From Komagataeibacter xylinus (GTDB taxonomy: Bacteria > Pseudomonadota > Alphaproteobacteria > Acetobacterales > Acetobacteraceae): DNA of 64,000 nt. Position 1 is the first letter of the stretch. The number at the start of each line of letters is the position of its first letter. Positions 1 through 64,000 of this stretch are shown here, in pieces. The stretch lies in contig NZ_CP041348.1 of NCBI RefSeq assembly GCF_009834365.1, positions 652,001-716,000 of the forward strand, read 5' to 3'. The position numbers and the translations under genes were made by a program. The notes under the pieces are model-generated. The model was given only the letters and a program-made list of their open reading frames with translations. It had not been told where the DNA came from and made no database searches.

Positions 1-512
1 TAGACGCTGGCCCCGCGCACCGCACGGTTGGTCAGCGCATCGGCATGCATGGAAATGAACAGCGAGGCCTTGTGGCTGTGCGCGATATCCACCCTGCCTT
101 CGAGCGGGATGAAGCGGTCATCGACGCGCGTCATGGCCACGCGGTAGCGGCCACTGGCCTCAAGCTGGCGCTGCAGCTCGCTGGCTGCGGCTTCAGCCAC
201 ATGCTTTTCATAGGTGCCGGAAATGCCGATGGCGCCGGGGTCCTTGCCGCCATGCCCGGGGTCGAGCATGACCAGCGGCTTTGGCGGCGCCGCACGCCCC
301 ACGATGGCGGGCGCGTGCAGCGGGTGGGCGGCGGCATGATGGGCGGCAGCGGCCGCATGCACGTGGGCGGGCACCTGGGGCGCCACCCGTGCCAGCGCAC
401 TGCCGGGCAGCAGCACGCCCAGCCCCGCCACAACAGTGCGGCGCGGTAGCACGGGGTCGGGCCTGCGCGCTGTCAGGCCCGCCTTGTTTCCATCAGGCCA
501 GCCAGTGGTCAT
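1..512 (-). CDS. N-acetylmuramoyl-L-alanine amidase, AmiA/AmiC type (C-terminus beyond window)
   Basis: Zinc amidase that cuts the MurNAc-L-Ala bond of peptidoglycan, normally in the periplasm at cell separation. About 170 N-terminal residues are present. A twin arginine (residues 24-25) followed by a hydrophobic run ending in SALA looks like a Tat-type signal. An Ala/His-rich linker follows, then LDPGHGGKDPGA with the first zinc His, TYEKHV with the metal-site Glu, TRVDDRFIPLEGRV, and LFISMHADA with the second zinc His. The ATG at 512 was chosen; a GTG at 452 would put the arginines closer to the N-terminus and is an alternative. It is divergent from rne, a pairing common in alphaproteobacteria. 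The frame stays open to position 1. Confidence 0.88.
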   Translation of the reverse strand, partial: MTTGWPDGNKAGLTARRPDPVLPRRTVVAGLGVLLPGSALARVAPQVPAHVHAAAAAHHAAAHPLHAPAIVGRAAPPKPLVMLDPGHGGKDPGAIGISGTYEKHVAEAAASELQRQLEASGRYRVAMTRVDDRFIPLEGRVDIAHSHKASLFISMHADALTNRAVRGASV

Positions 513-1178
513 GCATCGGGTTCCGGTGAAGACGGTTGCGGGTTCATGTATCCTTTTCCTTATCACCATCCACGCCCTTCGTCAGCGGGATAAACGCAAG
601 CCCCTTGCAGGAAGGGCCGCATTGCGTCATGCTGCCCAGCCGTGATGGACCGCGCCCGGTCTGGCTGCCCTGCCGGCATGCCTGATAGGGCGAGATGCCA
701 GCAGGCATGACTTTAAAAACTCCATCCGGCATGCATCATGCATGCGCGACATGCGCTTACCGGTATGCTTACCGGCCACGTTACGGCGTGGGGGCACATG
801 CCACGCACGACCTGAGGCAGCCGCGCCGGTGTTCCCTATCGACAGGAAACCGGATGGCATACCAGTCGATACGGAAGGTTACGCCCCGGCAATCAGGCCG
901 GGCCGCGCCCTCCCCAGCCAGGACCGAGGATGGATTGGACATCACGCGGACCCATTGCGCCCATGCGATGGCACCATGCCCGAACACGGACGGCACAAGC
1001 ATGCCGTATCCGGTCGTGGCGCATGGCCTGTCCGCCCGCGCGGCGCGCGGTGGTCTCCTGTCCGATTTCAGTCACGGCTTTTTCAATCATGCTTTTGTCC
1101 GCTCCCCCGCCCTTCCTGCCGCCACGACTCGCGCGCAGCCCGGATGCCGGAGCGTGACACACCGGAGTGCGCCTATTT
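513..1178 (+). promoter_or_regulatory. Long non-coding region and probable leader of rne
   Basis: About 665 bp separate the amidase start from the rne start. Short overlapping open frames here show no family resemblance and I read none as a gene. Visible structure: CATGCCTG at 677-684 with its exact complement CAGGCATG at 702-709, a perfect 17-bp palindrome at 729-745 (GCATGCAT, one base, ATGCATGC), and a repeated TTACCGG at about 758-775. Divergent promoters must lie here. Enterobacterial rne is known to autoregulate through its leader; whether this leader does the same is inference only. Confidence 0.4.
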
Positions 1179-4115
1179 ATGAGCAAACGCATGCTGATCG
1201 ACACGACCCACGCGGAAGAAACCCGCGTGGTCGTGATGGATGGTAACCACCTTGAGGATTATGATGTCGAAGCCGCTTCCAAGAAGCAGCTCAAGGGCAA
1301 CATCTACCTTGCCAAGGTTATCCGAGTAGAGCCCAGCCTTCAGGCTGCGTTCGTGGATTATGGCGGCAACCGCCATGGCTTTCTCGCCTTCAGCGAAATC
1401 CATCCCGATTATTATCAGATCCCCGTAGCCGACCGCGAAAAGCTGCTCGCGCTGCAGGAGGAGGAACGCCGCGCGGAAGAAGAACGCCGCGCGCGTGATG
1501 ACGAGGAAGAGGACGCCCCCCGCGCCGAGGACGAAGCCGAAACCCCCGCGGGTGACGAAGGCGACGAGCCCGAAACCGTAGGCGGCGAGAACGATACCGG
1601 CGATGAAGCCCAGGCCCAGCGCCGCATCGCCCGCTTCCTGCGCAACTACAAGATTCAGGAAGTCATCCGCCGCCGCCAGATCCTGCTCGTGCAGGTGGTC
1701 AAGGAAGAGCGCGGCAACAAGGGTGCGGCGCTGACCACCTACGTGTCGCTTGCAGGCCGCTACTGCGTGCTCATGCCCAACTCGCTGCGCGGGGGCGGTG
1801 TTTCGCGCAAGATTACCTCGGTGGCCGACCGCCGCCGCCTGCGCGACATCATCACCGAGCTGTCGATTCCGCGCGGCATGGCCATGATCGTGCGCACCGC
1901 CGGCGCCCAGCGCCCGCGCGCCGAGATCATGCGTGACTGCGAATACCTGCTGCGCCTGTGGGATGACATCCGCCAGCACACGCTGGAATCGGTTGCGCCC
2001 GCCCTGATCTATGAGGAAGCGAGCCTGATCAAGCGCGCCATCCGCGATATCTACACGCGCGAGGTGAGCGAGATCCTGATTGATGGCGAGCCGGGCTGGA
2101 AGTCGGCACGCGAGTTCATGCGCATGCTCATGCCCCAGAACGCACAGAAGGTTCGCCTGTGGCAGGACCACGAGCAGACCCTGTTCTCGCACTACAAGGT
2201 TGAGGGGCTGCTCGATTCCATGCTCTCGCCTTCCGTGCAGCTCAAGTCGGGTGGCTATCTGGTCATCAACCAGACCGAAGCACTGGTCGCGATCGACGTG
2301 AACTCGGGCCGCGCCACGCGTGAGCGCAACATCGAGGAAACGGCGCTGCGCACCAACCTCGAAGCTGCCGAGGAAGTCGCCCGCCAGCTGCGCCTGCGTG
2401 ACCTGGCCGGCCTGATCGTGATCGACTTCATCGACATGGAAAGCCGCAAGCATAACGGCATGGTCGAGCGCAAGCTCAAGGATGCCCTGCGCACCGATCG
2501 CGCGCGCATCCAGGTGGGCCAGATCTCGCATTTCGGCCTGCTGGAAATGTCGCGCCAGCGCCTGCGCCCCTCCATTGCCGAATCCGCCTTCATGCCCTGC
2601 CCGCACTGCCAGGGCACCGGCATCGTGCGCGGGATCGAAAGCTCGTCGCTGCACGTGCTGCGCGCGATCGAGGACGAAGGCATGCAGCGCAAGGCCGCGG
2701 AAATTACCGTGCAGGTCGCACCCGAGGTCGCCTTCTACATCCTCAACAACAAGCGCACCTGGCTTTCGGAAATCGAGACGCGGCACAAGATGCAGGTCGT
2801 GTTCGCACCCGATGCCACGCTGCAGCCGCCCGAGTGCAAGATCGAGCGCGTGCGCCAGCAGACGGCCCGCTTCGAGACCCCTGCCGCCATCACGCACGCC
2901 CCGGCCGAAAGCAGCACCGTGCGCGAGATCCAGATACAGGCCGAGCCGCCAGTAGCGGACGCTGCCCCGGAAGCCCCGGCCAGCACGGAAGAGGACGAAG
3001 ATATCGCATCGGGCACCGACCATCGCCGCCGTCGCCGCCGTCGCCGCCGTCGTGGTTCCGCTGCCACCACCACGCCCGAGCAGACGAGCGAAACGCAGCA
3101 GCCTGTAGCCGAGGAACCGGCCCCCGTGCCTGCTCCCGCGCCGCGTGAAGTCTATCGTGGCCCCACCCCGGCTGACCCGTATGGTGACCCGATCATCGAC
3201 ATCTTTGACGTGATCGAGCAGACCACGGCCCCTGCCGAGATCGTGGAGGAGGTTGTGGAAGCCGAGCCTGCGGTCGTTGCCGTGGTGGAAGAAGAGGAAG
3301 CGCCCAGGCCGCGCCGCCGCCGCCGCACGCGCCGCCGCACCCCGGTGGAAACGGAAGCCACCACCGAGGCCCCGCAGGCAGAAGCGGAAGCCGAAGTGAG
3401 CGCGCCAGTGGCCGAAGCCCCAGAGGTGGAAGCCGAAGCAGTTCCCGCCGAGCCGGTGGCTGTGGAAGCCGTTGCGGAACCCGTGGAGGAAGCGCCCAAG
3501 CCGCGCCGCCGCCGCGCCAGCACGGCCACCACCACGCGCAGCCGCCGCACCAAGGCCGCCGCCAAGACGCCGGAAGAAACCCCGGCCGAGGCGGCTGCCC
3601 CCAGCGCTGCGGAAGAAACGGCCCCTGCCGAGGAAGCCGCACCCGCCAAACCCGCACGCAAGCGGGCGGCAAGCCGGAGCACGGGCACGACGACGGCCAC
3701 CACGCGCCGCCGCACCACCCGCAAGACGGCTGCCAAGGCAGATGAGGCCACCGAGGCAGCGGCTGAAGCGCCCGTGAAAGCGGAAGCCGAAGCCCCGGCT
3801 GCGGAAGAGGCCCCCAAGCGCCGCCGTGCCCCGGCACGCCGCAAGAAGGCCGAGCCTGCTGCCACCGAGGCCGTGGAAGCTCCGGCGGAAGCAGTAGCCG
3901 AGACGGCGGAAGCCGCACCGGCAAAGCCCGCGCCGCGCAAGCGGGCCACCACCCGTAAGGTGGCTACCACCACGGCCACGGCCACCCGCACGCGCCGCCG
4001 CAAGAAGGCGGAAGACGCAGCAGCGGACCCGGCAACGGACGCAGCGGCAGAGCCGACGGCTTCGACCGAAGCGGAAGCGACTCCCCGCCGCCGCACGGGC
4101 TGGTGGAAGCGCTGA
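1179..4115 (+). CDS. rne: Ribonuclease E (RNase E/G family)
   Basis: Single-strand endoribonuclease for mRNA turnover and rRNA/tRNA processing, and scaffold of the degradosome; 978 aa. The N-terminal half carries an S1 domain (around residues 35-205) interrupted by an acidic insert of about 90 residues (DDEEED, GDEGDEPE), usual in alphaproteobacteria. The DNase I-like domain has both metal aspartates (LVAIDVNSG and LIVIDFIDM), and the zinc-link CPHCQGTG follows. The C-terminal 370 residues are low-complexity Ala/Glu/Pro with at least four arginine patches, probable RNA-binding segments. The protein ends TGWWKR, resembling the alphaproteobacterial PNPase-binding tail. ATG 1179 is preferred over the in-frame GTG at 1167 because GGAG at 1164 is better spaced for it. 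Confidence 0.96.
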   Translation: MSKRMLIDTTHAEETRVVVMDGNHLEDYDVEAASKKQLKGNIYLAKVIRVEPSLQAAFVDYGGNRHGFLAFSEIHPDYYQIPVADREKLLALQEEERRAEEERRARDDEEEDAPRAEDEAETPAGDEGDEPETVGGENDTGDEAQAQRRIARFLRNYKIQEVIRRRQILLVQVVKEERGNKGAALTTYVSLAGRYCVLMPNSLRGGGVSRKITSVADRRRLRDIITELSIPRGMAMIVRTAGAQRPRAEIMRDCEYLLRLWDDIRQHTLESVAPALIYEEASLIKRAIRDIYTREVSEILIDGEPGWKSAREFMRMLMPQNAQKVRLWQDHEQTLFSHYKVEGLLDSMLSPSVQLKSGGYLVINQTEALVAIDVNSGRATRERNIEETALRTNLEAAEEVARQLRLRDLAGLIVIDFIDMESRKHNGMVERKLKDALRTDRARIQVGQISHFGLLEMSRQRLRPSIAESAFMPCPHCQGTGIVRGIESSSLHVLRAIEDEGMQRKAAEITVQVAPEVAFYILNNKRTWLSEIETRHKMQVVFAPDATLQPPECKIERVRQQTARFETPAAITHAPAESSTVREIQIQAEPPVADAAPEAPASTEEDEDIASGTDHRRRRRRRRRRGSAATTTPEQTSETQQPVAEEPAPVPAPAPREVYRGPTPADPYGDPIIDIFDVIEQTTAPAEIVEEVVEAEPAVVAVVEEEEAPRPRRRRRTRRRTPVETEATTEAPQAEAEAEVSAPVAEAPEVEAEAVPAEPVAVEAVAEPVEEAPKPRRRRASTATTTRSRRTKAAAKTPEETPAEAAAPSAAEETAPAEEAAPAKPARKRAASRSTGTTTATTRRRTTRKTAAKADEATEAAAEAPVKAEAEAPAAEEAPKRRRAPARRKKAEPAATEAVEAPAEAVAETAEAAPAKPAPRKRATTRKVATTTATATRTRRRKKAEDAAADPATDAAAEPTASTEAEATPRRRTGWWKR

Positions 4116-4139
4116 TTACAGCGTGACTGGCTGACAGGT

Positions 4140-4173
4140 AAAAAACCTGCCTTCGCAAGAAGGCAGGTTTTTT
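4140..4173 (+). terminator. Rho-independent terminator of rne
   Basis: Perfect 9-bp stem CCTGCCTTC (4146-4154) / GAAGGCAGG (4159-4167) with a GCAA tetraloop, six A before and six T after. It lies 25 bp past the rne stop and its symmetry would let it act on both strands. Confidence 0.93.
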
Positions 4174-4206
4174 ATTGCCCGGACGAATTGTGTTTTTCAT
4201 TTCAAT

Positions 4207-4287
4207 AAAAATTTTTTGGTGAATATTTTTTCAAAAAGCCTCGAATAACGCTGTCTTTCCAAAAAAAAGTCAGAATCCAAAAACTTC
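4207..4287 (+). repeat. Degenerate copy of the ~80-bp intergenic hairpin repeat (copy 1)
   Basis: Same order of blocks as the best copy at 25248: TTTTTTGGTGAA, a TTTTTTCAAAAAGC hairpin, CGAATAACGCTGTC in place of CGAAGAACGCCGCC, and a closing CCAAAAACTT. The second hairpin has decayed. It follows the rne terminator. Confidence 0.7.
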
Positions 4288-4289
4288 TA

Positions 4290-4457
4290 TTATTTCTTCA
4301 TCAATGTACAACAACCATGACCCCAGCCGCCGGCAAATGCCTTGATCAGCTTCGCGCCCGGCGTCGGTCGCCACCGCAGGCGGCTTCCGCCCGCCATCCG
4401 ACCCGGCCACGTCATGGTTCTGCAGGGCCATAGGCCATCCGGGGGAAAGAGTGGAAT
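4290..4457 (-). pseudogene. Possible C-terminal remnant of a NodT-like outer-membrane efflux protein
   Basis: Read on the minus strand, the frame ending at TAA 4290-4292 contains GAKLIKAFAGGWGH shortly before its stop. This resembles the LYKALGGGW tail typical of NodT-type efflux outer-membrane lipoproteins. Nothing upstream in this frame is recognisable, and the frame runs into the right-hand sequence IS insertion. Either a decayed gene end or chance; the call rests on one short motif. Confidence 0.22.
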
Positions 4458-4483
4458 TGAACTGCCCCGGGTTTACCGGAGAG
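4458..4483. repeat. Left terminal inverted repeat of the IS3 element
   Basis: 26 bp beginning TGAACTGCCCCGGG and ending CCGGAGAG, an exact complement of 5758-5783. The AAT target duplication lies immediately outside. Confidence 0.95.
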
Positions 4484-4507
4484 TAAAACTCTCGGAGGAT
4501 GAACCCT

Positions 4508-4840
4508 ATGGTAGAGAAGAAGAAAACATCGCGTTATTCGCCTGAGTTCCGTGAGCGCGCCGTGCGCCTTCTGGACGAACATCGATCGGATTACCCGAGC
4601 ATTTCGGCAGCCTGTCGGGAGATTGGTGGCAAGCTTGGCTGTTCGGGAGACAGCCTGCACGACTGGTGGAAGCAGGCGCGGCGAGATGTTGGTGCACAAC
4701 CGGGACCGACCACAGCCGGGACGGCACGGATCAAGGCATTGGAGCGTGAGGTTCGTGAACTGCGTCAGGCCAATGAGATCCTCAAGAAAGCTTCGGCTTA
4801 TTTTGCGCAGGCGGAGCTCGACCGCCCGTTTCGCAAATGA
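4508..4840 (+). CDS. IS3-family transposase OrfA
   Basis: Helix-turn-helix DNA-binding subunit that recognises the IS ends; 110 aa. It starts MVEKKKTSRYSPEFRERAVR, the usual charged HTH_Tnp_1 opening, with an HTH over about residues 15-55 and a leucine-heptad coiled coil near the C-terminus (LEREVRELRQANEILKKA). ATG 4508 is preferred over ATG 4499 because GGAGG at 4494-4498 is correctly spaced for it. It overlaps orfB by ATGA, with orfB in the -1 frame. This is the arrangement that yields an OrfAB fusion by programmed frameshifting in this family; the A-rich stretch before the overlap is a plausible site. Confidence 0.93.
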   Translation: MVEKKKTSRYSPEFRERAVRLLDEHRSDYPSISAACREIGGKLGCSGDSLHDWWKQARRDVGAQPGPTTAGTARIKALEREVRELRQANEILKKASAYFAQAELDRPFRK

Positions 4841-5742
4841 TCGCGTTTATTGAAGCCTGTCGTACCGATTATGGGGTCGAGCCAATCTGTCGCGTTCTGC
4901 CGATTGCCCCTTCCACGTTTTATCATCAGGCGGCCATAGCGAGAGATCCGGCCAGAGCCAGCATACGAGCACAATGTGATAGGGATCTGATGGCGCATAT
5001 CCGTCGGATCTGGCACGACAACCGTAGTGTTTATGGTGCGCGCAAGGTCTGGCACAGCCTGCAGCGTGAAGGACGGAAGGTCGCGCGCTGCACTGTCGAG
5101 CGCCTGATGCGGCAGATGGGCCTGAAGGGGGTGATCCGGGGCAGGAAGGTCATCACGACCCGTCCGGATACGGCGCGTCCCTGTCCCGATGACAGGGTCA
5201 ACCGGCAGTTCCGGGCCGAGGCTCCCAACCAGCTCCGGGTCTCGGACTTCACCTATGTCCAGACCCGGAATGGCATGGTCTATGTGGCGTTTGTCATTGA
5301 TGTGTTCGCCCGCAGGATCGTGGGCTGGAAGGTCTCGACCTCCATGACCACCCAGTTCGTGCTCGACGCCCTTGAACAGGCCATCTGGCAACGAAAGCCC
5401 TCGGGAAACAAGGCGCTGATCCATCACTCGGATCGTGGTTCACAATATCTGTCGATCCGATATACCGAACGCCTGGCGCTGGCTGGCATCGATGCCTCGG
5501 TCGGCACGGTCGGTGACAGTTACGATAATGCACTGGCGGAGACGATCAACGGTTTATACAAGGCCGAAGTTATCCATCATCTGGGGCCATGGAAATCCAT
5601 GGTGCAGGTCGAATGGGAAACACTCAGATGGGTGGACTGGTATAATAATCGACGCCTATTGGCGCCAATCGGCTACAGGCCACCCGCCGAAGCCGAACGC
5701 GCCTTCTATGCAGATCAGAGCAGACTTGATATCGCAGCCTGA
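4837..5742 (+). CDS. IS3-family transposase OrfB (DDE integrase core)
   Basis: Catalytic transposase subunit with a retroviral-type integrase fold; 301 aa. An N-terminal HTH_21-like region (VYGARKVWHSL) precedes the rve core. The catalytic triad is visible as Asp in VSDFTYV, Asp in HHSDRGSQY, and Glu in DNALAETING, with the 35-residue D-E spacing normal for IS3. The C-terminus keeps the WVDWYNNRR motif. No frameshift or stop interrupts it. It is normally translated as an OrfAB fusion, but an ATG at 4837 is present. Confidence 0.95.
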   Translation: MIAFIEACRTDYGVEPICRVLPIAPSTFYHQAAIARDPARASIRAQCDRDLMAHIRRIWHDNRSVYGARKVWHSLQREGRKVARCTVERLMRQMGLKGVIRGRKVITTRPDTARPCPDDRVNRQFRAEAPNQLRVSDFTYVQTRNGMVYVAFVIDVFARRIVGWKVSTSMTTQFVLDALEQAIWQRKPSGNKALIHHSDRGSQYLSIRYTERLALAGIDASVGTVGDSYDNALAETINGLYKAEVIHHLGPWKSMVQVEWETLRWVDWYNNRRLLAPIGYRPPAEAERAFYADQSRLDIAA

Positions 5743-5757
5743 GCGCTGAACAAATCG

Positions 5758-5783
5758 CTCTCCGGTAAACCCGGGGCAGTTCA
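5758..5783. repeat. Right terminal inverted repeat of the IS3 element
   Basis: Exact reverse complement of the left end over 26 bp, followed directly by the AAT duplication. Confidence 0.95.
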
Positions 5784-5858
5784 AATGGCCTATTTCTTCC
5801 GCGCGCCTGATGGGGCATGGCGCTGGTCATGCCAGTTTGTTTGACTGGCCCGCAGTCG

Positions 5859-5925
5859 CATATTTTCAAAAAAAAGCGGTGTTCTTTCTGAGCTTTTTTA
5901 AAAAAGCTTTACCAAAAACTTCTTT
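5859..5925 (-). repeat. Degenerate copy of the intergenic hairpin repeat (copy 2, inverted)
   Basis: On the minus strand: AAGTTTTTGGTAAAGC, a GCTTTTTTAAAAAAGC hairpin, AGAACACCGC and a weakened second T-run. It sits just past the stop of the HerA-like ATPase, where its hairpin and T-tract could terminate that operon. Confidence 0.7.
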
Positions 5926-5929
5926 ATGA

Positions 5930-7426
5930 TTAGCCGCCCTCAGGCAAAGCGGGCGCGGTTTCCCAGCCGGGGCCGATGATGGCGGCACTCCGGCGACCCA
6001 GCCCGTCATGGCGGAGCACGATCATGTTCTGCTCCTCAAGATAGGCAAGCTGCCGCCGGGCGCGGCCGAGCGAGTGGGTGCCGTAGGTCCGCGCAATCAG
6101 GCTGTCGGACGGGCATGGCTCCCCATGCAGCGCAGCGCGTGCAATGAGCAGGAAAATGCCCTGTATGTCATCGGGCAGCACGGCAGCCATCTGTTCGGCC
6201 TGCCGCCAGTCATCGCTTTCCACCGTTGTGGCATCCACGCCCGCGCGGGCGACTGCCAGCAGGCGGCGGAAGCGCGGCATGTCGAGCGCGTCACGCCCCA
6301 TGCCCTCGATCCGGCAGCGCACCAGAAAATCCTGATACAGCACATGCACAGGGCGGAAGCCTGCATCCTCATCGCGCAATATATCGGTCAGGATGTCGAT
6401 AAAGCGCAGCCTGAGCGCTGCCGCATCGACCGGCGGAGCCTCGGGTGCGGCGGTTTCGGCCTCCATCGTCGCGGTCTCGGCATGGGCTGCAAGCTGCGAG
6501 AGAATATCGGGCGGCGGGCTGATATGGCGCGGCGGGCGGGCGGGCAGTTCACGCTCGGGCACCGGGGTCAGGATCAGTTCACGGATCTCATCGCCCGCGG
6601 GTACCGGCTCGAAGGGCATGAGCGTGGGGCCTGCGGAACGGCTTTCGGTCTCGACCGGGCCAATCTTGACCGCAAGCGGCCTGCGGCACACGGCGGGGCC
6701 GAGGGCCACGAAATAACCGCGCTCAAGGTCACGGAAACTCTCGGCCTGCCGCCGTTCCATGCCCAGCAGGTCGGCAGCGCGCATCATGTCGATATCAAGG
6801 AAAGTGCGGCCCATGAGGAAGTTCGAGGCCTCGGCCGCGACATTCTTGGCAAGCTTGGCCAGGCGCTGGGTGGCGATCACGCCTGCCAGCCCACGCTTGC
6901 GGCCACGGCACATGAGGTTGGTCATGGCACCGAGCGAGGCGCGGCGTGCCTCATCCGACACCTCGCCCGCGGCGGCTGGCGCAAAAAGCTGGGCTTCATC
7001 CACCACCACCAGCACGGGGTACCAGTAATCACGCGGGACCTCGAACATGCCGCCAAGGAAAGCGGCGGCACGGCGCATCTGCACATCGGCATCCACGCCC
7101 TCAAGGTTCAGGATGACCGAGGCGCGGTGCATGCGCATGCGCTCGCCCGCCGCCTGCAGGGCCGCCTCGGTATGCTCGGCGGCATCAATGACCAGATGGC
7201 CAAAGCGCTCGGCCAGACTGACGAAGTCGCCCTCGGGGTCGATGATGGCCTGCTGCACCATGCGCGCCGACTGCTCAAGCAGGCGGCGCAGCAGGTGCGA
7301 CTTGCCCGAGCCGGAATTGCCCTGCACCAGCAGGCGGGTGGAAAGCAGTTCGGCCAGGTCCATCGTCACCGGGCCATCGCCCGCAACAGCCCCGCGGCGC
7401 TCGCCAATCGTGATTGCAACACTCAT
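5930..7426 (-). CDS. ATP-binding protein, HerA-like (DUF87/FtsK-HerA superfamily)
   Basis: Predicted hexameric-type P-loop ATPase, 498 aa. Walker A is VQGNSGSGKSHLLRR near residue 36 and Walker B is VLVVVDEAQLF near residue 150. An ATPase sensor-like region (GVIATQRLAKLAKNV) follows, then a Pro-rich linker and an all-alpha C-terminal part with a winged-helix look (RRQLAYLEEQNMIVLRHDG). Relatives act as DNA translocases or helicases, but the substrate of this subfamily is not known to me. The start at 7426 overlaps the stop of the upstream flavoprotein gene as ATGA, indicating translational coupling; an in-frame ATG at 7474 would extend into that gene and is rejected. Confidence 0.8.
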   Translation of the reverse strand: MSVAITIGERRGAVAGDGPVTMDLAELLSTRLLVQGNSGSGKSHLLRRLLEQSARMVQQAIIDPEGDFVSLAERFGHLVIDAAEHTEAALQAAGERMRMHRASVILNLEGVDADVQMRRAAAFLGGMFEVPRDYWYPVLVVVDEAQLFAPAAAGEVSDEARRASLGAMTNLMCRGRKRGLAGVIATQRLAKLAKNVAAEASNFLMGRTFLDIDMMRAADLLGMERRQAESFRDLERGYFVALGPAVCRRPLAVKIGPVETESRSAGPTLMPFEPVPAGDEIRELILTPVPERELPARPPRHISPPPDILSQLAAHAETATMEAETAAPEAPPVDAAALRLRFIDILTDILRDEDAGFRPVHVLYQDFLVRCRIEGMGRDALDMPRFRRLLAVARAGVDATTVESDDWRQAEQMAAVLPDDIQGIFLLIARAALHGEPCPSDSLIARTYGTHSLGRARRQLAYLEEQNMIVLRHDGLGRRSAAIIGPGWETAPALPEGG

Positions 7427-8679
7427 GGCGCTGACGGATACCGCTCGCGCCGCGAGTCCTGCAACCACGCCCATGCGCCCTCGCCCGCCATGCGGCCCGT
7501 GGCCATGCAGCCCTGCAGCAGGTAACCGCCGGTCGGTGCCTCCCAGTCCAGCATCTCACCTGCCGCGAACACGCCGGGCAGTGCGCGGATCATGAAATGC
7601 GCATCAAGCGCAGGCCACGCTATGCCGCCGGCTACCGATATGGCGCGGTCCAGCGCGGCGGGGGCATTCACATCAACCGGCACCGCCTTGACCCGTGCGG
7701 CTAGCGCCTGCGGTGCGCGCGGCAGCGGTCCATCACCGCCTTCACGCATAAGCGCCACCGCAACGGGGGAAAGCTTCAACGCCTTGCGCAGTGTGTTGGA
7801 CAGGCTCTCACGCGCCCGCACGCGGGCGATGCGCGTAGTGACCTCGCCGGGGTCAAGGGCCGGGCGCAGATCAATGAGCAGGCGCGCGTGACCCGTCCGG
7901 GCAATCCGCTCGCGAATGGCGGCTGACAGCGCATAGACCGCGCCGCCCTCGATTCCCGTATCGGTCACCACTGCCTCGCCGCGCACGCCCGGCCCATTTT
8001 CCAGCGCAAGGCCGATGCCGCGCAGTGGCGTGCCCGCAAACCGCTCACGAAAGGCCGGGCTCCATCCGGTCACGAACCCGCAATTGGCGGGCGCGAACGG
8101 CGTGACATCAACACCAAGCCCCCCAAGGCGTTCGCGCCATGCGCCATCAGACCCCAGCCGCGCCCAGCTTGCGCCGCCCATGGCCAGCACGGTGGCATCG
8201 ACCCGCCAGCTCACCACTCCGCCGGGGCCGGACACGTGCAGGCGGCCCGCTTCATCCCAACCAAGCCAGCGGTGGCGGGTGAGCAGCCGCACGCCACGCG
8301 CGGCCAGCCGCTCAAGCCACGCACGCAGCAGGGGCGAGGCCTTCATGGCGCGGGGAAACACCCGGCCACTGCTGCCGGTAAAACACGGCTGACCCAGCCC
8401 TTCGGCCCATTTCACCATATCGGCCGGGCCAAAGGCGGACAGGGCAGCCTGCATCATCGGCCTTGCTGCGCCATAGCGCGCACCAAAGGCTGCTGCATCC
8501 TCGGAATGGGTCAGGTTCAGCCCGCCGCGTCCGGCCATGAGCAGCTTGCGGCCCATGGTAGGCATCTGCTCGACCACGCTCACCGCACAGCCCCGCCCGG
8601 ACAGGATCTCGGCTGCGGCAAGGCCCGCCGGGCCACCGCCAATAATGGCCACATGCGGCCTGAAAACGAATTCGGTCAT
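7423..8679 (-). CDS. NAD(P)/FAD-dependent oxidoreductase, HI0933/YhiN family
   Basis: Rossmann-type flavoprotein of 418 aa with no firmly established substrate. The dinucleotide fold VAIIGGGPAGLAAAE lies at residues 10-24, followed by the family block MGRKLLMAGRGGLNLTHSE and, near the C-terminus, a second FAD contact (PGVFAAGEMLDWEAPTGGYLLQ, read as two halves around residue 390). The gene is coupled by ATGA overlaps to cysE upstream and to the HerA-like ATPase downstream, so the three are co-translated. Confidence 0.88.
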   Translation of the reverse strand: MTEFVFRPHVAIIGGGPAGLAAAEILSGRGCAVSVVEQMPTMGRKLLMAGRGGLNLTHSEDAAAFGARYGAARPMMQAALSAFGPADMVKWAEGLGQPCFTGSSGRVFPRAMKASPLLRAWLERLAARGVRLLTRHRWLGWDEAGRLHVSGPGGVVSWRVDATVLAMGGASWARLGSDGAWRERLGGLGVDVTPFAPANCGFVTGWSPAFRERFAGTPLRGIGLALENGPGVRGEAVVTDTGIEGGAVYALSAAIRERIARTGHARLLIDLRPALDPGEVTTRIARVRARESLSNTLRKALKLSPVAVALMREGGDGPLPRAPQALAARVKAVPVDVNAPAALDRAISVAGGIAWPALDAHFMIRALPGVFAAGEMLDWEAPTGGYLLQGCMATGRMAGEGAWAWLQDSRRERYPSAP

Positions 8680-9542
8680 CAGATAATGTAATCAATCGGC
8701 GGGAGCATCTGGTCCATGGTGAAGGCAGGCAGGCTGGAATGGCGCGTGCCGACCACGCGGGCCGGGTTACCCACCACCGTGGTGTAGGGCGAGACGGATT
8801 CAAGCACGATGGACCCCGCCCCCACCTTGGCCCCCTCGCCAATCTCGATATTGCCCAAAATGGTGGCCCCTGCCCCGATCAGCACGCCCCGGCGCACCTT
8901 GGGGTGGCGATCGCCTACATTCTTGCCGGTGCCGCCAAGGGTCACGCCCTGCAGCAGCGACACGTCATCCTCCAGCACCGAGGTCTCGCCAATGACAATG
9001 CCGGTGCCATGGTCGAACAGAACCCGCCGCCCCAGCCGGGCTGCGGGGTGAATATCGACCCCGAACAGTTCCGAACACCGGCTTTGCAGGTGCAGCGCCA
9101 GATAGCTGCGCCCGTTATGCCACAGCCAGTGCGCCACGCGGTGGCTCTGCACGGCGTGGTAGCCCTTGAAGAACAGGAAGGGTGTTACATATTCCGCCGT
9201 GGCCGGGTCGCGCTCACGGATGGCCACGAGGTCGGCCGCGGCGGCGTTGACGATATCGGGGTCAGCCTCGAACACTTCCGTCACCAGTTCGGCCAGCGCG
9301 TCGTCCGCCACCGAGCGGTCGCCCAGCTTGCGCCCGAGCAGGGCCGCGAGCGCACCGCGAAAGGAGCCGTGATTGCGGATGCCCGTAGCCAGCAGCCCCT
9401 TGACCAGCGGGTCGTTGCAGCCACATGCGCCGCTTACGATCTCGCGCCACAGCATGGCGGGATCGATCGGCCCCAGCGTGGGGGGCAGGACGGGGCTGGC
9501 GCGGTCCTTCAGCGAAAGGGTGGCAGGGGGGTTTTCAGGCAT
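8679..9542 (-). CDS. cysE: Serine O-acetyltransferase
   Basis: Acetylates L-serine with acetyl-CoA to O-acetylserine, the first committed step of cysteine synthesis. 287 aa. An all-alpha N-terminal domain (about 30-165) is followed by left-handed beta-helix hexapeptide repeats with the catalytic His in FDHGTGIVIGET, the VTLGGTGK turn, RHPKV, and repeats such as GAGATILGNIEIGEGAKVGAG. The C-terminal tail ends in Ile (PPIDYII), consistent with the tail that docks O-acetylserine sulfhydrylase in family members. It leads the cysE-flavoprotein-ATPase operon. Confidence 0.95.
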   Translation of the reverse strand: MPENPPATLSLKDRASPVLPPTLGPIDPAMLWREIVSGACGCNDPLVKGLLATGIRNHGSFRGALAALLGRKLGDRSVADDALAELVTEVFEADPDIVNAAAADLVAIRERDPATAEYVTPFLFFKGYHAVQSHRVAHWLWHNGRSYLALHLQSRCSELFGVDIHPAARLGRRVLFDHGTGIVIGETSVLEDDVSLLQGVTLGGTGKNVGDRHPKVRRGVLIGAGATILGNIEIGEGAKVGAGSIVLESVSPYTTVVGNPARVVGTRHSSLPAFTMDQMLPPIDYII

Positions 9543-9595
9543 GATCGGTCCGTTCCGTCCGATGAGCGGTTGTCATATGGCTGGCAGACAGGCGT

Positions 9596-10828
9596 TCACA
9601 GCCCCATGGCGTGCCGGGCAAAACTACGGCGCAGCGGCGTGATGCGGTTGACGGTGGCAAGCCCCACGTCGCGCGCCAGGCGCAGCACGGGGTTATCGTT
9701 GCCAAACAGGCGCTCGAGCGCATCGGTTGCAGCCAGCATGAGCATGTTGGCCGGCCTGCAACGCGCCTGATAGCGGCGCAGCACGTCGGGCGCGCCCACA
9801 TCGCCGCCCGCCGCATGCACCTGCGCCAGAATATCGGCCATGGCGATCACGTCACGGAAACCAAGGTTGAGCCCCTGCCCCGCAATGGGGTGAATGCCAT
9901 GAGCCGCATCGCCCACCAGCGCCAGACGGGTATCAATATAACGCTGCGCGTATTGCGCGGAAAGCGGATAGACCCAGCGCCGGCCCACGGGTGTCACGGC
10001 ACCCAGCCATTCATCGCCCATGCGGCGGCGGATCTCGTGGGTAAAGGTCTCATGCGGCAGGTCGGCCAGACGGTGGGCCACCTTCTCGCTCTCGGTCCAG
10101 ACCAGGGCGGAGAGGTTCGGATGCTGCTCATTGCCTGCCATGGGCAGCTGGGCAAAGGGGCCTGCGGGCAGGAAATGCTCCAGCGCGCGGCCTTCATGCG
10201 GGAATTCGTGGGCTACGGCGCACACGATGCCGCACTGGTTGTAGGGCATGCGGGTAACCGTGATGCGGGCCTGGTCACGCAGCGGGCTGCGACGGCCCTC
10301 GGCGGCCACTACGAGGCGGGCGTTGATGGTACGGCCGCTGGTGGTGTGGATCACAGCACCTTCGGGCGTGCGGGTCACGCGGCCTTCATCAGGGGCGAAA
10401 ACATGTAGCCCCGGCGTTGCGTGGAGGGCGGCGTTGAGCGCCACGCGCAGGGCGCGGGCCTCGATCATGGCGCCGAAGGGCTGGTCGGCATCCGCTCTGC
10501 CAAATTCCAGGAACAGGGGCGAAGGCGGCTGGCCGGGCCTGCCATCGGTCACGCGGATCTCGTTGATGTCGCACGACTCCATGGGCAGGCGGGCCCACAC
10601 GCCCGCCTCCTCAAGCAGGCGGCGCGAGCCTGCGGCGATGGCATAGGCGCGGCCATCAAAGGCCGGGTGCTCCATGGGCGGCAGGGCCGCGCGGTCGATG
10701 ATTGCGACCTGCAGGCCCGCAGTTGCCAGACGGCAGGCCAGCGTGGCGCCAACCGGACCCGCCCCCACGATGCAGACATCAACCCCAAGGGTTTCGGGCA
10801 TAGTGGTGGCTGTCATGTTCGCGGTCAT
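9596..10828 (-). CDS. UbiH/UbiF/VisC/COQ6-family FAD-dependent hydroxylase
   Basis: Aromatic-ring monooxygenase of ubiquinone biosynthesis type, 410 aa. Visible: N-terminal FAD fold VDVCIVGAGPVGATLA, and the family block LVGDAAHGIHPIAGQGLNLG near residue 290 with the second FAD contact. Which ring position it hydroxylates cannot be read from the sequence. The start MTANMT at 10828 is preceded by AGGAAACGA, a good ribosome site; an extended frame to 10912 lacks one. It is divergent from glnB. Confidence 0.88.
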   Translation of the reverse strand: MTANMTATTMPETLGVDVCIVGAGPVGATLACRLATAGLQVAIIDRAALPPMEHPAFDGRAYAIAAGSRRLLEEAGVWARLPMESCDINEIRVTDGRPGQPPSPLFLEFGRADADQPFGAMIEARALRVALNAALHATPGLHVFAPDEGRVTRTPEGAVIHTTSGRTINARLVVAAEGRRSPLRDQARITVTRMPYNQCGIVCAVAHEFPHEGRALEHFLPAGPFAQLPMAGNEQHPNLSALVWTESEKVAHRLADLPHETFTHEIRRRMGDEWLGAVTPVGRRWVYPLSAQYAQRYIDTRLALVGDAAHGIHPIAGQGLNLGFRDVIAMADILAQVHAAGGDVGAPDVLRRYQARCRPANMLMLAATDALERLFGNDNPVLRLARDVGLATVNRITPLRRSFARHAMGL

Positions 10829-10930
10829 TTCGTTTCCTGTTCTGGGCCCCCCGGGCAACGGGGCAGGCCACACGGATTTACTCCCCAGCAGGGGCAACGC
10901 ACAAGCGCACATGCCAGATGCATGGCGTGA

Positions 10931-11371
<441 letters not shown>

Positions 11372-11416
11372 AACCCCTACTTTTTTCATACATCATTTCA
11401 GGACCGACCAGACCCC

Positions 11417-11896
11417 ATGGCCATATCATTCCGCATCACCCTCACCACTGCCTGCGCCCTGACGCTTGCCCTTTCCACCGGAGTTGCGCAGGCGCGTGAA
11501 ACGTCCAAGGCGTGCCACGCCAAATTCACGGCGGCCCGCACGGCAGGCACGCTGGGCACGCAGTCCTACAAGGAATTCAAGGCCGCGCAGTGCGATACCG
11601 ACACGGCGACCGCTGCATCCCCCGAGGCCGCCAAGCCCGCAACCCCGGCCCCTGCCGCAGCCCCTTTGCCCGCACCGGCGGCAGCCAGGGCCGCAGCGCC
11701 CGCAATCGCCACCTCGGCCACCATGCCCACCGCCGTGGCTGACAAATACAGCAAGGAACCCGCAGGCAAGGGCCGCCTGCACACCTGCCTTGACCAGTAC
11801 AACGCCAACAAGGCCACAAACGCCAATGGTGGCCTGCGCTGGATCCAGAAAGGCGGCGGCTACTACAGCATCTGCAACACCAAGCTCAAGGGCTGA
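11417..11896 (+). CDS. Small secreted Ala/Pro-rich protein, PsiF-like Cys motif
   Basis: 159 aa, function unknown. A clear Sec signal peptide ends near VAQA (residue 26). The mature part has a segment SKACHAKFTAAR...EFKAAQC resembling the Cys-spaced PsiF repeat, an Ala/Pro low-complexity linker of about 45 residues, and a C-terminal block with GRLHTCLDQYN and GGYYSICN. Four cysteines in two pairs suggest periplasmic disulfides. It follows glnB by 45 bp and could be cotranscribed. Confidence 0.7.
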   Translation: MAISFRITLTTACALTLALSTGVAQARETSKACHAKFTAARTAGTLGTQSYKEFKAAQCDTDTATAASPEAAKPATPAPAAAPLPAPAAARAAAPAIATSATMPTAVADKYSKEPAGKGRLHTCLDQYNANKATNANGGLRWIQKGGGYYSICNTKLKG

Positions 11897-11902
11897 GACC
11901 CT

Positions 11903-11930
11903 GCCCGGGCCACCTGCGGGTGGCCCGGGC
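11903..11930 (+). terminator. Strong GC hairpin after the secreted protein gene
   Basis: Perfect 12-bp stem GCCCGGGCCACC (11903-11914) / GGTGGCCCGGGC (11919-11930) with a TGCG loop, 6 bp past the stop codon. No real T-tract follows (GAAATTTC), so it may be a terminator of low efficiency or an mRNA 3'-end protector. Confidence 0.55.
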
Positions 11931-12359
11931 GAAATTTCTGGCCCATTGCGCCGGACATGGAAGACGGCACAGGACCCCTTCGGCACCCCCGTCATCCAGC
12001 AAACCTTTCTTCCTGTCTTTCCCGCAATACCAGGCAGTCCTGAGCACAGGCTCCCGTGTAGCCGCAGTGCGGCAATAACGTGACTCAATGACAGGTTACG
12101 GCATGAAATATGCTTCTTCTGTCAGTTGATGCCATGATTTCCCGTGATGACATCGAGACATGGCACGACCAGATGGCTCTGGCATCGCGCCAAGCAGGAC
12201 ATGCACGCCATGGCCGCGGCATTTTATGGCGATCTACCGGAGTGCCTTTTCGCGGCCTGCGGGGATAACCAGAAAATGTCTGGTTCTCGATCCGGATCAT
12301 ATCCTATGGGGCGACGGAATCGGCGATGACGGGCCGGAAGGGAGTGCTCATGGCGAGTG
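11931..12359. other. Intergenic region without a recognisable gene
   Basis: About 430 bp. Short open frames on both strands (for example around 12085-12300) match nothing I recognise and have no convincing ribosome site. It borders the inverted repeat that encloses the AT-rich gene and may contain decayed mobile-element sequence. Confidence 0.5.
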
Positions 12360-12372
12360 CGTTAACTGACGA
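12360..12372 (-). repeat. Left copy of inverted repeat flanking the AT-rich gene
   Basis: GCGTTAACTGACG is the exact complement of 13985-13997. Beyond the 13-bp core the similarity continues imperfectly in both directions (a GGxGTGT-like block on one side, CT..CCATG on the other) over about 33 bp. Confidence 0.7.
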
Positions 12373-12447
12373 CACGCCCCAACCATGAGAAATATCCTGA
12401 AAAACATTGAAATTATAAATTAAACGAAATTAATATTTATACTATTT

Positions 12448-13893
12448 TTACTCATTTATATCAATAATGTAATATTGTTTTTCTTTATATAGGGAGAACC
12501 GGAAATCAGAGTAAACAGGCTTCATTCCAATTATACTTTCTTTTGCCAATTCCTGTTCAGCCGGACCAAGAAGGGTAAGCCCTGCCCCTAATTTGGCAAA
12601 GACAAACAAACCCCATTTACTGTTTCCGAGTTGGATGGGAATCAGGTTTCGTAAGGCAGGATTTGATTTAATCGCGAAGACATTGGCGGGAGATATGGGT
12701 TCTCGACCAATCAAAAAGATCTTGTCACTTTTCTTATATCCATTTTCTAATAACTTATTGAAAATATGGCCTGCAAAATTTTCCCTATACAGGTTTTGTG
12801 CATATAAAACATTCCCGTAAGCGTAGCATGTAGAAGTTGCAGAAAATAAATTAAGAAAAATAATCAAATTTTTTAAATATTTTACATTTGAGTTAATGGC
12901 AATATAAAATAAAAACATTACAAGCACAGGGAACCCGAGCAAGGTTCGATATTCCATGACTGGATTTTCTAGAAGCAGGCATAACCCTGGCGTGCTAAAT
13001 GCAAAAAAAACAATTCCTGTGATAATTATCATTCTGGATTTTGTTTTTGAGACAGGACCTTTATTATAAGGAAAAATTATGGAAATAAAAATGAGAGAAA
13101 CAATTGATAAAAAATAAATGCGTGGCATCTGACATATAAAATGGAAGAAAATATTTATATTGATAAATATATTTTTAAAGAAAAATTTATTCATATGTAT
13201 GAATGAACTATGAGATTCACCATAAGAACTGAAATTTATGAAATGTATGATGCATAATTTATATATTACAAAAGAAACCATCATCAAAAAGAAGTCAATA
13301 ATAAAACAAATTAAACTTTCCCGGAATTTAGATCCGTTTAGCAGATCTACAATCATAATTAAAAAACATATGGAAATATAAAAATTTAATGATGCCTGAT
13401 ATGTAGACAGGATTGCTGTAAGCAGAGATATTCTTATAATGCAATCTGATATTGTCTTTTTTCTAAAAGTGGTTGCCGCAATAGCAGACATAAATTGCGC
13501 TATTGTCATGGTCCAGCAGTCAAACCGAAAAGAAAGGTTGCCAAGAAAAAAAGGATTTATCAATATTGGCAAAGATATAATTATCTTTTTCTGCACTTCA
13601 TAATTTTTAAATACTCTATTGTTAATTATTATGCCACAAAAAGAAAGAAGGAGCAAGGAAAGAAGAAGAGGCATCGGGGATATATCAATGCCTTGCCATG
13701 AATCAGTTAATAAAAACATGAAAAAATTAGCAAGAGGCCGACCAGCCTGTTCCCACTCATAATAATAACCGAGGGAACGTCTGTAATCATCTACATAATA
13801 AACATTACTCAGAATCAACGGTAATATATAAAACATTCCTATTATATTAAGTATGATAAATACTTTTTTATCTTTTGTTGTAAAATTTATCAT
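12448..13893 (-). CDS. GtrII-like multi-pass membrane glucosyltransferase, AT-rich
   Basis: 481-aa hydrophobic protein with about 10-12 predicted membrane spans. The N-terminal part has VYYVDDYRRSLGYYYEW and AGRPL, the acidic loop and GRPL pattern of the glucosyltransferase GtrII family, which add glucosyl groups to surface polysaccharide from a lipid-linked donor at the membrane. The C-terminal 80 residues are soluble-looking. Base composition and codon use (AAA, ATT, TTT, AAT codons) are strikingly AT-rich against the GC-rich neighbours, a clear sign of horizontal origin. GGTGG lies just before the ATG at 13893. No gtrA/gtrB partner is adjacent. Confidence 0.7.
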   Translation of the reverse strand: MINFTTKDKKVFIILNIIGMFYILPLILSNVYYVDDYRRSLGYYYEWEQAGRPLANFFMFLLTDSWQGIDISPMPLLLSLLLLSFCGIIINNRVFKNYEVQKKIIISLPILINPFFLGNLSFRFDCWTMTIAQFMSAIAATTFRKKTISDCIIRISLLTAILSTYQASLNFYISICFLIMIVDLLNGSKFRESLICFIIDFFLMMVSFVIYKLCIIHFINFSSYGESHSSFIHMNKFFFKNIFININIFFHFICQMPRIYFLSIVSLIFISIIFPYNKGPVSKTKSRMIIITGIVFFAFSTPGLCLLLENPVMEYRTLLGFPVLVMFLFYIAINSNVKYLKNLIIFLNLFSATSTCYAYGNVLYAQNLYRENFAGHIFNKLLENGYKKSDKIFLIGREPISPANVFAIKSNPALRNLIPIQLGNSKWGLFVFAKLGAGLTLLGPAEQELAKESIIGMKPVYSDFRFSLYKEKQYYIIDINE

Positions 13894-13984
13894 ATTCCAC
13901 CAAATTTATATTTCGTGAAGCAATTCCTGTTATCCTTCATGATAACACTTCATGTTGGGAAAATGAAGAGTCCGTAGGGTGTAC

Positions 13985-13997
13985 CGTCAGTTAACGC
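13985..13997 (+). repeat. Right copy of inverted repeat flanking the AT-rich gene
   Basis: CGTCAGTTAACGC, exact complement of 12360-12372. It lies 70 bp upstream of the IS5-type transposase relic, so both copies may be ends of related insertion sequences in opposite orientation. Confidence 0.7.
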
Positions 13998-14066
13998 CCT
14001 AACCATGGGTTTTGTACTCCTGCGTGTTTTGTGATGTTTTTCTCTGTTTCCTGGGAAATATGACAA

Positions 14067-14402
14067 ATGCACAGCAAAAAAGGATCGCAGATCAGACAGA
14101 GCACCAGAGAACCCTGTGGCGGACTGACAACCCAAAACCATGTAATAATCGATGCTGCGGAAAAGGCTGCGGTTCTTTCCCTGACACAGGGGCAGAAGGC
14201 AGACATCACCGAAGCGGCACTGGTGCGGAATGTAGTCGAACCCGCACTCTTTATCGCCAATAAGGCTTATGACGCCGATCCGCTTATTGAGCGTTTTTTT
14301 GCCAGGCTCAGACCGTTCAAAGTCATCGCAATGCGTTACGACAAACTGAAATCAATCTGCCTCGCAGCCGTCCAGCCTGTTTCAACCGTAACAGGAATGA
14401 AC
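14067..14402 (+). pseudogene. IS5-family transposase relic, internally deleted
   Basis: The frame contains CGGLTTQNHVIIDA, LTQGQKADITEA and IANKAYDADPLI, the GGLTTKIH, TPGQ.D. and DKAYD blocks of the IS5 (DDE) family. It then jumps directly to IERFFARLRPFKVIAMRYDKL, the C-terminal E/RFF..LK.FR.IATRYDK block. The N-terminal domain and the segment between the second Asp region and the C-terminal Glu region are missing, so it cannot be functional. It abuts the AT-rich gtrII-like gene. Confidence 0.8.
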
Positions 14403-14414
14403 GGACAACACGCT

Positions 14415-15349
14415 CTAATGCGCGGGGCGGACAAAAGCCTGGCTGGTAGCGTAGGATATCCACACCCTGTGGCTTGCAAACCAGTCGGAGCCCAGCAGCA
14501 TTTCAAGGTGCTCGCGCAAGGGTGCCACGGTCAGCGTGACATTGCGCTCAAGCTCGTGGCCCACCTGCAGGCTGCCAAAGCGGTGCCAGTGATAGATGTC
14601 CTTGTGCCCGTCCACGCTGGCGGTCACACCGCCGGGGTCGCGCTCAAGCTGTGACTGGGCCACACCCGCGCGGTGCGCCACATCAGGCGAGACAATGCGC
14701 GAACGCGCGCCACTATCAAGCAGGGCTGTAACCGGCCTGCCATCAAGTTTTACGTCAAGCAGAAAGCGGTTGTCCTGCCGGCGCAGGGGCAGGCTTTCAT
14801 ATGGGCCATCCCACGCGGGCGGGGGGGCGCAGGCAAGCGAGCCGTGCTGTATGTTCCACAGGCTCAGCGTGCCGCCGGGCACGTCCATGTCGAGGTCAAA
14901 GCGCGAGAGAATATCGCCACCGAGCAGCCCCGCCACGGGCGGCTGGATCATGGGCTGGCCGGGCAGTTCGCCCACCGGCACGGAGCGTGCGCCAAAATCC
15001 ACACCGCCCACCCGCAGATCGGGCACGATGGCGTTGGGCGTGGCCTGCGCCACCCCGCCCGTGCCATGCACTACCGTTTCATGATCGGGGTCGAGGCGCA
15101 GGCGCAGGTAGCCCACCATCTCGGGCGTGAGCAGCCCGCCATCCGAGCCGGTATCGACCAGCGCGCTCAGGCTGTGGCCTGCAATGCTGATTACGATGGA
15201 GAGGTAACCCCCATCATCGCGCAGCGGCACCTGGGCCACGCGCTCATGGTTGCATAGCCGCGCGGCATCAGGGGCGGCCATGGCACTGTGGGCCACACCA
15301 AGGCCACAGGCCAGCCCTATAATGGCCAGCAGGGTAGTGCGCCCCGCCA

Positions 15350-15350
<1 letters not shown>
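14415..15350 (-). CDS. Exported retropepsin-like aspartic protease, two-lobed
   Basis: 311 aa. A Sec signal peptide ends near HSAMA (residue 25). Two aspartyl-protease cores are present: LVDTGSDGG near residue 65 and LLDSGARS near residue 212, each in a beta-rich domain, with a retropepsin-type LLGGDIL turn near residue 143 and LLGSDWF near residue 290. Two lobes in one chain resemble a pepsin-like bilobal arrangement built from retropepsin units. Location is predicted periplasmic and the substrate is unknown. The GTG start overlaps the stop of the aminopeptidase gene by one base (TAGTG), so translation is coupled. Confidence 0.75.
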
Positions 15351-16318
<968 letters not shown>

Positions 16319-17311
16319 TCATGGGGCAGTATCGGGCGGGGTATCGGTGGTGGCATGCGGATGGGCGCGTGTCCAGACATCCATCAGCCGCGCTTCATCC
16401 GCCAGGGTATAGCGCTGGGTGGTGGACAGGCTGGCATGGCCAAGCAGGTCCTGTATCACGCGCAGGTCGGCCCCGCCTTCCATCAGGTGCGTTGCAAATG
16501 AATGCCGCAGCGCATGCGGGGTTGCATGCTCGGGCAGGCCTGCCATGTGCCGCCACGTGCGCATGGCGCGCTGGGCAATGCCTGCCTGCAGCCGCCCGCC
16601 ACGCACGCCCACGAACAGCGGCGCATCGGGCTGGGGCAGCGGGTGGGTATTGCGCCACCGCCTGAGCGCCTGCATGACCTGCGGCAGCACCGGCACCATG
16701 CGCTCCTTGCCGCCCTTGCCACGAATACGCAGCACGCCATCGCCCTGCACCGGGTTGCCAAAGCTGGCGGCCTGATCGAAATCGCGCACATCCAGCCCCA
16801 GCGCCTCCGAAATACGCAGCCCGCAGCCATAAAGCAGCATGAACAGCGCCCCGTCACGCACCTGCGCCATGGGGGTATGGGCAATGTCGGCCACGCCTTC
16901 GGGCACTTCAAGCGCATCCGGCTTTGGCAGCGGGCGGGGGAGCGGGCGGCGGGTGCGCGGGGTTGCCAGCAGGGCAGGAGCCGGGTTGTCCACCCCGTGG
17001 TAGCGGGCAAGGTAGCGGTAGAACGAGCGCAGCGCCGAGACCCGCCTTGCCCGCGTGCGCGCCGCGCGGTCCTGCGTGGTGGCACGCCTGCCGGTCAGGG
17101 CGGCTTTATGCTCATGGGCCAGCCAGGCCCGCAGGTCCGCCAGCGAAAGCCCTGCCAACGCACCCAGATCGGGTTCCGCGCCCAGATGCCCCATGAGGAA
17201 GGCCAGAAAGCGGTCCAGATCGCCCCGATAGGCTGCGAGCGTGAGGGGAGAAGCCCGGCGTTCGGTCTGCATCCACTGCAGAAAGGCATCGCGTGCCTCG
17301 GTTGCCATCAT
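16319..17311 (-). CDS. xerC: Tyrosine recombinase XerC
   Basis: Site-specific recombinase resolving chromosome dimers at dif, with XerD. About 330 aa. A SAM-like N-terminal core-binding domain precedes a catalytic domain with Arg in GCGLRISEALGL, Lys in GKGGKERMVPV, HxxR as HALRHSFATHL, His in LGHASLSTTQ and the nucleophile Tyr in QRYT. The start is taken at ATG 17311 behind GGGAAAGGGA. The frame stays open to 17407, but the extra 32 residues are only translated intergenic repeat and are rejected. Divergent from priA. Confidence 0.92.
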   Translation of the reverse strand: MMATEARDAFLQWMQTERRASPLTLAAYRGDLDRFLAFLMGHLGAEPDLGALAGLSLADLRAWLAHEHKAALTGRRATTQDRAARTRARRVSALRSFYRYLARYHGVDNPAPALLATPRTRRPLPRPLPKPDALEVPEGVADIAHTPMAQVRDGALFMLLYGCGLRISEALGLDVRDFDQAASFGNPVQGDGVLRIRGKGGKERMVPVLPQVMQALRRWRNTHPLPQPDAPLFVGVRGGRLQAGIAQRAMRTWRHMAGLPEHATPHALRHSFATHLMEGGADLRVIQDLLGHASLSTTQRYTLADEARLMDVWTRAHPHATTDTPPDTAP

Positions 17312-17337
17312 GCCGCGTCCCTTTCCCTGACTGAAAG

Positions 17338-17416
17338 ACGTTCTTGGTAAAGCTTTTTTCAAAAAGCCCCGAAGCATGCCGCCTTTTTGAAAAAAGGCGA
17401 CACCCAAAAAGTTTTA
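17338..17416 (+). repeat. Intergenic hairpin repeat (copy 3)
   Basis: Full-length copy: GTTCTTGGTAAAGC, hairpin GCTTTTTTCAAAAAGC, CGAAGCATGCCGCC, hairpin CCTTTTTGAAAAAAGG, closing CACCCAAAAAGTTT. Unlike most copies it lies between divergent genes (xerC and priA), so it may sit inside transcribed leaders or promoters. Confidence 0.9.
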
Positions 17417-17525
17417 TCACCTGTTCTCAATGGTTTGCCTCAAAATAATATCTTATCGGGGCGATGGATGCGCCATGCCTCATGGAGGGACAAGACACAG
17501 GCGCTGCCTGACGGTAGAAAAACAC

Positions 17526-19775
17526 ATGCCGCATCGCAACCCCACCCAGACGGACCTGCTGCCCCCCGCCCCTGACGGGCGCGTGCGGGTCATGCTCACC
17601 CTGCCCTTTGCCGGGCCGCTGGACTACCTGCTGCCGCCCCGCCTGGCCGCCGCCCGCCCCGGTGATATCGTAAGCGTGCCGCTCGGCCGCCGCACCGAAA
17701 CCGGCGTGATCTGGGATGCCTCCCCCAACCTGCCGCCCGAATTCAGGCCGCCGCTCCCCAAGGAAGTCGCCACCAGCCGCCTCAAGCCCGTAGCCGCCCG
17801 CCTCGACCTGCCGCCATTACCCGCGCAGCTGCGCCAGTTCGTGGACTGGGTGGCCGCCTATACCCTCTCGCCGCCAGGCATGGTGCTGGCCATGGCGCTG
17901 CGGGCCAATGCGCTAGCCGCCCTGCCCAAGCCCAGCACGGGCTACACCCCTGCGCCCACATTGCCCGCCGACCTCCGCCTCACGCCTGCCCGCCAGAAGG
18001 TGCTTGATATTGCTGCCGCCGGGCCTGCGCTGGCCGCCGCCGAACTGGCCCGCCGGGCAGGCGTAGGGGCTGCCGTCATTCGCGGGCTGGCGCAGGCGGG
18101 TGCGCTGCAGGCGGTTGAAATCACACCCCCGCCACCCTTCGCCACACCCGATCCCGCGCATTGCCCGCCCACGCTGGGTGGCAACCAGGAAGAGGTGGCG
18201 ACCGAATTGCGGGCAAGGGTGGCCGAAGACTGCTTTTCCATCACGTTGCTGGAAGGTGTGACTGGATCTGGCAAGACCGAGATTTACATGGAGGCCATCG
18301 CCGCCTGCCTTGAGGCCGGAAAGCAGGCGCTGGTGCTGCTGCCTGAAATCGCGCTCTCGGCGCAGTGGACCGGGCGCTTTGCCCGCCGCTTTGGCGCGGA
18401 ACCCGCGCTGTGGCATTCCGACCTCGGGGCAAGGCTGCGGCGGGTGACATGGCGCGCGGTGGCCGACGGCACGGCCCGCGTGGTGGTGGGCGCGCGCTCG
18501 GCGCTGTTCCTGCCATTCGACCAGCTTGGGCTGATCATTGTTGACGAAGAGCACGAGACCGCCTTCAAGCAGGAAGATGGCGTAACCTACCACGCGCGTG
18601 ACATGGCGGTGGTGCGCGCGCGCATGAGCAAAGCCCCCATCGTGCTGGTCTCGGCCACGCCCAGCCTTGAAAGCCTGGCCAATGTGGGCGCGGGCCGCTA
18701 CCGGCACCTCAAGCTTAATGCCCGCCACGGCAACGCCACCATGCCGGTGGTGCAAACGCTGGACATGCGCGCCGACCCGCCCGAGCGCGGGCTGTTCCTC
18801 TCGCCCATGCTGACCGGCGCGATCAACGACGCCATCGGCCGGGGCGAGCAGGCCATGCTGTTCCTCAACCGCCGGGGGTACGCACCACTCACGCTGTGCC
18901 GCACCTGTGGCCACCGCATGCAGTGCCCCAACTGCACCGCATGGCTGGTTGAGCACCGCGCCCGCCATATCCTGACCTGCCACCATTGCGGGTATGACGA
19001 ACCTATTCCCCAGACCTGCCCCAAATGCGCCGATGCCGACAGCCTGACCCCCATCGGCCCCGGCGTGGAGCGCATAACGGAGGAGGCGCGCGCCACCTTT
19101 CCCGATGCACGGATTCTGGTCATGGCGAGTGATACGCTCAGCGGCCCCGCCGCCACCGCCGCTGCCGTCGAGCGCATTGCCCGGCGCGAGGTGGACCTTG
19201 TGATCGGCACCCAGATCGTGGCCAAGGGCTGGCACTTTCCGCATCTCACACTTGTTGGCATTGTCGATGCCGATCTCGGCCTTGGCGGCGGCGACCTGCG
19301 GGCCTCGGAGCGCACGGTGCAACTCCTGCATCAGGTCGCGGGCCGCGCGGGCCGCGCGGAGGCGCCGGGCCGGGTGCTGTTGCAGAGCTACGTGCCCGAC
19401 CATCCGGTCATGCAGGCGCTGGTTTCAGGTGATTTCGGCAGCTTCATGGAGCAGGAGGCCGAGCAGCGCCGCCCCGGCTTCTGGCCGCCTTATGGCAGGC
19501 TTGCCGCCGTAATCGTGAGCGCCGAAACACCTGATGCCGCCGAACTGACCGCCCGCGCCCTTGGGCAGAACGCGCCGCGGCTTGATGGCGTGCAGGTGCT
19601 GGGCCCGGCCCCGGCACCTCTGGCCATTTTGCGCGGGCGGCACCGCCACCGGCTGCTTTTGCGCGCGCGGCGCAATATTGCGGTGCAGCCCATCATGCGT
19701 GAATGGCTCAGCCGCGTGAAACCCGAGCGCGGAGCGCGGATTGACGTGGATATTGATCCGGTCTCGTTCCTGTAA
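17526..19775 (+). CDS. priA: Primosomal protein N' (replication restart helicase PriA)
   Basis: Superfamily 2 3'-5' DNA helicase that reloads the replisome at stalled forks. 749 aa. An N-terminal 3'-DNA-binding domain is followed by Walker A GVTGSGKTEIYM near residue 280, motif II VDEEHETAFKQ, the zinc-binding region with paired CxxC motifs (CRTCGHRMQCPNC, CHHCGY, CPKC) near residues 490-540, and motif VI region QVAGRAGRAE. ATG 17526 gives the family-typical N-terminus; upstream in-frame starts extend into non-coding sequence. Confidence 0.96.
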   Translation: MPHRNPTQTDLLPPAPDGRVRVMLTLPFAGPLDYLLPPRLAAARPGDIVSVPLGRRTETGVIWDASPNLPPEFRPPLPKEVATSRLKPVAARLDLPPLPAQLRQFVDWVAAYTLSPPGMVLAMALRANALAALPKPSTGYTPAPTLPADLRLTPARQKVLDIAAAGPALAAAELARRAGVGAAVIRGLAQAGALQAVEITPPPPFATPDPAHCPPTLGGNQEEVATELRARVAEDCFSITLLEGVTGSGKTEIYMEAIAACLEAGKQALVLLPEIALSAQWTGRFARRFGAEPALWHSDLGARLRRVTWRAVADGTARVVVGARSALFLPFDQLGLIIVDEEHETAFKQEDGVTYHARDMAVVRARMSKAPIVLVSATPSLESLANVGAGRYRHLKLNARHGNATMPVVQTLDMRADPPERGLFLSPMLTGAINDAIGRGEQAMLFLNRRGYAPLTLCRTCGHRMQCPNCTAWLVEHRARHILTCHHCGYDEPIPQTCPKCADADSLTPIGPGVERITEEARATFPDARILVMASDTLSGPAATAAAVERIARREVDLVIGTQIVAKGWHFPHLTLVGIVDADLGLGGGDLRASERTVQLLHQVAGRAGRAEAPGRVLLQSYVPDHPVMQALVSGDFGSFMEQEAEQRRPGFWPPYGRLAAVIVSAETPDAAELTARALGQNAPRLDGVQVLGPAPAPLAILRGRHRHRLLLRARRNIAVQPIMREWLSRVKPERGARIDVDIDPVSFL

Positions 19776-19791
19776 GCAGGACAAAACAGAT

Positions 19792-19871
19792 AAAAGTTTT
19801 TGGTGAAGCTTTTTGCAAAAAGCTTCGAAGAACGCCGCCTTTTTTGAAAAAAGGCAGCACCTCGAAAATTC
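19792..19871 (+). repeat. Intergenic hairpin repeat (copy 4)
   Basis: Near-consensus copy between the convergent ends of priA and the COG2509 flavoprotein: AAAAGTTTTTGGTGAAGC, two hairpins, CGAAGAACGCCGCC, closing AGCACCTCGAAAATT. The T-runs on both strands make a bidirectional terminator likely. Confidence 0.9.
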
Positions 19872-19884
19872 TGTTCTTATTTCT

Positions 19885-21570
19885 TTACTGCGCCTCGGTG
19901 GCATGGGTCATGCCCCGATGCAGCGCCTGCTCCACATCCCGCCCCGCCAGCGACAGGGCCACCGCCTCGGCAATGCGGATGCCATCAATGCCCGCCGAGA
20001 GAATGCCCCCGGCATAGCCCGCCCCCTCGCCTGCCGGGAACAGCCCGCGCAGGTTGATACCCTGCCCGTCCACCCCGCGCGGAATGCGCAGCGGGGAGGA
20101 AGTGCGTGTTTCCACCCCTGTCATCACCGCATCGCGCATGGAAAAGCCTGCCAGCTTGCTGTCAAAATGCGGCAGCGCCTCGCGCATGGCTGCGATGGCG
20201 AAGTCCGGCAGGCAGGTTGCAAGATCGGTCGGTGTCACGCCGGGGCGGTAGGATGGCACGACAGCGCCAAGCGTTGTGGAGGCCACGCCGTCAAGGAAGT
20301 CGCCCACCGTCTGCGCCGGTGCGAAATACGCCCCGCCACCGGCCTCGAACGCGCGGCGCTCCCACTCACGCTGGAAGGCGATGCCCGCAAGCGGCCCGCC
20401 GGGGTAGTCGCGCTCCGGCGTTACGCCGACCACCAGCCCCGCATTGGCATTGCGCTCGGCGCGGGAATACTGGCTCATACCATTGGTCACCACCTGCCCC
20501 ACCTCGGATGTTGCGGCCACCACCGTGCCGCCGGGGCACATGCAGAAGGAGTAGACCGCACGCCCGTTGCTGGCATGGTGCACCAGCTTGTAATCCGCAG
20601 CCCCCAGCAGCGGCACGGCCTCGGGCTGGCCATAGCGGGCGGTGTTGATGACCGATTGCGGGTGCTCGATGCGCACCCCGATGGAAAACGGCTTGGCCAC
20701 CATCGCAACGCCTGCCTCGTGCAATGCGCCAAACGTGTCACGCGCGCTATGGCCGATGGCCAGCACCACATGGCTGGCTGCAATCTCATCGCCATCCGCC
20801 AGGCGCAGCGCGCGGATGCGCCTGCCCCCTGCGCCATCATCACCGGTCACGAATTCGGTTACGTGCGCGCCAAAGCGGTATTCACCGCCCAGCGCCTCGA
20901 TCTCGGCGCGGATATGCTCGACCATCGACACGAGGCGGAACGTGCCGATATGCGGACGCGAAAGGTATTCGATCTCGGGCGGGGCGCCCGCGCGCACGAA
21001 TTCGGCCAGCACCTTGCGGCCATAATGGCGCGGATCGCTGACCTGGCTGTACAGCTTGCCATCGGAGAAGGTACCCGCGCCGCCTTCACCAAACTGCACG
21101 TTGCTCTCGGGGTTGAGAATGGATTTGCGCCACAGGGCAAAGGTGTCGACCGTGCGCTCGCGCACCACCTTGCCGCGCTCAAGCACCACGGGGCGCAGGC
21201 CCATCTGCGCCAGCACAAGCGCTGCCATCAGCCCGCACGGCCCCGCCCCGATCACCACCGGGCGCGTAAAGCCGGGCCGGGCGGCAAGGGCCGGGCCATC
21301 CTCCACCGCAAAACGGTAGGCGGTATCAGGCGTGGGCATGATGTTGCGCGTGCCTGCATGGACGGCAAGCACGGCGGCCTCGTCACGCACGGCGCAGTCC
21401 ACGGTATAGACCAGCATCACGCGGTGCCGGTGGCGGGCATCATGACCGCGGCGGAAGATGGTGATGGCTTCAATATCCGCCCGCGCCACACCCAGCCGCT
21501 CGGCCACCGCCTGTTCCAGTGCGGCTTCGTCATGCGCGATGGGCAGGCGCAGTTCGGTCAGTCGGATCAT
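19885..21570 (-). CDS. FAD-dependent oxidoreductase, COG2509 type
   Basis: 561 aa. The N-terminal 90 residues form a small alpha/beta domain with RRGHDAR, typical of this group. The FAD fold follows at VVIGAGPCGLMAALVLA near residue 98, then FGEGGAGTFSDGKLYSQ near residue 165 and PAGEGAGYAGGILSAG with DGIRIAEA at the C-terminus. Relatives are widely conserved but have no proven reaction. Start MIRLTELRLP at 21570; upstream in-frame starts add residues without family likeness. Divergent from the first CDF transporter. Confidence 0.85.
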   Translation of the reverse strand: MIRLTELRLPIAHDEAALEQAVAERLGVARADIEAITIFRRGHDARHRHRVMLVYTVDCAVRDEAAVLAVHAGTRNIMPTPDTAYRFAVEDGPALAARPGFTRPVVIGAGPCGLMAALVLAQMGLRPVVLERGKVVRERTVDTFALWRKSILNPESNVQFGEGGAGTFSDGKLYSQVSDPRHYGRKVLAEFVRAGAPPEIEYLSRPHIGTFRLVSMVEHIRAEIEALGGEYRFGAHVTEFVTGDDGAGGRRIRALRLADGDEIAASHVVLAIGHSARDTFGALHEAGVAMVAKPFSIGVRIEHPQSVINTARYGQPEAVPLLGAADYKLVHHASNGRAVYSFCMCPGGTVVAATSEVGQVVTNGMSQYSRAERNANAGLVVGVTPERDYPGGPLAGIAFQREWERRAFEAGGGAYFAPAQTVGDFLDGVASTTLGAVVPSYRPGVTPTDLATCLPDFAIAAMREALPHFDSKLAGFSMRDAVMTGVETRTSSPLRIPRGVDGQGINLRGLFPAGEGAGYAGGILSAGIDGIRIAEAVALSLAGRDVEQALHRGMTHATEAQ

Positions 21571-21706
21571 GGGGCGGGTTTCCGTGGCTGATGGCAGTGC
21601 GGGAGCCATATCACGCCGGGGCGCCGCACAGGAATGTGCTAAATGCTGGTGACGCACGGTAACCTTCTGCTAGGAAGGCGGCGATACCCTGCCCCTCACG
21701 ATCAAT

Positions 21707-22819
21707 ATGGATTCAGGCCCCATGGGCGAATGCCAGCACAACCATGGCGCGGATGGCCATGACCACTCCCATGACCATGCCGCCCCGCCAGCGCATGCTC
21801 CCGCCTGCAATGGCCACGACCATGCGCATGATGCCCATGCGGGCCACGATCACGCTGACCACGGGCATGATGGCGACTGCGGGCACGACCACGGGCATGG
21901 CGGGCTGTTCGGCCACCGCCATGTGCACACGCCGGCCTCCTATGGCCGGGCGTTCGCCATCGGTATTGCACTCAACCTTGTCTATGTGGCGGGCGAGGCA
22001 GTGTGGGGCGTGCGCAGCCATGCGCTCTCGCTGCTGGCCGATGCGGGGCATAACCTGTCGGACGTGCTGGCCCTTGGGGCCGCATGGCTGGCCGAGGTGC
22101 TCTCGCGCCGCTCGCCCACTGCCAATTTTACCTACGGGCTGCGCCGCTCCTCCATTCTTGCAGCCCTTGGCAATGCCGTGGCCCTGCTTGTGGTGACCGG
22201 CGGCATCATGTGGGAGGCCGTGCTGCGGCTGATCCACCCGCACCCGGTGGCAGGCGTTGCGGTGATGGTGGTGGCCGGAATCGGCATTGTGGTGAACGGG
22301 CTGACAGCCCTGCTGTTTGCCAGCGGCGGCAGGAAGGACCTCAACCTGCATGGCGCGTTCCTGCACATGGCATCCGACGCGCTGATGTCGCTGGCCGTGG
22401 TGGCAGGCGGCGGCCTGATCCTGCTGACCGGCTGGCTGCGCATCGATCCCGTCATCTGCCTTGTGGTGTCGCTGTCCATCATTCTCGCCACATGGTCGCT
22501 GCTGCGCGATTCGCTCGACATGGCGCTTGACCGCGTGCCGCGCGGCATCGACCCCGCGGCTGTCGATGCCTTCCTGCGCACGCTGCCCGGTGTGTGCGAC
22601 CTGCATGACCTGCACATCTGGCCCATCAGCACCACCGAAACCGCGCTCACCGTTCACCTCGTGCGTGAGGCGGGCGAGCAGGGCCACGCCCCTGATGGCC
22701 TGCTGAACCGCGCTGCCAGCGAGCTGCAGGCCCGCTTTGGTATTGTTCATCCCACCTTGCAGATCGAGACCCTGACCGATGCCAACCAGTGCATTCTGGC
22801 CGAAGCCCACTCCGTCTGA
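21707..22819 (+). CDS. Cation diffusion facilitator, His-rich N-terminus (ZitB/DmeF type)
   Basis: Inner-membrane divalent metal/proton antiporter exporting Zn, Co or similar ions. 370 aa. The first 75 residues are extremely His/Asp/Gly-rich (more than 20 His, for example HDHSHDHAA and GHDHGHGG) and probably bind metal. Six membrane spans carry the transport-site motifs LLADAGHNLSDVLAL (span 2) and HMASDALMSL (span 5), and a cytoplasmic domain of about 80 residues follows. ATG 21707 was chosen; ATG 21722 is nearly equivalent. The next gene is another CDF. Confidence 0.9.
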   Translation: MDSGPMGECQHNHGADGHDHSHDHAAPPAHAPACNGHDHAHDAHAGHDHADHGHDGDCGHDHGHGGLFGHRHVHTPASYGRAFAIGIALNLVYVAGEAVWGVRSHALSLLADAGHNLSDVLALGAAWLAEVLSRRSPTANFTYGLRRSSILAALGNAVALLVVTGGIMWEAVLRLIHPHPVAGVAVMVVAGIGIVVNGLTALLFASGGRKDLNLHGAFLHMASDALMSLAVVAGGGLILLTGWLRIDPVICLVVSLSIILATWSLLRDSLDMALDRVPRGIDPAAVDAFLRTLPGVCDLHDLHIWPISTTETALTVHLVREAGEQGHAPDGLLNRAASELQARFGIVHPTLQIETLTDANQCILAEAHSV

Positions 22820-22841
22820 TCGCAAGGACACCCTGTTCAGC

Positions 22842-23744
22842 ATGTTCTCCCGTACCGACCCCAAGATCCGCGCGGCCTGGTGCAGCGTTGCCGTAAGCCT
22901 CATCGCCCTGGGCATGAAATATGCCGCATGGCGGGTTACAGACAGCATCGCGCTGTATTCCGATGCCATCGAGACCATCATCAACGTGGTCTCCGCCGTG
23001 GCCGGGCTGTGGGCGCTGCGGGTGGCGAGCCTGCCGCCCGACCACAACCACACCTATGGTCACTACAAGGCCGAATACCTCTCTGCCGTGGCGGAAGGGG
23101 TGCTGGTGGTCATTACCGCCATCACCATCGCGCATGAGGCGTGGATCGGCTTCCAGCACATGCATGCGCCGCAGGATTCGCTGCTGGGTATCGCGCTCAA
23201 TGGCGGCGCGGGCGTGCTCAACCTGGCGTGGGGGCTGTTCCTGCTGCGGCTGGGACGCGCGCGCCATTCACCCGCTTTGGTGGCCAGCGGGCACCATGTG
23301 CTGTCCGATGTCTGGACATCGGCGGTGCTGATCACGGGGTTCGTGCTGATTCCGCTGACCGGCTTCTTGTGGCTCGACCCGCTGCTCGCCGCCCTGATTG
23401 CGGTGAACGTGCTGCGCACAGGGTGGGAGATGATGCGCACCTCCATCGCGGGGCTGATGGACGAGGCCCCCAATTCCGAGACACTGGGCGAGATCCGTTC
23501 CATCATCTCGCACACCGCCACCGGCGCGATGGAGGCGCATGACATCCGCGCGCGCATCGTGGGTGCCATGACGTTTATCGAGTTTCATCTTGTCGTGCCC
23601 GGTGCCATGAGCGTAGAGGAAGCCCACCACATATGCGACCGGGTGGAAGAGGGCCTGCGCGCGGGGCTGGGCGATGCGCTGATCAATATTCATGTCGAGC
23701 CCGAGCGCAAGGCCAAGCATACCGGTGTGCTGGTACTACCCTGA
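22842..23744 (+). CDS. Second cation diffusion facilitator (FieF/MMT type)
   Basis: 300 aa, six predicted spans. Transport-site residues are visible in ALYSDAIETIINVVSA (span 2, Asp and Glu positions) and SGHHVLSDVWTS (span 5). The cytoplasmic domain with HDIRAR, EFHLVVP and NIHVEPE is typical of Fe/Zn/Mn-type CDFs. There is no His-rich tail, unlike its neighbour. It begins 22 bp past the first CDF stop and is probably cotranscribed, so two antiporters of different metal range or affinity may be made together. ATG 22842 is preferred. Confidence 0.88.
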   Translation: MFSRTDPKIRAAWCSVAVSLIALGMKYAAWRVTDSIALYSDAIETIINVVSAVAGLWALRVASLPPDHNHTYGHYKAEYLSAVAEGVLVVITAITIAHEAWIGFQHMHAPQDSLLGIALNGGAGVLNLAWGLFLLRLGRARHSPALVASGHHVLSDVWTSAVLITGFVLIPLTGFLWLDPLLAALIAVNVLRTGWEMMRTSIAGLMDEAPNSETLGEIRSIISHTATGAMEAHDIRARIVGAMTFIEFHLVVPGAMSVEEAHHICDRVEEGLRAGLGDALINIHVEPERKAKHTGVLVLP

Positions 23745-23876
23745 CCTGGCAGAAAGGGCGGATATTCTGCAAATGACCGCCTGACCTGCGATAAATGCCA
23801 CCCCTGCCGCGAAACCGGACGGCCTGAACCCGGTTTTACCCGTTTCAGGGCAGTTGCTGAAAGTACGTTACCGGGC

Positions 23877-25247
23877 ATGCGAACCGACCTTACCGAGATA
23901 CGCCGGAAACACATGCGCCACCTGCGCCGTTCCGCGCGGATCACCACCGAGCAGTGGCGGCGCAAGATCGCGTGCTGGGCTGCAGCCGTGGTAGTGGGCG
24001 TGGTGGCGGTGGGCTTTGCCATGGCCGCTGATGCGGCGGCGAGCCTGCGCACGCACATCATCGCGTTCAACCCGTGGCTCATGCTGGTGCTGACACCGGG
24101 CGGGCTTGCGCTTTCAACGTGGCTGACGCGCACCTGGTTTCGTGGCGCGCAGGGCAGCGGCATACCGCAGACCATTGCCACGCTGCACCTTGAAAATTTC
24201 GCCATTGTCGACCGGCTGCTGTCGCTGCGGGTGGCGGCAGGCAAGATCGTGCTGACCTCGCTGGGGCTGGTGGCGGGCGCGTCCATCGGGCGCGAGGGGC
24301 CGAGCGTGCAGATCGGCGCGGCCATCATGCATGCGTGCGGACGGTGGCTCAACCTGTCCACCATCAGCATGCGGCGCGGGCTGATCCTGGCGGGCGGGGC
24401 TTCGGGTGTGTCAGCCGCGTTCAACACGCCGCTGGCAGGCATCGTGTTCGCCATCGAGGAGCTCAGCCACTCGTTTGAGCAGCGCACCAGCGGCACCATG
24501 CTCACCGGCGTCATCCTGTCGGGTGTGACGGCCATCGCCCTTGTGGGCAATTACAGCTATTTCGGCCACACGGATGTGGTCGTGCCCATTGGCATCAGCT
24601 GGATCGCGGTGCCGACCTGCGGCATTCTGGGCGGCATTGGCGGGGGCGTGTTCTCGGCCATTCTCATCCGCGCAACGCGCGGCCTGCCCGGCGGGCTGGG
24701 GCGCTTTGCCAAGGGGCGGCCCGTGGCGTTTGCCGCCGTGTGCGGGCTTTTGCTGGCCATACTGGGCATTGCCTCGGGCGGGATCACCTATGGCACCGGC
24801 TATTATCAGGCGCATGAAATCATCGATGGGCGGACGCATTATCCCGCCTCGTTCTTCATCCTGAAATTCATCGCCACCATCATCTCCTACTGCTCGGGCA
24901 TTCCGGGCGGGCTGTTTGCGCCCTCGCTTGCCATCGGGGCCGGGTTTGGCGGCTGGGTGGCGCAGTTCCTGCCGCACACCACGCCGGGTGCCGTGGTACT
25001 GCTGGGCACGGTGGCGTATTTCTCCGCCGTGGTGCAGTCACCGCTGACGGCCTCGGTCATTGTCATGGAAATGTGTGACAACCAGCAGGTCACGCTGGCG
25101 CTGCTGGCGACGTCGTTCCTGGCCTATGGCGTATCGCGCATGATCTGTTCGCAGCCGCTCTACGCGGCTCTGGCCGAAGCGTTTCTTGATGGCATGGCCT
25201 CTGCCCCCAAGCCCCCGCCCGCGATCAGGGCGGCTGCAAAACAATAG
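23877..25247 (+). CDS. CLC-family chloride channel/antiporter
   Basis: Inner-membrane Cl-/H+ exchanger or channel, 456 aa, with about 10-12 spans. Selectivity motifs are in order: GSGIPQT near residue 93, GREGPSVQIG near residue 144 with the gating Glu, and GGLFAPSLAIGAG near residue 350. IEEL near residue 190 matches the position of the proton glutamate in transporter-type CLCs, favouring an antiporter. In acetic acid bacteria such a protein may help against acid, which is inference. It ends directly at a hairpin repeat. Confidence 0.9.
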   Translation: MRTDLTEIRRKHMRHLRRSARITTEQWRRKIACWAAAVVVGVVAVGFAMAADAAASLRTHIIAFNPWLMLVLTPGGLALSTWLTRTWFRGAQGSGIPQTIATLHLENFAIVDRLLSLRVAAGKIVLTSLGLVAGASIGREGPSVQIGAAIMHACGRWLNLSTISMRRGLILAGGASGVSAAFNTPLAGIVFAIEELSHSFEQRTSGTMLTGVILSGVTAIALVGNYSYFGHTDVVVPIGISWIAVPTCGILGGIGGGVFSAILIRATRGLPGGLGRFAKGRPVAFAAVCGLLLAILGIASGGITYGTGYYQAHEIIDGRTHYPASFFILKFIATIISYCSGIPGGLFAPSLAIGAGFGGWVAQFLPHTTPGAVVLLGTVAYFSAVVQSPLTASVIVMEMCDNQQVTLALLATSFLAYGVSRMICSQPLYAALAEAFLDGMASAPKPPPAIRAAAKQ

Positions 25248-25325
25248 AAGTTTTTGGTGAAGCTTTTTTCAAAAAGCTTCGAAGAACGCCGCCTTTTTGA
25301 AAAAAGGCGGCACCCAGAAACTTTC
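25248..25325 (+). repeat. Intergenic hairpin repeat (copy 5, best copy)
   Basis: Reference copy. Outer arms AAGTTTTTGGTG and CACCCAGAAACTTT are roughly complementary. They enclose hairpin 1 (AAGCTTTTTTCAAAAAGCTT), the spacer CGAAGAAC and hairpin 2 (GCCGCCTTTTTGAAAAAAGG plus CGGC). It lies between the convergent CLC and GT4 genes and touches both stop codons. Confidence 0.93.
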
Positions 25326-26361
25326 ATTCGTTTTTCGCCTGTAGCACCCGATCATAGAAGGCCAACCATTGGTTGGTTACGGCCTGCGGCGTAAAGCCTG
25401 CCTCGTAATCGCGCGTGCCGCCAGCCGCAATACGCGCGGCAAGGGCGGGATCATCGATCACCGCGCGGATGGCCGTAGCCAGCGCCGGTGCATCATCTAT
25501 GGGCACCAGCATGCCGTTTTCACCGTTGCGGATATGGGCGCGCGGGCCGTCCGCCGCACAGGCAACCAGCGGCACGCCCGCTGACCAGGCATCGAGAATG
25601 ACGGTGCCGAACGGCTCATAGCGCGAAGGCAGCACGCACAGGTCGGCTGCCGCCAGCAAGGCCCCCCGATCCGAGCGCCAGCCCAGAAAATGCACCCGAT
25701 CCGCTACCCCCAGTCGCGCCGCCTGCGCCCCAAGGGCCGCGCGCAGTTCGCCCTCGCCTGCCAGCCATACATGGCAGCGCGGCAGGGTGGGCAGCGCATC
25801 AAGCAGGGTTTCCAGCCCCTTGGCCGGGTGCAGGCGCGAAAGCACCAGCAGCACCGGGGCATCGGGCGGCGTATCAAGCGCCTGCCGGGATACCGGCGGC
25901 TGTGGTTTGACGGAGGGGAACGTGGGAATATAGGCCACGCGGTCCGCTGGCGCACCACGCGCGACCATAGAGGCCGCCATATCCGCCGTGCAGCCCACAA
26001 ACCAGTCGCAATGCGCAAACGGGCGCAGGTCCTTGTAATTGCCGAACCAGCCAATCACCGGCACCCCGGTGTCCGCAGGCACGATCTCGGCCGCGCGGCG
26101 CAGCCAGCAGTGAATGATGTCGGGCTGCATGTGCCCGATCAGCCGCCGCAGGGCATGCCGGGCGGCAGGACGCAACGGCAGGCGCAGCGGGGCGGTATGC
26201 ACGTCCATGCCCGCCGCCCGCATGGCGGGCACGCGCGGGGCTGCGGGGTGCATGACCACGCCCTGTTCAAGCCCTGCCTCATGCAGGCTGCACATGACAT
26301 CGGTGGCATAAAGCTCCGCTCCGCCATTGCCCTTCGCCGCCATGACATGCAGCACCCGCAT
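25324..26361 (-). CDS. Glycosyltransferase family 4 (GT-B)
   Basis: Cytoplasmic retaining glycosyltransferase of 345 aa using a nucleotide-sugar donor. N-terminal VMAAKGNGGAELYA is the usual acceptor-side glycine loop. The C-terminal domain has LVLSRLHPAKGLETLL near residue 180 and the donor site SRYEPFGTVILDAW near residue 265 (E-x7-D instead of E-x7-E). Acceptor and product are unknown. It is last in the CobW-WD40 gene run, 24 bp after the WD40 gene. Confidence 0.86.
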   Translation of the reverse strand: MRVLHVMAAKGNGGAELYATDVMCSLHEAGLEQGVVMHPAAPRVPAMRAAGMDVHTAPLRLPLRPAARHALRRLIGHMQPDIIHCWLRRAAEIVPADTGVPVIGWFGNYKDLRPFAHCDWFVGCTADMAASMVARGAPADRVAYIPTFPSVKPQPPVSRQALDTPPDAPVLLVLSRLHPAKGLETLLDALPTLPRCHVWLAGEGELRAALGAQAARLGVADRVHFLGWRSDRGALLAAADLCVLPSRYEPFGTVILDAWSAGVPLVACAADGPRAHIRNGENGMLVPIDDAPALATAIRAVIDDPALAARIAAGGTRDYEAGFTPQAVTNQWLAFYDRVLQAKNE

Positions 26362-26385
26362 GCGTTTTCCCGCCCCCTTGCTGCT

Positions 26386-27447
26386 TTATTTGGCCGACAG
26401 GTCGATCACGGCGGCGCGGCCATCTTCCGTACCAAACGCCAGCGCACAGCCATCGGGGCTGAAGGCAAGCGCGGTCACGGCCCCCTCGCCCGCCATGCTG
26501 ACCGGCAGCAGGCGCTGGGCATTGGTATCGACCATCAGCACCGCGCCATCGGCAAAGCCTGCGGCCACGATGTCATGCACCGGGTGGCAGGCAACATGGG
26601 TGCACATGATGCCGGGAATGCCGCCAGCCTCCGCCGGTGGCTTGCCCATCGGGCCGCCACCAAAAAACGGCCACATCACGATGGTGTCCGCCCCGCTGGT
26701 CACCAGCCATTTGCCATTGCGCGTAAAGGCCATGGACTGCACCTTCGACGGGTAGCCGCTCATGCGCATGTTGTGCCCATCCGACAGCCGCCAGCCATGC
26801 AGTTCCGATTCCTGCATGGAAGTGACCAGCGCCTCGCCAGTGGGATGGATGGCAATGCCGATATGGCTGCCCTTCCATTCCAGCTGACGGGGGTTATCCA
26901 CCTTGGCCTGCACGAACCACATCGATGCGCCATTGTAGTGCGAGGCCGCGATGCGCTTGCCCTTGGCGTCAAACACGATGCCGCTGACGGTGGAGGGATG
27001 TTCGAGCACCTTGAGCGTGTCGCAGCCCGCCGCATCACGCAGTTCGACCTGCTTGCCGGATGCAAAGGCGATCACGCCACCCTTGTCACCCGCCCAGGTG
27101 GTGATGTGCTCGATCCAGCGCCGCCCCTTTGCCAGTTCGCTCACGGTGCCATCGGCGGCAATACGGCGCAGGCTATTGTCATCGCCGCCGGTCAGGAAGC
27201 CGGTGGGGGCAGCATCGGGGGCGATGGACAGCACCGAGCCGTCATGCACGGTCTGCACATCCCACGCATCCGACCGGCCCCAGTCGGCGCGATTGGCCAC
27301 CATCACGTCGCCCTCGGCCGTGGCGAAGGCGATCTGCTGGCTGTCACGCGCAATGGCGCAGCCGGTGATCTGGCCTTCAAGCTGGCGCTGCGCCCCCCGG
27401 CGTTCGAGCAGCGAGGGGGGCATGGTGTCGTTCATGGTGCCGCTCAT
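26386..27447 (-). CDS. WD40 repeat protein, partner of the CobW GTPase
   Basis: 353 aa folding as a single beta-propeller; about seven degenerate repeats are visible (for example TGCAIARDSQQIAFATAEG, SIAPDAAPTGFLTGGDD, VTALAFSPDGCALAFGTEDG). There is no signal peptide, so it is cytoplasmic. Its start overlaps the CobW stop as ATGA, so the two are made together. The same pairing is frequent in alphaproteobacteria and suggests a scaffold or accessory role in metal delivery, but no function is established. Confidence 0.8.
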   Translation of the reverse strand: MSGTMNDTMPPSLLERRGAQRQLEGQITGCAIARDSQQIAFATAEGDVMVANRADWGRSDAWDVQTVHDGSVLSIAPDAAPTGFLTGGDDNSLRRIAADGTVSELAKGRRWIEHITTWAGDKGGVIAFASGKQVELRDAAGCDTLKVLEHPSTVSGIVFDAKGKRIAASHYNGASMWFVQAKVDNPRQLEWKGSHIGIAIHPTGEALVTSMQESELHGWRLSDGHNMRMSGYPSKVQSMAFTRNGKWLVTSGADTIVMWPFFGGGPMGKPPAEAGGIPGIMCTHVACHPVHDIVAAGFADGAVLMVDTNAQRLLPVSMAGEGAVTALAFSPDGCALAFGTEDGRAAVIDLSAK

Positions 27448-28445
27448 TTCGCACGGCAGCTTTCAAAACCGCGACGCAGGCGCGGGCGGTTGAGGTTGCG
27501 GCCAATGAAGACAAGGCGCGACACATGCGGCTCGTCCTTCTTCCACGGGCCGATAAAGCCGCCATCGGCCATCATGTGCACTGCCTGAAAGGCGAAGCGC
27601 TGGTCTTCGCCCGCATAGTTCAGGATACCCTTGGCGCGCAGGATATCCGCCCCCTGCTCCTGCAGCACGGCCCCGATCCAGGCCTGGAACTTGGCGGCGT
27701 CGAGCGGTTCCTCCACTTCAAAGGACATCGACGTCACATCAGCCTCATGCGAATGGCTGGTGTCCTCAAGAAAGTTGGGGGCATGCTCGAGCGCGCGCTG
27801 CAGGTCAAAGCCGCCCTGGTCGAGCACGTCAGACAACGGCACGTCGCCGCGCTTCGCGCGGTGGATACGGCACACGGCGTTGATGGAGCGGATGCGCTTT
27901 TCAATCGCCTCAAGCCCTGTTTCATCCACAAGATCGACCTTGTTGAGGATGATGACATCGGCAAAGGCGATCTGGTTCACCGCCTCGGGGCTTTCCTCCA
28001 GTGTCGGGAGCACGTTGTAGGCGTCGACCACGGTCACCACTGCATCGAGCCGGGTCTTGCCGCGCACGTCTTCATCGACAAAGAAGGTCTGGGCCACGGG
28101 GGCGGGGTCGGCAAGGCCGGTGGTCTCGACGATGATGCCGTCAAACTTGGCGCGCCGCTTCATGAGGTTGCCGAGGATGCGGATCAGGTCGCCACGCACG
28201 GTGCAGCAGATGCAGCCGTTATTCATCTCGAACACTTCCTCGTCGGCATCGACCACGAGGTCGTTGTCCACGCCCAGCTCGCCAAACTCATTGACCACCA
28301 CGGCGTATTTGCGGCCATGCTGGGCGGTGAGGATATGGTTGAGCAGCGTGGTCTTGCCTGCGCCGAGGAAGCCCGTCAGCACCGTAACCGGCACGAGGGC
28401 GTTCGTAGCTGTGGCGTCAGGTACGGCCTGAACGGTATCGGACAT
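27444..28445 (-). CDS. CobW/COG0523-family GTPase (metallochaperone type)
   Basis: G3E GTPase of 333 aa. Walker A is TGFLGAGKTTLLNH near residue 25, the metal-binding CxCC motif is NNGCICCTVRGD near residue 75, the Walker B-like region is ETTGLADPAPV, and the guanine-specificity motif is ILNKVDLV. A short SHSHEAD segment may add metal ligands. The C-terminal CobW_C domain ends RLVFIGRNLNRPRL. The family delivers Zn or Co to client enzymes; there is no cobalamin gene nearby, so a zinc role is more likely. ATG 28445 follows GGAGGT. Confidence 0.9.
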   Translation of the reverse strand: MSDTVQAVPDATATNALVPVTVLTGFLGAGKTTLLNHILTAQHGRKYAVVVNEFGELGVDNDLVVDADEEVFEMNNGCICCTVRGDLIRILGNLMKRRAKFDGIIVETTGLADPAPVAQTFFVDEDVRGKTRLDAVVTVVDAYNVLPTLEESPEAVNQIAFADVIILNKVDLVDETGLEAIEKRIRSINAVCRIHRAKRGDVPLSDVLDQGGFDLQRALEHAPNFLEDTSHSHEADVTSMSFEVEEPLDAAKFQAWIGAVLQEQGADILRAKGILNYAGEDQRFAFQAVHMMADGGFIGPWKKDEPHVSRLVFIGRNLNRPRLRRGFESCRAK

Positions 28446-28545
28446 GGAACCTCCAGTGTTTGGGCATGGGCCTTGTGTGCCCAGATATAGGACGGCGCAC
28501 CGGCCTCTCCCATACCTGCACGGCATAAAAACGCAAAACGCGGCC

Positions 28546-29649
28546 TCAGATACGGCGGCGCAGGGCTTCGGCCCGCATGTGGGCGCGGCACGCACGGGCA
28601 TGCTCCATGCCAAAATGCAGCGCCTGCGCCCGCCCGCGCGCGGCAAGGTCCACGCGCAGGGCCGGATCATCCATCAGCCGGGCGATGGTCTGTGCCAGTT
28701 CCGGGGCAGTCTGGGGCGGGCAGAGCAGGCCGCCATCGCGCACGACCTCCGGCAGGCCGCCGGTGGATGTCGCGACAAGGGCAGCGCCTGCCGCCATGGC
28801 CTCCAGCGCCACAAGGCCAAAGGGCTCGAGCCAGCGGCTGGGCACGACCACGATGGCAGACCGCGCCATGGCGGCCAGCACATCCGCATGCGGCCGGTAG
28901 CCCTCAAGCCTGATGCCTGCCCTTCTGGCGCGGGGCAGCAGTTCCGCAATGAAAGGGGTTAAGGGTGCATCGGCACGGAACCGGTCGCCCCCGATCATGT
29001 CAAAACGCCAGTGCGGGTAAGCGGGTGCCAGTCGGGCGCAGGCCTCCACAAACAGGTCGGCGCCCTTGGTCTCCACCAGGCGCCCGGCAAACAGCACCTG
29101 TGGCGCGCGATCCGGCATGGGCAGCACGCTGGGGGGAATGGCCACCCCGTTGGGCGAGACGCCAACCCACTGCCCAGCCGTGGCAGGCACGCCTTCCATG
29201 AAGCGCTGGCGCACCCAGCCGGACACGCAGGCCACGTTCATCCACCGCAGCAGGTTCGCGCGGCGGGCGGGTGTCTCGGTCCCGTTCATGCCATGCGGGT
29301 CGTTATGCAGCACCAGCAGCACATGCTGGCCGGGGCGGCTGCGGGCGATATGCAGAGCGATCTCGGGCCGGTTATGCACCTCGACCACCGCGGGCGCGAT
29401 ATCACGCACGATCCGCAGCACGGCGGCGGCATAACGGTGGCGCCGGTTGCCCGGCGGCCACAAACCGGGGCGCACTGCCCGGTATTCATGGCCGGGCAGT
29501 AGCGTGGGGCCTTCCACCGGCGCGCCGATGATGACATCATTCGGCCCAGCAAGGGCCGCGACCTGCAGGCCGACCGCGCCCACGGCCCCCGTGCTGAAGC
29601 CTTCACGCGCAGGCAGCACCACCGCTACGCGCCAGGGCAGGGTCTCCAC
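28546..29649 (-). CDS. Glycosyltransferase family 4 (GT-B)
   Basis: 367 aa. It starts at GTG 29649, five bases after the glutathione transferase stop. The open frame continues upstream through that gene, but those residues are shadow sequence. N-terminal REGFSTGAVGAVGLQ is the acceptor-side loop, VLFAGRLVETKGADLFVEA near residue 195 opens the donor domain, and SRWLEPFGLVALEAMAAG near residue 285 is the E-x7-E donor motif. Acceptor unknown. It resembles lipopolysaccharide/exopolysaccharide GT4 enzymes. Confidence 0.85.
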   Translation of the reverse strand: METLPWRVAVVLPAREGFSTGAVGAVGLQVAALAGPNDVIIGAPVEGPTLLPGHEYRAVRPGLWPPGNRRHRYAAAVLRIVRDIAPAVVEVHNRPEIALHIARSRPGQHVLLVLHNDPHGMNGTETPARRANLLRWMNVACVSGWVRQRFMEGVPATAGQWVGVSPNGVAIPPSVLPMPDRAPQVLFAGRLVETKGADLFVEACARLAPAYPHWRFDMIGGDRFRADAPLTPFIAELLPRARRAGIRLEGYRPHADVLAAMARSAIVVVPSRWLEPFGLVALEAMAAGAALVATSTGGLPEVVRDGGLLCPPQTAPELAQTIARLMDDPALRVDLAARGRAQALHFGMEHARACRAHMRAEALRRRI

Positions 29650-29654
29650 GGGGT

Positions 29655-30326
29655 TCAGGCGATGCCTTCGAAGCGCGCCTGCTGCCACTGCTTTGGCTCC
29701 CGGGCGGCAAGCTGGTACCATTCCTCCATGAGCGGATGCGCGCGCACGGCGGTCATGTAGGCCCGTGACTCCGGCGAGGGGCCAACGCCATAAGACAGGA
29801 AGCGCGAGACGATGGGCGCGAACATGGCATCCGCCATGCCGAATTTTTCCCCGAACAGGAAATCCCCACCCTTGCCAAAATCCAGCCGCGCCTCTGTCCA
29901 GATCGCGTCGATCCGCGCGATATCGGCATCGATATCCGCCGTGGTGCCTGCGGCCAGCGGGCGGTTCTCGCGCCCGGTATTCATGGGCATGGCGGAACGC
30001 ACGGCGCGAAAGCCTGCATGCATCTCGGCGGCGATGCTGCGGGCATAGGCGCGCGCGCGGACATCGGCAGGCCACAGGCCAGGGGCCTGCTCGGCGCAGT
30101 ATTCACAGATGGCCAGGCTCTCCCACACGGCGGCGCCGTCATGTTCAAGGTAAGGTACCTTGCCATTGGGCGAGATGGTGCGGATGGCGGGCGTCTCGCC
30201 ATTATCGGCCAGCGGAATCACCTGCTCGCGCACGTCAAGCCCGGCCAGGCGCACCGCAAGCCACCCGCGCAGCGACCATGATGAATACCGCCGCGTGCCA
30301 ATGACCAGAATACTGTCGTTCATCAT
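29655..30326 (-). CDS. Glutathione S-transferase family protein
   Basis: 223 aa. The N-terminal thioredoxin-like domain contains TRRYSSWSLRGWL with a candidate catalytic Ser/Tyr, NGKVPYLEHDGAAVWESLAI (cis-Pro and the glutathione gamma-Glu binding Glu-Ser), and an all-alpha C-terminal domain. It is coupled to mnmA by an ATGA overlap and is followed closely by a glycosyltransferase. The substrate is not predictable. Confidence 0.88.
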   Translation of the reverse strand: MMNDSILVIGTRRYSSWSLRGWLAVRLAGLDVREQVIPLADNGETPAIRTISPNGKVPYLEHDGAAVWESLAICEYCAEQAPGLWPADVRARAYARSIAAEMHAGFRAVRSAMPMNTGRENRPLAAGTTADIDADIARIDAIWTEARLDFGKGGDFLFGEKFGMADAMFAPIVSRFLSYGVGPSPESRAYMTAVRAHPLMEEWYQLAAREPKQWQQARFEGIA

Positions 30327-31420
30327 GCCGCCTTTCCTTCGCCTTCGGTCTCGACCCGGCGGATGAACCCGCCACCGAGCACCCGGCTGCCATCATACAT
30401 CACGCAGGCCTGCCCCGGCGCGGGCACGGCCCCCTCATCAAGCACCACGCGGGCAGCGCCATCGGGCAGCGCCCATACGGTGGCGGCGCGCGCTACCTCG
30501 CGCGCGCGGATCTGCACTTCGCAGCGCAGGCCCTGTGGCCCCGGCTGCGGCACCAGCCAGTTCATGTTGCGCAGCACCAGCGTGCGGGCCACGGCGTGGG
30601 CACGCGGGCCGATCACCACGCGCCTGCGGGCAGGCTCGATGCCCACCACCATCTGCCGCTCGCCCGCCAGCATGGCGGCATTGCCCAGCCGCTTGCTCTG
30701 CCCCACGGTGTAGCGGCTCACGCCTTCATGCTCGCCCACCACCTGACCGGACTGGTCCACGATCTCGCCCGCGCCGGTTATGTCGGGGCGCAGCTTTTCC
30801 ACCAGGGCGGCGTAGGAACCATCGGTCACGAAACACAGGTCCTGGCTGTCGGGCTTGGCGGCCACGGCCAGGCCAAAGCGCTCGGCCTCGGCGCGGACAG
30901 CGGCCTTGTCCGGCATGTCGCCTAATGGAAAGCGCAGGAAATCAAGCTGGTCGCGCGTGGTGGCGAACAGGAACCATGACTGGTCCCGCCCTTCATCAAC
31001 AGGGCGGTGCATCTCCACCCCATCGGGGCCTTCCACGCGGCGCACGTAATGCCCGGTGGCCATGGCATCGACCCCAAGGTCACGCGCCATGCCCAGAAGA
31101 TCGGTGAATTTCACGCCCTGGTTGCAGGCCACGCACGGCACCGGGGTCTCGCCGGCAGCATAGGCATTGGCGAAGGTGTCGATCACGCTGTCCTGAAAGC
31201 GGCGTTCGGCGTCGATCACGTAATGGGGGATGCCGAGCCTGTCGGCCACGCGGCGGGCATCGTGTATGTCGCGCCCGGCGCAGCACGCGCCCTTTTTCTT
31301 GCTCTCGCGGGAATCGTAGAGCTGGAGGGTCGCGCCAATGACCTCGTGCCCTTCGGCCACGAGGCGCGCGGCAACGACGGAACTGTCCACCCCGCCAGAC
31401 ATGGCCACAAGAATACGCAT
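30323..31420 (-). CDS. mnmA: tRNA-specific 2-thiouridylase
   Basis: Adenylates and thiolates U34 of tRNA Lys, Glu and Gln (2-thiouridine), taking sulfur from a cysteine desulfurase relay. 365 aa. PP-loop MSGGVDSSVVA at residue 8, catalytic cysteines in PVPCVACNQ near residue 96 and DLCFVTDG near residue 193, DSQD before the second, and a C-terminal beta-barrel (GQACVMYDGSRVLGGG). Two desulfurase genes and a ferredoxin precede it on the same strand, a sensible grouping for this sulfur pathway. Confidence 0.96.
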   Translation of the reverse strand: MRILVAMSGGVDSSVVAARLVAEGHEVIGATLQLYDSRESKKKGACCAGRDIHDARRVADRLGIPHYVIDAERRFQDSVIDTFANAYAAGETPVPCVACNQGVKFTDLLGMARDLGVDAMATGHYVRRVEGPDGVEMHRPVDEGRDQSWFLFATTRDQLDFLRFPLGDMPDKAAVRAEAERFGLAVAAKPDSQDLCFVTDGSYAALVEKLRPDITGAGEIVDQSGQVVGEHEGVSRYTVGQSKRLGNAAMLAGERQMVVGIEPARRRVVIGPRAHAVARTLVLRNMNWLVPQPGPQGLRCEVQIRAREVARAATVWALPDGAARVVLDEGAVPAPGQACVMYDGSRVLGGGFIRRVETEGEGKAA

Positions 31421-31545
31421 GGGCTCGGTTCCACTTTCCCTAAACAGGCAATGCCCGGAGAACTATCAGCCTCCGGGCACCACACGTCAAACATCATCCT
31501 GCCCGCCCGCGCCATAAATCACGCAGACGGCATGGTCCGTCCCGG

Positions 31546-31860
31546 TCAGGACGTGCTGGGCAGGCGCACCACGAGGCCATCGAGTGCTTCGGTCATCACG
31601 ATCTGGCAGCCCAGGCGCGAGGTCTTTTCCAGCCCGAAGGCAAGGTCGAGCATGTCTTCCTCATCTTCGGTCGGCGGCGTCAGCTTGGGCGCCCATTCGG
31701 GGTCGACCACCACGTGGCAGGTCGCACAGGCCAGCGAGCCTTCGCATGCGCCTTCAAGGTCAACGCCGTTCTTGTGCGCGATTTCCAGAACCGACAGGCC
31801 CAGCGGGGCCGCGACTTCGCGGCGGGTGCCATCACGCTCGATGAATACTATATGAGCCAT
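31546..31860 (-). CDS. 2Fe-2S ferredoxin, adrenodoxin/Isc type
   Basis: 104-aa soluble electron carrier. Cluster ligands appear as [15 protein letters not shown] (C-x5-C-x2-C, about residues 38-47) and a fourth Cys in SRLGCQIVM near residue 84. [12 protein letters not shown] is the acidic helix of adrenodoxin-type ferredoxins, which supply electrons for Fe-S cluster assembly. The start at ATG 31860 fits AGGCAGG; the ATG three codons earlier is too close to it. It lies 30 bp after a cysteine desulfurase gene. Confidence 0.93.
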
Positions 31861-31890
31861 CTTTTCCATCCTGCCTGTGCGTTGCGCCCG

Positions 31891-33072
31891 TTACAGAGGC
31901 GCAGCGCTGCCTTGCGCGCGGCAATGTGCCACCGCGCGACACAGGATCGCCGCCGCGCGATCCACTTCGGCGGGTGAGGTATAGCGTCCGACCGCCAGAC
32001 GCAAGCCTTCCGCCGCCTGCCCGGCCTCAAGCCCCATTGCACTGAGCACATAGGACGGCACGACTTCCGCCGAGGAACACGCCGACCCGGTGGACAGGCA
32101 CAGCTCGGGGGCCGCTGCCAGCAGGTCGAGCGCGCGCACTCCCTCGAAGCCTATGTTCAGGTTGGCCGCAAGCCTGGCCTGCATGCCGCCATGCACCCGC
32201 AGGCCGGGGCAGCCCGCCACAAGGGCAGCCAGCATGCGGTCGCGCAGGGCGGCGATGCGGGCGCGCTCGGCGGCTCCTTCAAGCCGGGCAATGCGGCATG
32301 CCGCGCCAAAACCGATGATCAGGGGCGCAGGCAGCGTGCCCGAGCGCAGGCCGCGCTCCTGCCCCCCGCCCGAGAACAGCGGGGCCAGCCGCACGCGTGG
32401 CCTGCGCCGCACGAACAGCGCGCCCACCCCTTTTGGCCCATACAGCTTGTGCGCCGAGACGGAGGCCAGATCGAGATCCCACGCCCTGACATCAACTTCC
32501 ACCTTGCCCGCCGCCTGCGCCAGATCACTGTGCAGCAGGCTGCCCGCCTGGCGCACGATCGGGGCCAGCGCTGCAAGATCGTGCAACACTCCGGTCTCGT
32601 TATTGGCGGCCATGATGGAGGTGAGCAGGGTGGGCACCTCAAGGGCTGTGGCCAGCACATCGGGGTCGAGCGTGCCATCGGGCCGCACGGGCAGGATCAC
32701 CGGCTCGCAGCCCTCGGCTGCAAGGTCACGCACCGATTCCAGCACACATTTGTGTTCGGTCGCCACCGTGATGACCCGCCTGCGCGGGTCGCCGCGCGCG
32801 ATCAGGTGGCGCACGGCCCCCTTGATGGCGAGGTTGTTGGCCTCGGTCGCCCCTGAGGTGAACACGATCTCACGCGATTCCGCCCCGAGCAGGGCCGCAA
32901 CTTCACCGCGTGCCTGTTCCACCGCATCATGCGCGGCGCGACCTGCCGCATGGTCAAGGCTGTGGGGGTTGGCGAAGCTGTAGGCAAACCACGGCATCAT
33001 TTCGTCCATCACGCGCGGATCGCACGGGGTGGTGGCCTGATAGTCGAGATAGATCAGGGCAGGATCGGTCAT
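31891..33072 (-). CDS. Cysteine desulfurase (NifS/IscS class), copy 2
   Basis: PLP enzyme converting cysteine to alanine plus protein-bound persulfide. 393 aa. LDYQATTPCDP opens the fold, TSGATEANNLAIKG is the PLP phosphate loop, ATEHKCVLES the ring-stacking His, SAHKLYGPKG the PLP Lys, GGGQERGLRSGT the conserved glycine loop, and STGSACSSAE the persulfide Cys loop. It belongs to class I by its loop. It follows a divergent second desulfurase and precedes the ferredoxin. Start MTDPALIYLDYQA at 33072. Confidence 0.93.
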   Translation of the reverse strand: MTDPALIYLDYQATTPCDPRVMDEMMPWFAYSFANPHSLDHAAGRAAHDAVEQARGEVAALLGAESREIVFTSGATEANNLAIKGAVRHLIARGDPRRRVITVATEHKCVLESVRDLAAEGCEPVILPVRPDGTLDPDVLATALEVPTLLTSIMAANNETGVLHDLAALAPIVRQAGSLLHSDLAQAAGKVEVDVRAWDLDLASVSAHKLYGPKGVGALFVRRRPRVRLAPLFSGGGQERGLRSGTLPAPLIIGFGAACRIARLEGAAERARIAALRDRMLAALVAGCPGLRVHGGMQARLAANLNIGFEGVRALDLLAAAPELCLSTGSACSSAEVVPSYVLSAMGLEAGQAAEGLRLAVGRYTSPAEVDRAAAILCRAVAHCRAQGSAAPL

Positions 33073-33151
33073 GCGTCCTCTCCGCATGCATGGGGCAGGC
33101 AGGGCATCATTTCAGCCACGCCATGCGCCGAACGGTTTACGATGGGTCGGG

Positions 33152-34285
33152 TCATGCAACCGCTCCGGCCTGTGCGGGCAGACGGGCCGCCATGGCCGTA
33201 TAGGCGTTGATGAAGCCCTGCACGTCCGCCTCGCTCACCGACCATGGCAACGAGACACGGATGGCGCAGCCTGCGCCCTCGCCCAGCCCCATGGCTTCAA
33301 GCACATGCGACCGCGCCACCTTGCCCGATGAGCACGCCGCGCCAGCTGAAACGCCATAACCCGCAATGTCGAGCGCGATGAGCTGAGTCTGCGCGCGCCG
33401 TCCGGGCAGCAAAAGGCTGGTGGTATTGGCGAGGCGCATGGCGCCTGCCCCGCACACGCTGGCCCCGGCCGTCACGGCTGCCGCCTCGATCCGGTCGCGC
33501 CATGCGCCGAGTAGTCCGGCCTGCGCCGCCATGCCCGCAACCGCGGCCTTTGCCGCCGCAGCCATGCCTGCAATGGCGGGCAGCGCTGGCGTGCCGCCGC
33601 GCCGCCCCTGTTCCTGCCCGCCACCTGCCAGCAGCGGTGGAATGGCATGGAACCGCGCGCCTGCCAGCAACAGCGCACCCGCGCCCTTCGGCCCACCGAA
33701 TTTATGGCCCGAGATCGCCACGCTGTCCGCACCGAGTCCGTCGACGCCAAAGGCGATGCGGCCTGCCGCCTGCACCGCATCCACATGCAGCAGCGCGCCA
33801 TGGGCGTGGCACAGATCAGCAATCTCGCGCACGGGGTTGATGACGCCGGTCTCGTTATTGGCCAGCATGGCGCAGACCAGCGCGGGCGGCCCTTCCGCCA
33901 CCAGCATGCGCTCAAGGGCGGCCAGGTCCAGCACGCCATCGGCCCGCACGGGAATGGCCGCACCCGGGGCCGCAGCGCGTACGGCATCATGTTCGCTTGC
34001 GCCCACGAGCACGCGTCTGCCGCCTGCCTGCCCGGCAATAGCCAGCACATTGGCTTCCGTGCCGCCTGAGGTGAACACGCAGTTCTCGGCCGTAGTTCCG
34101 AACAGGGCCGCGATATCCTCACGCGCGGTCTCGAGCACGGCGCGGGCAGCACGTCCCGCCCGGTGCACGGAGGCCGGGTTGCCCGCCACGACTGCCGCCT
34201 GCGTCATGGCATCACACGCTTCGGGCCGGATGGGCTCGGCGGCGTTGGCATCAAGATATGTAAAACGGTCGCTCAGGGTGCTCAT
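33152..34285 (-). CDS. Cysteine desulfurase (NifS/IscS class), copy 1
   Basis: 377 aa, a paralogue of the next gene at modest similarity. TYLDANAAEPIRP (Asn-Ala in place of Gln-Ala-Thr), SGGTEANVLAI, GASEHDAVR (His kept), ISGHKFGGPKG with the PLP Lys, GGGQEQGRRGGT, and SAGAACSSGK with the persulfide Cys. All catalytic residues are present, so both copies look active. The start MSTLSDRF at 34285 heads the whole minus-strand sulfur run. No Rrf2/IscR regulator or scaffold gene lies next to it. Confidence 0.92.
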   Translation of the reverse strand: MSTLSDRFTYLDANAAEPIRPEACDAMTQAAVVAGNPASVHRAGRAARAVLETAREDIAALFGTTAENCVFTSGGTEANVLAIAGQAGGRRVLVGASEHDAVRAAAPGAAIPVRADGVLDLAALERMLVAEGPPALVCAMLANNETGVINPVREIADLCHAHGALLHVDAVQAAGRIAFGVDGLGADSVAISGHKFGGPKGAGALLLAGARFHAIPPLLAGGGQEQGRRGGTPALPAIAGMAAAAKAAVAGMAAQAGLLGAWRDRIEAAAVTAGASVCGAGAMRLANTTSLLLPGRRAQTQLIALDIAGYGVSAGAACSSGKVARSHVLEAMGLGEGAGCAIRVSLPWSVSEADVQGFINAYTAMAARLPAQAGAVA

Positions 34286-34871
34286 GCTGTCCAGCCATAT
34301 GGGTTGCGCCAAGTCCTTTTGCGACGGGAATTACGATTTATCTGGCGTTTTGTGAATCCACACCGCTATAAGGCAGCGCAACATAATATTTATTGCAACG
34401 TGTTATGGGTGATGGACACCCCTTTCCCCATACCGCTGCCTCAATGTCGCCCGCCCGCCATCCGGGCCATGGCAAGGAGAGCGAACCGACACGAGACACC
34501 CGGCGCATAGCCCATAAAAGGGATGTTGCCCACGGTCCGGGCCATGGCCATATACCGCCATATCTGCCTTCCGCGCAGGGCACGCCTGCCGAAGATGCAC
34601 TGTTACCCGGTAGGCATAATGCCCATTATTCATTTTGGTTGGTATATTTCCGGTCGGGCACGCCGGGCCGGGTCACTTCTGCTTTTCGTGCTGTAACCAC
34701 CGGGTGAATACAGGCCGCCTGCCTGCACCCGACACGCGTAACAGCCCGAAGACAGCACTTTTTTCTCTGCCTGCCGACCTGACGGGGCATCGCCGGTCGG
34801 GCAGGCTGTCACAGCAACCGTTCCCGTTGCAATGCCTGGAATGCACGGGGAGATGCAAATGCGGGATACCT
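34286..34871. promoter_or_regulatory. 585-bp divergent intergenic region, desulfurase run / hydrolase
   Basis: Holds the promoters of the minus-strand sulfur run and of the plus-strand hydrolase. The stretch 34320-34410 is AT-richer (ATAATATTTATTGCAACG) and is a plausible promoter zone. A structured RNA with a T-run lies at 34688-34764 and is listed separately. I see no protein-coding gene; short open frames on both strands match nothing. Confidence 0.5.
34688..34764 (+). ncRNA. Candidate structured leader or small RNA with intrinsic terminator
   Basis: Outer stem GTGCTGT (34688-34694) / ACAGCAC (34752-34758) is followed at once by six T. Inside it, CGGGTG (34701-34706) pairs with CACCCG (34726-34731), extended by CAGGC (34711-34715) / GCCTG (34721-34725) across an AATA bulge. 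The nested helices plus T-tract look like an attenuator or small-RNA 3' end, about 105 bp before the hydrolase ATG. I do not recognise a known riboswitch class. Confidence 0.4.
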
Positions 34872-35537
34872 ATGCCTGAGGTCATGTTTGCCGGCCCTGA
34901 TGGCCGCCTGGAAGGTCGATACCACCACTCAAGCGCGCCCAACGCGCCGCTTGCCCTGGTGCTCCATCCCCACCCGCTGCATGGCGGTACCATGAACAAC
35001 CGCATCACCTACGCCATGTACCGCGCGTTCGAGAAGATGGGCTTCTCGGTCATGCGCTACAACTCGCGCGGGGTCGGCCGCTCGCAGGGGCGCTATGATG
35101 GTGGCATTGGCGAAATTTCAGATGCCGCCGCCGCCCTTGACTGGATGCAGATGGTCAACCCCAACGCCAGCGGGCTGTGGATCGCGGGCTATTCCTTCGG
35201 GGCCTTCGTGGGCATGCAGTTGCTCATGCGCCGCCCCGAGATTACCGGCTGGATCAGCGTGGCGCCCCCTGCCAACTACTATGATTTCGGCTTCCTCGCA
35301 CCATGTCCGTGCGGCGGGCTGATGATTGCGGGCGAGAACGATGAACTCGTGCCCGAGCCCGCCGTGCGCAAACTTGTTGACAAGCTGAACACCCAGAAGG
35401 GCGTGAGCGTGGATTACCGCATCTTCAAGGGGGCCGACCACGTGTTCGCCAACCAGGCCGAACAGGTGGCCGAAGCGCTGGAAGACCATGTGAGCACGGT
35501 CATGAACCGCAAGATGCTGGCGCTGGCGGCGGACTGA
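34872..35537 (+). CDS. Alpha/beta hydrolase, COG2945 type
   Basis: 221-aa cytoplasmic serine hydrolase of unknown substrate. [15 protein letters not shown] near residue 30 forms the oxyanion region, [11 protein letters not shown] follows, the nucleophile elbow is [11 protein letters not shown] near residue 103, the acid lies in [10 protein letters not shown], and the His is in [10 protein letters not shown] near residue 190. The family often neighbours Fe-S/desulfurase genes in alphaproteobacteria, as here. ATG 34872 was chosen; upstream residues in the open frame come from the structured leader. Confidence 0.87.
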
Positions 35538-35649
35538 TTCATGCCCCGGTCTGTTCCGGGCGGTTTCATCAACGCCAGCTAACATGCTAGAGGCTTGTCC
35601 GCGCCGGGGCGGCCCGGCCAGCGACGGACCTTACAGCGCGGAACAGATC

Positions 35650-36897
35650 ATGCCCAAGAGTGAATTCCTCCGGGAAGCCGAAGCACGCGGCTTCATATTC
35701 CAGTGCACCGACATGGAGGCGCTCGACGCTGCCATGCAGGCCGGACCGGTGGGGGGCTATATCGGGTTCGACCCCACGGCGGACAGCCTGCACGTGGGCA
35801 GCCTGATCCAGATCATGATGCTGCGCCTGATGCACCGCCACGGCCACCGCCCGGTGGCCCTTGTGGGCGGTGGCACCGCCAGGATCGGCGACCCCTCCTT
35901 CCGCGAGGAAGCCCGCAAGCTCATGACGGCGGACACCATCGCCACGAACCTGCGCGGGGTGGAAGCGTGCCTGCGGCAGTTCCTGCCGCTGGGCACCGCC
36001 CCTGACGCGCCGCTCCTGACCAATAATGCCGACTGGCTGGACAAACTCTCCTACATCGACCTTCTGCGTGACGTGGGCATTCATTTCTCCATTAACCGCA
36101 TGCTCTCGTTCGACTCGGTGCGCTCGCGGCTGGAGCGTGAGCAGGGGCTGACCTTCCTGGAGTTCAATTACTCCATTCTCCAGTCCTATGACTTCCGCGA
36201 ACTCAACCTCCGTCATGGCGTAACGCTCCAGATGGGGGGATCGGACCAGTGGGGCAACATCGTATCGGGCATCGACCTGGTGCGCCGCATGAACGGGGCG
36301 CAGGTTTTCGGCCTCACAACGCCACTGCTCACCACAAGTTCCGGCGCCAAGATGGGCAAGACGGCGCAGGGCGCTGTGTGGCTCTCGGCCCAGCGGCTGC
36401 CGGTGTTCGATTACTGGCAGTTCTGGCGCAATGTGGAGGATGCGGATGTGGGCCGTTTCCTCAAGCTGTTTACCGAACTGCCCATTGAGGAATGCGACCG
36501 ACTGGCAGCCCTTGAAGGTGCCGGGATCAATGAGGCGAAAAAGGTGCTGGCCACCGAGGCCACGGCACTGTGCCACGGCCGCGCTGCTGCCGAGGAAGCC
36601 GCCGAGGCCGCCCGCCGCACCTTTGAGGAAGGCGCCGTGACGGCTGCGGCCCTGCCCACCACCACCGTGCCCGCGGCATTGCTGGCCGAAGGCGTGCCGG
36701 CCTTCCGCCTGTTTGTTGAAGCCGGTTTTGCCGCCAGCAATGGCGAGGCCCGCCGCCTGATCCGTGGTGGGGGCGCGCGCGTGAATGACGTGGTGGTCAA
36801 GGACGAGGCACAGATCATTACCGATGCCGACCTGGTTGAAGGTGCGGTCAAGCTCTCGGCAGGGCGCAAGCGCCACGTTCTGGTCCAGCCGGGCTGA
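35650..36897 (+). CDS. tyrS: Tyrosyl-tRNA synthetase
   Basis: Class I aminoacyl-tRNA synthetase charging tRNA-Tyr. 415 aa. [16 protein letters not shown] near residue 38 holds the HIGH-equivalent [14 protein letters not shown] and [11 protein letters not shown] line the tyrosine pocket, GAKMGKT near residue 235 is the KMSKS equivalent, and a C-terminal S4 RNA-binding domain (residues 350-410, [11 protein letters not shown]) closes the protein. The start MPKSEF at 35650 agrees with family length. Confidence 0.97.
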
Positions 36898-36900
36898 GCC

Positions 36901-37371
36901 ATGGCCCGCAGGCCCGCACGCAAGGCAGCCCCGGCGCAACAGACTGACCTGTTTGCGCCTGCCGTACCGCGCGCCGTGCCTGCGCCACTGGCCGACCTGT
37001 CCGCCCTGCCCCCTGTCGCACCGGAATTATGGGCGCGGCTGGCCTACTCCAAGTTCCGCGCCCGCTTCCACCTTGGGGACAAGGAACGGGATTATCTTGC
37101 CGAACGGGGCCTGCCCGAAGTCATGCGCCACGCGGCGGACTTCATTGCCACCCGCCTTGCCCCCGCACACCCCGCGCGTGATGGCAGGCAGACCCCATGG
37201 CGCGGGCACCCGGTCTTCATTGCCCAGCATGCCACCGGCACCTGCTGCCGGGGCTGTGTTGCCAAATGGCATGCCATGCCTGAAGGTGAAATGCTTGATG
37301 CGCAGCAACAGGCCTATCTGCTGGCAGTCATACAGGCATGGCTCAGGCGCGATTACAGCCGGGAACCATAA
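36901..37371 (+). CDS. DUF4186 family protein
   Basis: 156 aa, function unknown. After a variable Ala/Pro-rich start of about 45 residues comes the conserved domain: YSKFRARFHLGDKERDYL, GRQTPWRGHPVFIAQHATG, TCCRGCVAKWH and a C-terminal helix. The CCxxC plus nearby His suggests a metal site. It begins 3 bp after the tyrS stop and is likely cotranscribed with it. Confidence 0.85.
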   Translation: MARRPARKAAPAQQTDLFAPAVPRAVPAPLADLSALPPVAPELWARLAYSKFRARFHLGDKERDYLAERGLPEVMRHAADFIATRLAPAHPARDGRQTPWRGHPVFIAQHATGTCCRGCVAKWHAMPEGEMLDAQQQAYLLAVIQAWLRRDYSREP

Positions 37372-37432
37372 AGAATTTTCCGGTAAAGCTTTGAAGAACG
37401 TCACTTTAAAATAAAGACGGCACCAAAAGATA
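37371..37432 (+). repeat. Shortened copy of the intergenic hairpin repeat (copy 6)
   Basis: AAGAATTTTCCGGTAAAGC, then the first hairpin is lost (GCTTTGAAGAACG), the second reads CACTTTAAAATAAAGACGG, and the closing block is CACCAAAAGA. It lies between the convergent DUF4186 and Rieske genes. Confidence 0.65.
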
Positions 37433-37439
37433 TCCATCA

Positions 37440-37772
37440 TCAAATCCGCGCCCAGACTTCATCCCCGCTGATCCAGCTTTCATAGGATTGTGGCATCGGC
37501 CCTGCGGCCTCCATCCGGCCACCGGGAGCCTGCGCACGGCCATCGGCGCCAAAGGTCCACATATGCAGCGGGCAGACAATGCGGCCATACAGCACGTAGC
37601 CATCAGACAGGCGGGCATTGCCATGCGGGCAGCGGTCATCAATCACGGCGGGGTGGTCATCCTCCACCATCCACACCACCACGGCCCGGCCATCGCACAT
37701 CACGCGCTGCGGGGCCTCAAGTGCTGCTGATCGTGTGCATAACACGCGGGAACCCGGTAACGCCTGTTTCAT
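37440..37772 (-). CDS. Rieske 2Fe-2S protein, small soluble
   Basis: About 110 aa, essentially a lone Rieske domain. Cluster ligands are visible as DRCPHGNARL (Cys-x-His) and IVCPLHMWTF (Cys-x2-His), 19 residues apart. There is no membrane anchor or signal, so it is a cytoplasmic electron carrier, like ferredoxin components of ring dioxygenases or nitrite reductase small subunits. No oxygenase gene is adjacent. ATG 37772 fits GGGGAG spacing; ATG 37781 is possible. Confidence 0.85.
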   Translation of the reverse strand: MKQALPGSRVLCTRSAALEAPQRVMCDGRAVVVWMVEDDHPAVIDDRCPHGNARLSDGYVLYGRIVCPLHMWTFGADGRAQAPGGRMEAAGPMPQSYESWISGDEVWARI

Positions 37773-37897
37773 TGAGTGCATGCTCCCCGCTGGTTTGCGG
37801 TTATCATTTTACGCACCGGGCGTGTGTCGTCTATCCTGCGGGGCAGTTTCCGCAGGCCTGCGGCACGCCGCATGCCTTTTACAGGATATGATTACGC

Positions 37898-39145
37898 ATG
37901 GCTCTTTCCCCCCGGCATGAACAGCTTCTGGACCGCCTGGCCGAAGTCGCCGTCCGCGTGGGCGTGAATATCGCGCACGGGCAGCAGCTTCTCATCACGG
38001 CCCCGCTCGACGCCGTGCCGCTGGTGCGCCGCATTGCCGAGCACGCCTACAGGGCAGGCGCTTCACTGGTCACGCCGTTCTATTCCGATGACGTGACCAC
38101 GCTGGCGCGCTTCCACCATGCGGCGGATGACACGCTCGACACCGCCGCCGACTGGCTGCACGAAGGCATGGCGAACGCCTACCGCAAGGGCGCGGCACGC
38201 ATGGCCATTACCGGAGGCAACCCGGTGCTGCTGGCCAATGAGGATGCCGAGCGCGTCTCGCGCATAGGCCGCGCGGCCTCAAAGGCGGGGCGGCCTGCCA
38301 TGGAACTGATCACGCGATTCGCCATCAACTGGAACATCGTGGCGTATGCTACCCCCGCCTGGGCGGCGCAGGTCTTTCCCGGCGTGCCGGAGGAGGAAGC
38401 CGTCAGCCATCTGTGGGATGCCATCTTCCAGGCCTCACGCGTGATGGTGGATGACCCGGTGGCGGAATGGAAAAGCCATAACGCCCACCTGCACAAGCGT
38501 GCCACGTGGCTGAACGAAAAGCGCTTCGCCGCCCTGCACTTTACCGGCCCCGATACCGACCTGACCGTGGGCCTGGCCGATGGCCATGCCTGGGCGGGCG
38601 GCGCGGAACCTGCGGGCAACGGCATCGTGTGCAACCCCAACATTCCCACCGAGGAAGTGTTCACCACGCCGCATGCCCGCAAGGTCAGCGGCACGGTGCG
38701 CGCCACCAAGCCGCTGTTCCACCAGGGCACGCTGATCGATGATATCGCCGTACGCTTTGAAGAGGGGCGCATTGTCGAGGCCCATGCCAGCAGCGGGCTT
38801 GACGTGCTCAACCGCATTCTCGACACCGATGAGGGCGCGCGCCGCCTGGGTGAAGTGGCCCTCGTGCCCGCATCCTCCCCCATCTCGGCAAGCGGCATCC
38901 TGTTCCGCAATACCCTGTTTGATGAGAACGCGGCCAGCCACATCGCCCTTGGCCAGTCCTACGCCAAGTGTATGCTCGATACCGACAGCCTGACCGAGGC
39001 CCATCTGGCCGCGCAGGGCGCCAATACCAGCTTCATCCATATTGACTGGATGATCGGGTCCAGCAAGATCGATGTAGACGCCATCAACCACGATGGCACA
39101 CGCGAACCCCTGATGAGACAGGGCGAATGGAGCAACCAGCCATGA
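37898..39145 (+). CDS. Aminopeptidase, M29 family (aminopeptidase T/S/II)
   Basis: 415-aa dinuclear-metal exopeptidase removing N-terminal residues. The C-terminal metal site is intact: NIPTEEVFTTP near residue 250 (Glu), GRIVEAHAS near residue 290 (Glu), ASHIALGQSYAK near residue 347 (His and Tyr), and SFIHIDWMIGS near residue 375 (His and Asp). No signal peptide. It is coupled by an ATGA overlap to a small exported protein gene, and divergent from the Rieske gene. Confidence 0.92.
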   Translation: MALSPRHEQLLDRLAEVAVRVGVNIAHGQQLLITAPLDAVPLVRRIAEHAYRAGASLVTPFYSDDVTTLARFHHAADDTLDTAADWLHEGMANAYRKGAARMAITGGNPVLLANEDAERVSRIGRAASKAGRPAMELITRFAINWNIVAYATPAWAAQVFPGVPEEEAVSHLWDAIFQASRVMVDDPVAEWKSHNAHLHKRATWLNEKRFAALHFTGPDTDLTVGLADGHAWAGGAEPAGNGIVCNPNIPTEEVFTTPHARKVSGTVRATKPLFHQGTLIDDIAVRFEEGRIVEAHASSGLDVLNRILDTDEGARRLGEVALVPASSPISASGILFRNTLFDENAASHIALGQSYAKCMLDTDSLTEAHLAAQGANTSFIHIDWMIGSSKIDVDAINHDGTREPLMRQGEWSNQP

Positions 39146-39699
39146 CCGCTTCCTTCCTGCGCCGCACCCTTGCCGCCACCGCCTGCACGCTTGCGCTGGC
39201 AACCGGCCCCATGGCCGTGCGCCTAGCCGCAGCCCAGCAGCCGATGCAGCAGAGCGCTACCGAGCAGGCCCAGCCAACACCTGCCCAGCAGGCCGCCATT
39301 GCCCGCGACATGAAAACGGTGGCGGAATACAGGCTGCCCAAGGATTTCTTCACCCGCATGATGCCGGTGATCGAGCAGATCCGCCAGTCGCGCATCTCCC
39401 CGCCCGAGACCCCCAACATGTCGCTTGAAGAGACAATCAAGCGCACGGCGGACATGGAGGCGCTCAAGCCAATCCTGCAGCATAGTGGCATGAGCGCGCG
39501 TGAGTTCGTGATGGGCATCACCACCTTTGGCCTGACCAGCGCCGTGATGCAGCACCCGGCCCAGGACAGCAAGAACATGCCGCCGCTGAACCCCGATAAC
39601 GTCAAGCTGCTCCAGTCGCATCAGGCCCAGACACAGGCGCTGATCCAGGCCATGGGCGGCAGCGAGGGCGAAGGCCAGCAGTCTGGCGCACCCCAATAA
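39142..39699 (+). CDS. Exported protein of unknown function
   Basis: 185 aa. A Sec signal peptide (MTASFLRRTLAATACTLALA, cleavage probably near LAAAQQ) is followed by a Gln-rich linker and an alpha-helical region of about 110 residues with no motif I recognise. The C-terminus is Gln/Gly-rich. ATG 39142 overlaps the aminopeptidase stop; the ATG at 39127 lies inside that gene and would precede the signal peptide by five residues. Confidence 0.7.
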   Translation: MTASFLRRTLAATACTLALATGPMAVRLAAAQQPMQQSATEQAQPTPAQQAAIARDMKTVAEYRLPKDFFTRMMPVIEQIRQSRISPPETPNMSLEETIKRTADMEALKPILQHSGMSAREFVMGITTFGLTSAVMQHPAQDSKNMPPLNPDNVKLLQSHQAQTQALIQAMGGSEGEGQQSGAPQ

Positions 39700-39715
39700 C
39701 GTATTGGGAAATAAT

Positions 39716-39797
39716 AAAAGTCTTTGGTGAAGCTTTTTTTCAAAAAGCTTCAGAAAACCGCTGCCTTTTTGAAAAAAGGCAGCACCCAAAACCTTTC
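39716..39797 (+). repeat. Intergenic hairpin repeat (copy 7)
   Basis: AAAAGTCTTTGGTGAAGC, first hairpin GCTTTTTTTCAAAAAGC, spacer TTCAGAAAACCGCTGCC, second hairpin CCTTTTTGAAAAAAGG, closing CAGCACCCAAAACCTTT. Lies between convergent genes with T-runs on both strands. Confidence 0.9.
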
Positions 39798-39799
39798 AG

Positions 39800-40921
39800 T
39801 CAGTTAAGCCTGCCCGTAAGTAATGCCGTAACGCGGGCCATGACAGCCGCCTGCGTGTAACGGCCCAGGGCGCGGGTCCGGCCGGCATTGCCCATACGCG
39901 CGCGCAGGGCGGCATCATTCACCAGACGTGCGAGGGCGGAGGCCAGCCCTGCGGCATCGCCGGGCGGGACCAGCAGCCCGGTCTCCCCCGCCACAACCTG
40001 CTCACGTGGGCCGCGAATGGTGGTGGCTACAACCGGCAGCCCACACAGCATGGCCTCGATTACGCTCATCGGCAGCCCCTCGAAATGGCTGGGCAGGGTA
40101 AAGATATCTGCCCCCGCCATCAGGGCGGCCACGTCCTCGCGGTAGCCCAGAAAGACCAACCGCGCCCCCAGCCTTGCACGGGCTGCGGCAAAACAGGCCG
40201 CCAGATCAGCACCCCGGTCGCTTGGCAGCCGTTCGCCCACGATCCACAGCACCGCGTTATCGGGCATGCGCTCCATGGCCGCCAGCAGTTCCGGGTAGCC
40301 CTTGGCCCGCACCAACCTTGATACGGCGAGGATGACTACCTGCCCTTCGCCCACACCCAGCGCCGCGCGCAACCGGGTGCGGGCCTGCGGGTCGGGGTGG
40401 AAGGTGGCCGGGTCGCGCCCGTTGCCAATGGCGGTGGCGTGGCGGTGAATGCCCAGCCTGCGGGCGTCGCGCGCTTCTTCCTCCGATACGGTCAGGTAGA
40501 TGTCGGTTACACGTCCGGCCAGCCATTCCAGCATCAGGGCTGCAACGCGCCGCAACCTTGAGCCGGGCTGGTTGAACAGGAAACCGTGACAGGTATAGGC
40601 AATGCGCGGCACGCCACACCACCAGGCGGCAAACCGCGCCAGCAGGCCGCTTATGGGCATGTGGGCATGCACCATATCAGGTTTTTCCGCCCGGATGACG
40701 CGCACCAGTGCCCGCCACGCCCGCCACTGCGCCCGTGGCGAGAGCGTGCGCGACATGGGCACGCATACCACGCGCAGCCCATCGGCGCGCAACTGCGCCA
40801 GCAACGGGCCATCGGCACAGACGCCCGCTACGTCATGCCCTTCGGCCCGCAGCGCCTGCATGAGGGGAAAGAGGAACTGCCGCATCGAGAAATCGACATT
40901 CGTGATTTCAAGAATCTTCAT
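39800..40921 (-). CDS. Glycosyltransferase family 4 (GT-B)
   Basis: 373 aa. N-terminal ITNVDFSMRQFLFPL, VHAHMPISGLLAR and AYTCHGFLFN are typical of GT4 enzymes of undecaprenyl-linked or capsular sugar assembly. ILAVSRLVRAKGYPELL opens the donor domain near residue 195 and PSHFEGLPMSVIEAMLCGLP near residue 275 is the E-x7-E motif. Its start overlaps the heparinase-like gene stop (ATGA), so both proteins are likely made together for one polysaccharide pathway. Confidence 0.88.
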   Translation of the reverse strand: MKILEITNVDFSMRQFLFPLMQALRAEGHDVAGVCADGPLLAQLRADGLRVVCVPMSRTLSPRAQWRAWRALVRVIRAEKPDMVHAHMPISGLLARFAAWWCGVPRIAYTCHGFLFNQPGSRLRRVAALMLEWLAGRVTDIYLTVSEEEARDARRLGIHRHATAIGNGRDPATFHPDPQARTRLRAALGVGEGQVVILAVSRLVRAKGYPELLAAMERMPDNAVLWIVGERLPSDRGADLAACFAAARARLGARLVFLGYREDVAALMAGADIFTLPSHFEGLPMSVIEAMLCGLPVVATTIRGPREQVVAGETGLLVPPGDAAGLASALARLVNDAALRARMGNAGRTRALGRYTQAAVMARVTALLTGRLN

Positions 40922-42618
40922 GTCAGCAGGAGCAGTTTCTCACGCCTGAGCCCCCAGCGCACCACCTGCCGCATCTTGCCTGGCGGCACATCGCCCAACG
41001 GCGTGCTGCCCTGCGGAGGCGGGGCCGCAGGCTCCACGCCAGCCCCCTGCCCACCACCTTCCGCCATGCCTGCCGCAGGTTCCACCTGCACTACAAGCTG
41101 AAGCGTGCGACAGGGCACCTGCCCGCCGGAATAGACGCTCTCCTCGATCGAGACCACGCCCCCTTCCGCGCGGAAGCGCCAGTGCTGCTCGCCAGCACCA
41201 AGCAGGATGGAGCCATCAAGCGCATCCACTGCCGTAACCGACGGGTGCAGGTGCAGCCGCAGCGCGAAGGTCAGTTCACGCTCGCCCTCAAGCGTTTCCT
41301 CGCCGCGCAGCATTTCGCCATCAGCCGAAAGGTAAAGCCTGCGATAATACGTTGTCCCGGCTGAGGCATGGTAGCCATCATGCGACAGGTTGAGCCAATG
41401 CGCCCCCTCGGCCACGGCATGCTCCACGCCCACATGGGCGGGGCGGCGGCGGACCGTGCCATCCTCGCCGAACTCGGAGGATGACATCCCCTCCACCGTC
41501 ACGACCGCATGCGCTGCCGTCTGGCGCAGGGCGTCCTTCCATGCGGGCAGCACGCCGCCGCCGCAATTGACGATAAGGCGCTGGCGCGCGCATGAAAACT
41601 CGAATGACAGCGTACCCGCATGCGCATTGTGGTCAAACGGGGCCGGGGCGGGAATGCCCACATCCACCAAAAGCAGCGAACGCACGGCCTGCATGCGCAC
41701 GAACCCGCCATCGGGCATGGCATTCGCCACGACCCGCGTGCGCGTGGCCTGCGACAGCACCATGTCAATCAGCGCGGAACTGCGCTCATGACTGCCATTG
41801 AACAGCGCCAGCCCCCCATCGCCATGGCGCATGGCGCGCAGCACCGGGCTCATCTTGTCCAGTGCCAGGGCCACCGAATGGGGCAGCGCGTGCTGTACCG
41901 CCTGCATCATGGCCCGCATCTCGGCCAGTTCGCGCAGGGCGCGCAACTGCACCTCCGGGCTGCGCTCGACGTGCCAGCCATCGGGCAGGATCTGGCTTTC
42001 CACCACGTTATCGATATAGCGGCGGTAGCGGGTCAGGAAACCGGTATATTCCGGCATGGCCACGGCCACGGCCAGCAGCCCCTTGAGTGCCGCCAGCCCC
42101 TGCCAGCCCGGCTGTTCGGGCGGCATGAGGGCGGCGATCATGCGCCCTTCCACCAGAATGCGGGCCATGAGGCGCTGGCGGAACGCATCGCTGGCCGAGG
42201 CGGCAAAAAAATCATAATGCCCCAACCACGCTGCAACCCGCGCGCCGATCACGCCGCATTCAAGCGCCATCGGGCTCTGGGAGGGATGATGCAGCCAGTC
42301 ATCCACCAGCGCGCGCGCCTTGAGCCGCGCGGCATCGGTGCCCACGGCGCGCAGGTCGCGCAGCCAGCGGAAACTGAGCAGCCCCTCGCGGAAGGCAGGC
42401 TCGAATTCAGGCGCATCCCACTGCCCCGGCCCTACGGGGTGGGTATAGCCCGCCCATGTCAGGCTGCCACGCGCCAGCCGCGCGCCTGCTGTGGTATTGC
42501 CCGGCCACAGGTCGCGCACGTTATGGACGGGGGCAGCAGGCAGGTACCTGCCATCCCCCAAAAGGGGCAGGCGCGCCAGGGAGACGCGCATGCCGCGCAT
42601 GACGCGGGTCAGTGCCAT
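40918..42618 (-). CDS. Heparinase II/III-like protein
   Basis: About 566 aa with an all-alpha N-terminal toroid (residues 60-290) and a C-terminal beta-sandwich containing FSCARQRLIVNCGGG, SSSEFG, VGVEHAVAEGAHWLNLSHDGY and YYRRLYLSADGEMLRGEE. This is the arrangement of the heparinase II/III family of polysaccharide lyases that is widespread in alphaproteobacteria without known substrate. No signal peptide is evident. ATG 42618 is preferred over GTG 42624. It stands between rpe/rsmB and a GT4 gene. The C-terminal 70 residues are Gly/Pro/Ala-rich. Confidence 0.85.
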   Translation of the reverse strand: MALTRVMRGMRVSLARLPLLGDGRYLPAAPVHNVRDLWPGNTTAGARLARGSLTWAGYTHPVGPGQWDAPEFEPAFREGLLSFRWLRDLRAVGTDAARLKARALVDDWLHHPSQSPMALECGVIGARVAAWLGHYDFFAASASDAFRQRLMARILVEGRMIAALMPPEQPGWQGLAALKGLLAVAVAMPEYTGFLTRYRRYIDNVVESQILPDGWHVERSPEVQLRALRELAEMRAMMQAVQHALPHSVALALDKMSPVLRAMRHGDGGLALFNGSHERSSALIDMVLSQATRTRVVANAMPDGGFVRMQAVRSLLLVDVGIPAPAPFDHNAHAGTLSFEFSCARQRLIVNCGGGVLPAWKDALRQTAAHAVVTVEGMSSSEFGEDGTVRRRPAHVGVEHAVAEGAHWLNLSHDGYHASAGTTYYRRLYLSADGEMLRGEETLEGERELTFALRLHLHPSVTAVDALDGSILLGAGEQHWRFRAEGGVVSIEESVYSGGQVPCRTLQLVVQVEPAAGMAEGGGQGAGVEPAAPPPQGSTPLGDVPPGKMRQVVRWGLRREKLLLLT

Positions 42619-42658
42619 AGGCACCCACCACCACCGCTATGCATTGAAAAGCCCTGCC

Positions 42659-43336
42659 TCACGCCGGGCTATGCGCCCCGCTGCGCAGGGCGCTGATGGC
42701 GGCGCCATAATTGCGCTGCCCATAGACGGACGTGCCTGCCACCAGCACGTCAGCACCCGCGGCAACCGCCAGCGGGGCCGTGGCGGCGGTAATGCCGCCA
42801 TCTACGCCAATGCGGATATCGCGCCCGGTGGCATCGGCCATGCGGCGCAGGGTTTCGATCTTGCGGAGCTGGCTGGTCAGGAATTTCTGGCCGCCAAAGC
42901 CGGGGTTGACGGTCATGACAAGGATCATGTCCACCAGGTCCAGCACCTCGCCCACCGCCTCGGGCGGGGTGGCGGGGCAGATGGCAACACCCGGTTTGAC
43001 CCCATGGTCGCGCACATGCTGCAGCGAGCGGTGCGTGTGCGGCCCGGCCTCGACATGCAGGTGGATATGGTCGGCTCCTGCCTTGGCGAACGCCTCGATA
43101 TAGGGATCGACCGGCGCGATCATGAGATGCACGTCAAACGGGAGTTTTGATTTGGGGCGCAGCGCCTTGATCAGTTGCGGGCCCATGGAGAGGTTGGGCA
43201 CGAAATGCCCGTCCATCACATCCAGATGCAGCCAGTCGGCACCAGCGGTTTCAACCGCAGCGACTTCCTCCGCCGCGCGTGAGAAATCCGCAGCCAGCAG
43301 GCTCGGCGCGATAAGGGGGGTGTTCAGAGCAGCCAT
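42659..43336 (-). CDS. rpe: Ribulose-phosphate 3-epimerase
   Basis: Interconverts ribulose 5-phosphate and xylulose 5-phosphate in the pentose phosphate pathway. 225 aa TIM barrel. SLLAADFSR at residue 12, WLHLDVMDGHFVPNLSMGP (metal His and Asp), FDVHLMI, HIHLHVE, MTVNPGFGGQ near residue 140, and GVDGGI near residue 175 cover all metal and catalytic positions. It lies 96 bp downstream of rsmB, a usual alphaproteobacterial neighbour. Confidence 0.96.
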   Translation of the reverse strand: MAALNTPLIAPSLLAADFSRAAEEVAAVETAGADWLHLDVMDGHFVPNLSMGPQLIKALRPKSKLPFDVHLMIAPVDPYIEAFAKAGADHIHLHVEAGPHTHRSLQHVRDHGVKPGVAICPATPPEAVGEVLDLVDMILVMTVNPGFGGQKFLTSQLRKIETLRRMADATGRDIRIGVDGGITAATAPLAVAAGADVLVAGTSVYGQRNYGAAISALRSGAHSPA

Positions 43337-43432
43337 GTCTGTTTTTTAACAGAAATCCCTGCCCGACGCCAACCTTTCATCACGCCTCCCCCGGTAACGT
43401 GTCCGCCTGCCCGAAGGGGGCCGCAGTCCCCC

Positions 43433-44779
43433 TCAGCCCCGGCGGAACCGGGCGGCAAAGAAGCCATCCATGCCTCCACGATCAGCCAGCATGCCCGGAT
43501 GGGTGCGCAGCCAGCCCTCGGCCGTGCGGGCCTGCGGCAGGAAGGCCAGTTCCTCGGGCGTGAACGGATCTGGGATCAGCCCCATGTCCTGAGCCGCACG
43601 GGCGCGCTGCTCGCCTTCCTCGGGCTGGAGCGAGCACACGGCATAGACCAGCCGCCCGCCGGGGCGCAGCATGTCGCGCGCGGCAGCGAGCAGGCGGTCC
43701 TGCCCCCCGGTCATGGTGGCGATGTCACGCGGGCGCTTGATCCACATGGCATCGGGGTGGCGACGGATGGTGCCTGTGGCCGAGCACGGCGCATCGAGCA
43801 GGATGGCGTCGAGCGGGGCCTCGGGCTTCCATGTAGCGGCATCGGCGTGGATCACCTTCACGCTCTCCAGCCCCAGCCGGGCGAGGTTGGCGCGCAGGCG
43901 CTCAAGGCGGCGGCCCTCGCGCTCGATGGCGAATACCTCAGCCCCCGCGCAGGCCAGTTGCGCGGTCTTGCCACCAGGGGCTGCGCACAGATCGGCCACG
44001 CGCTCGCCCTTTGTCACGTTCAGCAGGCGCGCGGGCAGCGTTGCCGCCATGTCCTGCACCCAGAAATGCCCTTCGGCAAAACCGGGCAGTTCGGCCACCT
44101 TGACCGTGCCTGCCGCAAAACGCACGCTGCCACCTGGCATCATCTCGCCGCCGGGGGGCGCATCACAGCCGGGCTTGATGGTCAGGTCCAGCGGCGGCTC
44201 GTGGCCCAGCGCGCTGGCAATGGGGCGGGCAAGCCTGCCCCAGGACTGCCACAGCCACGCCGGCACATCGAGCCGGGGCTGGTCCATCCCTTCCAGTGCT
44301 TCAGCCCCGCCGCCTGCCACCCGGCGCAGCACGGCGTTGACCAGACCTGCAAACGGCACCAGCCCCCGCCTGCGTGCCAGCGCCACCGAAGTGGCCACGG
44401 CGGCATGCGGCGGCGTGTCAAGAAACAGCAGCTGCGCCACGCCAATGAGCAGCACCACGCGCACCGGCTCGGGCGGCTCACGCTTGAGGAAGGGGGCCAG
44501 CACCTCGTTTGCCGTGCCCATGTGGCGCAGCACGGTGGCGGCCAGCCGGTGGGCGGCAGCGCGGTCACGCGGCTCGGCGGTGCGGGCGGCGGCGGAATGC
44601 TCGAGCGAGGTATCGAGCATACGACGATGGACGATCACCCCTTCAACGATATCGAAAGCAATGTCGCGCGTGGGGTCAGGGGCGACCTTGCCGCCACGCC
44701 GGTCGGGGCGGCCCGCGCGATTGCGGCGGGCATCAGGGCGGCCATCGGGGCGGGACGACGGGGACGTGGGAGACTTCAT
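43433..44779 (-). CDS. rsmB: 16S rRNA (cytosine(967)-C5)-methyltransferase type
   Basis: SAM-dependent m5C methyltransferase of 448 aa. An Arg-rich start of about 35 residues precedes a NusB-like domain (residues 40-165) and the RsmB/Nol1 catalytic domain. SAM site VADLCAAPGGKTAQL near residue 268, motif IV catalytic region LLDAPCSATGTIRRHPD near residue 335, and motif VI Cys in YAVCSLQPEEGE near residue 385. The NusB fusion favours RsmB over RsmF. Confidence 0.93.
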   Translation of the reverse strand: MKSPTSPSSRPDGRPDARRNRAGRPDRRGGKVAPDPTRDIAFDIVEGVIVHRRMLDTSLEHSAAARTAEPRDRAAAHRLAATVLRHMGTANEVLAPFLKREPPEPVRVVLLIGVAQLLFLDTPPHAAVATSVALARRRGLVPFAGLVNAVLRRVAGGGAEALEGMDQPRLDVPAWLWQSWGRLARPIASALGHEPPLDLTIKPGCDAPPGGEMMPGGSVRFAAGTVKVAELPGFAEGHFWVQDMAATLPARLLNVTKGERVADLCAAPGGKTAQLACAGAEVFAIEREGRRLERLRANLARLGLESVKVIHADAATWKPEAPLDAILLDAPCSATGTIRRHPDAMWIKRPRDIATMTGGQDRLLAAARDMLRPGGRLVYAVCSLQPEEGEQRARAAQDMGLIPDPFTPEELAFLPQARTAEGWLRTHPGMLADRGGMDGFFAARFRRG

Positions 44780-44866
44780 GTAATCCTGACCTGCAAATGC
44801 GGCACTTCACAACGCGACGGCGCCTTGGGGCTTGACCGGGCCGCTATTCATGCCAAGCCTAGGGCC

Positions 44867-45550
44867 ATGTCAACATCCGCATCCATAGCACAGGCCCTGA
44901 GCGGTATCCGCACCCGCATTGCAACGAGCGCGCGCGAAGCAGGGCGCGACCCTTCCAGCGTAGGGCTGGTGGCGGTATCGAAATTCCATCCGCAATCCAG
45001 CGTCATCGCAGCACTCGACGCAGGCCAGCGCCTGTTTGGCGAGAACCGCGTGCAGGAGGCGGCGGCCAAATTTCCCGCACTGCGCGAGCGCTTTCCCGAC
45101 CTGAAGCTGCACATCATCGGCGGACTCCAGACCAACAAGGCGCTTGAGGCGGTCAAGATCGCGGACATGATCGAAAGCCTCGACCGCCCTGCCCTGTCGG
45201 ATGCGCTGGCCCGCGCGGCAGACAGGGCAGGCCGCCTGCCGCAATTGCTGGTGCAGGTGAACACCGGCGATGAAAGCCAGAAATCCGGCGTGAGGCTGGA
45301 GGAGGCGGACGCCTTCATTACCGACAGCATGACCCGCTTTGGCGCGGCCGTGCGCGGACTGATGTGCATCCCGCCGCATGATGAAGACCCTACGCCACAT
45401 TTCCGCACGCTCGCAGGCATGGCGGCACGCCACGGGCTGCCGGTGGTGTCGATGGGCATGTCGGCTGATTTCGAGGCCGCAATTGCCTGCGGGGCCACGC
45501 TGGTGCGGGTGGGCAGCGCCATTTTCGGGGCCCGTCCCGCCCACGCCTGA
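44867..45550 (+). CDS. YggS/PROSC-type pyridoxal phosphate homeostasis protein
   Basis: 227 aa single-domain PLP-binding barrel. VAVSKFHPQ at residue 38 carries the PLP Lys; GENRVQEAAAKF, HIIGGLQTNK (His kept), QVNTGDESQKSGV and SMGMSADFEAAIACGATLVRVGSAIFG (split around residue 205) are the family blocks. It buffers free PLP and influences amino acid pools. The start at ATG 44867 gives family length; the very long upstream extension in the same frame is antisense to rsmB and rejected. Confidence 0.93.
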   Translation: MSTSASIAQALSGIRTRIATSAREAGRDPSSVGLVAVSKFHPQSSVIAALDAGQRLFGENRVQEAAAKFPALRERFPDLKLHIIGGLQTNKALEAVKIADMIESLDRPALSDALARAADRAGRLPQLLVQVNTGDESQKSGVRLEEADAFITDSMTRFGAAVRGLMCIPPHDEDPTPHFRTLAGMAARHGLPVVSMGMSADFEAAIACGATLVRVGSAIFGARPAHA

Positions 45551-45676
45551 ACGTGGTGGAATGGCACCCGAGCACACAGGGGCCTTGCTGCACATGGGGC
45601 GAGGCGGTAATGCGGAACTATCCGGTTGCGATGTGATGCCGGTTTTCAGTCTTCATTGCCGCGGAGCCGTCACGAC

Positions 45677-47677
45677 ATGACGCAACCCACGGGGCCTGTT
45701 GCCCCCGGATCCTCAACGACGCCGGATGGCGGCGCGCACCCCGCGCCTGCCGCACAGCAGGCCAATGCCGCGCCCAAGATTACCGAATATGGCGCCGACC
45801 AGCACGAGCATGCCGCGAACCCGGTCGGCTTCGCCGCCCTGCTCAGCGTGCTCGGCGTGGTGTTTGGCGATATCGGCACAAGCCCGATCTACGCCCTGCG
45901 CTCGACCATCATGGTCGTATCGCAGCACCACAAGATCGAGCCGTGGGAAATACTGGGCGTTCTCAGCCTGATCATCTGGTCGCTGCTGCTGATCGTGACG
46001 GTGAAATACGTCATCCTGATCATGCGCGCCGACCATAATGGCGAGGGCGGGATCATCTCGCTCATGTCGCTGGCCCAGCGCGTGGCGCCCAGCAACCGCA
46101 TGCGCATAGCCCTCGGCATGGTGGGAATCGGCGGCGCGTGCCTGTTCTTTGGCGATGGCATGATCACGCCCGCCATTTCCGTGCTCTCGGCGGTGGAAGG
46201 GCTTGAGGTCAGCTTCCCCGCAGCCCACGATCTGGTCATTCCCATCGCACTCATGGTGCTGGTGGGGCTGTTCTCGGTGCAGTGCTACGGCACGGGCAAG
46301 GTGGGCACCATATTCGGCCCCATCATGCTGGTGTGGTTCAGCCTGCTGGGCATACTGGGCGCGCTTGAAATCCTCCACCACCCCAAGGTGCTGCTGGCCA
46401 TATCGCCCACCTATGCGGTGCAGTTCATCATCTATCACGGGTGGCTGTCGTTCATTGCCCTTGGCTCGGTGGTTCTGTCGGTTACGGGTGCTGAGGCGCT
46501 TTATGCCGATATGGGGCATTTTGGCCGCCAGCCCATCCGCTATGCGTGGCTGTTCTGCGTGCTGCCGTGCCTGGCGCTGAACTATCTGGGCCAGGGGGCG
46601 CTGATCATCTCCGAGCCCAAGGCGCTCGAGAACCCCTTCTTCCTGCTCGGCCCGCACTGGATGCAGGTGCCGATGATCATCCTGTCCACCATGGCCACGG
46701 TCATTGCCAGCCAGGCGGGCATCTCGGGCGGGTTCTCGCTGTGCCGCCAGATCATCCAGCTTGGCTACCTGCCGCGCCTGCGCGTGACCCACACCAATGC
46801 GGAGGAAGAGGGCCAGATCTACCTGCCCGAGTTCAACCGCTTCCTCATGGTGGGCGCACTGCTGCTGGTGCTGGCCTTCCGCAGTTCCGATGCGCTGGCT
46901 TCCGCCTACGGCATTGCAGTGACGGGCACGTTCATGTGCACCTGCGTGCTGGCCATGGTGGTGTTCCGCAGGCTGTATCACTGGTCGCGCCCTGCGGCGG
47001 TTGCGACATTCGGTGGCTTCTTCCTGCTTGATACGACGTTCTTTGCCTCCAACGCGCTCAAGATCCCGCAGGGCGGCTGGGTGCCGGTGCTGCTCGGTAT
47101 CGTGCTGACGCTGATGATGACGACCTGGAAAAAGGGCCGCCAGCTGATCATGAACCGGCAGAAGCAGGACAGCATGCCGATGAACTCGTTCCTGGCCCGC
47201 CTGCCGCAGTCACGCATCATCCGCGTGCCGGGCACGGCGGTGTACATGACCGGCAACCCCGAATTCGTGCCTGCCTGCCTGCTGCACAACCTCAAGCACA
47301 ACAAGGTGCTGCACGACCATGTGCTGTTCGTGACCGTGCAGACCCTCGACCAGCCCGAGGCCGATCACGGCCACCGCGTGGCGTTGCAGGAACTGGCCCC
47401 CGACATCTACCGCATCATCCTGCGCTACGGCTTCATGGAAATGCCCAACCTGCCCCGCGCACTCGAAGACCTGAAGGCCAGCGGGCTGGACTTTGATGCA
47501 CTGCAGGCCTCCTACTTCACCAGCCGCGAACTGCTGGTGCGCTCGTCGGTGCCCAAGCTCTCGCGCTGGCGCATGTCGCTGTTCCTGTTCATGGCGCGCA
47601 ATGCGACGCCTGCCACCGAGTTCTTCCGCATTCCACCCGACCGCGTGGTAGAGCTGGGCGTGCGGCTGGCGATCTGA
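45677..47677 (+). CDS. kup: Low-affinity potassium transporter Kup
   Basis: Inner-membrane K+/H+ symporter, 666 aa. The signature [15 protein letters not shown] near residue 72 sits on the first of 12 predicted spans. [18 protein letters not shown] near residue 170 and the [14 protein letters not shown] block near residue 285 line the pore, and a C-terminal soluble domain of about 170 residues follows. A Pro/Ala-rich cytosolic start of 50 residues is variable in the family. Start MTQPTG at 45677. A hairpin repeat lies directly after the stop. Confidence 0.96.
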
Positions 47678-47683
47678 TAAAAA

Positions 47684-47760
47684 ACCAAAATGTCTGGGTG
47701 CCGCCTTTTTTCAAAAAGGCGGCATTCTTTTTGAAAAAAGCTTCACCAAAAAATTTCTAC
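47684..47760 (-). repeat. Intergenic hairpin repeat (copy 8, inverted)
   Basis: On the minus strand: AAATTTTTTGGTGAAGC, hairpin GCTTTTTTCAAAAAG, GAATGCCGCC, hairpin CCTTTTTGAAAAAAGG, CGGCACCCAGACATTT. It lies between two genes of the same (+) direction, kup and hemW, where it could insulate hemW from kup transcription. Confidence 0.9.
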
Positions 47761-47811
47761 AGTCGGCAAGGGGTTTCGTTGGCAGGGTTTTCAGGCAGTC
47801 TCGCATCCAAC

Positions 47812-48984
47812 ATGGCCGAGCCGCTGGCGCTTTATGTGCACTGGCCGTTCTGCCTGTCCAAATGCCCGTACTGCGATTTCAACAGCCATGTGCGCGATGA
47901 AATTCCCCGCGCCCGCTTTGGTAGCGCGCTCAGGCGCGAACTGGCCCATGAAGCAGCCGTAATGGGCGATACGCCCGCCGAGCGCCCGATCATCAGTTCC
48001 ATCTTTTTTGGCGGCGGCACGCCTTCCCTCATGGCACCCGGGACGGTAGCCGGGCTGATTGCCGATGCCCGCAGCCAGTTTGGCTTTACCGACAATGTGG
48101 AAATCACGCTCGAGGCCAACCCGACGAGCGTGGAGACCGGCCTGCTGCGGGCCTTCCGCGATGCCGGGGTCAACCGCATTTCAATGGGCATCCAGAGCCT
48201 TGAGCCCGAGGCCCTGCGCTTTTTAGGCCGCGAGCATGACGCCCCGCAGGCCATCGCGGCCCTCGAGACAGCGCGCAAATTGTTCGACCGCATCTCGTTC
48301 GACCTGATCTATGCCCGGCCAGGACAGACCGAAGCCGCATGGCGCAGTGAACTTGAGGCAGCCCTTGCGCTGGTATCCGACCACCTGTCGCTCTATCAGC
48401 TCACCATCGAGCCGGGCACGAAATTCGAGGGGCTGTACCGTCAGGGCCGCTTCCGCCTGCCCGAGGGCGATGACGCGGCCAGGCTGTATGAACTCACTGC
48501 CGAGGTCGCCGCCCGGCATGGCCTGCTGGGCTACGAGATCTCGAACTACGCCCGCCCCGGTGCCGAGAGCCGCCATAACCTGACCTACTGGCGCTATGGC
48601 GACTATGTGGGAATCGGCCCCGGCGCCCATGGGCGGCTGACCCGCAATGGCGTGACCTGCGCCACCCGCCGCCACCGCGCGCCCGAGCCATGGGCCGAGC
48701 GCGTGGAGCGCACCGGCACCGGCGCCCACCCTGATGAACGGCTGGATAACCGCGACCGCGCGCGTGAAATGCTGCTGATGGGCCTGCGATTGCGCGAGGG
48801 CATTGACACCACCCGTTTCGCCCGGCGCACCGGCATGGATGTGCTCGATGCGCTTGATGCCGACATGCTGAACATGGCGATCGGGGAGGGCTATCTGGTG
48901 CTTGACCCTGCCGGGCAGCGCCTGCGCGCCACCGATGCAGGCCGCCTGCGGTTGGAAAGCCTGCTGGCCGCGCTGGTGCTTTGA
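47812..48984 (+). CDS. hemW: HemW-type radical SAM protein (heme chaperone; HemN-like)
   Basis: 390 aa. The radical SAM cluster motif CLSKCPYCDF (CxxxCxxC) near residue 15 is preceded by YVHWPFC. FFGGGTPSL near residue 65, TLEANPTS, GVNRISMGIQS and a HemN C-terminal domain follow. It lacks the extra cysteine pattern of true oxygen-independent coproporphyrinogen oxidases, as usual for HemW. ATG 47812 is given; a TTG at 47779 behind AAGGGG would add 11 residues and has the better ribosome site. Confidence 0.9.
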   Translation: MAEPLALYVHWPFCLSKCPYCDFNSHVRDEIPRARFGSALRRELAHEAAVMGDTPAERPIISSIFFGGGTPSLMAPGTVAGLIADARSQFGFTDNVEITLEANPTSVETGLLRAFRDAGVNRISMGIQSLEPEALRFLGREHDAPQAIAALETARKLFDRISFDLIYARPGQTEAAWRSELEAALALVSDHLSLYQLTIEPGTKFEGLYRQGRFRLPEGDDAARLYELTAEVAARHGLLGYEISNYARPGAESRHNLTYWRYGDYVGIGPGAHGRLTRNGVTCATRRHRAPEPWAERVERTGTGAHPDERLDNRDRAREMLLMGLRLREGIDTTRFARRTGMDVLDALDADMLNMAIGEGYLVLDPAGQRLRATDAGRLRLESLLAALVL

Positions 48985-49034
48985 GGCATTAGGCCATACG
49001 ATAGGGTCATCATTCAGGGCAGGGAGATTGCTGC

Positions 49035-50150
49035 GTGTTGTCATCCATCCTTTCGCGGTCCACCCGCCTCGCCGCCACCGCTGCGGCCCTTGCCTTCATG
49101 GCAGTGCCCGCCATGGCCGCACCCGCCACAGGCGGCCCGCAACTGGTCATCGAAGATAACGACTTCCTCGGCCCGGGCGGGTCGGACCAGCTTTCCACCA
49201 TTCCGCTGCTGTTCAACCCCGATGTGCGCGTGCTGGGCTTTACGGTGGTGAGTGGCGACGGGTGGGAAAACGCGGAATCCGCCCATCTGCGCCGCCTGCT
49301 CGAAATCATCGGCAAGGCGGACGTGCCGGTGGCCGATGGCGCGGTCTACCCGCTGGTCAACACCCGTGCCGAAATGCGCCTGCATGAGCAGCAATACGGC
49401 ACGATTCCGTGGAAGGGCGCATGGGGCGGCCTTGGCTCCATCGACACCGCACCCGATATGCAGCCCGCCATCGGGGCAATGAAGGAAGGTGCCCCCCACA
49501 CCCCGCCGGCGAAGCAGGGCGCCGTGCAGTTCCTGATCGAGCAGGTGCATGCCCACCCGCATGAAGTCACGATCGTGGCGGCAGGCCCGCTGACCAACCT
49601 TGCCCTTGCCATCCGTCAGGACCCGACCTTTGCCGAGACGGCGAAGCAGCTCATCTTCATGGGCGGCATGCTCGATACGAGCATGATGTCGATTACCGGC
49701 AACGCGGACTTCGCCTCCGACTTCAACATGATCTTCGACCCCGAGGCAGCGCATATCACGCTGACCGCACCGTGGAAGGCGATCACGGTGGTGGGCAGCG
49801 TGTCGAACGACCTCATGCTCTCACGCGAGTACCTCGGCCAGATCACCAGCAAAAAAACGCCGCTCACCGCCTATCTCGGCAGTTATTACGATCCGCTGCC
49901 CATGTGGGATGAAATGACCACAGCCATCGCCGCCGACCCCACGCTGGTCACCTCCGCAGTCGATGCGCGCATGGATATCGACACCGCGCGCGGCCCGCAT
50001 TACGGCCATGCCTTTGTGGTGCCTGATGCGCTGGCACCCAAAAACAGCCCCATGCGGGTGATGCATATCGTGCGCAGCATTGATGCGCAGCGCTTCCGCG
50101 ACACCTTCCTGCGCGAGGCGCAGACCGATCCTGCGCGCCCCGCGCGGTAA
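49035..50150 (+). CDS. Exported nucleoside hydrolase-like protein
   Basis: 371 aa, with a Sec signal peptide (residues 1-28, cleavage near PAMAAPA), so predicted periplasmic. Family blocks are present: VTIVAAGPLTNLALA near residue 177, LIFMGGM near residue 203, and DFNMIFDPEAAHITLT near residue 225. The N-terminal calcium/ribose motif DxDPGxDDA of classical IU-nucleoside hydrolases is altered to EDNDFLGPGGSDQ. It would split nucleosides to base and ribose outside the cytoplasm if active. GTG start at 49035; the ribosome site GGGAG lies 12 bases upstream. Confidence 0.82.
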   Translation: MLSSILSRSTRLAATAAALAFMAVPAMAAPATGGPQLVIEDNDFLGPGGSDQLSTIPLLFNPDVRVLGFTVVSGDGWENAESAHLRRLLEIIGKADVPVADGAVYPLVNTRAEMRLHEQQYGTIPWKGAWGGLGSIDTAPDMQPAIGAMKEGAPHTPPAKQGAVQFLIEQVHAHPHEVTIVAAGPLTNLALAIRQDPTFAETAKQLIFMGGMLDTSMMSITGNADFASDFNMIFDPEAAHITLTAPWKAITVVGSVSNDLMLSREYLGQITSKKTPLTAYLGSYYDPLPMWDEMTTAIAADPTLVTSAVDARMDIDTARGPHYGHAFVVPDALAPKNSPMRVMHIVRSIDAQRFRDTFLREAQTDPARPAR

Positions 50151-50159
50151 GGATCAGGC

Positions 50160-50603
50160 ATGCTGCATATGGTCAAGCTGGCGGTTGGCGTGCATTCCCT
50201 TGAGGAACTCGCCGCCCGCCAGTCGCTCCAGATCCCGCCGGTCGATGACCTTGATGGCACCAGCCCCTCGGGGCAGCCATGGTTCCGCACGCGCATGTAT
50301 CCGCGCCGGGCGGCCGAAATACTTGATGGCGGGTCGATCTACCGCGTCATTGCCGGGCGCATCCAGTGCCGCCAGCGCATTACCGCCATCGAACCTGACA
50401 CGCGCGAGGATGGCGTGGCCTGCGCGCGGGTGGTCATGGCGCCCGAGATCATTCCCGTCAGCCCGCGTGCCATGCGCGCCTTTCAGGGCTGGCGTTACCT
50501 CAAGCCCGCAGACGCGCCACCCGACCTTCTGGCAAACAGCCATGCGGGCGACATCCTGCCCGAAGCCCTACGCAACGAACTGGCGGAACTGTGCCTGATC
50601 TGA
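50160..50603 (+). CDS. DUF1489 family protein
   Basis: 147 aa, conserved in alphaproteobacteria, function unknown. It starts MLHMVKLAVGV and contains HRxxP-like tracts TRMYPRRAAEI, SIYRVIAGRIQCRQRI and FQGWRYL, all seen in this family. No signal or membrane segment. It overlaps the start region of the next gene by a few bases. Confidence 0.85.
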   Translation: MLHMVKLAVGVHSLEELAARQSLQIPPVDDLDGTSPSGQPWFRTRMYPRRAAEILDGGSIYRVIAGRIQCRQRITAIEPDTREDGVACARVVMAPEIIPVSPRAMRAFQGWRYLKPADAPPDLLANSHAGDILPEALRNELAELCLI

Positions 50604-50635
50604 ACATGCTCCCTGCACTTCCCTCCCTGCGGGAC

Positions 50636-51700
50636 ATGACGCGCCTGTTTCTTGTCGCCATTGCGGGGCTGGGGCTGGCCGCCTGCGCCACGTCATCGGG
50701 CGGCGGCGGCAGCAGCCACACCCATGCCAGCTATAACAGCTACTACAAGGGCAAGGCCGCCTACCGCCCCCCAGGCCCTGCAAACGACCCGTGGCAGCCC
50801 TATATTGCCGATGCCTCCAGCCGTTTTGCCGTGCCGCAGGAATGGATTCGCGCCGTGATCCAGAAGGAATCGGGCGGACATGAATATATTGATGGCCACC
50901 TCACGCGCTCGGCCAGCGGGGCGATCGGGCTGATGCAGCTCATGCCGCCCACCTATGCCGACATGCAGCGCCGCAACCACCTCGGCTCCGACCCGTATGA
51001 CCCGCACAACAACATCCTCGCGGGCACGGCCTATATCCGCATCCTGTACGGGCTGTATGGCGCGCCGGGTTTCCTTGCCGCCTACAATGCCGGCACGGAA
51101 CGGCTCAACGACTACCTTGAAAATGGCCGCCCGCTGCCCAGCCAGACGGTTCGCTACCTACGCATCATCACCCCCAATCTTGGCAATGAAGTGGCGCTGA
51201 GCGGGCCGCTGGCGGTTTATGGCTCCTCCGGCCAGCGGGTTACGTCCACACCCACGCCTTTGGGCAATGGCACCACGATCCAGCCCGACCACACCTATGT
51301 GCAGTACGCAACGCTTAACCCGCCTGCTCCCGTGCAGCACCGCACCGCCTGCGTGCATGATGCCAACCTCGCCTATGACCCTGCCAGCAGCACCTGCCAC
51401 ACCGATGCCCGCACGGCTGCCGCTGCCGCACCAAGTGCTGGCGCCGGATATGGGGCGTGGATGGTGCAGGTGGGTGCGTTTTCGGCGGAGGGGCAGGCCC
51501 GCTTTGCCAACTCCATGGCGCGGCAGGGTGATTTTGCTGCCCTTCAGGGCGCGCGCAGTCTGGTCATTCCGGTCAGGCGGCCTGCAGGCGTAATCTACCG
51601 CGCCCGCCTGGCCGGGCTTTCGCAGGCCGCCGCAACACGGGCCTGCGCCACGCTGAAGGACCAGGGCCTGCCCTGCACCGTCATCCGGCCCGGAGAGTAA
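50636..51700 (+). CDS. Lytic transglycosylase lipoprotein with C-terminal SPOR-like domain
   Basis: 354 aa. A lipoprotein signal ends in the lipobox GLAAC (residues 12-16). The SLT domain (about 60-185) has the catalytic Glu in IQKESGGHEY, then SGAIGLMQLMPPTY, PHNNILAGTAYI and AAYNAGTERL. The C-terminal 80 residues (YGAWMVQVGAFSAEGQARFA to the end) look like a peptidoglycan-binding SPOR domain. Expected at the outer membrane, cleaving murein glycan strands. An earlier in-frame ATG at 50591 lies within the DUF1489 gene and is rejected in favour of 50636. Confidence 0.9.
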   Translation: MTRLFLVAIAGLGLAACATSSGGGGSSHTHASYNSYYKGKAAYRPPGPANDPWQPYIADASSRFAVPQEWIRAVIQKESGGHEYIDGHLTRSASGAIGLMQLMPPTYADMQRRNHLGSDPYDPHNNILAGTAYIRILYGLYGAPGFLAAYNAGTERLNDYLENGRPLPSQTVRYLRIITPNLGNEVALSGPLAVYGSSGQRVTSTPTPLGNGTTIQPDHTYVQYATLNPPAPVQHRTACVHDANLAYDPASSTCHTDARTAAAAAPSAGAGYGAWMVQVGAFSAEGQARFANSMARQGDFAALQGARSLVIPVRRPAGVIYRARLAGLSQAAATRACATLKDQGLPCTVIRPGE

Positions 51701-51719
51701 AACTTTTATCCGTCAAAGC

Positions 51720-53756
51720 TTATTCAGGGATCACCACCGGGGCGGGCTGGTTTTCCAGCGTGGCAGGCACATGCAGGGCAGGCAGGTGCAGTGTTGCATG
51801 CCGCACCAGCATGACCGATGAGAACCCGAGGGAGAGCGTATAATCCCCGCCCGCCACAGACCAGTTGCCACCCGTACTGTTCCATTGCCCCACCAGCCGC
51901 AGGCTGACGGGCACGCTCAGCCGCACCGGGTGCCCCGGCGAGACCATCACGCTACGCCACGCGGCCAGCCTGCGCGGATTGCCCGGCAGGTCGGGCGGGG
52001 TTTCGACATAAAGCTGGGGCACGGCCCGCACCGCCGCCGTGCCGGAATTGGAGAGCGTGAAGCTGGCATTGAGGTGAGTGCCCTCACGCGCTACGTGCAG
52101 TTCGCTCAGCACCAGCCGCCCGCGGGCCGAAAGCCCATAGCCAAACGGAAACAGCGGCACGACATGCGCGCGCTCGAAGGCGCGATAATTCGCATCGACC
52201 ATGCCCGGCGGGTACAACCCACCCGTCAATGTTACCGGCAGATGGCCCGAGAAATCCTGCTGCCCCGACAACAGCGCCGACAGGGCCTGCGCGTACTCAT
52301 CACGCCATGCCCAGGCCTGCACCACGCTATCGACCGTATCGAGCCAGGGCATCTGCCGGTCGGGGTCATCGGCGGTCAGCACCACGACCACATGGCCGCC
52401 CAGTTCGGCCAGGGTGGTGATCATCTGGTTATCATCATTACTGGCGCTGAGCACCAGCGTACGGGCCGCCTGCGCGCAGGCGGGCGGCAGCGTGCCCGTA
52501 GCCCCCGCGCCATCAGGCGCGGTGACCACCGTCACGTTCAGCCCGGCATGGCGCAGCCCGTCGGCCAGCCTGTCGGCAGGCCCGCGCATGGCGGGGTGCA
52601 CCAGCACCAGCACCGGGCCAAGGGCGGGGTCAAAGGGCAAAACGCGATTCTCGTTCTGCAGCAGCACCGCGCCCTCGGCTTCTACATCCCCCAGCAGGGT
52701 GTCGACCGGCGGGGGCTGCACGCCGGTACGGGCTGCGGCAAAAGGCGGTGGATGGTCAAGGCTGCCCGCCATGTAGAACGAGGCCAGGATATGCGTGACC
52801 ATGGCCTGCACCTGCGCGGGCTTTATATCACCATCGCGCACGGCCTTGCGCAGCATCTCGCCCAGCACGTCGGGCCTGCCGGGGCTGACCTGCTCCATGT
52901 CCACCCCCGTGGCGACGGCATCGAGCGCGGGCGCGGTATCCGTGCCATGCGCAGTACCTGCGGGCATAGCCCCGCCCGGCACGGCCATGATCATGCCGGG
53001 AAAATGCCACGCCTCATGTACCATGGCCTCAAGCCCCGTCACCGTATGGCACGGCGCCATGCCGCCGCACAGCATCGCTCCCCCATGGGCCACTTCCAGC
53101 GCCGTGCCCACGCCCAGCAGGCTGTGGGCCGCAAGATCGGAAGCCTTGACCGGCGCGCTGCGCCCCGGGGTCGCGCCATCGGCGCGCGTCTGCTCCTCAC
53201 GCGCCACCGAACCGAAGACCGGCAGCACATGGCCCGATAGCAGCCCCGCCCCGATCATGCCCGCCATGCTGCCCGCCAGCACCTGGTCCTCGCCGCCCTG
53301 CAACCGGCCCGAGGGCAGCGTGTCCACGCCGCCCACGCGCAGCACCGCGCGGCCATGCAGCCATTCCGCCCGGGCACGGGCAACGCCCGCGCGGCGGGCA
53401 AGGTCGGGGTCCCATGTCGCGGCCAGCGCCAGCCACGGCAGCATGGGCCGGGGCGGGGCATCGCCGGGTTGCACGGGTGTGGCGAAGGTGGGCATGCGCA
53501 GCACCGGCAGCCCCAGCCGGGGCACGCCCGGCCAAGCCAGCAGGCCGGGCACGTCCTCGCCCCCATTGGCAGCCGGAGCAGGACGGGCCTGAAGCACGGC
53601 CTGCTGCTCGGCGGGTTGCAGGCGGGCCGCCATGTCCGCCGCACGGGTGCTGGCCGGGGTGGCGGCGGCTGCGGCAGCCGCATGCGCCGGAGCGGCACAA
53701 AACAGCCCCGCCATAAGCAGGAAGGCGAAAGACCCTGTAAGCGTGTGTTTCATCAT
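51720..53756 (-). CDS. Glycoside hydrolase family 3 homologue, probably catalytically inactive
   Basis: 678 aa with a Sec signal ending in AHA-type residues near position 25. The GH3 architecture is recognisable: LALAATWDPDLARRAG, GGEDQVLAGSMAGMIGAG, a GVDME block after the nucleophile region, a C-terminal domain with AVLLQNENRVLPFD, and FPFGYGLSARG with a terminal fibronectin-like domain. However the nucleophile block, normally VMSDWGA, reads IMAVPGGA, so the catalytic Asp is missing, and the usual KH substrate motif reads SGH. The lesion lies in an otherwise intact frame. It may be a periplasmic sugar-binding pseudoenzyme. Start at 53756 behind ACGGGAT. Confidence 0.78.
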   Translation of the reverse strand: MMKHTLTGSFAFLLMAGLFCAAPAHAAAAAAATPASTRAADMAARLQPAEQQAVLQARPAPAANGGEDVPGLLAWPGVPRLGLPVLRMPTFATPVQPGDAPPRPMLPWLALAATWDPDLARRAGVARARAEWLHGRAVLRVGGVDTLPSGRLQGGEDQVLAGSMAGMIGAGLLSGHVLPVFGSVAREEQTRADGATPGRSAPVKASDLAAHSLLGVGTALEVAHGGAMLCGGMAPCHTVTGLEAMVHEAWHFPGMIMAVPGGAMPAGTAHGTDTAPALDAVATGVDMEQVSPGRPDVLGEMLRKAVRDGDIKPAQVQAMVTHILASFYMAGSLDHPPPFAAARTGVQPPPVDTLLGDVEAEGAVLLQNENRVLPFDPALGPVLVLVHPAMRGPADRLADGLRHAGLNVTVVTAPDGAGATGTLPPACAQAARTLVLSASNDDNQMITTLAELGGHVVVVLTADDPDRQMPWLDTVDSVVQAWAWRDEYAQALSALLSGQQDFSGHLPVTLTGGLYPPGMVDANYRAFERAHVVPLFPFGYGLSARGRLVLSELHVAREGTHLNASFTLSNSGTAAVRAVPQLYVETPPDLPGNPRRLAAWRSVMVSPGHPVRLSVPVSLRLVGQWNSTGGNWSVAGGDYTLSLGFSSVMLVRHATLHLPALHVPATLENQPAPVVIPE

Positions 53757-53816
53757 ATCCCGTAGCTGTTGGCGTGTGCCGCCATTTTTGCGCTTCAATG
53801 GCCCGATTGTCACGCA

Positions 53817-53834
53817 GGGCACGGTAAAGTGCCC
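53817..53834. promoter_or_regulatory. Palindrome between the GH3-like and DUF3576 genes
   Basis: GGGCAC (53817-53822) and GTGCCC (53829-53834) separated by six bases, in the 224-bp divergent intergenic region. It could be an operator or a leader hairpin; no T-tract follows. Confidence 0.25.
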
Positions 53835-53980
53835 ATGCGACTTGGCGTGGCAGGCGCGGCAGGATATGAAGAAGAATAACGCGACAGGCCGCAACGCCCC
53901 TGCCCGGCATGCCCGCCGGTGTCCGGGCGTGTGGCCGGATCATCACATGCGGGGCCATCCCCGGCGTCCACAGAGGCATC

Positions 53981-54514
53981 ATGACCCTTCGCCCGTTCCA
54001 TCCTGCTCCCTCTGCCGCCCCCTCGGGCCGTGCCCTGCTGCCACGCGCCGCACTCCCAGCCCTGCTTGCCGCAAGCCTGCTGGCTGGCTGCGGCAGCGCG
54101 CCCCAGCACGACAAAAGCGGGCTGGCCGTGCCCCAGAACCGCCTGCTGAAGGAAGATCGCGGCGCCAATGGCGGTTCCACGCCGCTGGAAAGCAACGGGG
54201 TCAACGCCTTTTTGTGGCGTGGCGCGCTCGATACGCTGTCCTTCATGCCGTTTGCCTCGGCCGATGCGGTGGCCGGCGTGATCCTGACGGACTGGTACAC
54301 CCCGCCCGCCACCAAGGATGAACGCTTCAAGATCACCTGCTTCGTCCTCTCGCGCAGCCTGCGCTCGGATGCGGTGCGCGTCTCGGTGTTCCGCCAGGCC
54401 TATGAAGACGGGCAGTGGGTCGATACCCCTGTCGCCGCCAATACCGTGTCCGACATCACGGCCCGCATCCTGACCCGCGCGCGCCAGCTGCGCACCGATA
54501 GCGGCCAGCACTAG
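53981..54514 (+). CDS. DUF3576 family lipoprotein
   Basis: 177 aa with a lipoprotein signal ending LLAGC near residue 36. The mature domain contains [23 protein letters not shown] and [24 protein letters not shown], the DUF3576 pattern. The gene regularly precedes leuS and lptE in alphaproteobacteria, so a link to the outer membrane is likely but unproven. ATG 53981 gives a typical short n-region. Confidence 0.85.
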
Positions 54515-54615
54515 GCTTTACGCCCAGCCACGCAGTCCCGGCCGGGCCCGTGCGGCCCGACCTCTTTTTCAGCGGGCGCATGCCGCCTGCCCTCCGCATA
54601 CCGAACCAGAAGAAG

Positions 54616-57249
54616 ATGACCGAAACCAGCCCCCCCCCGGACAACGCCACCCCCGCCTATGATTTCCACACGGCCGAGCCGCAGTGGCAGGAACGCTGGG
54701 CGGCCTCGGGCATCTTCGACGTGCCGGACGTGCCCCCTGCCGACCGGCCCAAATACTATGTGCTGGAGATGTTTCCCTATCCGTCGGGGCAGCTGCACAT
54801 GGGCCATGTGCGCAACTACACGCTGGGCGATGTGGTGGCGCGGTACAAGCGCGCGCGCGGCTTCAGCGTGCTGCACCCCATGGGGTGGGACGCCTTCGGC
54901 CTGCCGGCCGAGAACGCGGCGCGCGAGCGTGGCGTGCACCCGGGCCAGTGGACGATGGACAACATCGCCGCCATGCGCGCCACGCTGAAACGGCTGGGCT
55001 TTTCCTTCAACTGGGACCGCGAGATCGCGACCTGCCTGCCCGAATATTATGGCAAGCAGCAGAAGCTGTTCCTCGACATGCTCAAAGGCGGCCTGGTCGA
55101 GCGCCGCGAAAGCTGGGTCAACTGGGACCCCGTGGACAACACCGTGCTGGCAAACGAGCAGGTGGTGGACGGGCGCGGCTGGCGCTCGGGCGCGCTGATC
55201 GAGCAGAAGAAGCTCTCGCAGTGGTTCCTGAAAATCACCAATTTCGCTCCGCAACTGCTTGAGGGCCTGTCCACCCTGCCGCGCTGGCCCGAGCGCGTGC
55301 GTACCATGCAGGAGCGCTGGATCGGCCGCTCGGAAGGAGCGAAGGTCCGCTTCGGCCTGCATGCGCCACCCGCGGGCTTCGATACCGACCTTGATTCGAT
55401 CGAGGTATTCACCACCCGCCCTGACACGCTGTTCGGCATGTCCTTCCTGGCCATTGCAGCCGACCACCCGCTGGCGGCCAAGGTGGCTGCGGGCAATGCG
55501 AAGGCGCAGGAATTCATTGCCGAATGCCAGCGCCTTGGCACATCGGAAGAGGCGATCGAAACCGCAGAGAAGCGTGGCTTCGACACGGGGCTGCGGGTCA
55601 GCCACCCGTTCATGCCCGATAAATCCTTCCCGGTGTGGATCGCGAATTTCGTGCTGATGGATTACGGCACGGGGGCCGTGTTCGGCTGCCCCTGTGGCGA
55701 CCAGCGCGACCTCGACTTCGCGCGCAAGTACAACCTGCCCTTCACCCCCGTCATCCTGCCGCCGGGGGCCGAGGCCGGGACGTTTACCATGACCGACAGG
55801 GCGTGTGACGGCCATGGCACGCTGTTCAATTCCGGCTTCCTTGACGGGCTGGACACGGATGCGGCGAAGAAAGAGGCCATCACCCGGCTTGAGGGCATGG
55901 GCGTGGGTCAGGGCGTGGTCAACTGGCGGCTGCGCGACTGGGGCATTTCGCGCCAGCGCTACTGGGGCTGCCCGATTCCCGTCATCCACTGCACCGATTG
56001 CGGTGCGCTGCCCGTGCCCGATGACCAGCTTCCCGTAAAGCTGCCCGAAGACGTGACATTCGACCGCCCCGGCAACCCGCTGGAGCATCACCCGACATGG
56101 AAGCACGTGGCCTGCCCCAACTGTGGCAAGCCCGCCCTGCGCGAGACTGATACCTGCGACACGTTTGTTGACAGCTCATGGTATTTCGCCCGCTTTACCG
56201 CCCCCCATGCAGTCACCCCCACCCTGCCCGCCGCGGCTGATGGCTGGCTGCCGGTGGACCAGTATATTGGCGGAATCGAGCATGCGATCCTGCACCTGCT
56301 CTATGCCCGCTTCTTTACCCGCGCGATGCACGAGACCGGCCACCTGCATGTGGATGAGCCGTTCAACGGGCTGTTCACGCAGGGCATGGTCAACCATGAA
56401 AGCTACCGCGACGCGGAGGGCAACTGGCTCTACCCCGAGGAAGTCGAACGCCGGGCCGACAGCGCCGTGCGCCGCGACAACGGCGCGCCGGTCACGATTG
56501 GCCGCGTGGAAAAGATGTCCAAGTCCAAGCGCAACACGGTGGCGCCGGTCGCCATCATCGAGCGGTTCGGCGCGGATACGGCGCGGTGGTTCGTACTGTC
56601 GGACAGCCCGCCCGAGCGCGACATGGAATGGACGGAATCGGGTGTCGCGGCTTCCGCGCGCTTCCTGCAGCGCCTGTTCCGCCTTGTGCGCGGCGTGGCC
56701 GAGCAGACCCCGGTGGATGCCCCCTGCCCCGACACGCTCTCACGCGCGGCGGATGGGCTGCGCCGCGCAACACACCGCGCCATCGCCGCCGTGACCGAGG
56801 CGCTTGAAGGCTTCAGCGCCAACGTGGCCGTAGCCCGCCTGCATGAACTCACCTCCGCCCTGGCCGAGGCCGAGAAAGCGGCAGGCGAGGACGGCATGGC
56901 CTTTGCCCGCCGCGAGGCCGCCACCATGCTGGCGCTGCTCGCCGCCCCCATGGTGCCCCATCAGGCGGAAGCGATGATGGCGCTGCTCGAACCCTCCGGC
57001 CAGCCGGTGGTGGAACGTGCCTGGCCTACCGCCATCCCTGACCTGCTCAAGGCCAGCGAACTGACCATTGCGGTGCAGATCATGGGCAAGCTGCGCGGCA
57101 CCATTGCCGTGGCCCCCGACCTGCCGGCGGACAAGGTGATCGCCCTGGCCGAAGCCGAGCCGAACGTGGCCCGCCTGCTTGAGGGGGCACGGATCGTCAA
57201 GCGCATCCATGTGCCCGGTCGCATCGTCAATTTCGTGGTTGCGAAATAG
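54616..57249 (+). CDS. leuS: Leucyl-tRNA synthetase
   Basis: Class Ia synthetase, 877 aa. [16 protein letters not shown] near residue 55 has the HIGH-type HMGH. The CP1 editing domain (about 230-425) keeps [11 protein letters not shown] and the Asp-containing GTGAVFGCP block. [16 protein letters not shown] and EKMSKSKRN (KMSKS, near residue 635) follow, then the anticodon-binding and C-terminal domains ending NFVVAK. Start MTETSPPP at 54616 behind AGAAGA. Confidence 0.97.
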
Positions 57250-57251
57250 AC

Positions 57252-58109
57252 ATGGCCATTCCCGTCCGTCGCACCGGCGTGCTGTGCGCCCTGCTCATGC
57301 TGGCAGGGTGCGGCTTTTCCCCGATGTACAAGACGACGGGAAGCCATATCGGCCCGGATGGCAAACCCACCACCGGCAATGTGCTGGCCGAGCTCAAGCA
57401 GGTTTATGTCGCGCGCATCAATGAGCGCTATGGCCAGTTGCTGCGCCTGGCGCTGCAGCAGGACATGGGCGGCACCGGGCCTGAAAACCCGACCCGTTAC
57501 GTGCTGCGCATCCGCACCTACCTGATGAACGAAGCCGTGGACATCCACGCCGACAACACCTCGGGCCGCACGCGCACCACCGCCTTCGCCCACTGGACGC
57601 TGGAGACAGTGGCCAATGACCCGGTCATGCTGGCAGGGGGCGATGCCTCGGTGGTGGATGGCGTAAACAACAATTACGAGCAGTATTTCGCCCAGACCCT
57701 GAACCTTGAAGGCGTGCGCGCGCGCGTGGCCAAGAACCTGGCCGAGCAGATTACGCAGGAAGTAGCCGTGTGGTTCCGCACCCATGCCAAGCCCGCTGTC
57801 AGCGGCTCGGTGCGGGGGCAGAACCAGCCGCGTTACAACGACCCCAACGGCATCATCAACCCCAACAACCAGATGCCCGCCCAGCACCCCGCCGCCGACG
57901 GCCTGCCCACCATGGCCACCGGCCGCACCGATGCCCAGCTGAACGAGGAAAACAACGGCGGCATGACCATGCCCGACGAAAACGGCCCCATGGACAACAC
58001 GCCAGACACCACCACGCAGGCCCCTGCCACTTCCAGCCGGAGCAGCACGTCGGCATCGGAGAACGATGACATGTCGGGCATCAGCATCGGGGGGAACGAA
58101 AACAAGTGA
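57252..58109 (+). CDS. lptE: LPS assembly lipoprotein LptE
   Basis: 285 aa. The signal ends in the lipobox MLAGC (residues 16-20), followed by GFSPMY, the usual LptE opening. The conserved domain of about 150 residues (LKQVYVARINERYGQLLR, YVLRIRTYL) plugs the LptD barrel at the outer membrane. Unusually long for the family because of a C-terminal tail of about 100 residues rich in Asn, Thr, Ser, Pro and Met, without predicted fold. It starts 2 bp after leuS and overlaps holA, so the three are one transcription unit. Confidence 0.88.
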   Translation: MAIPVRRTGVLCALLMLAGCGFSPMYKTTGSHIGPDGKPTTGNVLAELKQVYVARINERYGQLLRLALQQDMGGTGPENPTRYVLRIRTYLMNEAVDIHADNTSGRTRTTAFAHWTLETVANDPVMLAGGDASVVDGVNNNYEQYFAQTLNLEGVRARVAKNLAEQITQEVAVWFRTHAKPAVSGSVRGQNQPRYNDPNGIINPNNQMPAQHPAADGLPTMATGRTDAQLNEENNGGMTMPDENGPMDNTPDTTTQAPATSSRSSTSASENDDMSGISIGGNENK

Positions 58110-59125
58110 AGATCGAGGCCCGCTCCGTCAACGCGACGCTGAATGCGCCCGGCGCGCTGCGGGCCATCGTGCTGCATGGAGATGATGCCGGGCTGATCCG
58201 CGAACGGGCCACCACGGCGGCACGCGCCATCTGCCCCGACCTGAATGATCCGTTTCGCGTCGCCATACTAAGCCGTGAGGACCATGACCGGCTGGAGGAG
58301 GAAACCACCGCCCTGTCGCTGAGCGGCGGCCGGCGCGTGATCTGGCTGCGCGAGGTGGGTGATAGCGTGCTGGCTGCCCTGCAACGCTGCCTGGCGCAGG
58401 ATTCCGACACGCTGGTCATTCTTGAAGCGCCAGGCCTGGCCTCGCGCTCGAAGCTGCGCGCCTTTGCCGAAAAGGACCGCCAGTGTGGCGTGATCGGCTG
58501 CTACCCCGAGGAAGGCCGCGCGCTTGAAGGCGCAATCCGACAGATGCTGACGGGGCATGACGTGGGCATTGACCCCGATGCGCTGGGCTGGATGGTCGAA
58601 CGCGCGGGGCCGGACCGCGCCGCCACCCGTAGCGAAGTGGAAAAGCTGGCCCTGTTTGCCGGTGCTGGCGGCAGGCTGGGGCTGGAGGATGTACGCGCCT
58701 GCGTGGGCGATGCGGCTGGCGTGTCGCTGGAAGACGCAGCCTTTGCCGCCATGGCAGGCGAACGCGAGGCCGCCGATGCTGCCGCCGAGCGTGCGCTGGT
58801 AACCGATGGCAGCAGTCCGGTAGCACTGGCACGCGTGCTGCTAAGCCATATTCACCGCCTGCGCCGGGTGCGGCTGGCCATGGATGGCGGGATGGGCCGG
58901 GCGGAAGCCATGCGACAGTTGCGGCCGCCGGTGTTTTTCAAGCGCACGGACAGTTTCGGGCAGGCACTCAATGCCTGGTCGGCTGCAACACTGCTTGAGG
59001 CGGCACAGGATACGCAGGCGCTGGAACTGGCCTGCAAGCAGACCGGCAGCCCCGATATCGTGCTGGGACTGCGGCATGTGGCCCGTCTGTGCGGCCTGGC
59101 ACAGAAAGCACGCAGGCGGCGGTAG
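58106..59125 (+). CDS. holA: DNA polymerase III delta subunit
   Basis: Clamp-loader subunit that opens the beta sliding clamp. 339 aa, a normal length. IVLHGDDAGLIRERA near residue 21 is the degenerate P-loop region, VIWLREV and LVILEAPGLASRSKLRAF follow, and the C-terminal collar domain includes VFFKRTDSF. The GTG start at 58106 overlaps the lptE TGA. Order leuS-lptE-holA is conserved in alphaproteobacteria. Confidence 0.92.
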   Translation: MKIEARSVNATLNAPGALRAIVLHGDDAGLIRERATTAARAICPDLNDPFRVAILSREDHDRLEEETTALSLSGGRRVIWLREVGDSVLAALQRCLAQDSDTLVILEAPGLASRSKLRAFAEKDRQCGVIGCYPEEGRALEGAIRQMLTGHDVGIDPDALGWMVERAGPDRAATRSEVEKLALFAGAGGRLGLEDVRACVGDAAGVSLEDAAFAAMAGEREAADAAAERALVTDGSSPVALARVLLSHIHRLRRVRLAMDGGMGRAEAMRQLRPPVFFKRTDSFGQALNAWSAATLLEAAQDTQALELACKQTGSPDIVLGLRHVARLCGLAQKARRRR

Positions 59126-59179
59126 AGGAAAAATTGCCCTTGCCCGCACGCATGGGCTCGGTTAGAAAGCTGGCAGTGT

Positions 59180-59478
59180 GTCCGCGTAGCTCAGCCGGAT
59201 AGAGCACAGGATTCCTGGTTTTCAAATTGGGCGCCATGACGGGAAACCCCATGGCGGATCTGCTCAAATTCGGGGAACGCTCTGGCGAAAGCCGTGCCAA
59301 TCCCGAGCCAAGGCCAGCCTCGCTGGCAAGGTGTAGAGACTGGATGGGCAGCACCTGTAGACCGCATGCGGTCCATGGTGAAGGGACAGTCCAGACCACG
59401 AACGCCATGCTCATGGCGGCGGTGAAAGCCGAAGTGGTATGAATCCTGGGGCCGTGGGTTCGAATCCCGCCGCGGACA
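59180..59478 (+). tRNA. tRNA-Arg(CCU), split by a group I intron
   Basis: Exon 1 (59180-59216): acceptor strand GTCCGCG, D arm GCTC/GAGC, anticodon stem CAGGA, loop TTCCT with anticodon CCT at 59214-59216. Exon 2 (59442-59478): AA, stem TCCTG, variable GGGCC, T arm GTGGG-TTCGAAT-CCCGC, acceptor CGCGGAC and discriminator A. All four helices pair (one G-U in the T stem). CCA is not encoded. The break lies after U36 of the anticodon, the same place as the known tRNA-Arg(CCU) intron of Agrobacterium. Confidence 0.94.
59217..59441 (+). ncRNA. Group I self-splicing intron (IC3-like) in tRNA-Arg(CCU)
   Basis: 225 bp, no open reading frame of note, so no homing endonuclease. The 5' exon ends in U and the intron ends in G, as group I requires. 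P1 can form from CCT|GGTTT with AAATTGGG, giving the obligatory U-G pair at the 5' splice site. Conserved core pieces close to the Azoarcus tRNA intron are visible: CTCAAATTCGG, GAGCCAAGG, GGTGTAGAGACTGGA (P7 5' side) and ATGGTGAAGGGACAGTCCAG (P7 3' side). Subgroup IC3 is inferred from that likeness. Confidence 0.92.
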
Positions 59479-59815
59479 TACCCTTTTCAAGTGACACTTG
59501 AAAAAATCATAAAAAACAGCAGAAATCAGCCATTATTCATGCGGGTCTAAACAGTATGATTTCGTCCCCCGCCCGTTTGCAGGCCGGGTTTTATTGTCAT
59601 ATTAAGGCCGTGACAACATGGCCCTGACAGACGCGCAGCCCAGCCCCGCAGCAAACCATACGTCCTTTCGGATGATAGAGGGCTGACCCTTACTGCCTCT
59701 CCTGCCAGTTACTCAATTCCAGGAACTGTTTGAAAACAGTTCATTGGCAAAAGGGAAAAAAATCTGGAGGCTGCCTTTTCAAACAGCCACTCAGACCAAA
59801 CCGTGGGCAGCCTGT
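59479..59815. other. Intergenic region after the tRNA, with two palindromes
   Basis: 337 bp without a gene. TTTTCAAG (59484-59491) and CTTGAAAA (59497-59504) form a hairpin 5 bp past the tRNA, and GAACTGTTT (59723-59731) pairs exactly with AAACAGTTC (59734-59742) over a 2-base centre. Neither has a T-tract on the coding side. The terminator of the c-di-GMP genes lies at the right end. Confidence 0.5.
59756..59813 (-). terminator. Probable terminator of the c-di-GMP operon
   Basis: On the minus strand AGGCTGCC (complement of 59806-59813) pairs with GGCAGCCT (complement of 59768-59775) over 8 bp, and seven T follow (59762-59756). An alternative smaller hairpin lies inside the loop. It begins 3 bp past the stop at 59816. 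Confidence 0.6.
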
Positions 59816-62038
59816 CTACCCGGAGGGTTTCTCCCTATTTTTCATCATCGCTGGCATGAGCTTGCGCGGTTTACGAAACCACGTTTCCAGATCCGTGGGT
59901 GACATGGGCTTTGCAAACAGATAGCCCTGCAGAACATCGCAGTGCAGGCTTTCAAGCAAATCATACTGGACCTCGGTCTCCACCCCTTCGGTTACAACCG
60001 TCATGCCCAATCGGTTGCCAATACCGATCACTGCGGTTGTAACCGCCTGCGCGTTTGCATCGTGCTCCAGATTCATGATGAAGCTGCGGTCGATCTTGAT
60101 TTCGGTCAGTGGCAGCCGCGTCAGACGCGACAGGCTGGAAAAGCCGGTGCCAAAATCATCCATCGACAGGCCAACCCCCAGCTTACGAATGGCGGCAAGG
60201 ACGTTCATCGTCTCCTCGCTTTCATCCATCATGACACTTTCCGTGATTTCAACGGTCAGCCGCTCGGGCGAGAGGCCATATTTATGTAGCAGATCCGCGA
60301 TCATCGATACGAGTGAACGGTTATGGAAATGCCCAGCCGAAAGGTTGACCGAAACAACCGGGATATGCACGCCATCACGGTCCCACTGCGTGATCTGGTG
60401 GCACGCTTTCTCCAGAGACCATCGACCGATCGCCTCGATCTGCCCTGTTTCCTCGGCTACGGCAATGAAGCGGGAGGGAAAGATATTGCCAAGGGCAGGA
60501 TGGTTCCACCGCGCCAGTGCTTCCACGCCGTAAATCTCTCCTGTCCGGGCTTCGATCTGTGGCTGGTAATGCAGGTTGAGCAGTCCTTGAGAGAGGGATT
60601 CACGCAATGCACTGCCCAGCACAAGCCGGTCCTGTGCATCCTTGCTGTCGATCGAACTCACCAGGCGGTAGCTGCCACGCGCTTCTTTCTTGGCCTGGCG
60701 CATGGCCACTTCGGCATGGCTGATCAGGGATTCGCCATCGGGCCCATTTTCAGGAAATGTCGCAATACCGGTGCTGAAGGAAGCCGAGAGATGATTGCCC
60801 CCGACTTCCAACGGGCGGTGCATGGCGTCCGCCACCATCTTGATGAAGTCGACCGCCGTTTCGGCCGTGGCATTGGGAATGATGATGACAAAATCATCAC
60901 CGCCTGAACGGCTAAGAATATAGTTGCTGCGGCACAGCGTTTTCAGCCGCTCGGCAATGACCTTGAGGAATGTATCACCCTGTATGTGTCCCAGCGCATC
61001 ATTGATGTCCCGAAAGCGATCGAGATCCAGCAGCAGCACGGCAAAACGGTTGTCGCCAGGCCGGCTGATCATCGACTTGAGCACCTTATGCAGCGATGAA
61101 CGGTTCAGAAAGCCGGTCAGCGGATCATAATTGGCGAGCTGTGAGATATGCTGCCGGGCTTCATACTGCTCGATCACAACACCACAGAACGGTACCGCGC
61201 CCGATACGATCTTCTGCGGCCAGTCGGCCACCTTGTGCTGGTTGCGCGAATACAGCGCCAGAATGCCGGAAATACGCCCGTTAGGCGCCCTGATGGCCGA
61301 AGCCCAGCACTCATGCAGCCCGAGCGAGATACCGAGCGAGCGATAACTTTCCCATACAACGGAACTCGCTTCATCCAGATCATTGGCCAGGGCGGTGATA
61401 TCGGCTTCCGTGAGAATCATATTCTCCAGCGCCGTCATGAACCGCCGCGGCATGCCTGAGCCTGACAGGACCTCCAGGCGGTGCTCTGCCGTAAGTTGCA
61501 TCAACACGGCAACGGAGTTGGGCACGAATTCTTCCACACCCTGACAGACCAGATCCGCCACGTCCTGTATCAGCATGTCCCCTGACAGGGAGCGGAAAAC
61601 CTTGTTCTGCAGGTCAAGCAGCTTCCTGCGGTGGCTCTCTTCGGTGACCCCTTTCATGAAAGCCATGTAGTATCGTTTCTGATCCTTACCGATCAGTGCC
61701 GTGGAAATGGACATCTCGGCCGAGACATAATCACCGTTCTTGCTTTCAAACGTGATCTCGCGTGATGTGCCCACAATGCGGTTGATGCCTGTCTCGCGGT
61801 TATGGGCAATAAAACCATCATGATCCTGACGATAGGGCATTGGCACGAGGCATTTGACATTGCGCCCCATTACCTCAGCCTCCGTATAGCCCCAGAGTTT
61901 TTCTGCAGCTTTATTGAAAAAGACAATGCAGTTTCTGTCATCAATAATAATGACGCCATCCCGGGCCTGCTCCAGCATATCCATGCAGATATCTGAATTT
62001 ACGTTTTCGCTCGTTACAGGAAATATTTCTTTTCCCAT
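59816..62038 (-). CDS. PAS-GAF-GGDEF-EAL cyclic-di-GMP protein with heme-PAS signature
   Basis: 740 aa, no membrane segment. PAS at about 20-135, GAF at 145-295, GGDEF at 300-465 with the motif GGDDF at 379-383 (metal Glu changed to Asp, no I-site: RSNY instead of RxxD), EAL at 475-725. The EAL residues are all present: Glu of EALARW, VNLSAGHF, ITESV, DDFGTG, KIDRSF, EGVET and LQGYLF, so phosphodiesterase activity is likely. His73 (QDHDGF) and Arg93 (TSRE), 20 residues apart, match the heme ligand His200 and Arg220 of FixL, pointing to oxygen sensing as in AxPDEA1/DosP-type proteins. GAGGA precedes ATG 62038; the paralogue lies 26 bp upstream. Confidence 0.9.
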   Translation of the reverse strand: MGKEIFPVTSENVNSDICMDMLEQARDGVIIIDDRNCIVFFNKAAEKLWGYTEAEVMGRNVKCLVPMPYRQDHDGFIAHNRETGINRIVGTSREITFESKNGDYVSAEMSISTALIGKDQKRYYMAFMKGVTEESHRRKLLDLQNKVFRSLSGDMLIQDVADLVCQGVEEFVPNSVAVLMQLTAEHRLEVLSGSGMPRRFMTALENMILTEADITALANDLDEASSVVWESYRSLGISLGLHECWASAIRAPNGRISGILALYSRNQHKVADWPQKIVSGAVPFCGVVIEQYEARQHISQLANYDPLTGFLNRSSLHKVLKSMISRPGDNRFAVLLLDLDRFRDINDALGHIQGDTFLKVIAERLKTLCRSNYILSRSGGDDFVIIIPNATAETAVDFIKMVADAMHRPLEVGGNHLSASFSTGIATFPENGPDGESLISHAEVAMRQAKKEARGSYRLVSSIDSKDAQDRLVLGSALRESLSQGLLNLHYQPQIEARTGEIYGVEALARWNHPALGNIFPSRFIAVAEETGQIEAIGRWSLEKACHQITQWDRDGVHIPVVSVNLSAGHFHNRSLVSMIADLLHKYGLSPERLTVEITESVMMDESEETMNVLAAIRKLGVGLSMDDFGTGFSSLSRLTRLPLTEIKIDRSFIMNLEHDANAQAVTTAVIGIGNRLGMTVVTEGVETEVQYDLLESLHCDVLQGYLFAKPMSPTDLETWFRKPRKLMPAMMKNREKPSG

Positions 62039-62064
62039 GCGATATATCCTCAGTTCTATTTTAA

Positions 62065-64000
62065 TTATTGAATGGCTTGCGACACGCTCTGCCCATTTTT
62101 ACGGGAGAGAAGCCATTGCCCGAGTGCATCAGGGGGAAGCGGCTTCGAAAACAGGTAACCCTGCATGACATCGCAATGCAGCGTTTGCAGAAGCGCCTTC
62201 TGCTCGGGCGTTTCCACCCCTTCGGTCACGACCGTCATGCCCAGTCCGCTGCCAATGCCGATTACCGCCGTCGTAACGGCCTGAGCATTGGCATCATGTT
62301 CAAGGTTCATGATGAAACTGCGGTCGATCTTGATTTCGGTCAGGGGGAGGCGCGTCAGGCGCGACAGGCTGGAAAAGCCGGTGCCGAAATCATCCATGGA
62401 CAGGCCTACGCCCATGGCGCGAATAGCATGGAGCACCGCCATTGTATCGGGGTTCTCATCCATCATGACACTCTCGGTAATTTCTACCGTAAGGCGATGC
62501 GGCCCGATTGCGTATGCCTTGAGCAGTTGATCGATCGTGACGGGTAACTGACGCTTGCGGAAATGCCCGGCCGAAAGATTGACCGCAACGGTCGGAACAT
62601 GGATGCCCGCCCGCTCCCACGCAACGATCTGCTGGCAGGCCTCCTGCAGTGACCATGTGCCGATCGCCTCGATCTGGCCGGTGGCTTCGGCAACCGCAAT
62701 GAAACGGGAGGGAAAGATGTTGCCCAGATGCGGATGATGCCACCGTGCCAGGGCCTCGACACCATAGAGCTGGCCCGAACGACCATCTATCTGCGGCTGG
62801 TAATGAAGCGCCAGTCTCCCCTCTTCAAGGGTTTTGCGCAGGGCCGAACCCAGCAGCAATCGGTCCTGTGCGGCGCTGTGATCATCGGGGATGGCAATGC
62901 GGTATGTTCCGGGTGCCTCCTTCTTGACCTGCCGCATGGCAGATTCTGCCAGGCTGATCAGGGATTCGCTGTCAGATCCGGTATGGGGAAACATGCTGAT
63001 ACCGATGCCCAGCGAGGGCACGATATAGTTGTTATGCACATCAACCGGCTGCGTCAGCCCCTTGATCAGGGCCTGCGCAAAGCGGATTGCGCCTGCCTCA
63101 TCTGTCTCGGGCAGGATGATGATGAACTCATCAGCACTGGATCGGCCCAGCACGTAATGGCTGCGACTCAACCGTCGGATCCGCTCGGACACGACCTTGA
63201 GGAAAAGATCGCCATTGGCATGACCCAGCGCTTCGTTAATGTCCCGAAAGCGGTCGAGGTTCAGCATAACGACGGCAAAATGATGATCGCCCGGTTGTCC
63301 GACCTGTTTGTCCAGAAAATCATGCAGGGCCGCGCGATTGAAAAAGCCCGTGAGCGGGTCATAACGCACCAGATGCGCGATATGCTGGCGGGCCGCGTAC
63401 TGTTCGATCACGACACCGCAGAAAGGAACACACCCGTCGACTATGCGGCGTGCCCCTTCATGGCCATGGCCGGGGTTGCGCGAAAAGAGCGCCAGAATAC
63501 CACTCACCTGCCCCTGCGCAGACAGGATTGAAGACGCCCAGCAGTGATGCAGCCCCAACGAAATGCCAAGGGAATAATAATTGTTCCATACAACGGTGTC
63601 GGCATCTGAGGGGGTCTGTGCCAGCGCCGTCATATCGGCATCAGACAGCACGACATTTTCCAGTGCTGCGGCATAGCGGCGTGGAAAGCCCACACCCGAC
63701 AGGATTTCCAGTTTCCGGTTTTCATCGACAAGCATCAGCAGGGCCACGGTGTCGGGAACGAATGTCTCGATCTCACGGCACACAAGATCCGCGATTTCGC
63801 CAATCATCATGTCAGTGGACAGGGAACGGAAAACGGTATTCTGAAGATCTAGAATATTCCTGCGATGGCTTTCATCAGTAATACCCTTGATGCTGGCCAG
63901 GTAATATTTTTCGCCCTCAGGCACCATTTCCACAGCCGATATCGCCAGTTCGGCGGGAATATGGTCTCCGGCCTGATTCTGGAACATGATTTCCCGCGAT
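62065..64000 (-). CDS. PAS-GAF-GGDEF-EAL cyclic-di-GMP protein, paralogue (N-terminus beyond window)
   Basis: 645 codons are present; the frame is open through position 64000. The first visible residues SREIMFQNQAGD match the end of the PAS core of the downstream paralogue, so about 90 residues are missing. GAF, GGDEF and EAL domains follow. The cyclase motif reads SSADEF instead of GGDEF and has no RxxD I-site, so synthesis of c-di-GMP is very unlikely. The EAL motif set (EALARW, VNLSAGHF, ITESV, DDFGTG, KIDRSF, EGVET, MQGYLF) is complete, suggesting a phosphodiesterase. It is first of the two-gene operon in the window, like pdeA ahead of dgc in xylinus cdg operons. Confidence 0.9.
   Translation of the reverse strand, partial: SREIMFQNQAGDHIPAELAISAVEMVPEGEKYYLASIKGITDESHRRNILDLQNTVFRSLSTDMMIGEIADLVCREIETFVPDTVALLMLVDENRKLEILSGVGFPRRYAAALENVVLSDADMTALAQTPSDADTVVWNNYYSLGISLGLHHCWASSILSAQGQVSGILALFSRNPGHGHEGARRIVDGCVPFCGVVIEQYAARQHIAHLVRYDPLTGFFNRAALHDFLDKQVGQPGDHHFAVVMLNLDRFRDINEALGHANGDLFLKVVSERIRRLSRSHYVLGRSSADEFIIILPETDEAGAIRFAQALIKGLTQPVDVHNNYIVPSLGIGISMFPHTGSDSESLISLAESAMRQVKKEAPGTYRIAIPDDHSAAQDRLLLGSALRKTLEEGRLALHYQPQIDGRSGQLYGVEALARWHHPHLGNIFPSRFIAVAEATGQIEAIGTWSLQEACQQIVAWERAGIHVPTVAVNLSAGHFRKRQLPVTIDQLLKAYAIGPHRLTVEITESVMMDENPDTMAVLHAIRAMGVGLSMDDFGTGFSSLSRLTRLPLTEIKIDRSFIMNLEHDANAQAVTTAVIGIGSGLGMTVVTEGVETPEQKALLQTLHCDVMQGYLFSKPLPPDALGQWLLSRKNGQSVSQAIQ

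Follow-up and report, generated by a model that had tools for sequence, protein, structure and literature searches.

The gene for tRNA-Arg(CCU) in Komagataeibacter xylinus is split within its anticodon, and the question is whether an intact tRNA can still be made from it and, if so, by what means. The window analysed here is a stretch of 64,000 nucleotides (contig NZ_CP041348.1, forward-strand positions 652,001 to 716,000; all coordinates below are those of the window). As read from the sequence, the gene lies on the plus strand at 59180-59478, in two halves around a 225-nt insert placed after U36. The 5' exon (59180-59216) runs from the acceptor stem to anticodon base U36 and ends in CCU, positions 34 to 36; the 3' exon (59442-59478) begins with A37 A38 and runs to A73. 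ARAGORN, when introns are allowed, reads here a tRNA-Arg(cct) whose 225-nt intron separates ttcct from aatcc and in which all exon stems are paired, with a single G.U in the T stem. A sequence-only reading made earlier had proposed this very arrangement, a tRNA-Arg(CCU) gene interrupted after U36 by a compact group I intron ending in G, and its coordinates hold exactly. We are highly confident that the insert is a group I intron that excises itself to yield an intact tRNA, and that within the genus it is passed down together with its host gene. The basis computed here is the anatomy of the gene, a conserved and covarying fold, the finding of no second gene and the fixed position in the genus; the splicing chemistry almost certainly follows that of related introns and of group I introns in general.

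The group I nature of the insert (59217-59441) was first a matter of thresholds. An Rfam search of 501 bases with an E-value threshold matched Intron_gpI (RF00028) over the whole model, 1-253, at 45.1 bits (E 2.3e-10); the sequence-only reading had named the lack of such a match as grounds for refutation. The score falls short of the 50 bits that Rfam curates as its cut-off, which is a limit for annotation rather than a biological definition, so that default Rfam scans miss the intron, and the locus is absent from the Rfam list at the gathering threshold. Genome-wide, the window intron is the only RF00028 match at E 0.001. Within the family the cut-off is exceeded in only 23 of 397 genomes, against 117 matching at E 0.001, and with strict filters the model missed two members of the genus known to carry the intron. 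The tRNA itself fares no better: default ARAGORN reports no tRNA at this locus or elsewhere in the window. Two antisense open reading frames, of 99 (59191-59490) and 148 amino acids (58968-59414), overlie the gene, neither with a Pfam match at E 0.001. The split tRNA is easily overlooked by gene finders on default settings, as the sequence-only reading had expected of automatic tRNA finders. The homing endonuclease of mobile group I introns has no counterpart here, as had also been supposed: an insert of 225 nt is too short to hold one. A simple scan of 59060-59640 found no sigma-70-like promoter and no terminator-like site near the split tRNA. Directly 3' of the tRNA, at 59484-59504, stands a palindrome (TTTTCAAGTG/CACTTGAAAA) with no T run behind it, which we did not count as a terminator. 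Elsewhere in the window, at 4795-4911, Rfam gives the ALIL pseudoknot (RF01497, 103.1 bits), which we take to be a frameshift element of insertion sequences.

We then analysed covariation in an alignment of 25 tRNA-Arg(CCU) introns, namely that of the window and others from the same genus, the same family and one further family. Minimum-energy folding, which allows no pseudoknot, barely beats shuffled sequence (z -1.57, 12 of 200 shuffles as good), and it was dropped as a test of structure. The covariation count was used instead, because that fold breaks up the core and cannot represent the P7 pseudoknot. The structure tested has 60 pairs from P2 to P9, with P7 as a pseudoknot, and was drawn by hand on the window sequence with the relatives already viewed, so that it is not independent of the alignment. 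Across the 25 introns 97.4% of 1478 cells pair, and 41 of the 60 pairs show changes on both sides. Double-change cells number 291, where 500 shuffles average 80.5 and none reaches as many, a test that overstates covariation since the sequences are related. Sliding the partners by 1-3 columns leaves 30-42% of cells paired; these controls keep the sequences as related as they were, though a structure drawn by hand has the advantage in them.

The internal guide AUUGGG (59226-59231) is invariant in all six letters in 25 of 25 introns, its pairing being scored as three plus three, and the P2 hairpin follows directly (59232-59256; both-side changes in 5 of 7 pairs, 98.3% of cells paired). The 5' strand of P3 (59260-59265) pairs with 59346-59351, located by the covariation analysis, with both-side changes in 3 of 6 pairs and 100% of cells paired. 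In P4-P5 (59270-59306) the P4 strands (59270-59274 and 59302-59306) are invariant, and all six pairs of P5 change on both sides. P7 joins 59338-59342 to 59387-59391, the latter again placed by covariation; its five pairs are kept in 25 of 25 introns, with a double change in one and the other four invariant. The P8 hairpin (59352-59380) has double changes in 3 of 4 pairs, and in 5 of 5 in its distal part, and the P9 domain (59395-59438), a closing helix with two hairpins, one of them with a GAAA loop, in 12 of 14. Pairs without variation, namely P4, two inner pairs of P6 and four of the five in P7, are uninformative either way. The compensatory changes that run throughout the intron in 25 relatives point to selection on the fold. 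Together with the U.G pair at the 5' splice site and the terminal G (59441, invariant in 25 of 25), the P3-P9 core with its P3/P7 pseudoknot makes up the hallmarks of a group I intron, presumably of subgroup IC3, and the P1 and P7 elements picked out in the sequence-only reading stand.

This anatomy suggests how splicing would proceed. The pre-tRNA would be transcribed whole. The GGG of the guide pairs with the exon CCU to form P1, with U36.G at the cut, and its AUU pairs with AAU of the 3' exon to form P10; being complementary to CCU and to the three bases that open the 3' exon, the guide in effect reads the joined anticodon loop, CCU/AAU. A free guanosine held in P7, the guanosine site to be expected in a group I intron, would attack after U36. 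The released 5' exon would then attack after the terminal G, while AUU holds the 3' exon in place, and the product would be an intact tRNA reading AGG. The intron is in all likelihood functional, carries no endonuclease and would be passed on within the genus with its host gene.

The distribution of the intron bears on this last point. All 19 Komagataeibacter genomes examined contain the full-length split gene, with ARAGORN reading tRNA-Arg(cct) at each locus (L049-L067). Across 17 other genera of the family, one genome each, 6 have the intron in tRNA-Arg(CCU), 10 have a contiguous intron-free gene, and neither was seen in 1. A core model built jointly from Arg, Leu and Lys introns (R1) matches 187 of 397 genomes of the family and 50 of 385 of the class, introns in other tRNAs included. 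In named genomes, which include Gluconacetobacter, Gluconobacter, Acetobacter, Asaia, Bartonella, Azospirillum, Phyllobacterium and Rhodobacter, a gapped DNA pattern finds at least 118 stretches, and 114 of the 118 listed have the expected 3' boundary G/AATCC. Among the matches listed, the 79 introns compared (of 80) are 62.9-97.8% identical to the window intron by global alignment, and 12 named introns are 72.7-97.8% identical over aligned positions; the closest of the 79 is that of K. melomenusus, at 97.8%. The open reading frame upstream (58106-59125), which has no Pfam match and which we take from gene order to be holA, lies beside the intron in 18 of 18 other loci of the genus; a wider set of 78 loci, which includes repeats and Leu loci, has it in 49. 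The downstream gene is shared in only 1 of the 78. Downstream of the tRNA, the minus strand of the window carries two adjacent GGDEF-EAL proteins (59816-62038 and 62065-63987).

Such a patchy distribution could also mean that the intron was recently mobile in this lineage rather than vertically inherited, an alternative that we regard as unlikely. In its favour, the intron is sporadic in the family by the R1 count, the AU test rejects the exact rpoB topology for the intron (dlnL 143.7), and genomes of other families (G451 and G745 from f51, G681 from f70, G042 from f8) are placed among the Acetobacteraceae introns in the intron tree. Yet every one of the 19 genus members carries the intron beside a constant upstream frame, there is no endonuclease to drive it, the rpoB tree is not rejected by the SH test (p 0.085), and shuffling its labels makes it far worse (dlnL 1325). 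Patristic distances of intron and rpoB, compared in 49 of the 51 Arg-intron carriers whose intron locus was in the data set (G035 and G176 were excluded for broken rpoB), correlate with a Spearman coefficient of 0.69, a value reached in 0 of 999 permutations; among the 44 genomes of the family the coefficient, not permuted, is 0.80. The intron tree follows rpoB broadly, not exactly, and we read the descent in the family as mostly vertical, with losses and some transfers, the intron being short and its tree uncertain. The earlier proposal that the intron is either vertically inherited or immobile needs refining: it is constant in the genus and sporadic in the family, and with relatives in other families and other tRNA genes its lineage has apparently been mobile on occasion.

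If the intron no longer spliced, the gene would be a decayed one, its tRNA a pseudogene and AGG left to tRNA-Arg(UCU). This is where copy number matters, as a second, intact tRNA-Arg(CCU) had been named as grounds for discarding the intron reading. A tRNA search of the genome gave 47 loci, at which ARAGORN reads the Arg anticodons UCU, CCG and ACG and none with CCU; this list is blind to tRNAs inside masked rRNA operons, of which there is at least one (L094, with 4001 N in 6701). A DNA search with the whole gene, in which the best 12 of 29 candidates were scored, gave one match in the source genome. An anticodon arm free of the intron is absent from that genome with up to one mismatch allowed, and its exact form from all 19 genomes of the genus; the one-mismatch matches in 12 of the 19, at 14 places, were taken for chance. 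No tRNA-Arg(CCU) gene other than the split one was therefore found in this Komagataeibacter genome. The split gene may still be dispensable, since a tRNA-Arg(UCU) is present and might read AGG by wobble. That gene and the lack of a recognisable promoter are what decay would have in its favour; against it stand the fully paired tRNA stems, the full-length gene throughout the genus and the compensatory changes through the intron in 25 relatives, and we regard decay as very improbable. Least probable of all, to the point of being negligible, is that the insert is of another kind, a protein-spliced tRNA intron or a chance insertion: it does sit in the anticodon loop, as many protein-spliced archaeal introns presumably do, but its size, core and pseudoknot fit group I, and its guide is complementary to both exons and invariant in 25 of 25. 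On the self-splicing reading, the one tRNA-Arg(CCU) gene found in the genome appears to need a ribozyme, and tRNA searches on default settings pass it over.

Related introns were found in other tRNA hosts. Junctions chosen by maximum pairing alone proved false, and a tRNA check was added to the junction script, which required a U before the intron and a G at its end; the regularity of both is thus partly built in. Without this requirement ARAGORN gives the same junction for many loci and misreads others as Phe, Ser, Ile or Arg. The tRNA-checked search of 67 loci found no tRNA at 24 (L081, L138, L140, L146, L147, L185-L193, L195, L196, L200, L201, L203-L206, L209 and L210), some of which were given hosts from ARAGORN or by eye and the rest left unassigned, and a false tRNA at L144. 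Host by host, Leu(UAA) introns lie after U34 (for example L082, L085, L132, L141 and L154), and a Leu(CAA) intron after U33 (L116), with two more Leu(CAA) by ARAGORN or reading alone. Lys(UUU) introns lie after U34 (L076) or U35 (L194, L197, L198, L199 and L202), with L200 from ARAGORN or reading alone, and Lys(CUU) introns after U35 (L148, L152, L153 and L208); L083 and L145, taken together with L076, also belong to the tRNA-Lys introns. At L148 the split tRNA-Lys(CUU) is preceded, 163 nt upstream, by a contiguous Lys(CUU) anticodon arm (about 1304 and 1467, minus-strand reading), perhaps a tandem pair of which one copy was invaded. A Thr(GGU) intron after U36 passed the tRNA check (L184), four others (L188, L189, L191 and L193) come from ARAGORN or reading alone, and two Thr(CGU) introns (L195 and L196), with poor guide pairing, from ARAGORN alone. 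Two Asn(GUU) introns of 247-248 nt lie after U36 (L095 in G183, L096 in G424); at 45.9 and 50.0 bits with R1, and 78.5 and 77.6 bits with RF00028, over the Rfam cut-off, these two are distant members. No exact intact Asn anticodon arm was found in G183, and ARAGORN reads no tRNA at either of the two in G424; a tRNA-Asn whose arm differs is possible. Arg and Leu introns occur together in G019, G027 and G035 (the Leu intron of G035 by eye). Further matches to RF00028 or the core model, some near contig ends, are L099, L121, L201, L203 and L206.

The guides differ with the host, as in Arg AUUGGG and Lys AUUGGGAG, whose register is off by one base. Guides form a mean of 5.66 pairs with their own host, against 4.03 with other hosts, and the own host is at least equal to all others in only 31 of 56 cases; this test is weak, 9 of 65 rows having been dropped for want of a boundary and the boundaries of L142 and L148 looking wrong. 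In a tree built on the core, with 76 rows of which 4 have no host label, the isotype changes 9 times among the labelled rows; with all ten labels there are 17 host changes against a shuffled mean of 43, so that changes look rare, on a poorly resolved tree that rests on 140 columns. One might tentatively propose, as a reading that is quite possible, that the window intron is a twig of a largely unannotated radiation of one compact lineage, which would have moved rarely into at least eight anticodon loops, Arg(CCU), Leu(UAA), Leu(CAA), Lys(UUU), Lys(CUU), Thr(GGU), Thr(CGU) and Asn(GUU). Its cut would in each case follow a U at one of positions 33 to 36, and the move would have come about by a change in the short guide, perhaps through reverse splicing into tRNA. 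Among the best matches in the open-licence literature, none was seen to report alphaproteobacterial group I introns in tRNA genes for Lys, Thr or Asn. This spread of hosts is more interesting than the window intron itself: the wider set offers a natural series of kindred ribozyme cores, each in the service of another tRNA, and it would let guide re-targeting, host switching and loss be tested free of the confusion brought by homing endonucleases.

Taken alone, the window intron is ordinary, a further member of a known family, the Agrobacterium-type tRNA-Arg(CCU) group I introns of Alphaproteobacteria, which were reportedly described by Paquin, Heinfling and Shub in 1999. To judge from sequence, its membership is clear: it shares with them the host gene, the junction after U36 and the guide, the core is homologous, and as far as tested only sequence divergence sets it apart from the named relatives, which include Bartonella, Gluconacetobacter and Phyllobacterium. 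Over aligned positions the intron of Gluconacetobacter diazotrophicus is 84.3% and that of Bartonella choladocola 72.7% identical to it. Other systems can be likened to it by description. The tRNA-Leu(UAA) introns of cyanobacteria and plastids, also of group I, lie in the anticodon loop as well, in a different host and at a different position; the alphaproteobacterial Leu(UAA) relatives found here sit after U34. The Azoarcus tRNA-Ile(CAU) intron is, like that of the window, a compact group I intron of the anticodon loop without endonuclease, and differs in its host tRNA.

Crystal structures of the Azoarcus intron are mentioned in a review (PMC3984707), in which no word starting with Asn or Lys occurs. 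The tRNA-Leu(UAA) introns are also mentioned in passages of PMC5733544, where cyanobacterial group I introns of 22-49 nt are claimed in Arg, Gly and Lys tRNAs, in our view too short for a group I core. For Gluconacetobacter diazotrophicus, an excerpt of PMC4596401 describes one tRNA(Arg) split by a group I intron homologue; our locus from that species (L358) is a tRNA-Arg(cct) with a 227-nt intron. Among the best matches in the acetic acid bacteria literature, PMC4596401 alone contained the term group I intron, and no mention of Komagataeibacter members was found. That such introns are known in tRNA-Arg(CCU) of Alphaproteobacteria, as the sequence-only reading had stated, agrees with the named homologues at the same junction and with the Bartonella example in the available sections of PMC7717549. 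According to these sections, BbgpI, the intron in tRNA-Arg(CCU) of Bartonella bacilliformis, is one of a family whose first known member came from Agrobacterium, is flanked by CCT in a host tRNA that was unannotated, and hides a gene that tRNAscan-SE found only with the intron removed; it is spliced in vivo and in vitro (PMC7717549). The window intron, known from its sequence, shares its tRNA-Arg(CCU) host with an intron whose splicing has been experimentally proved.
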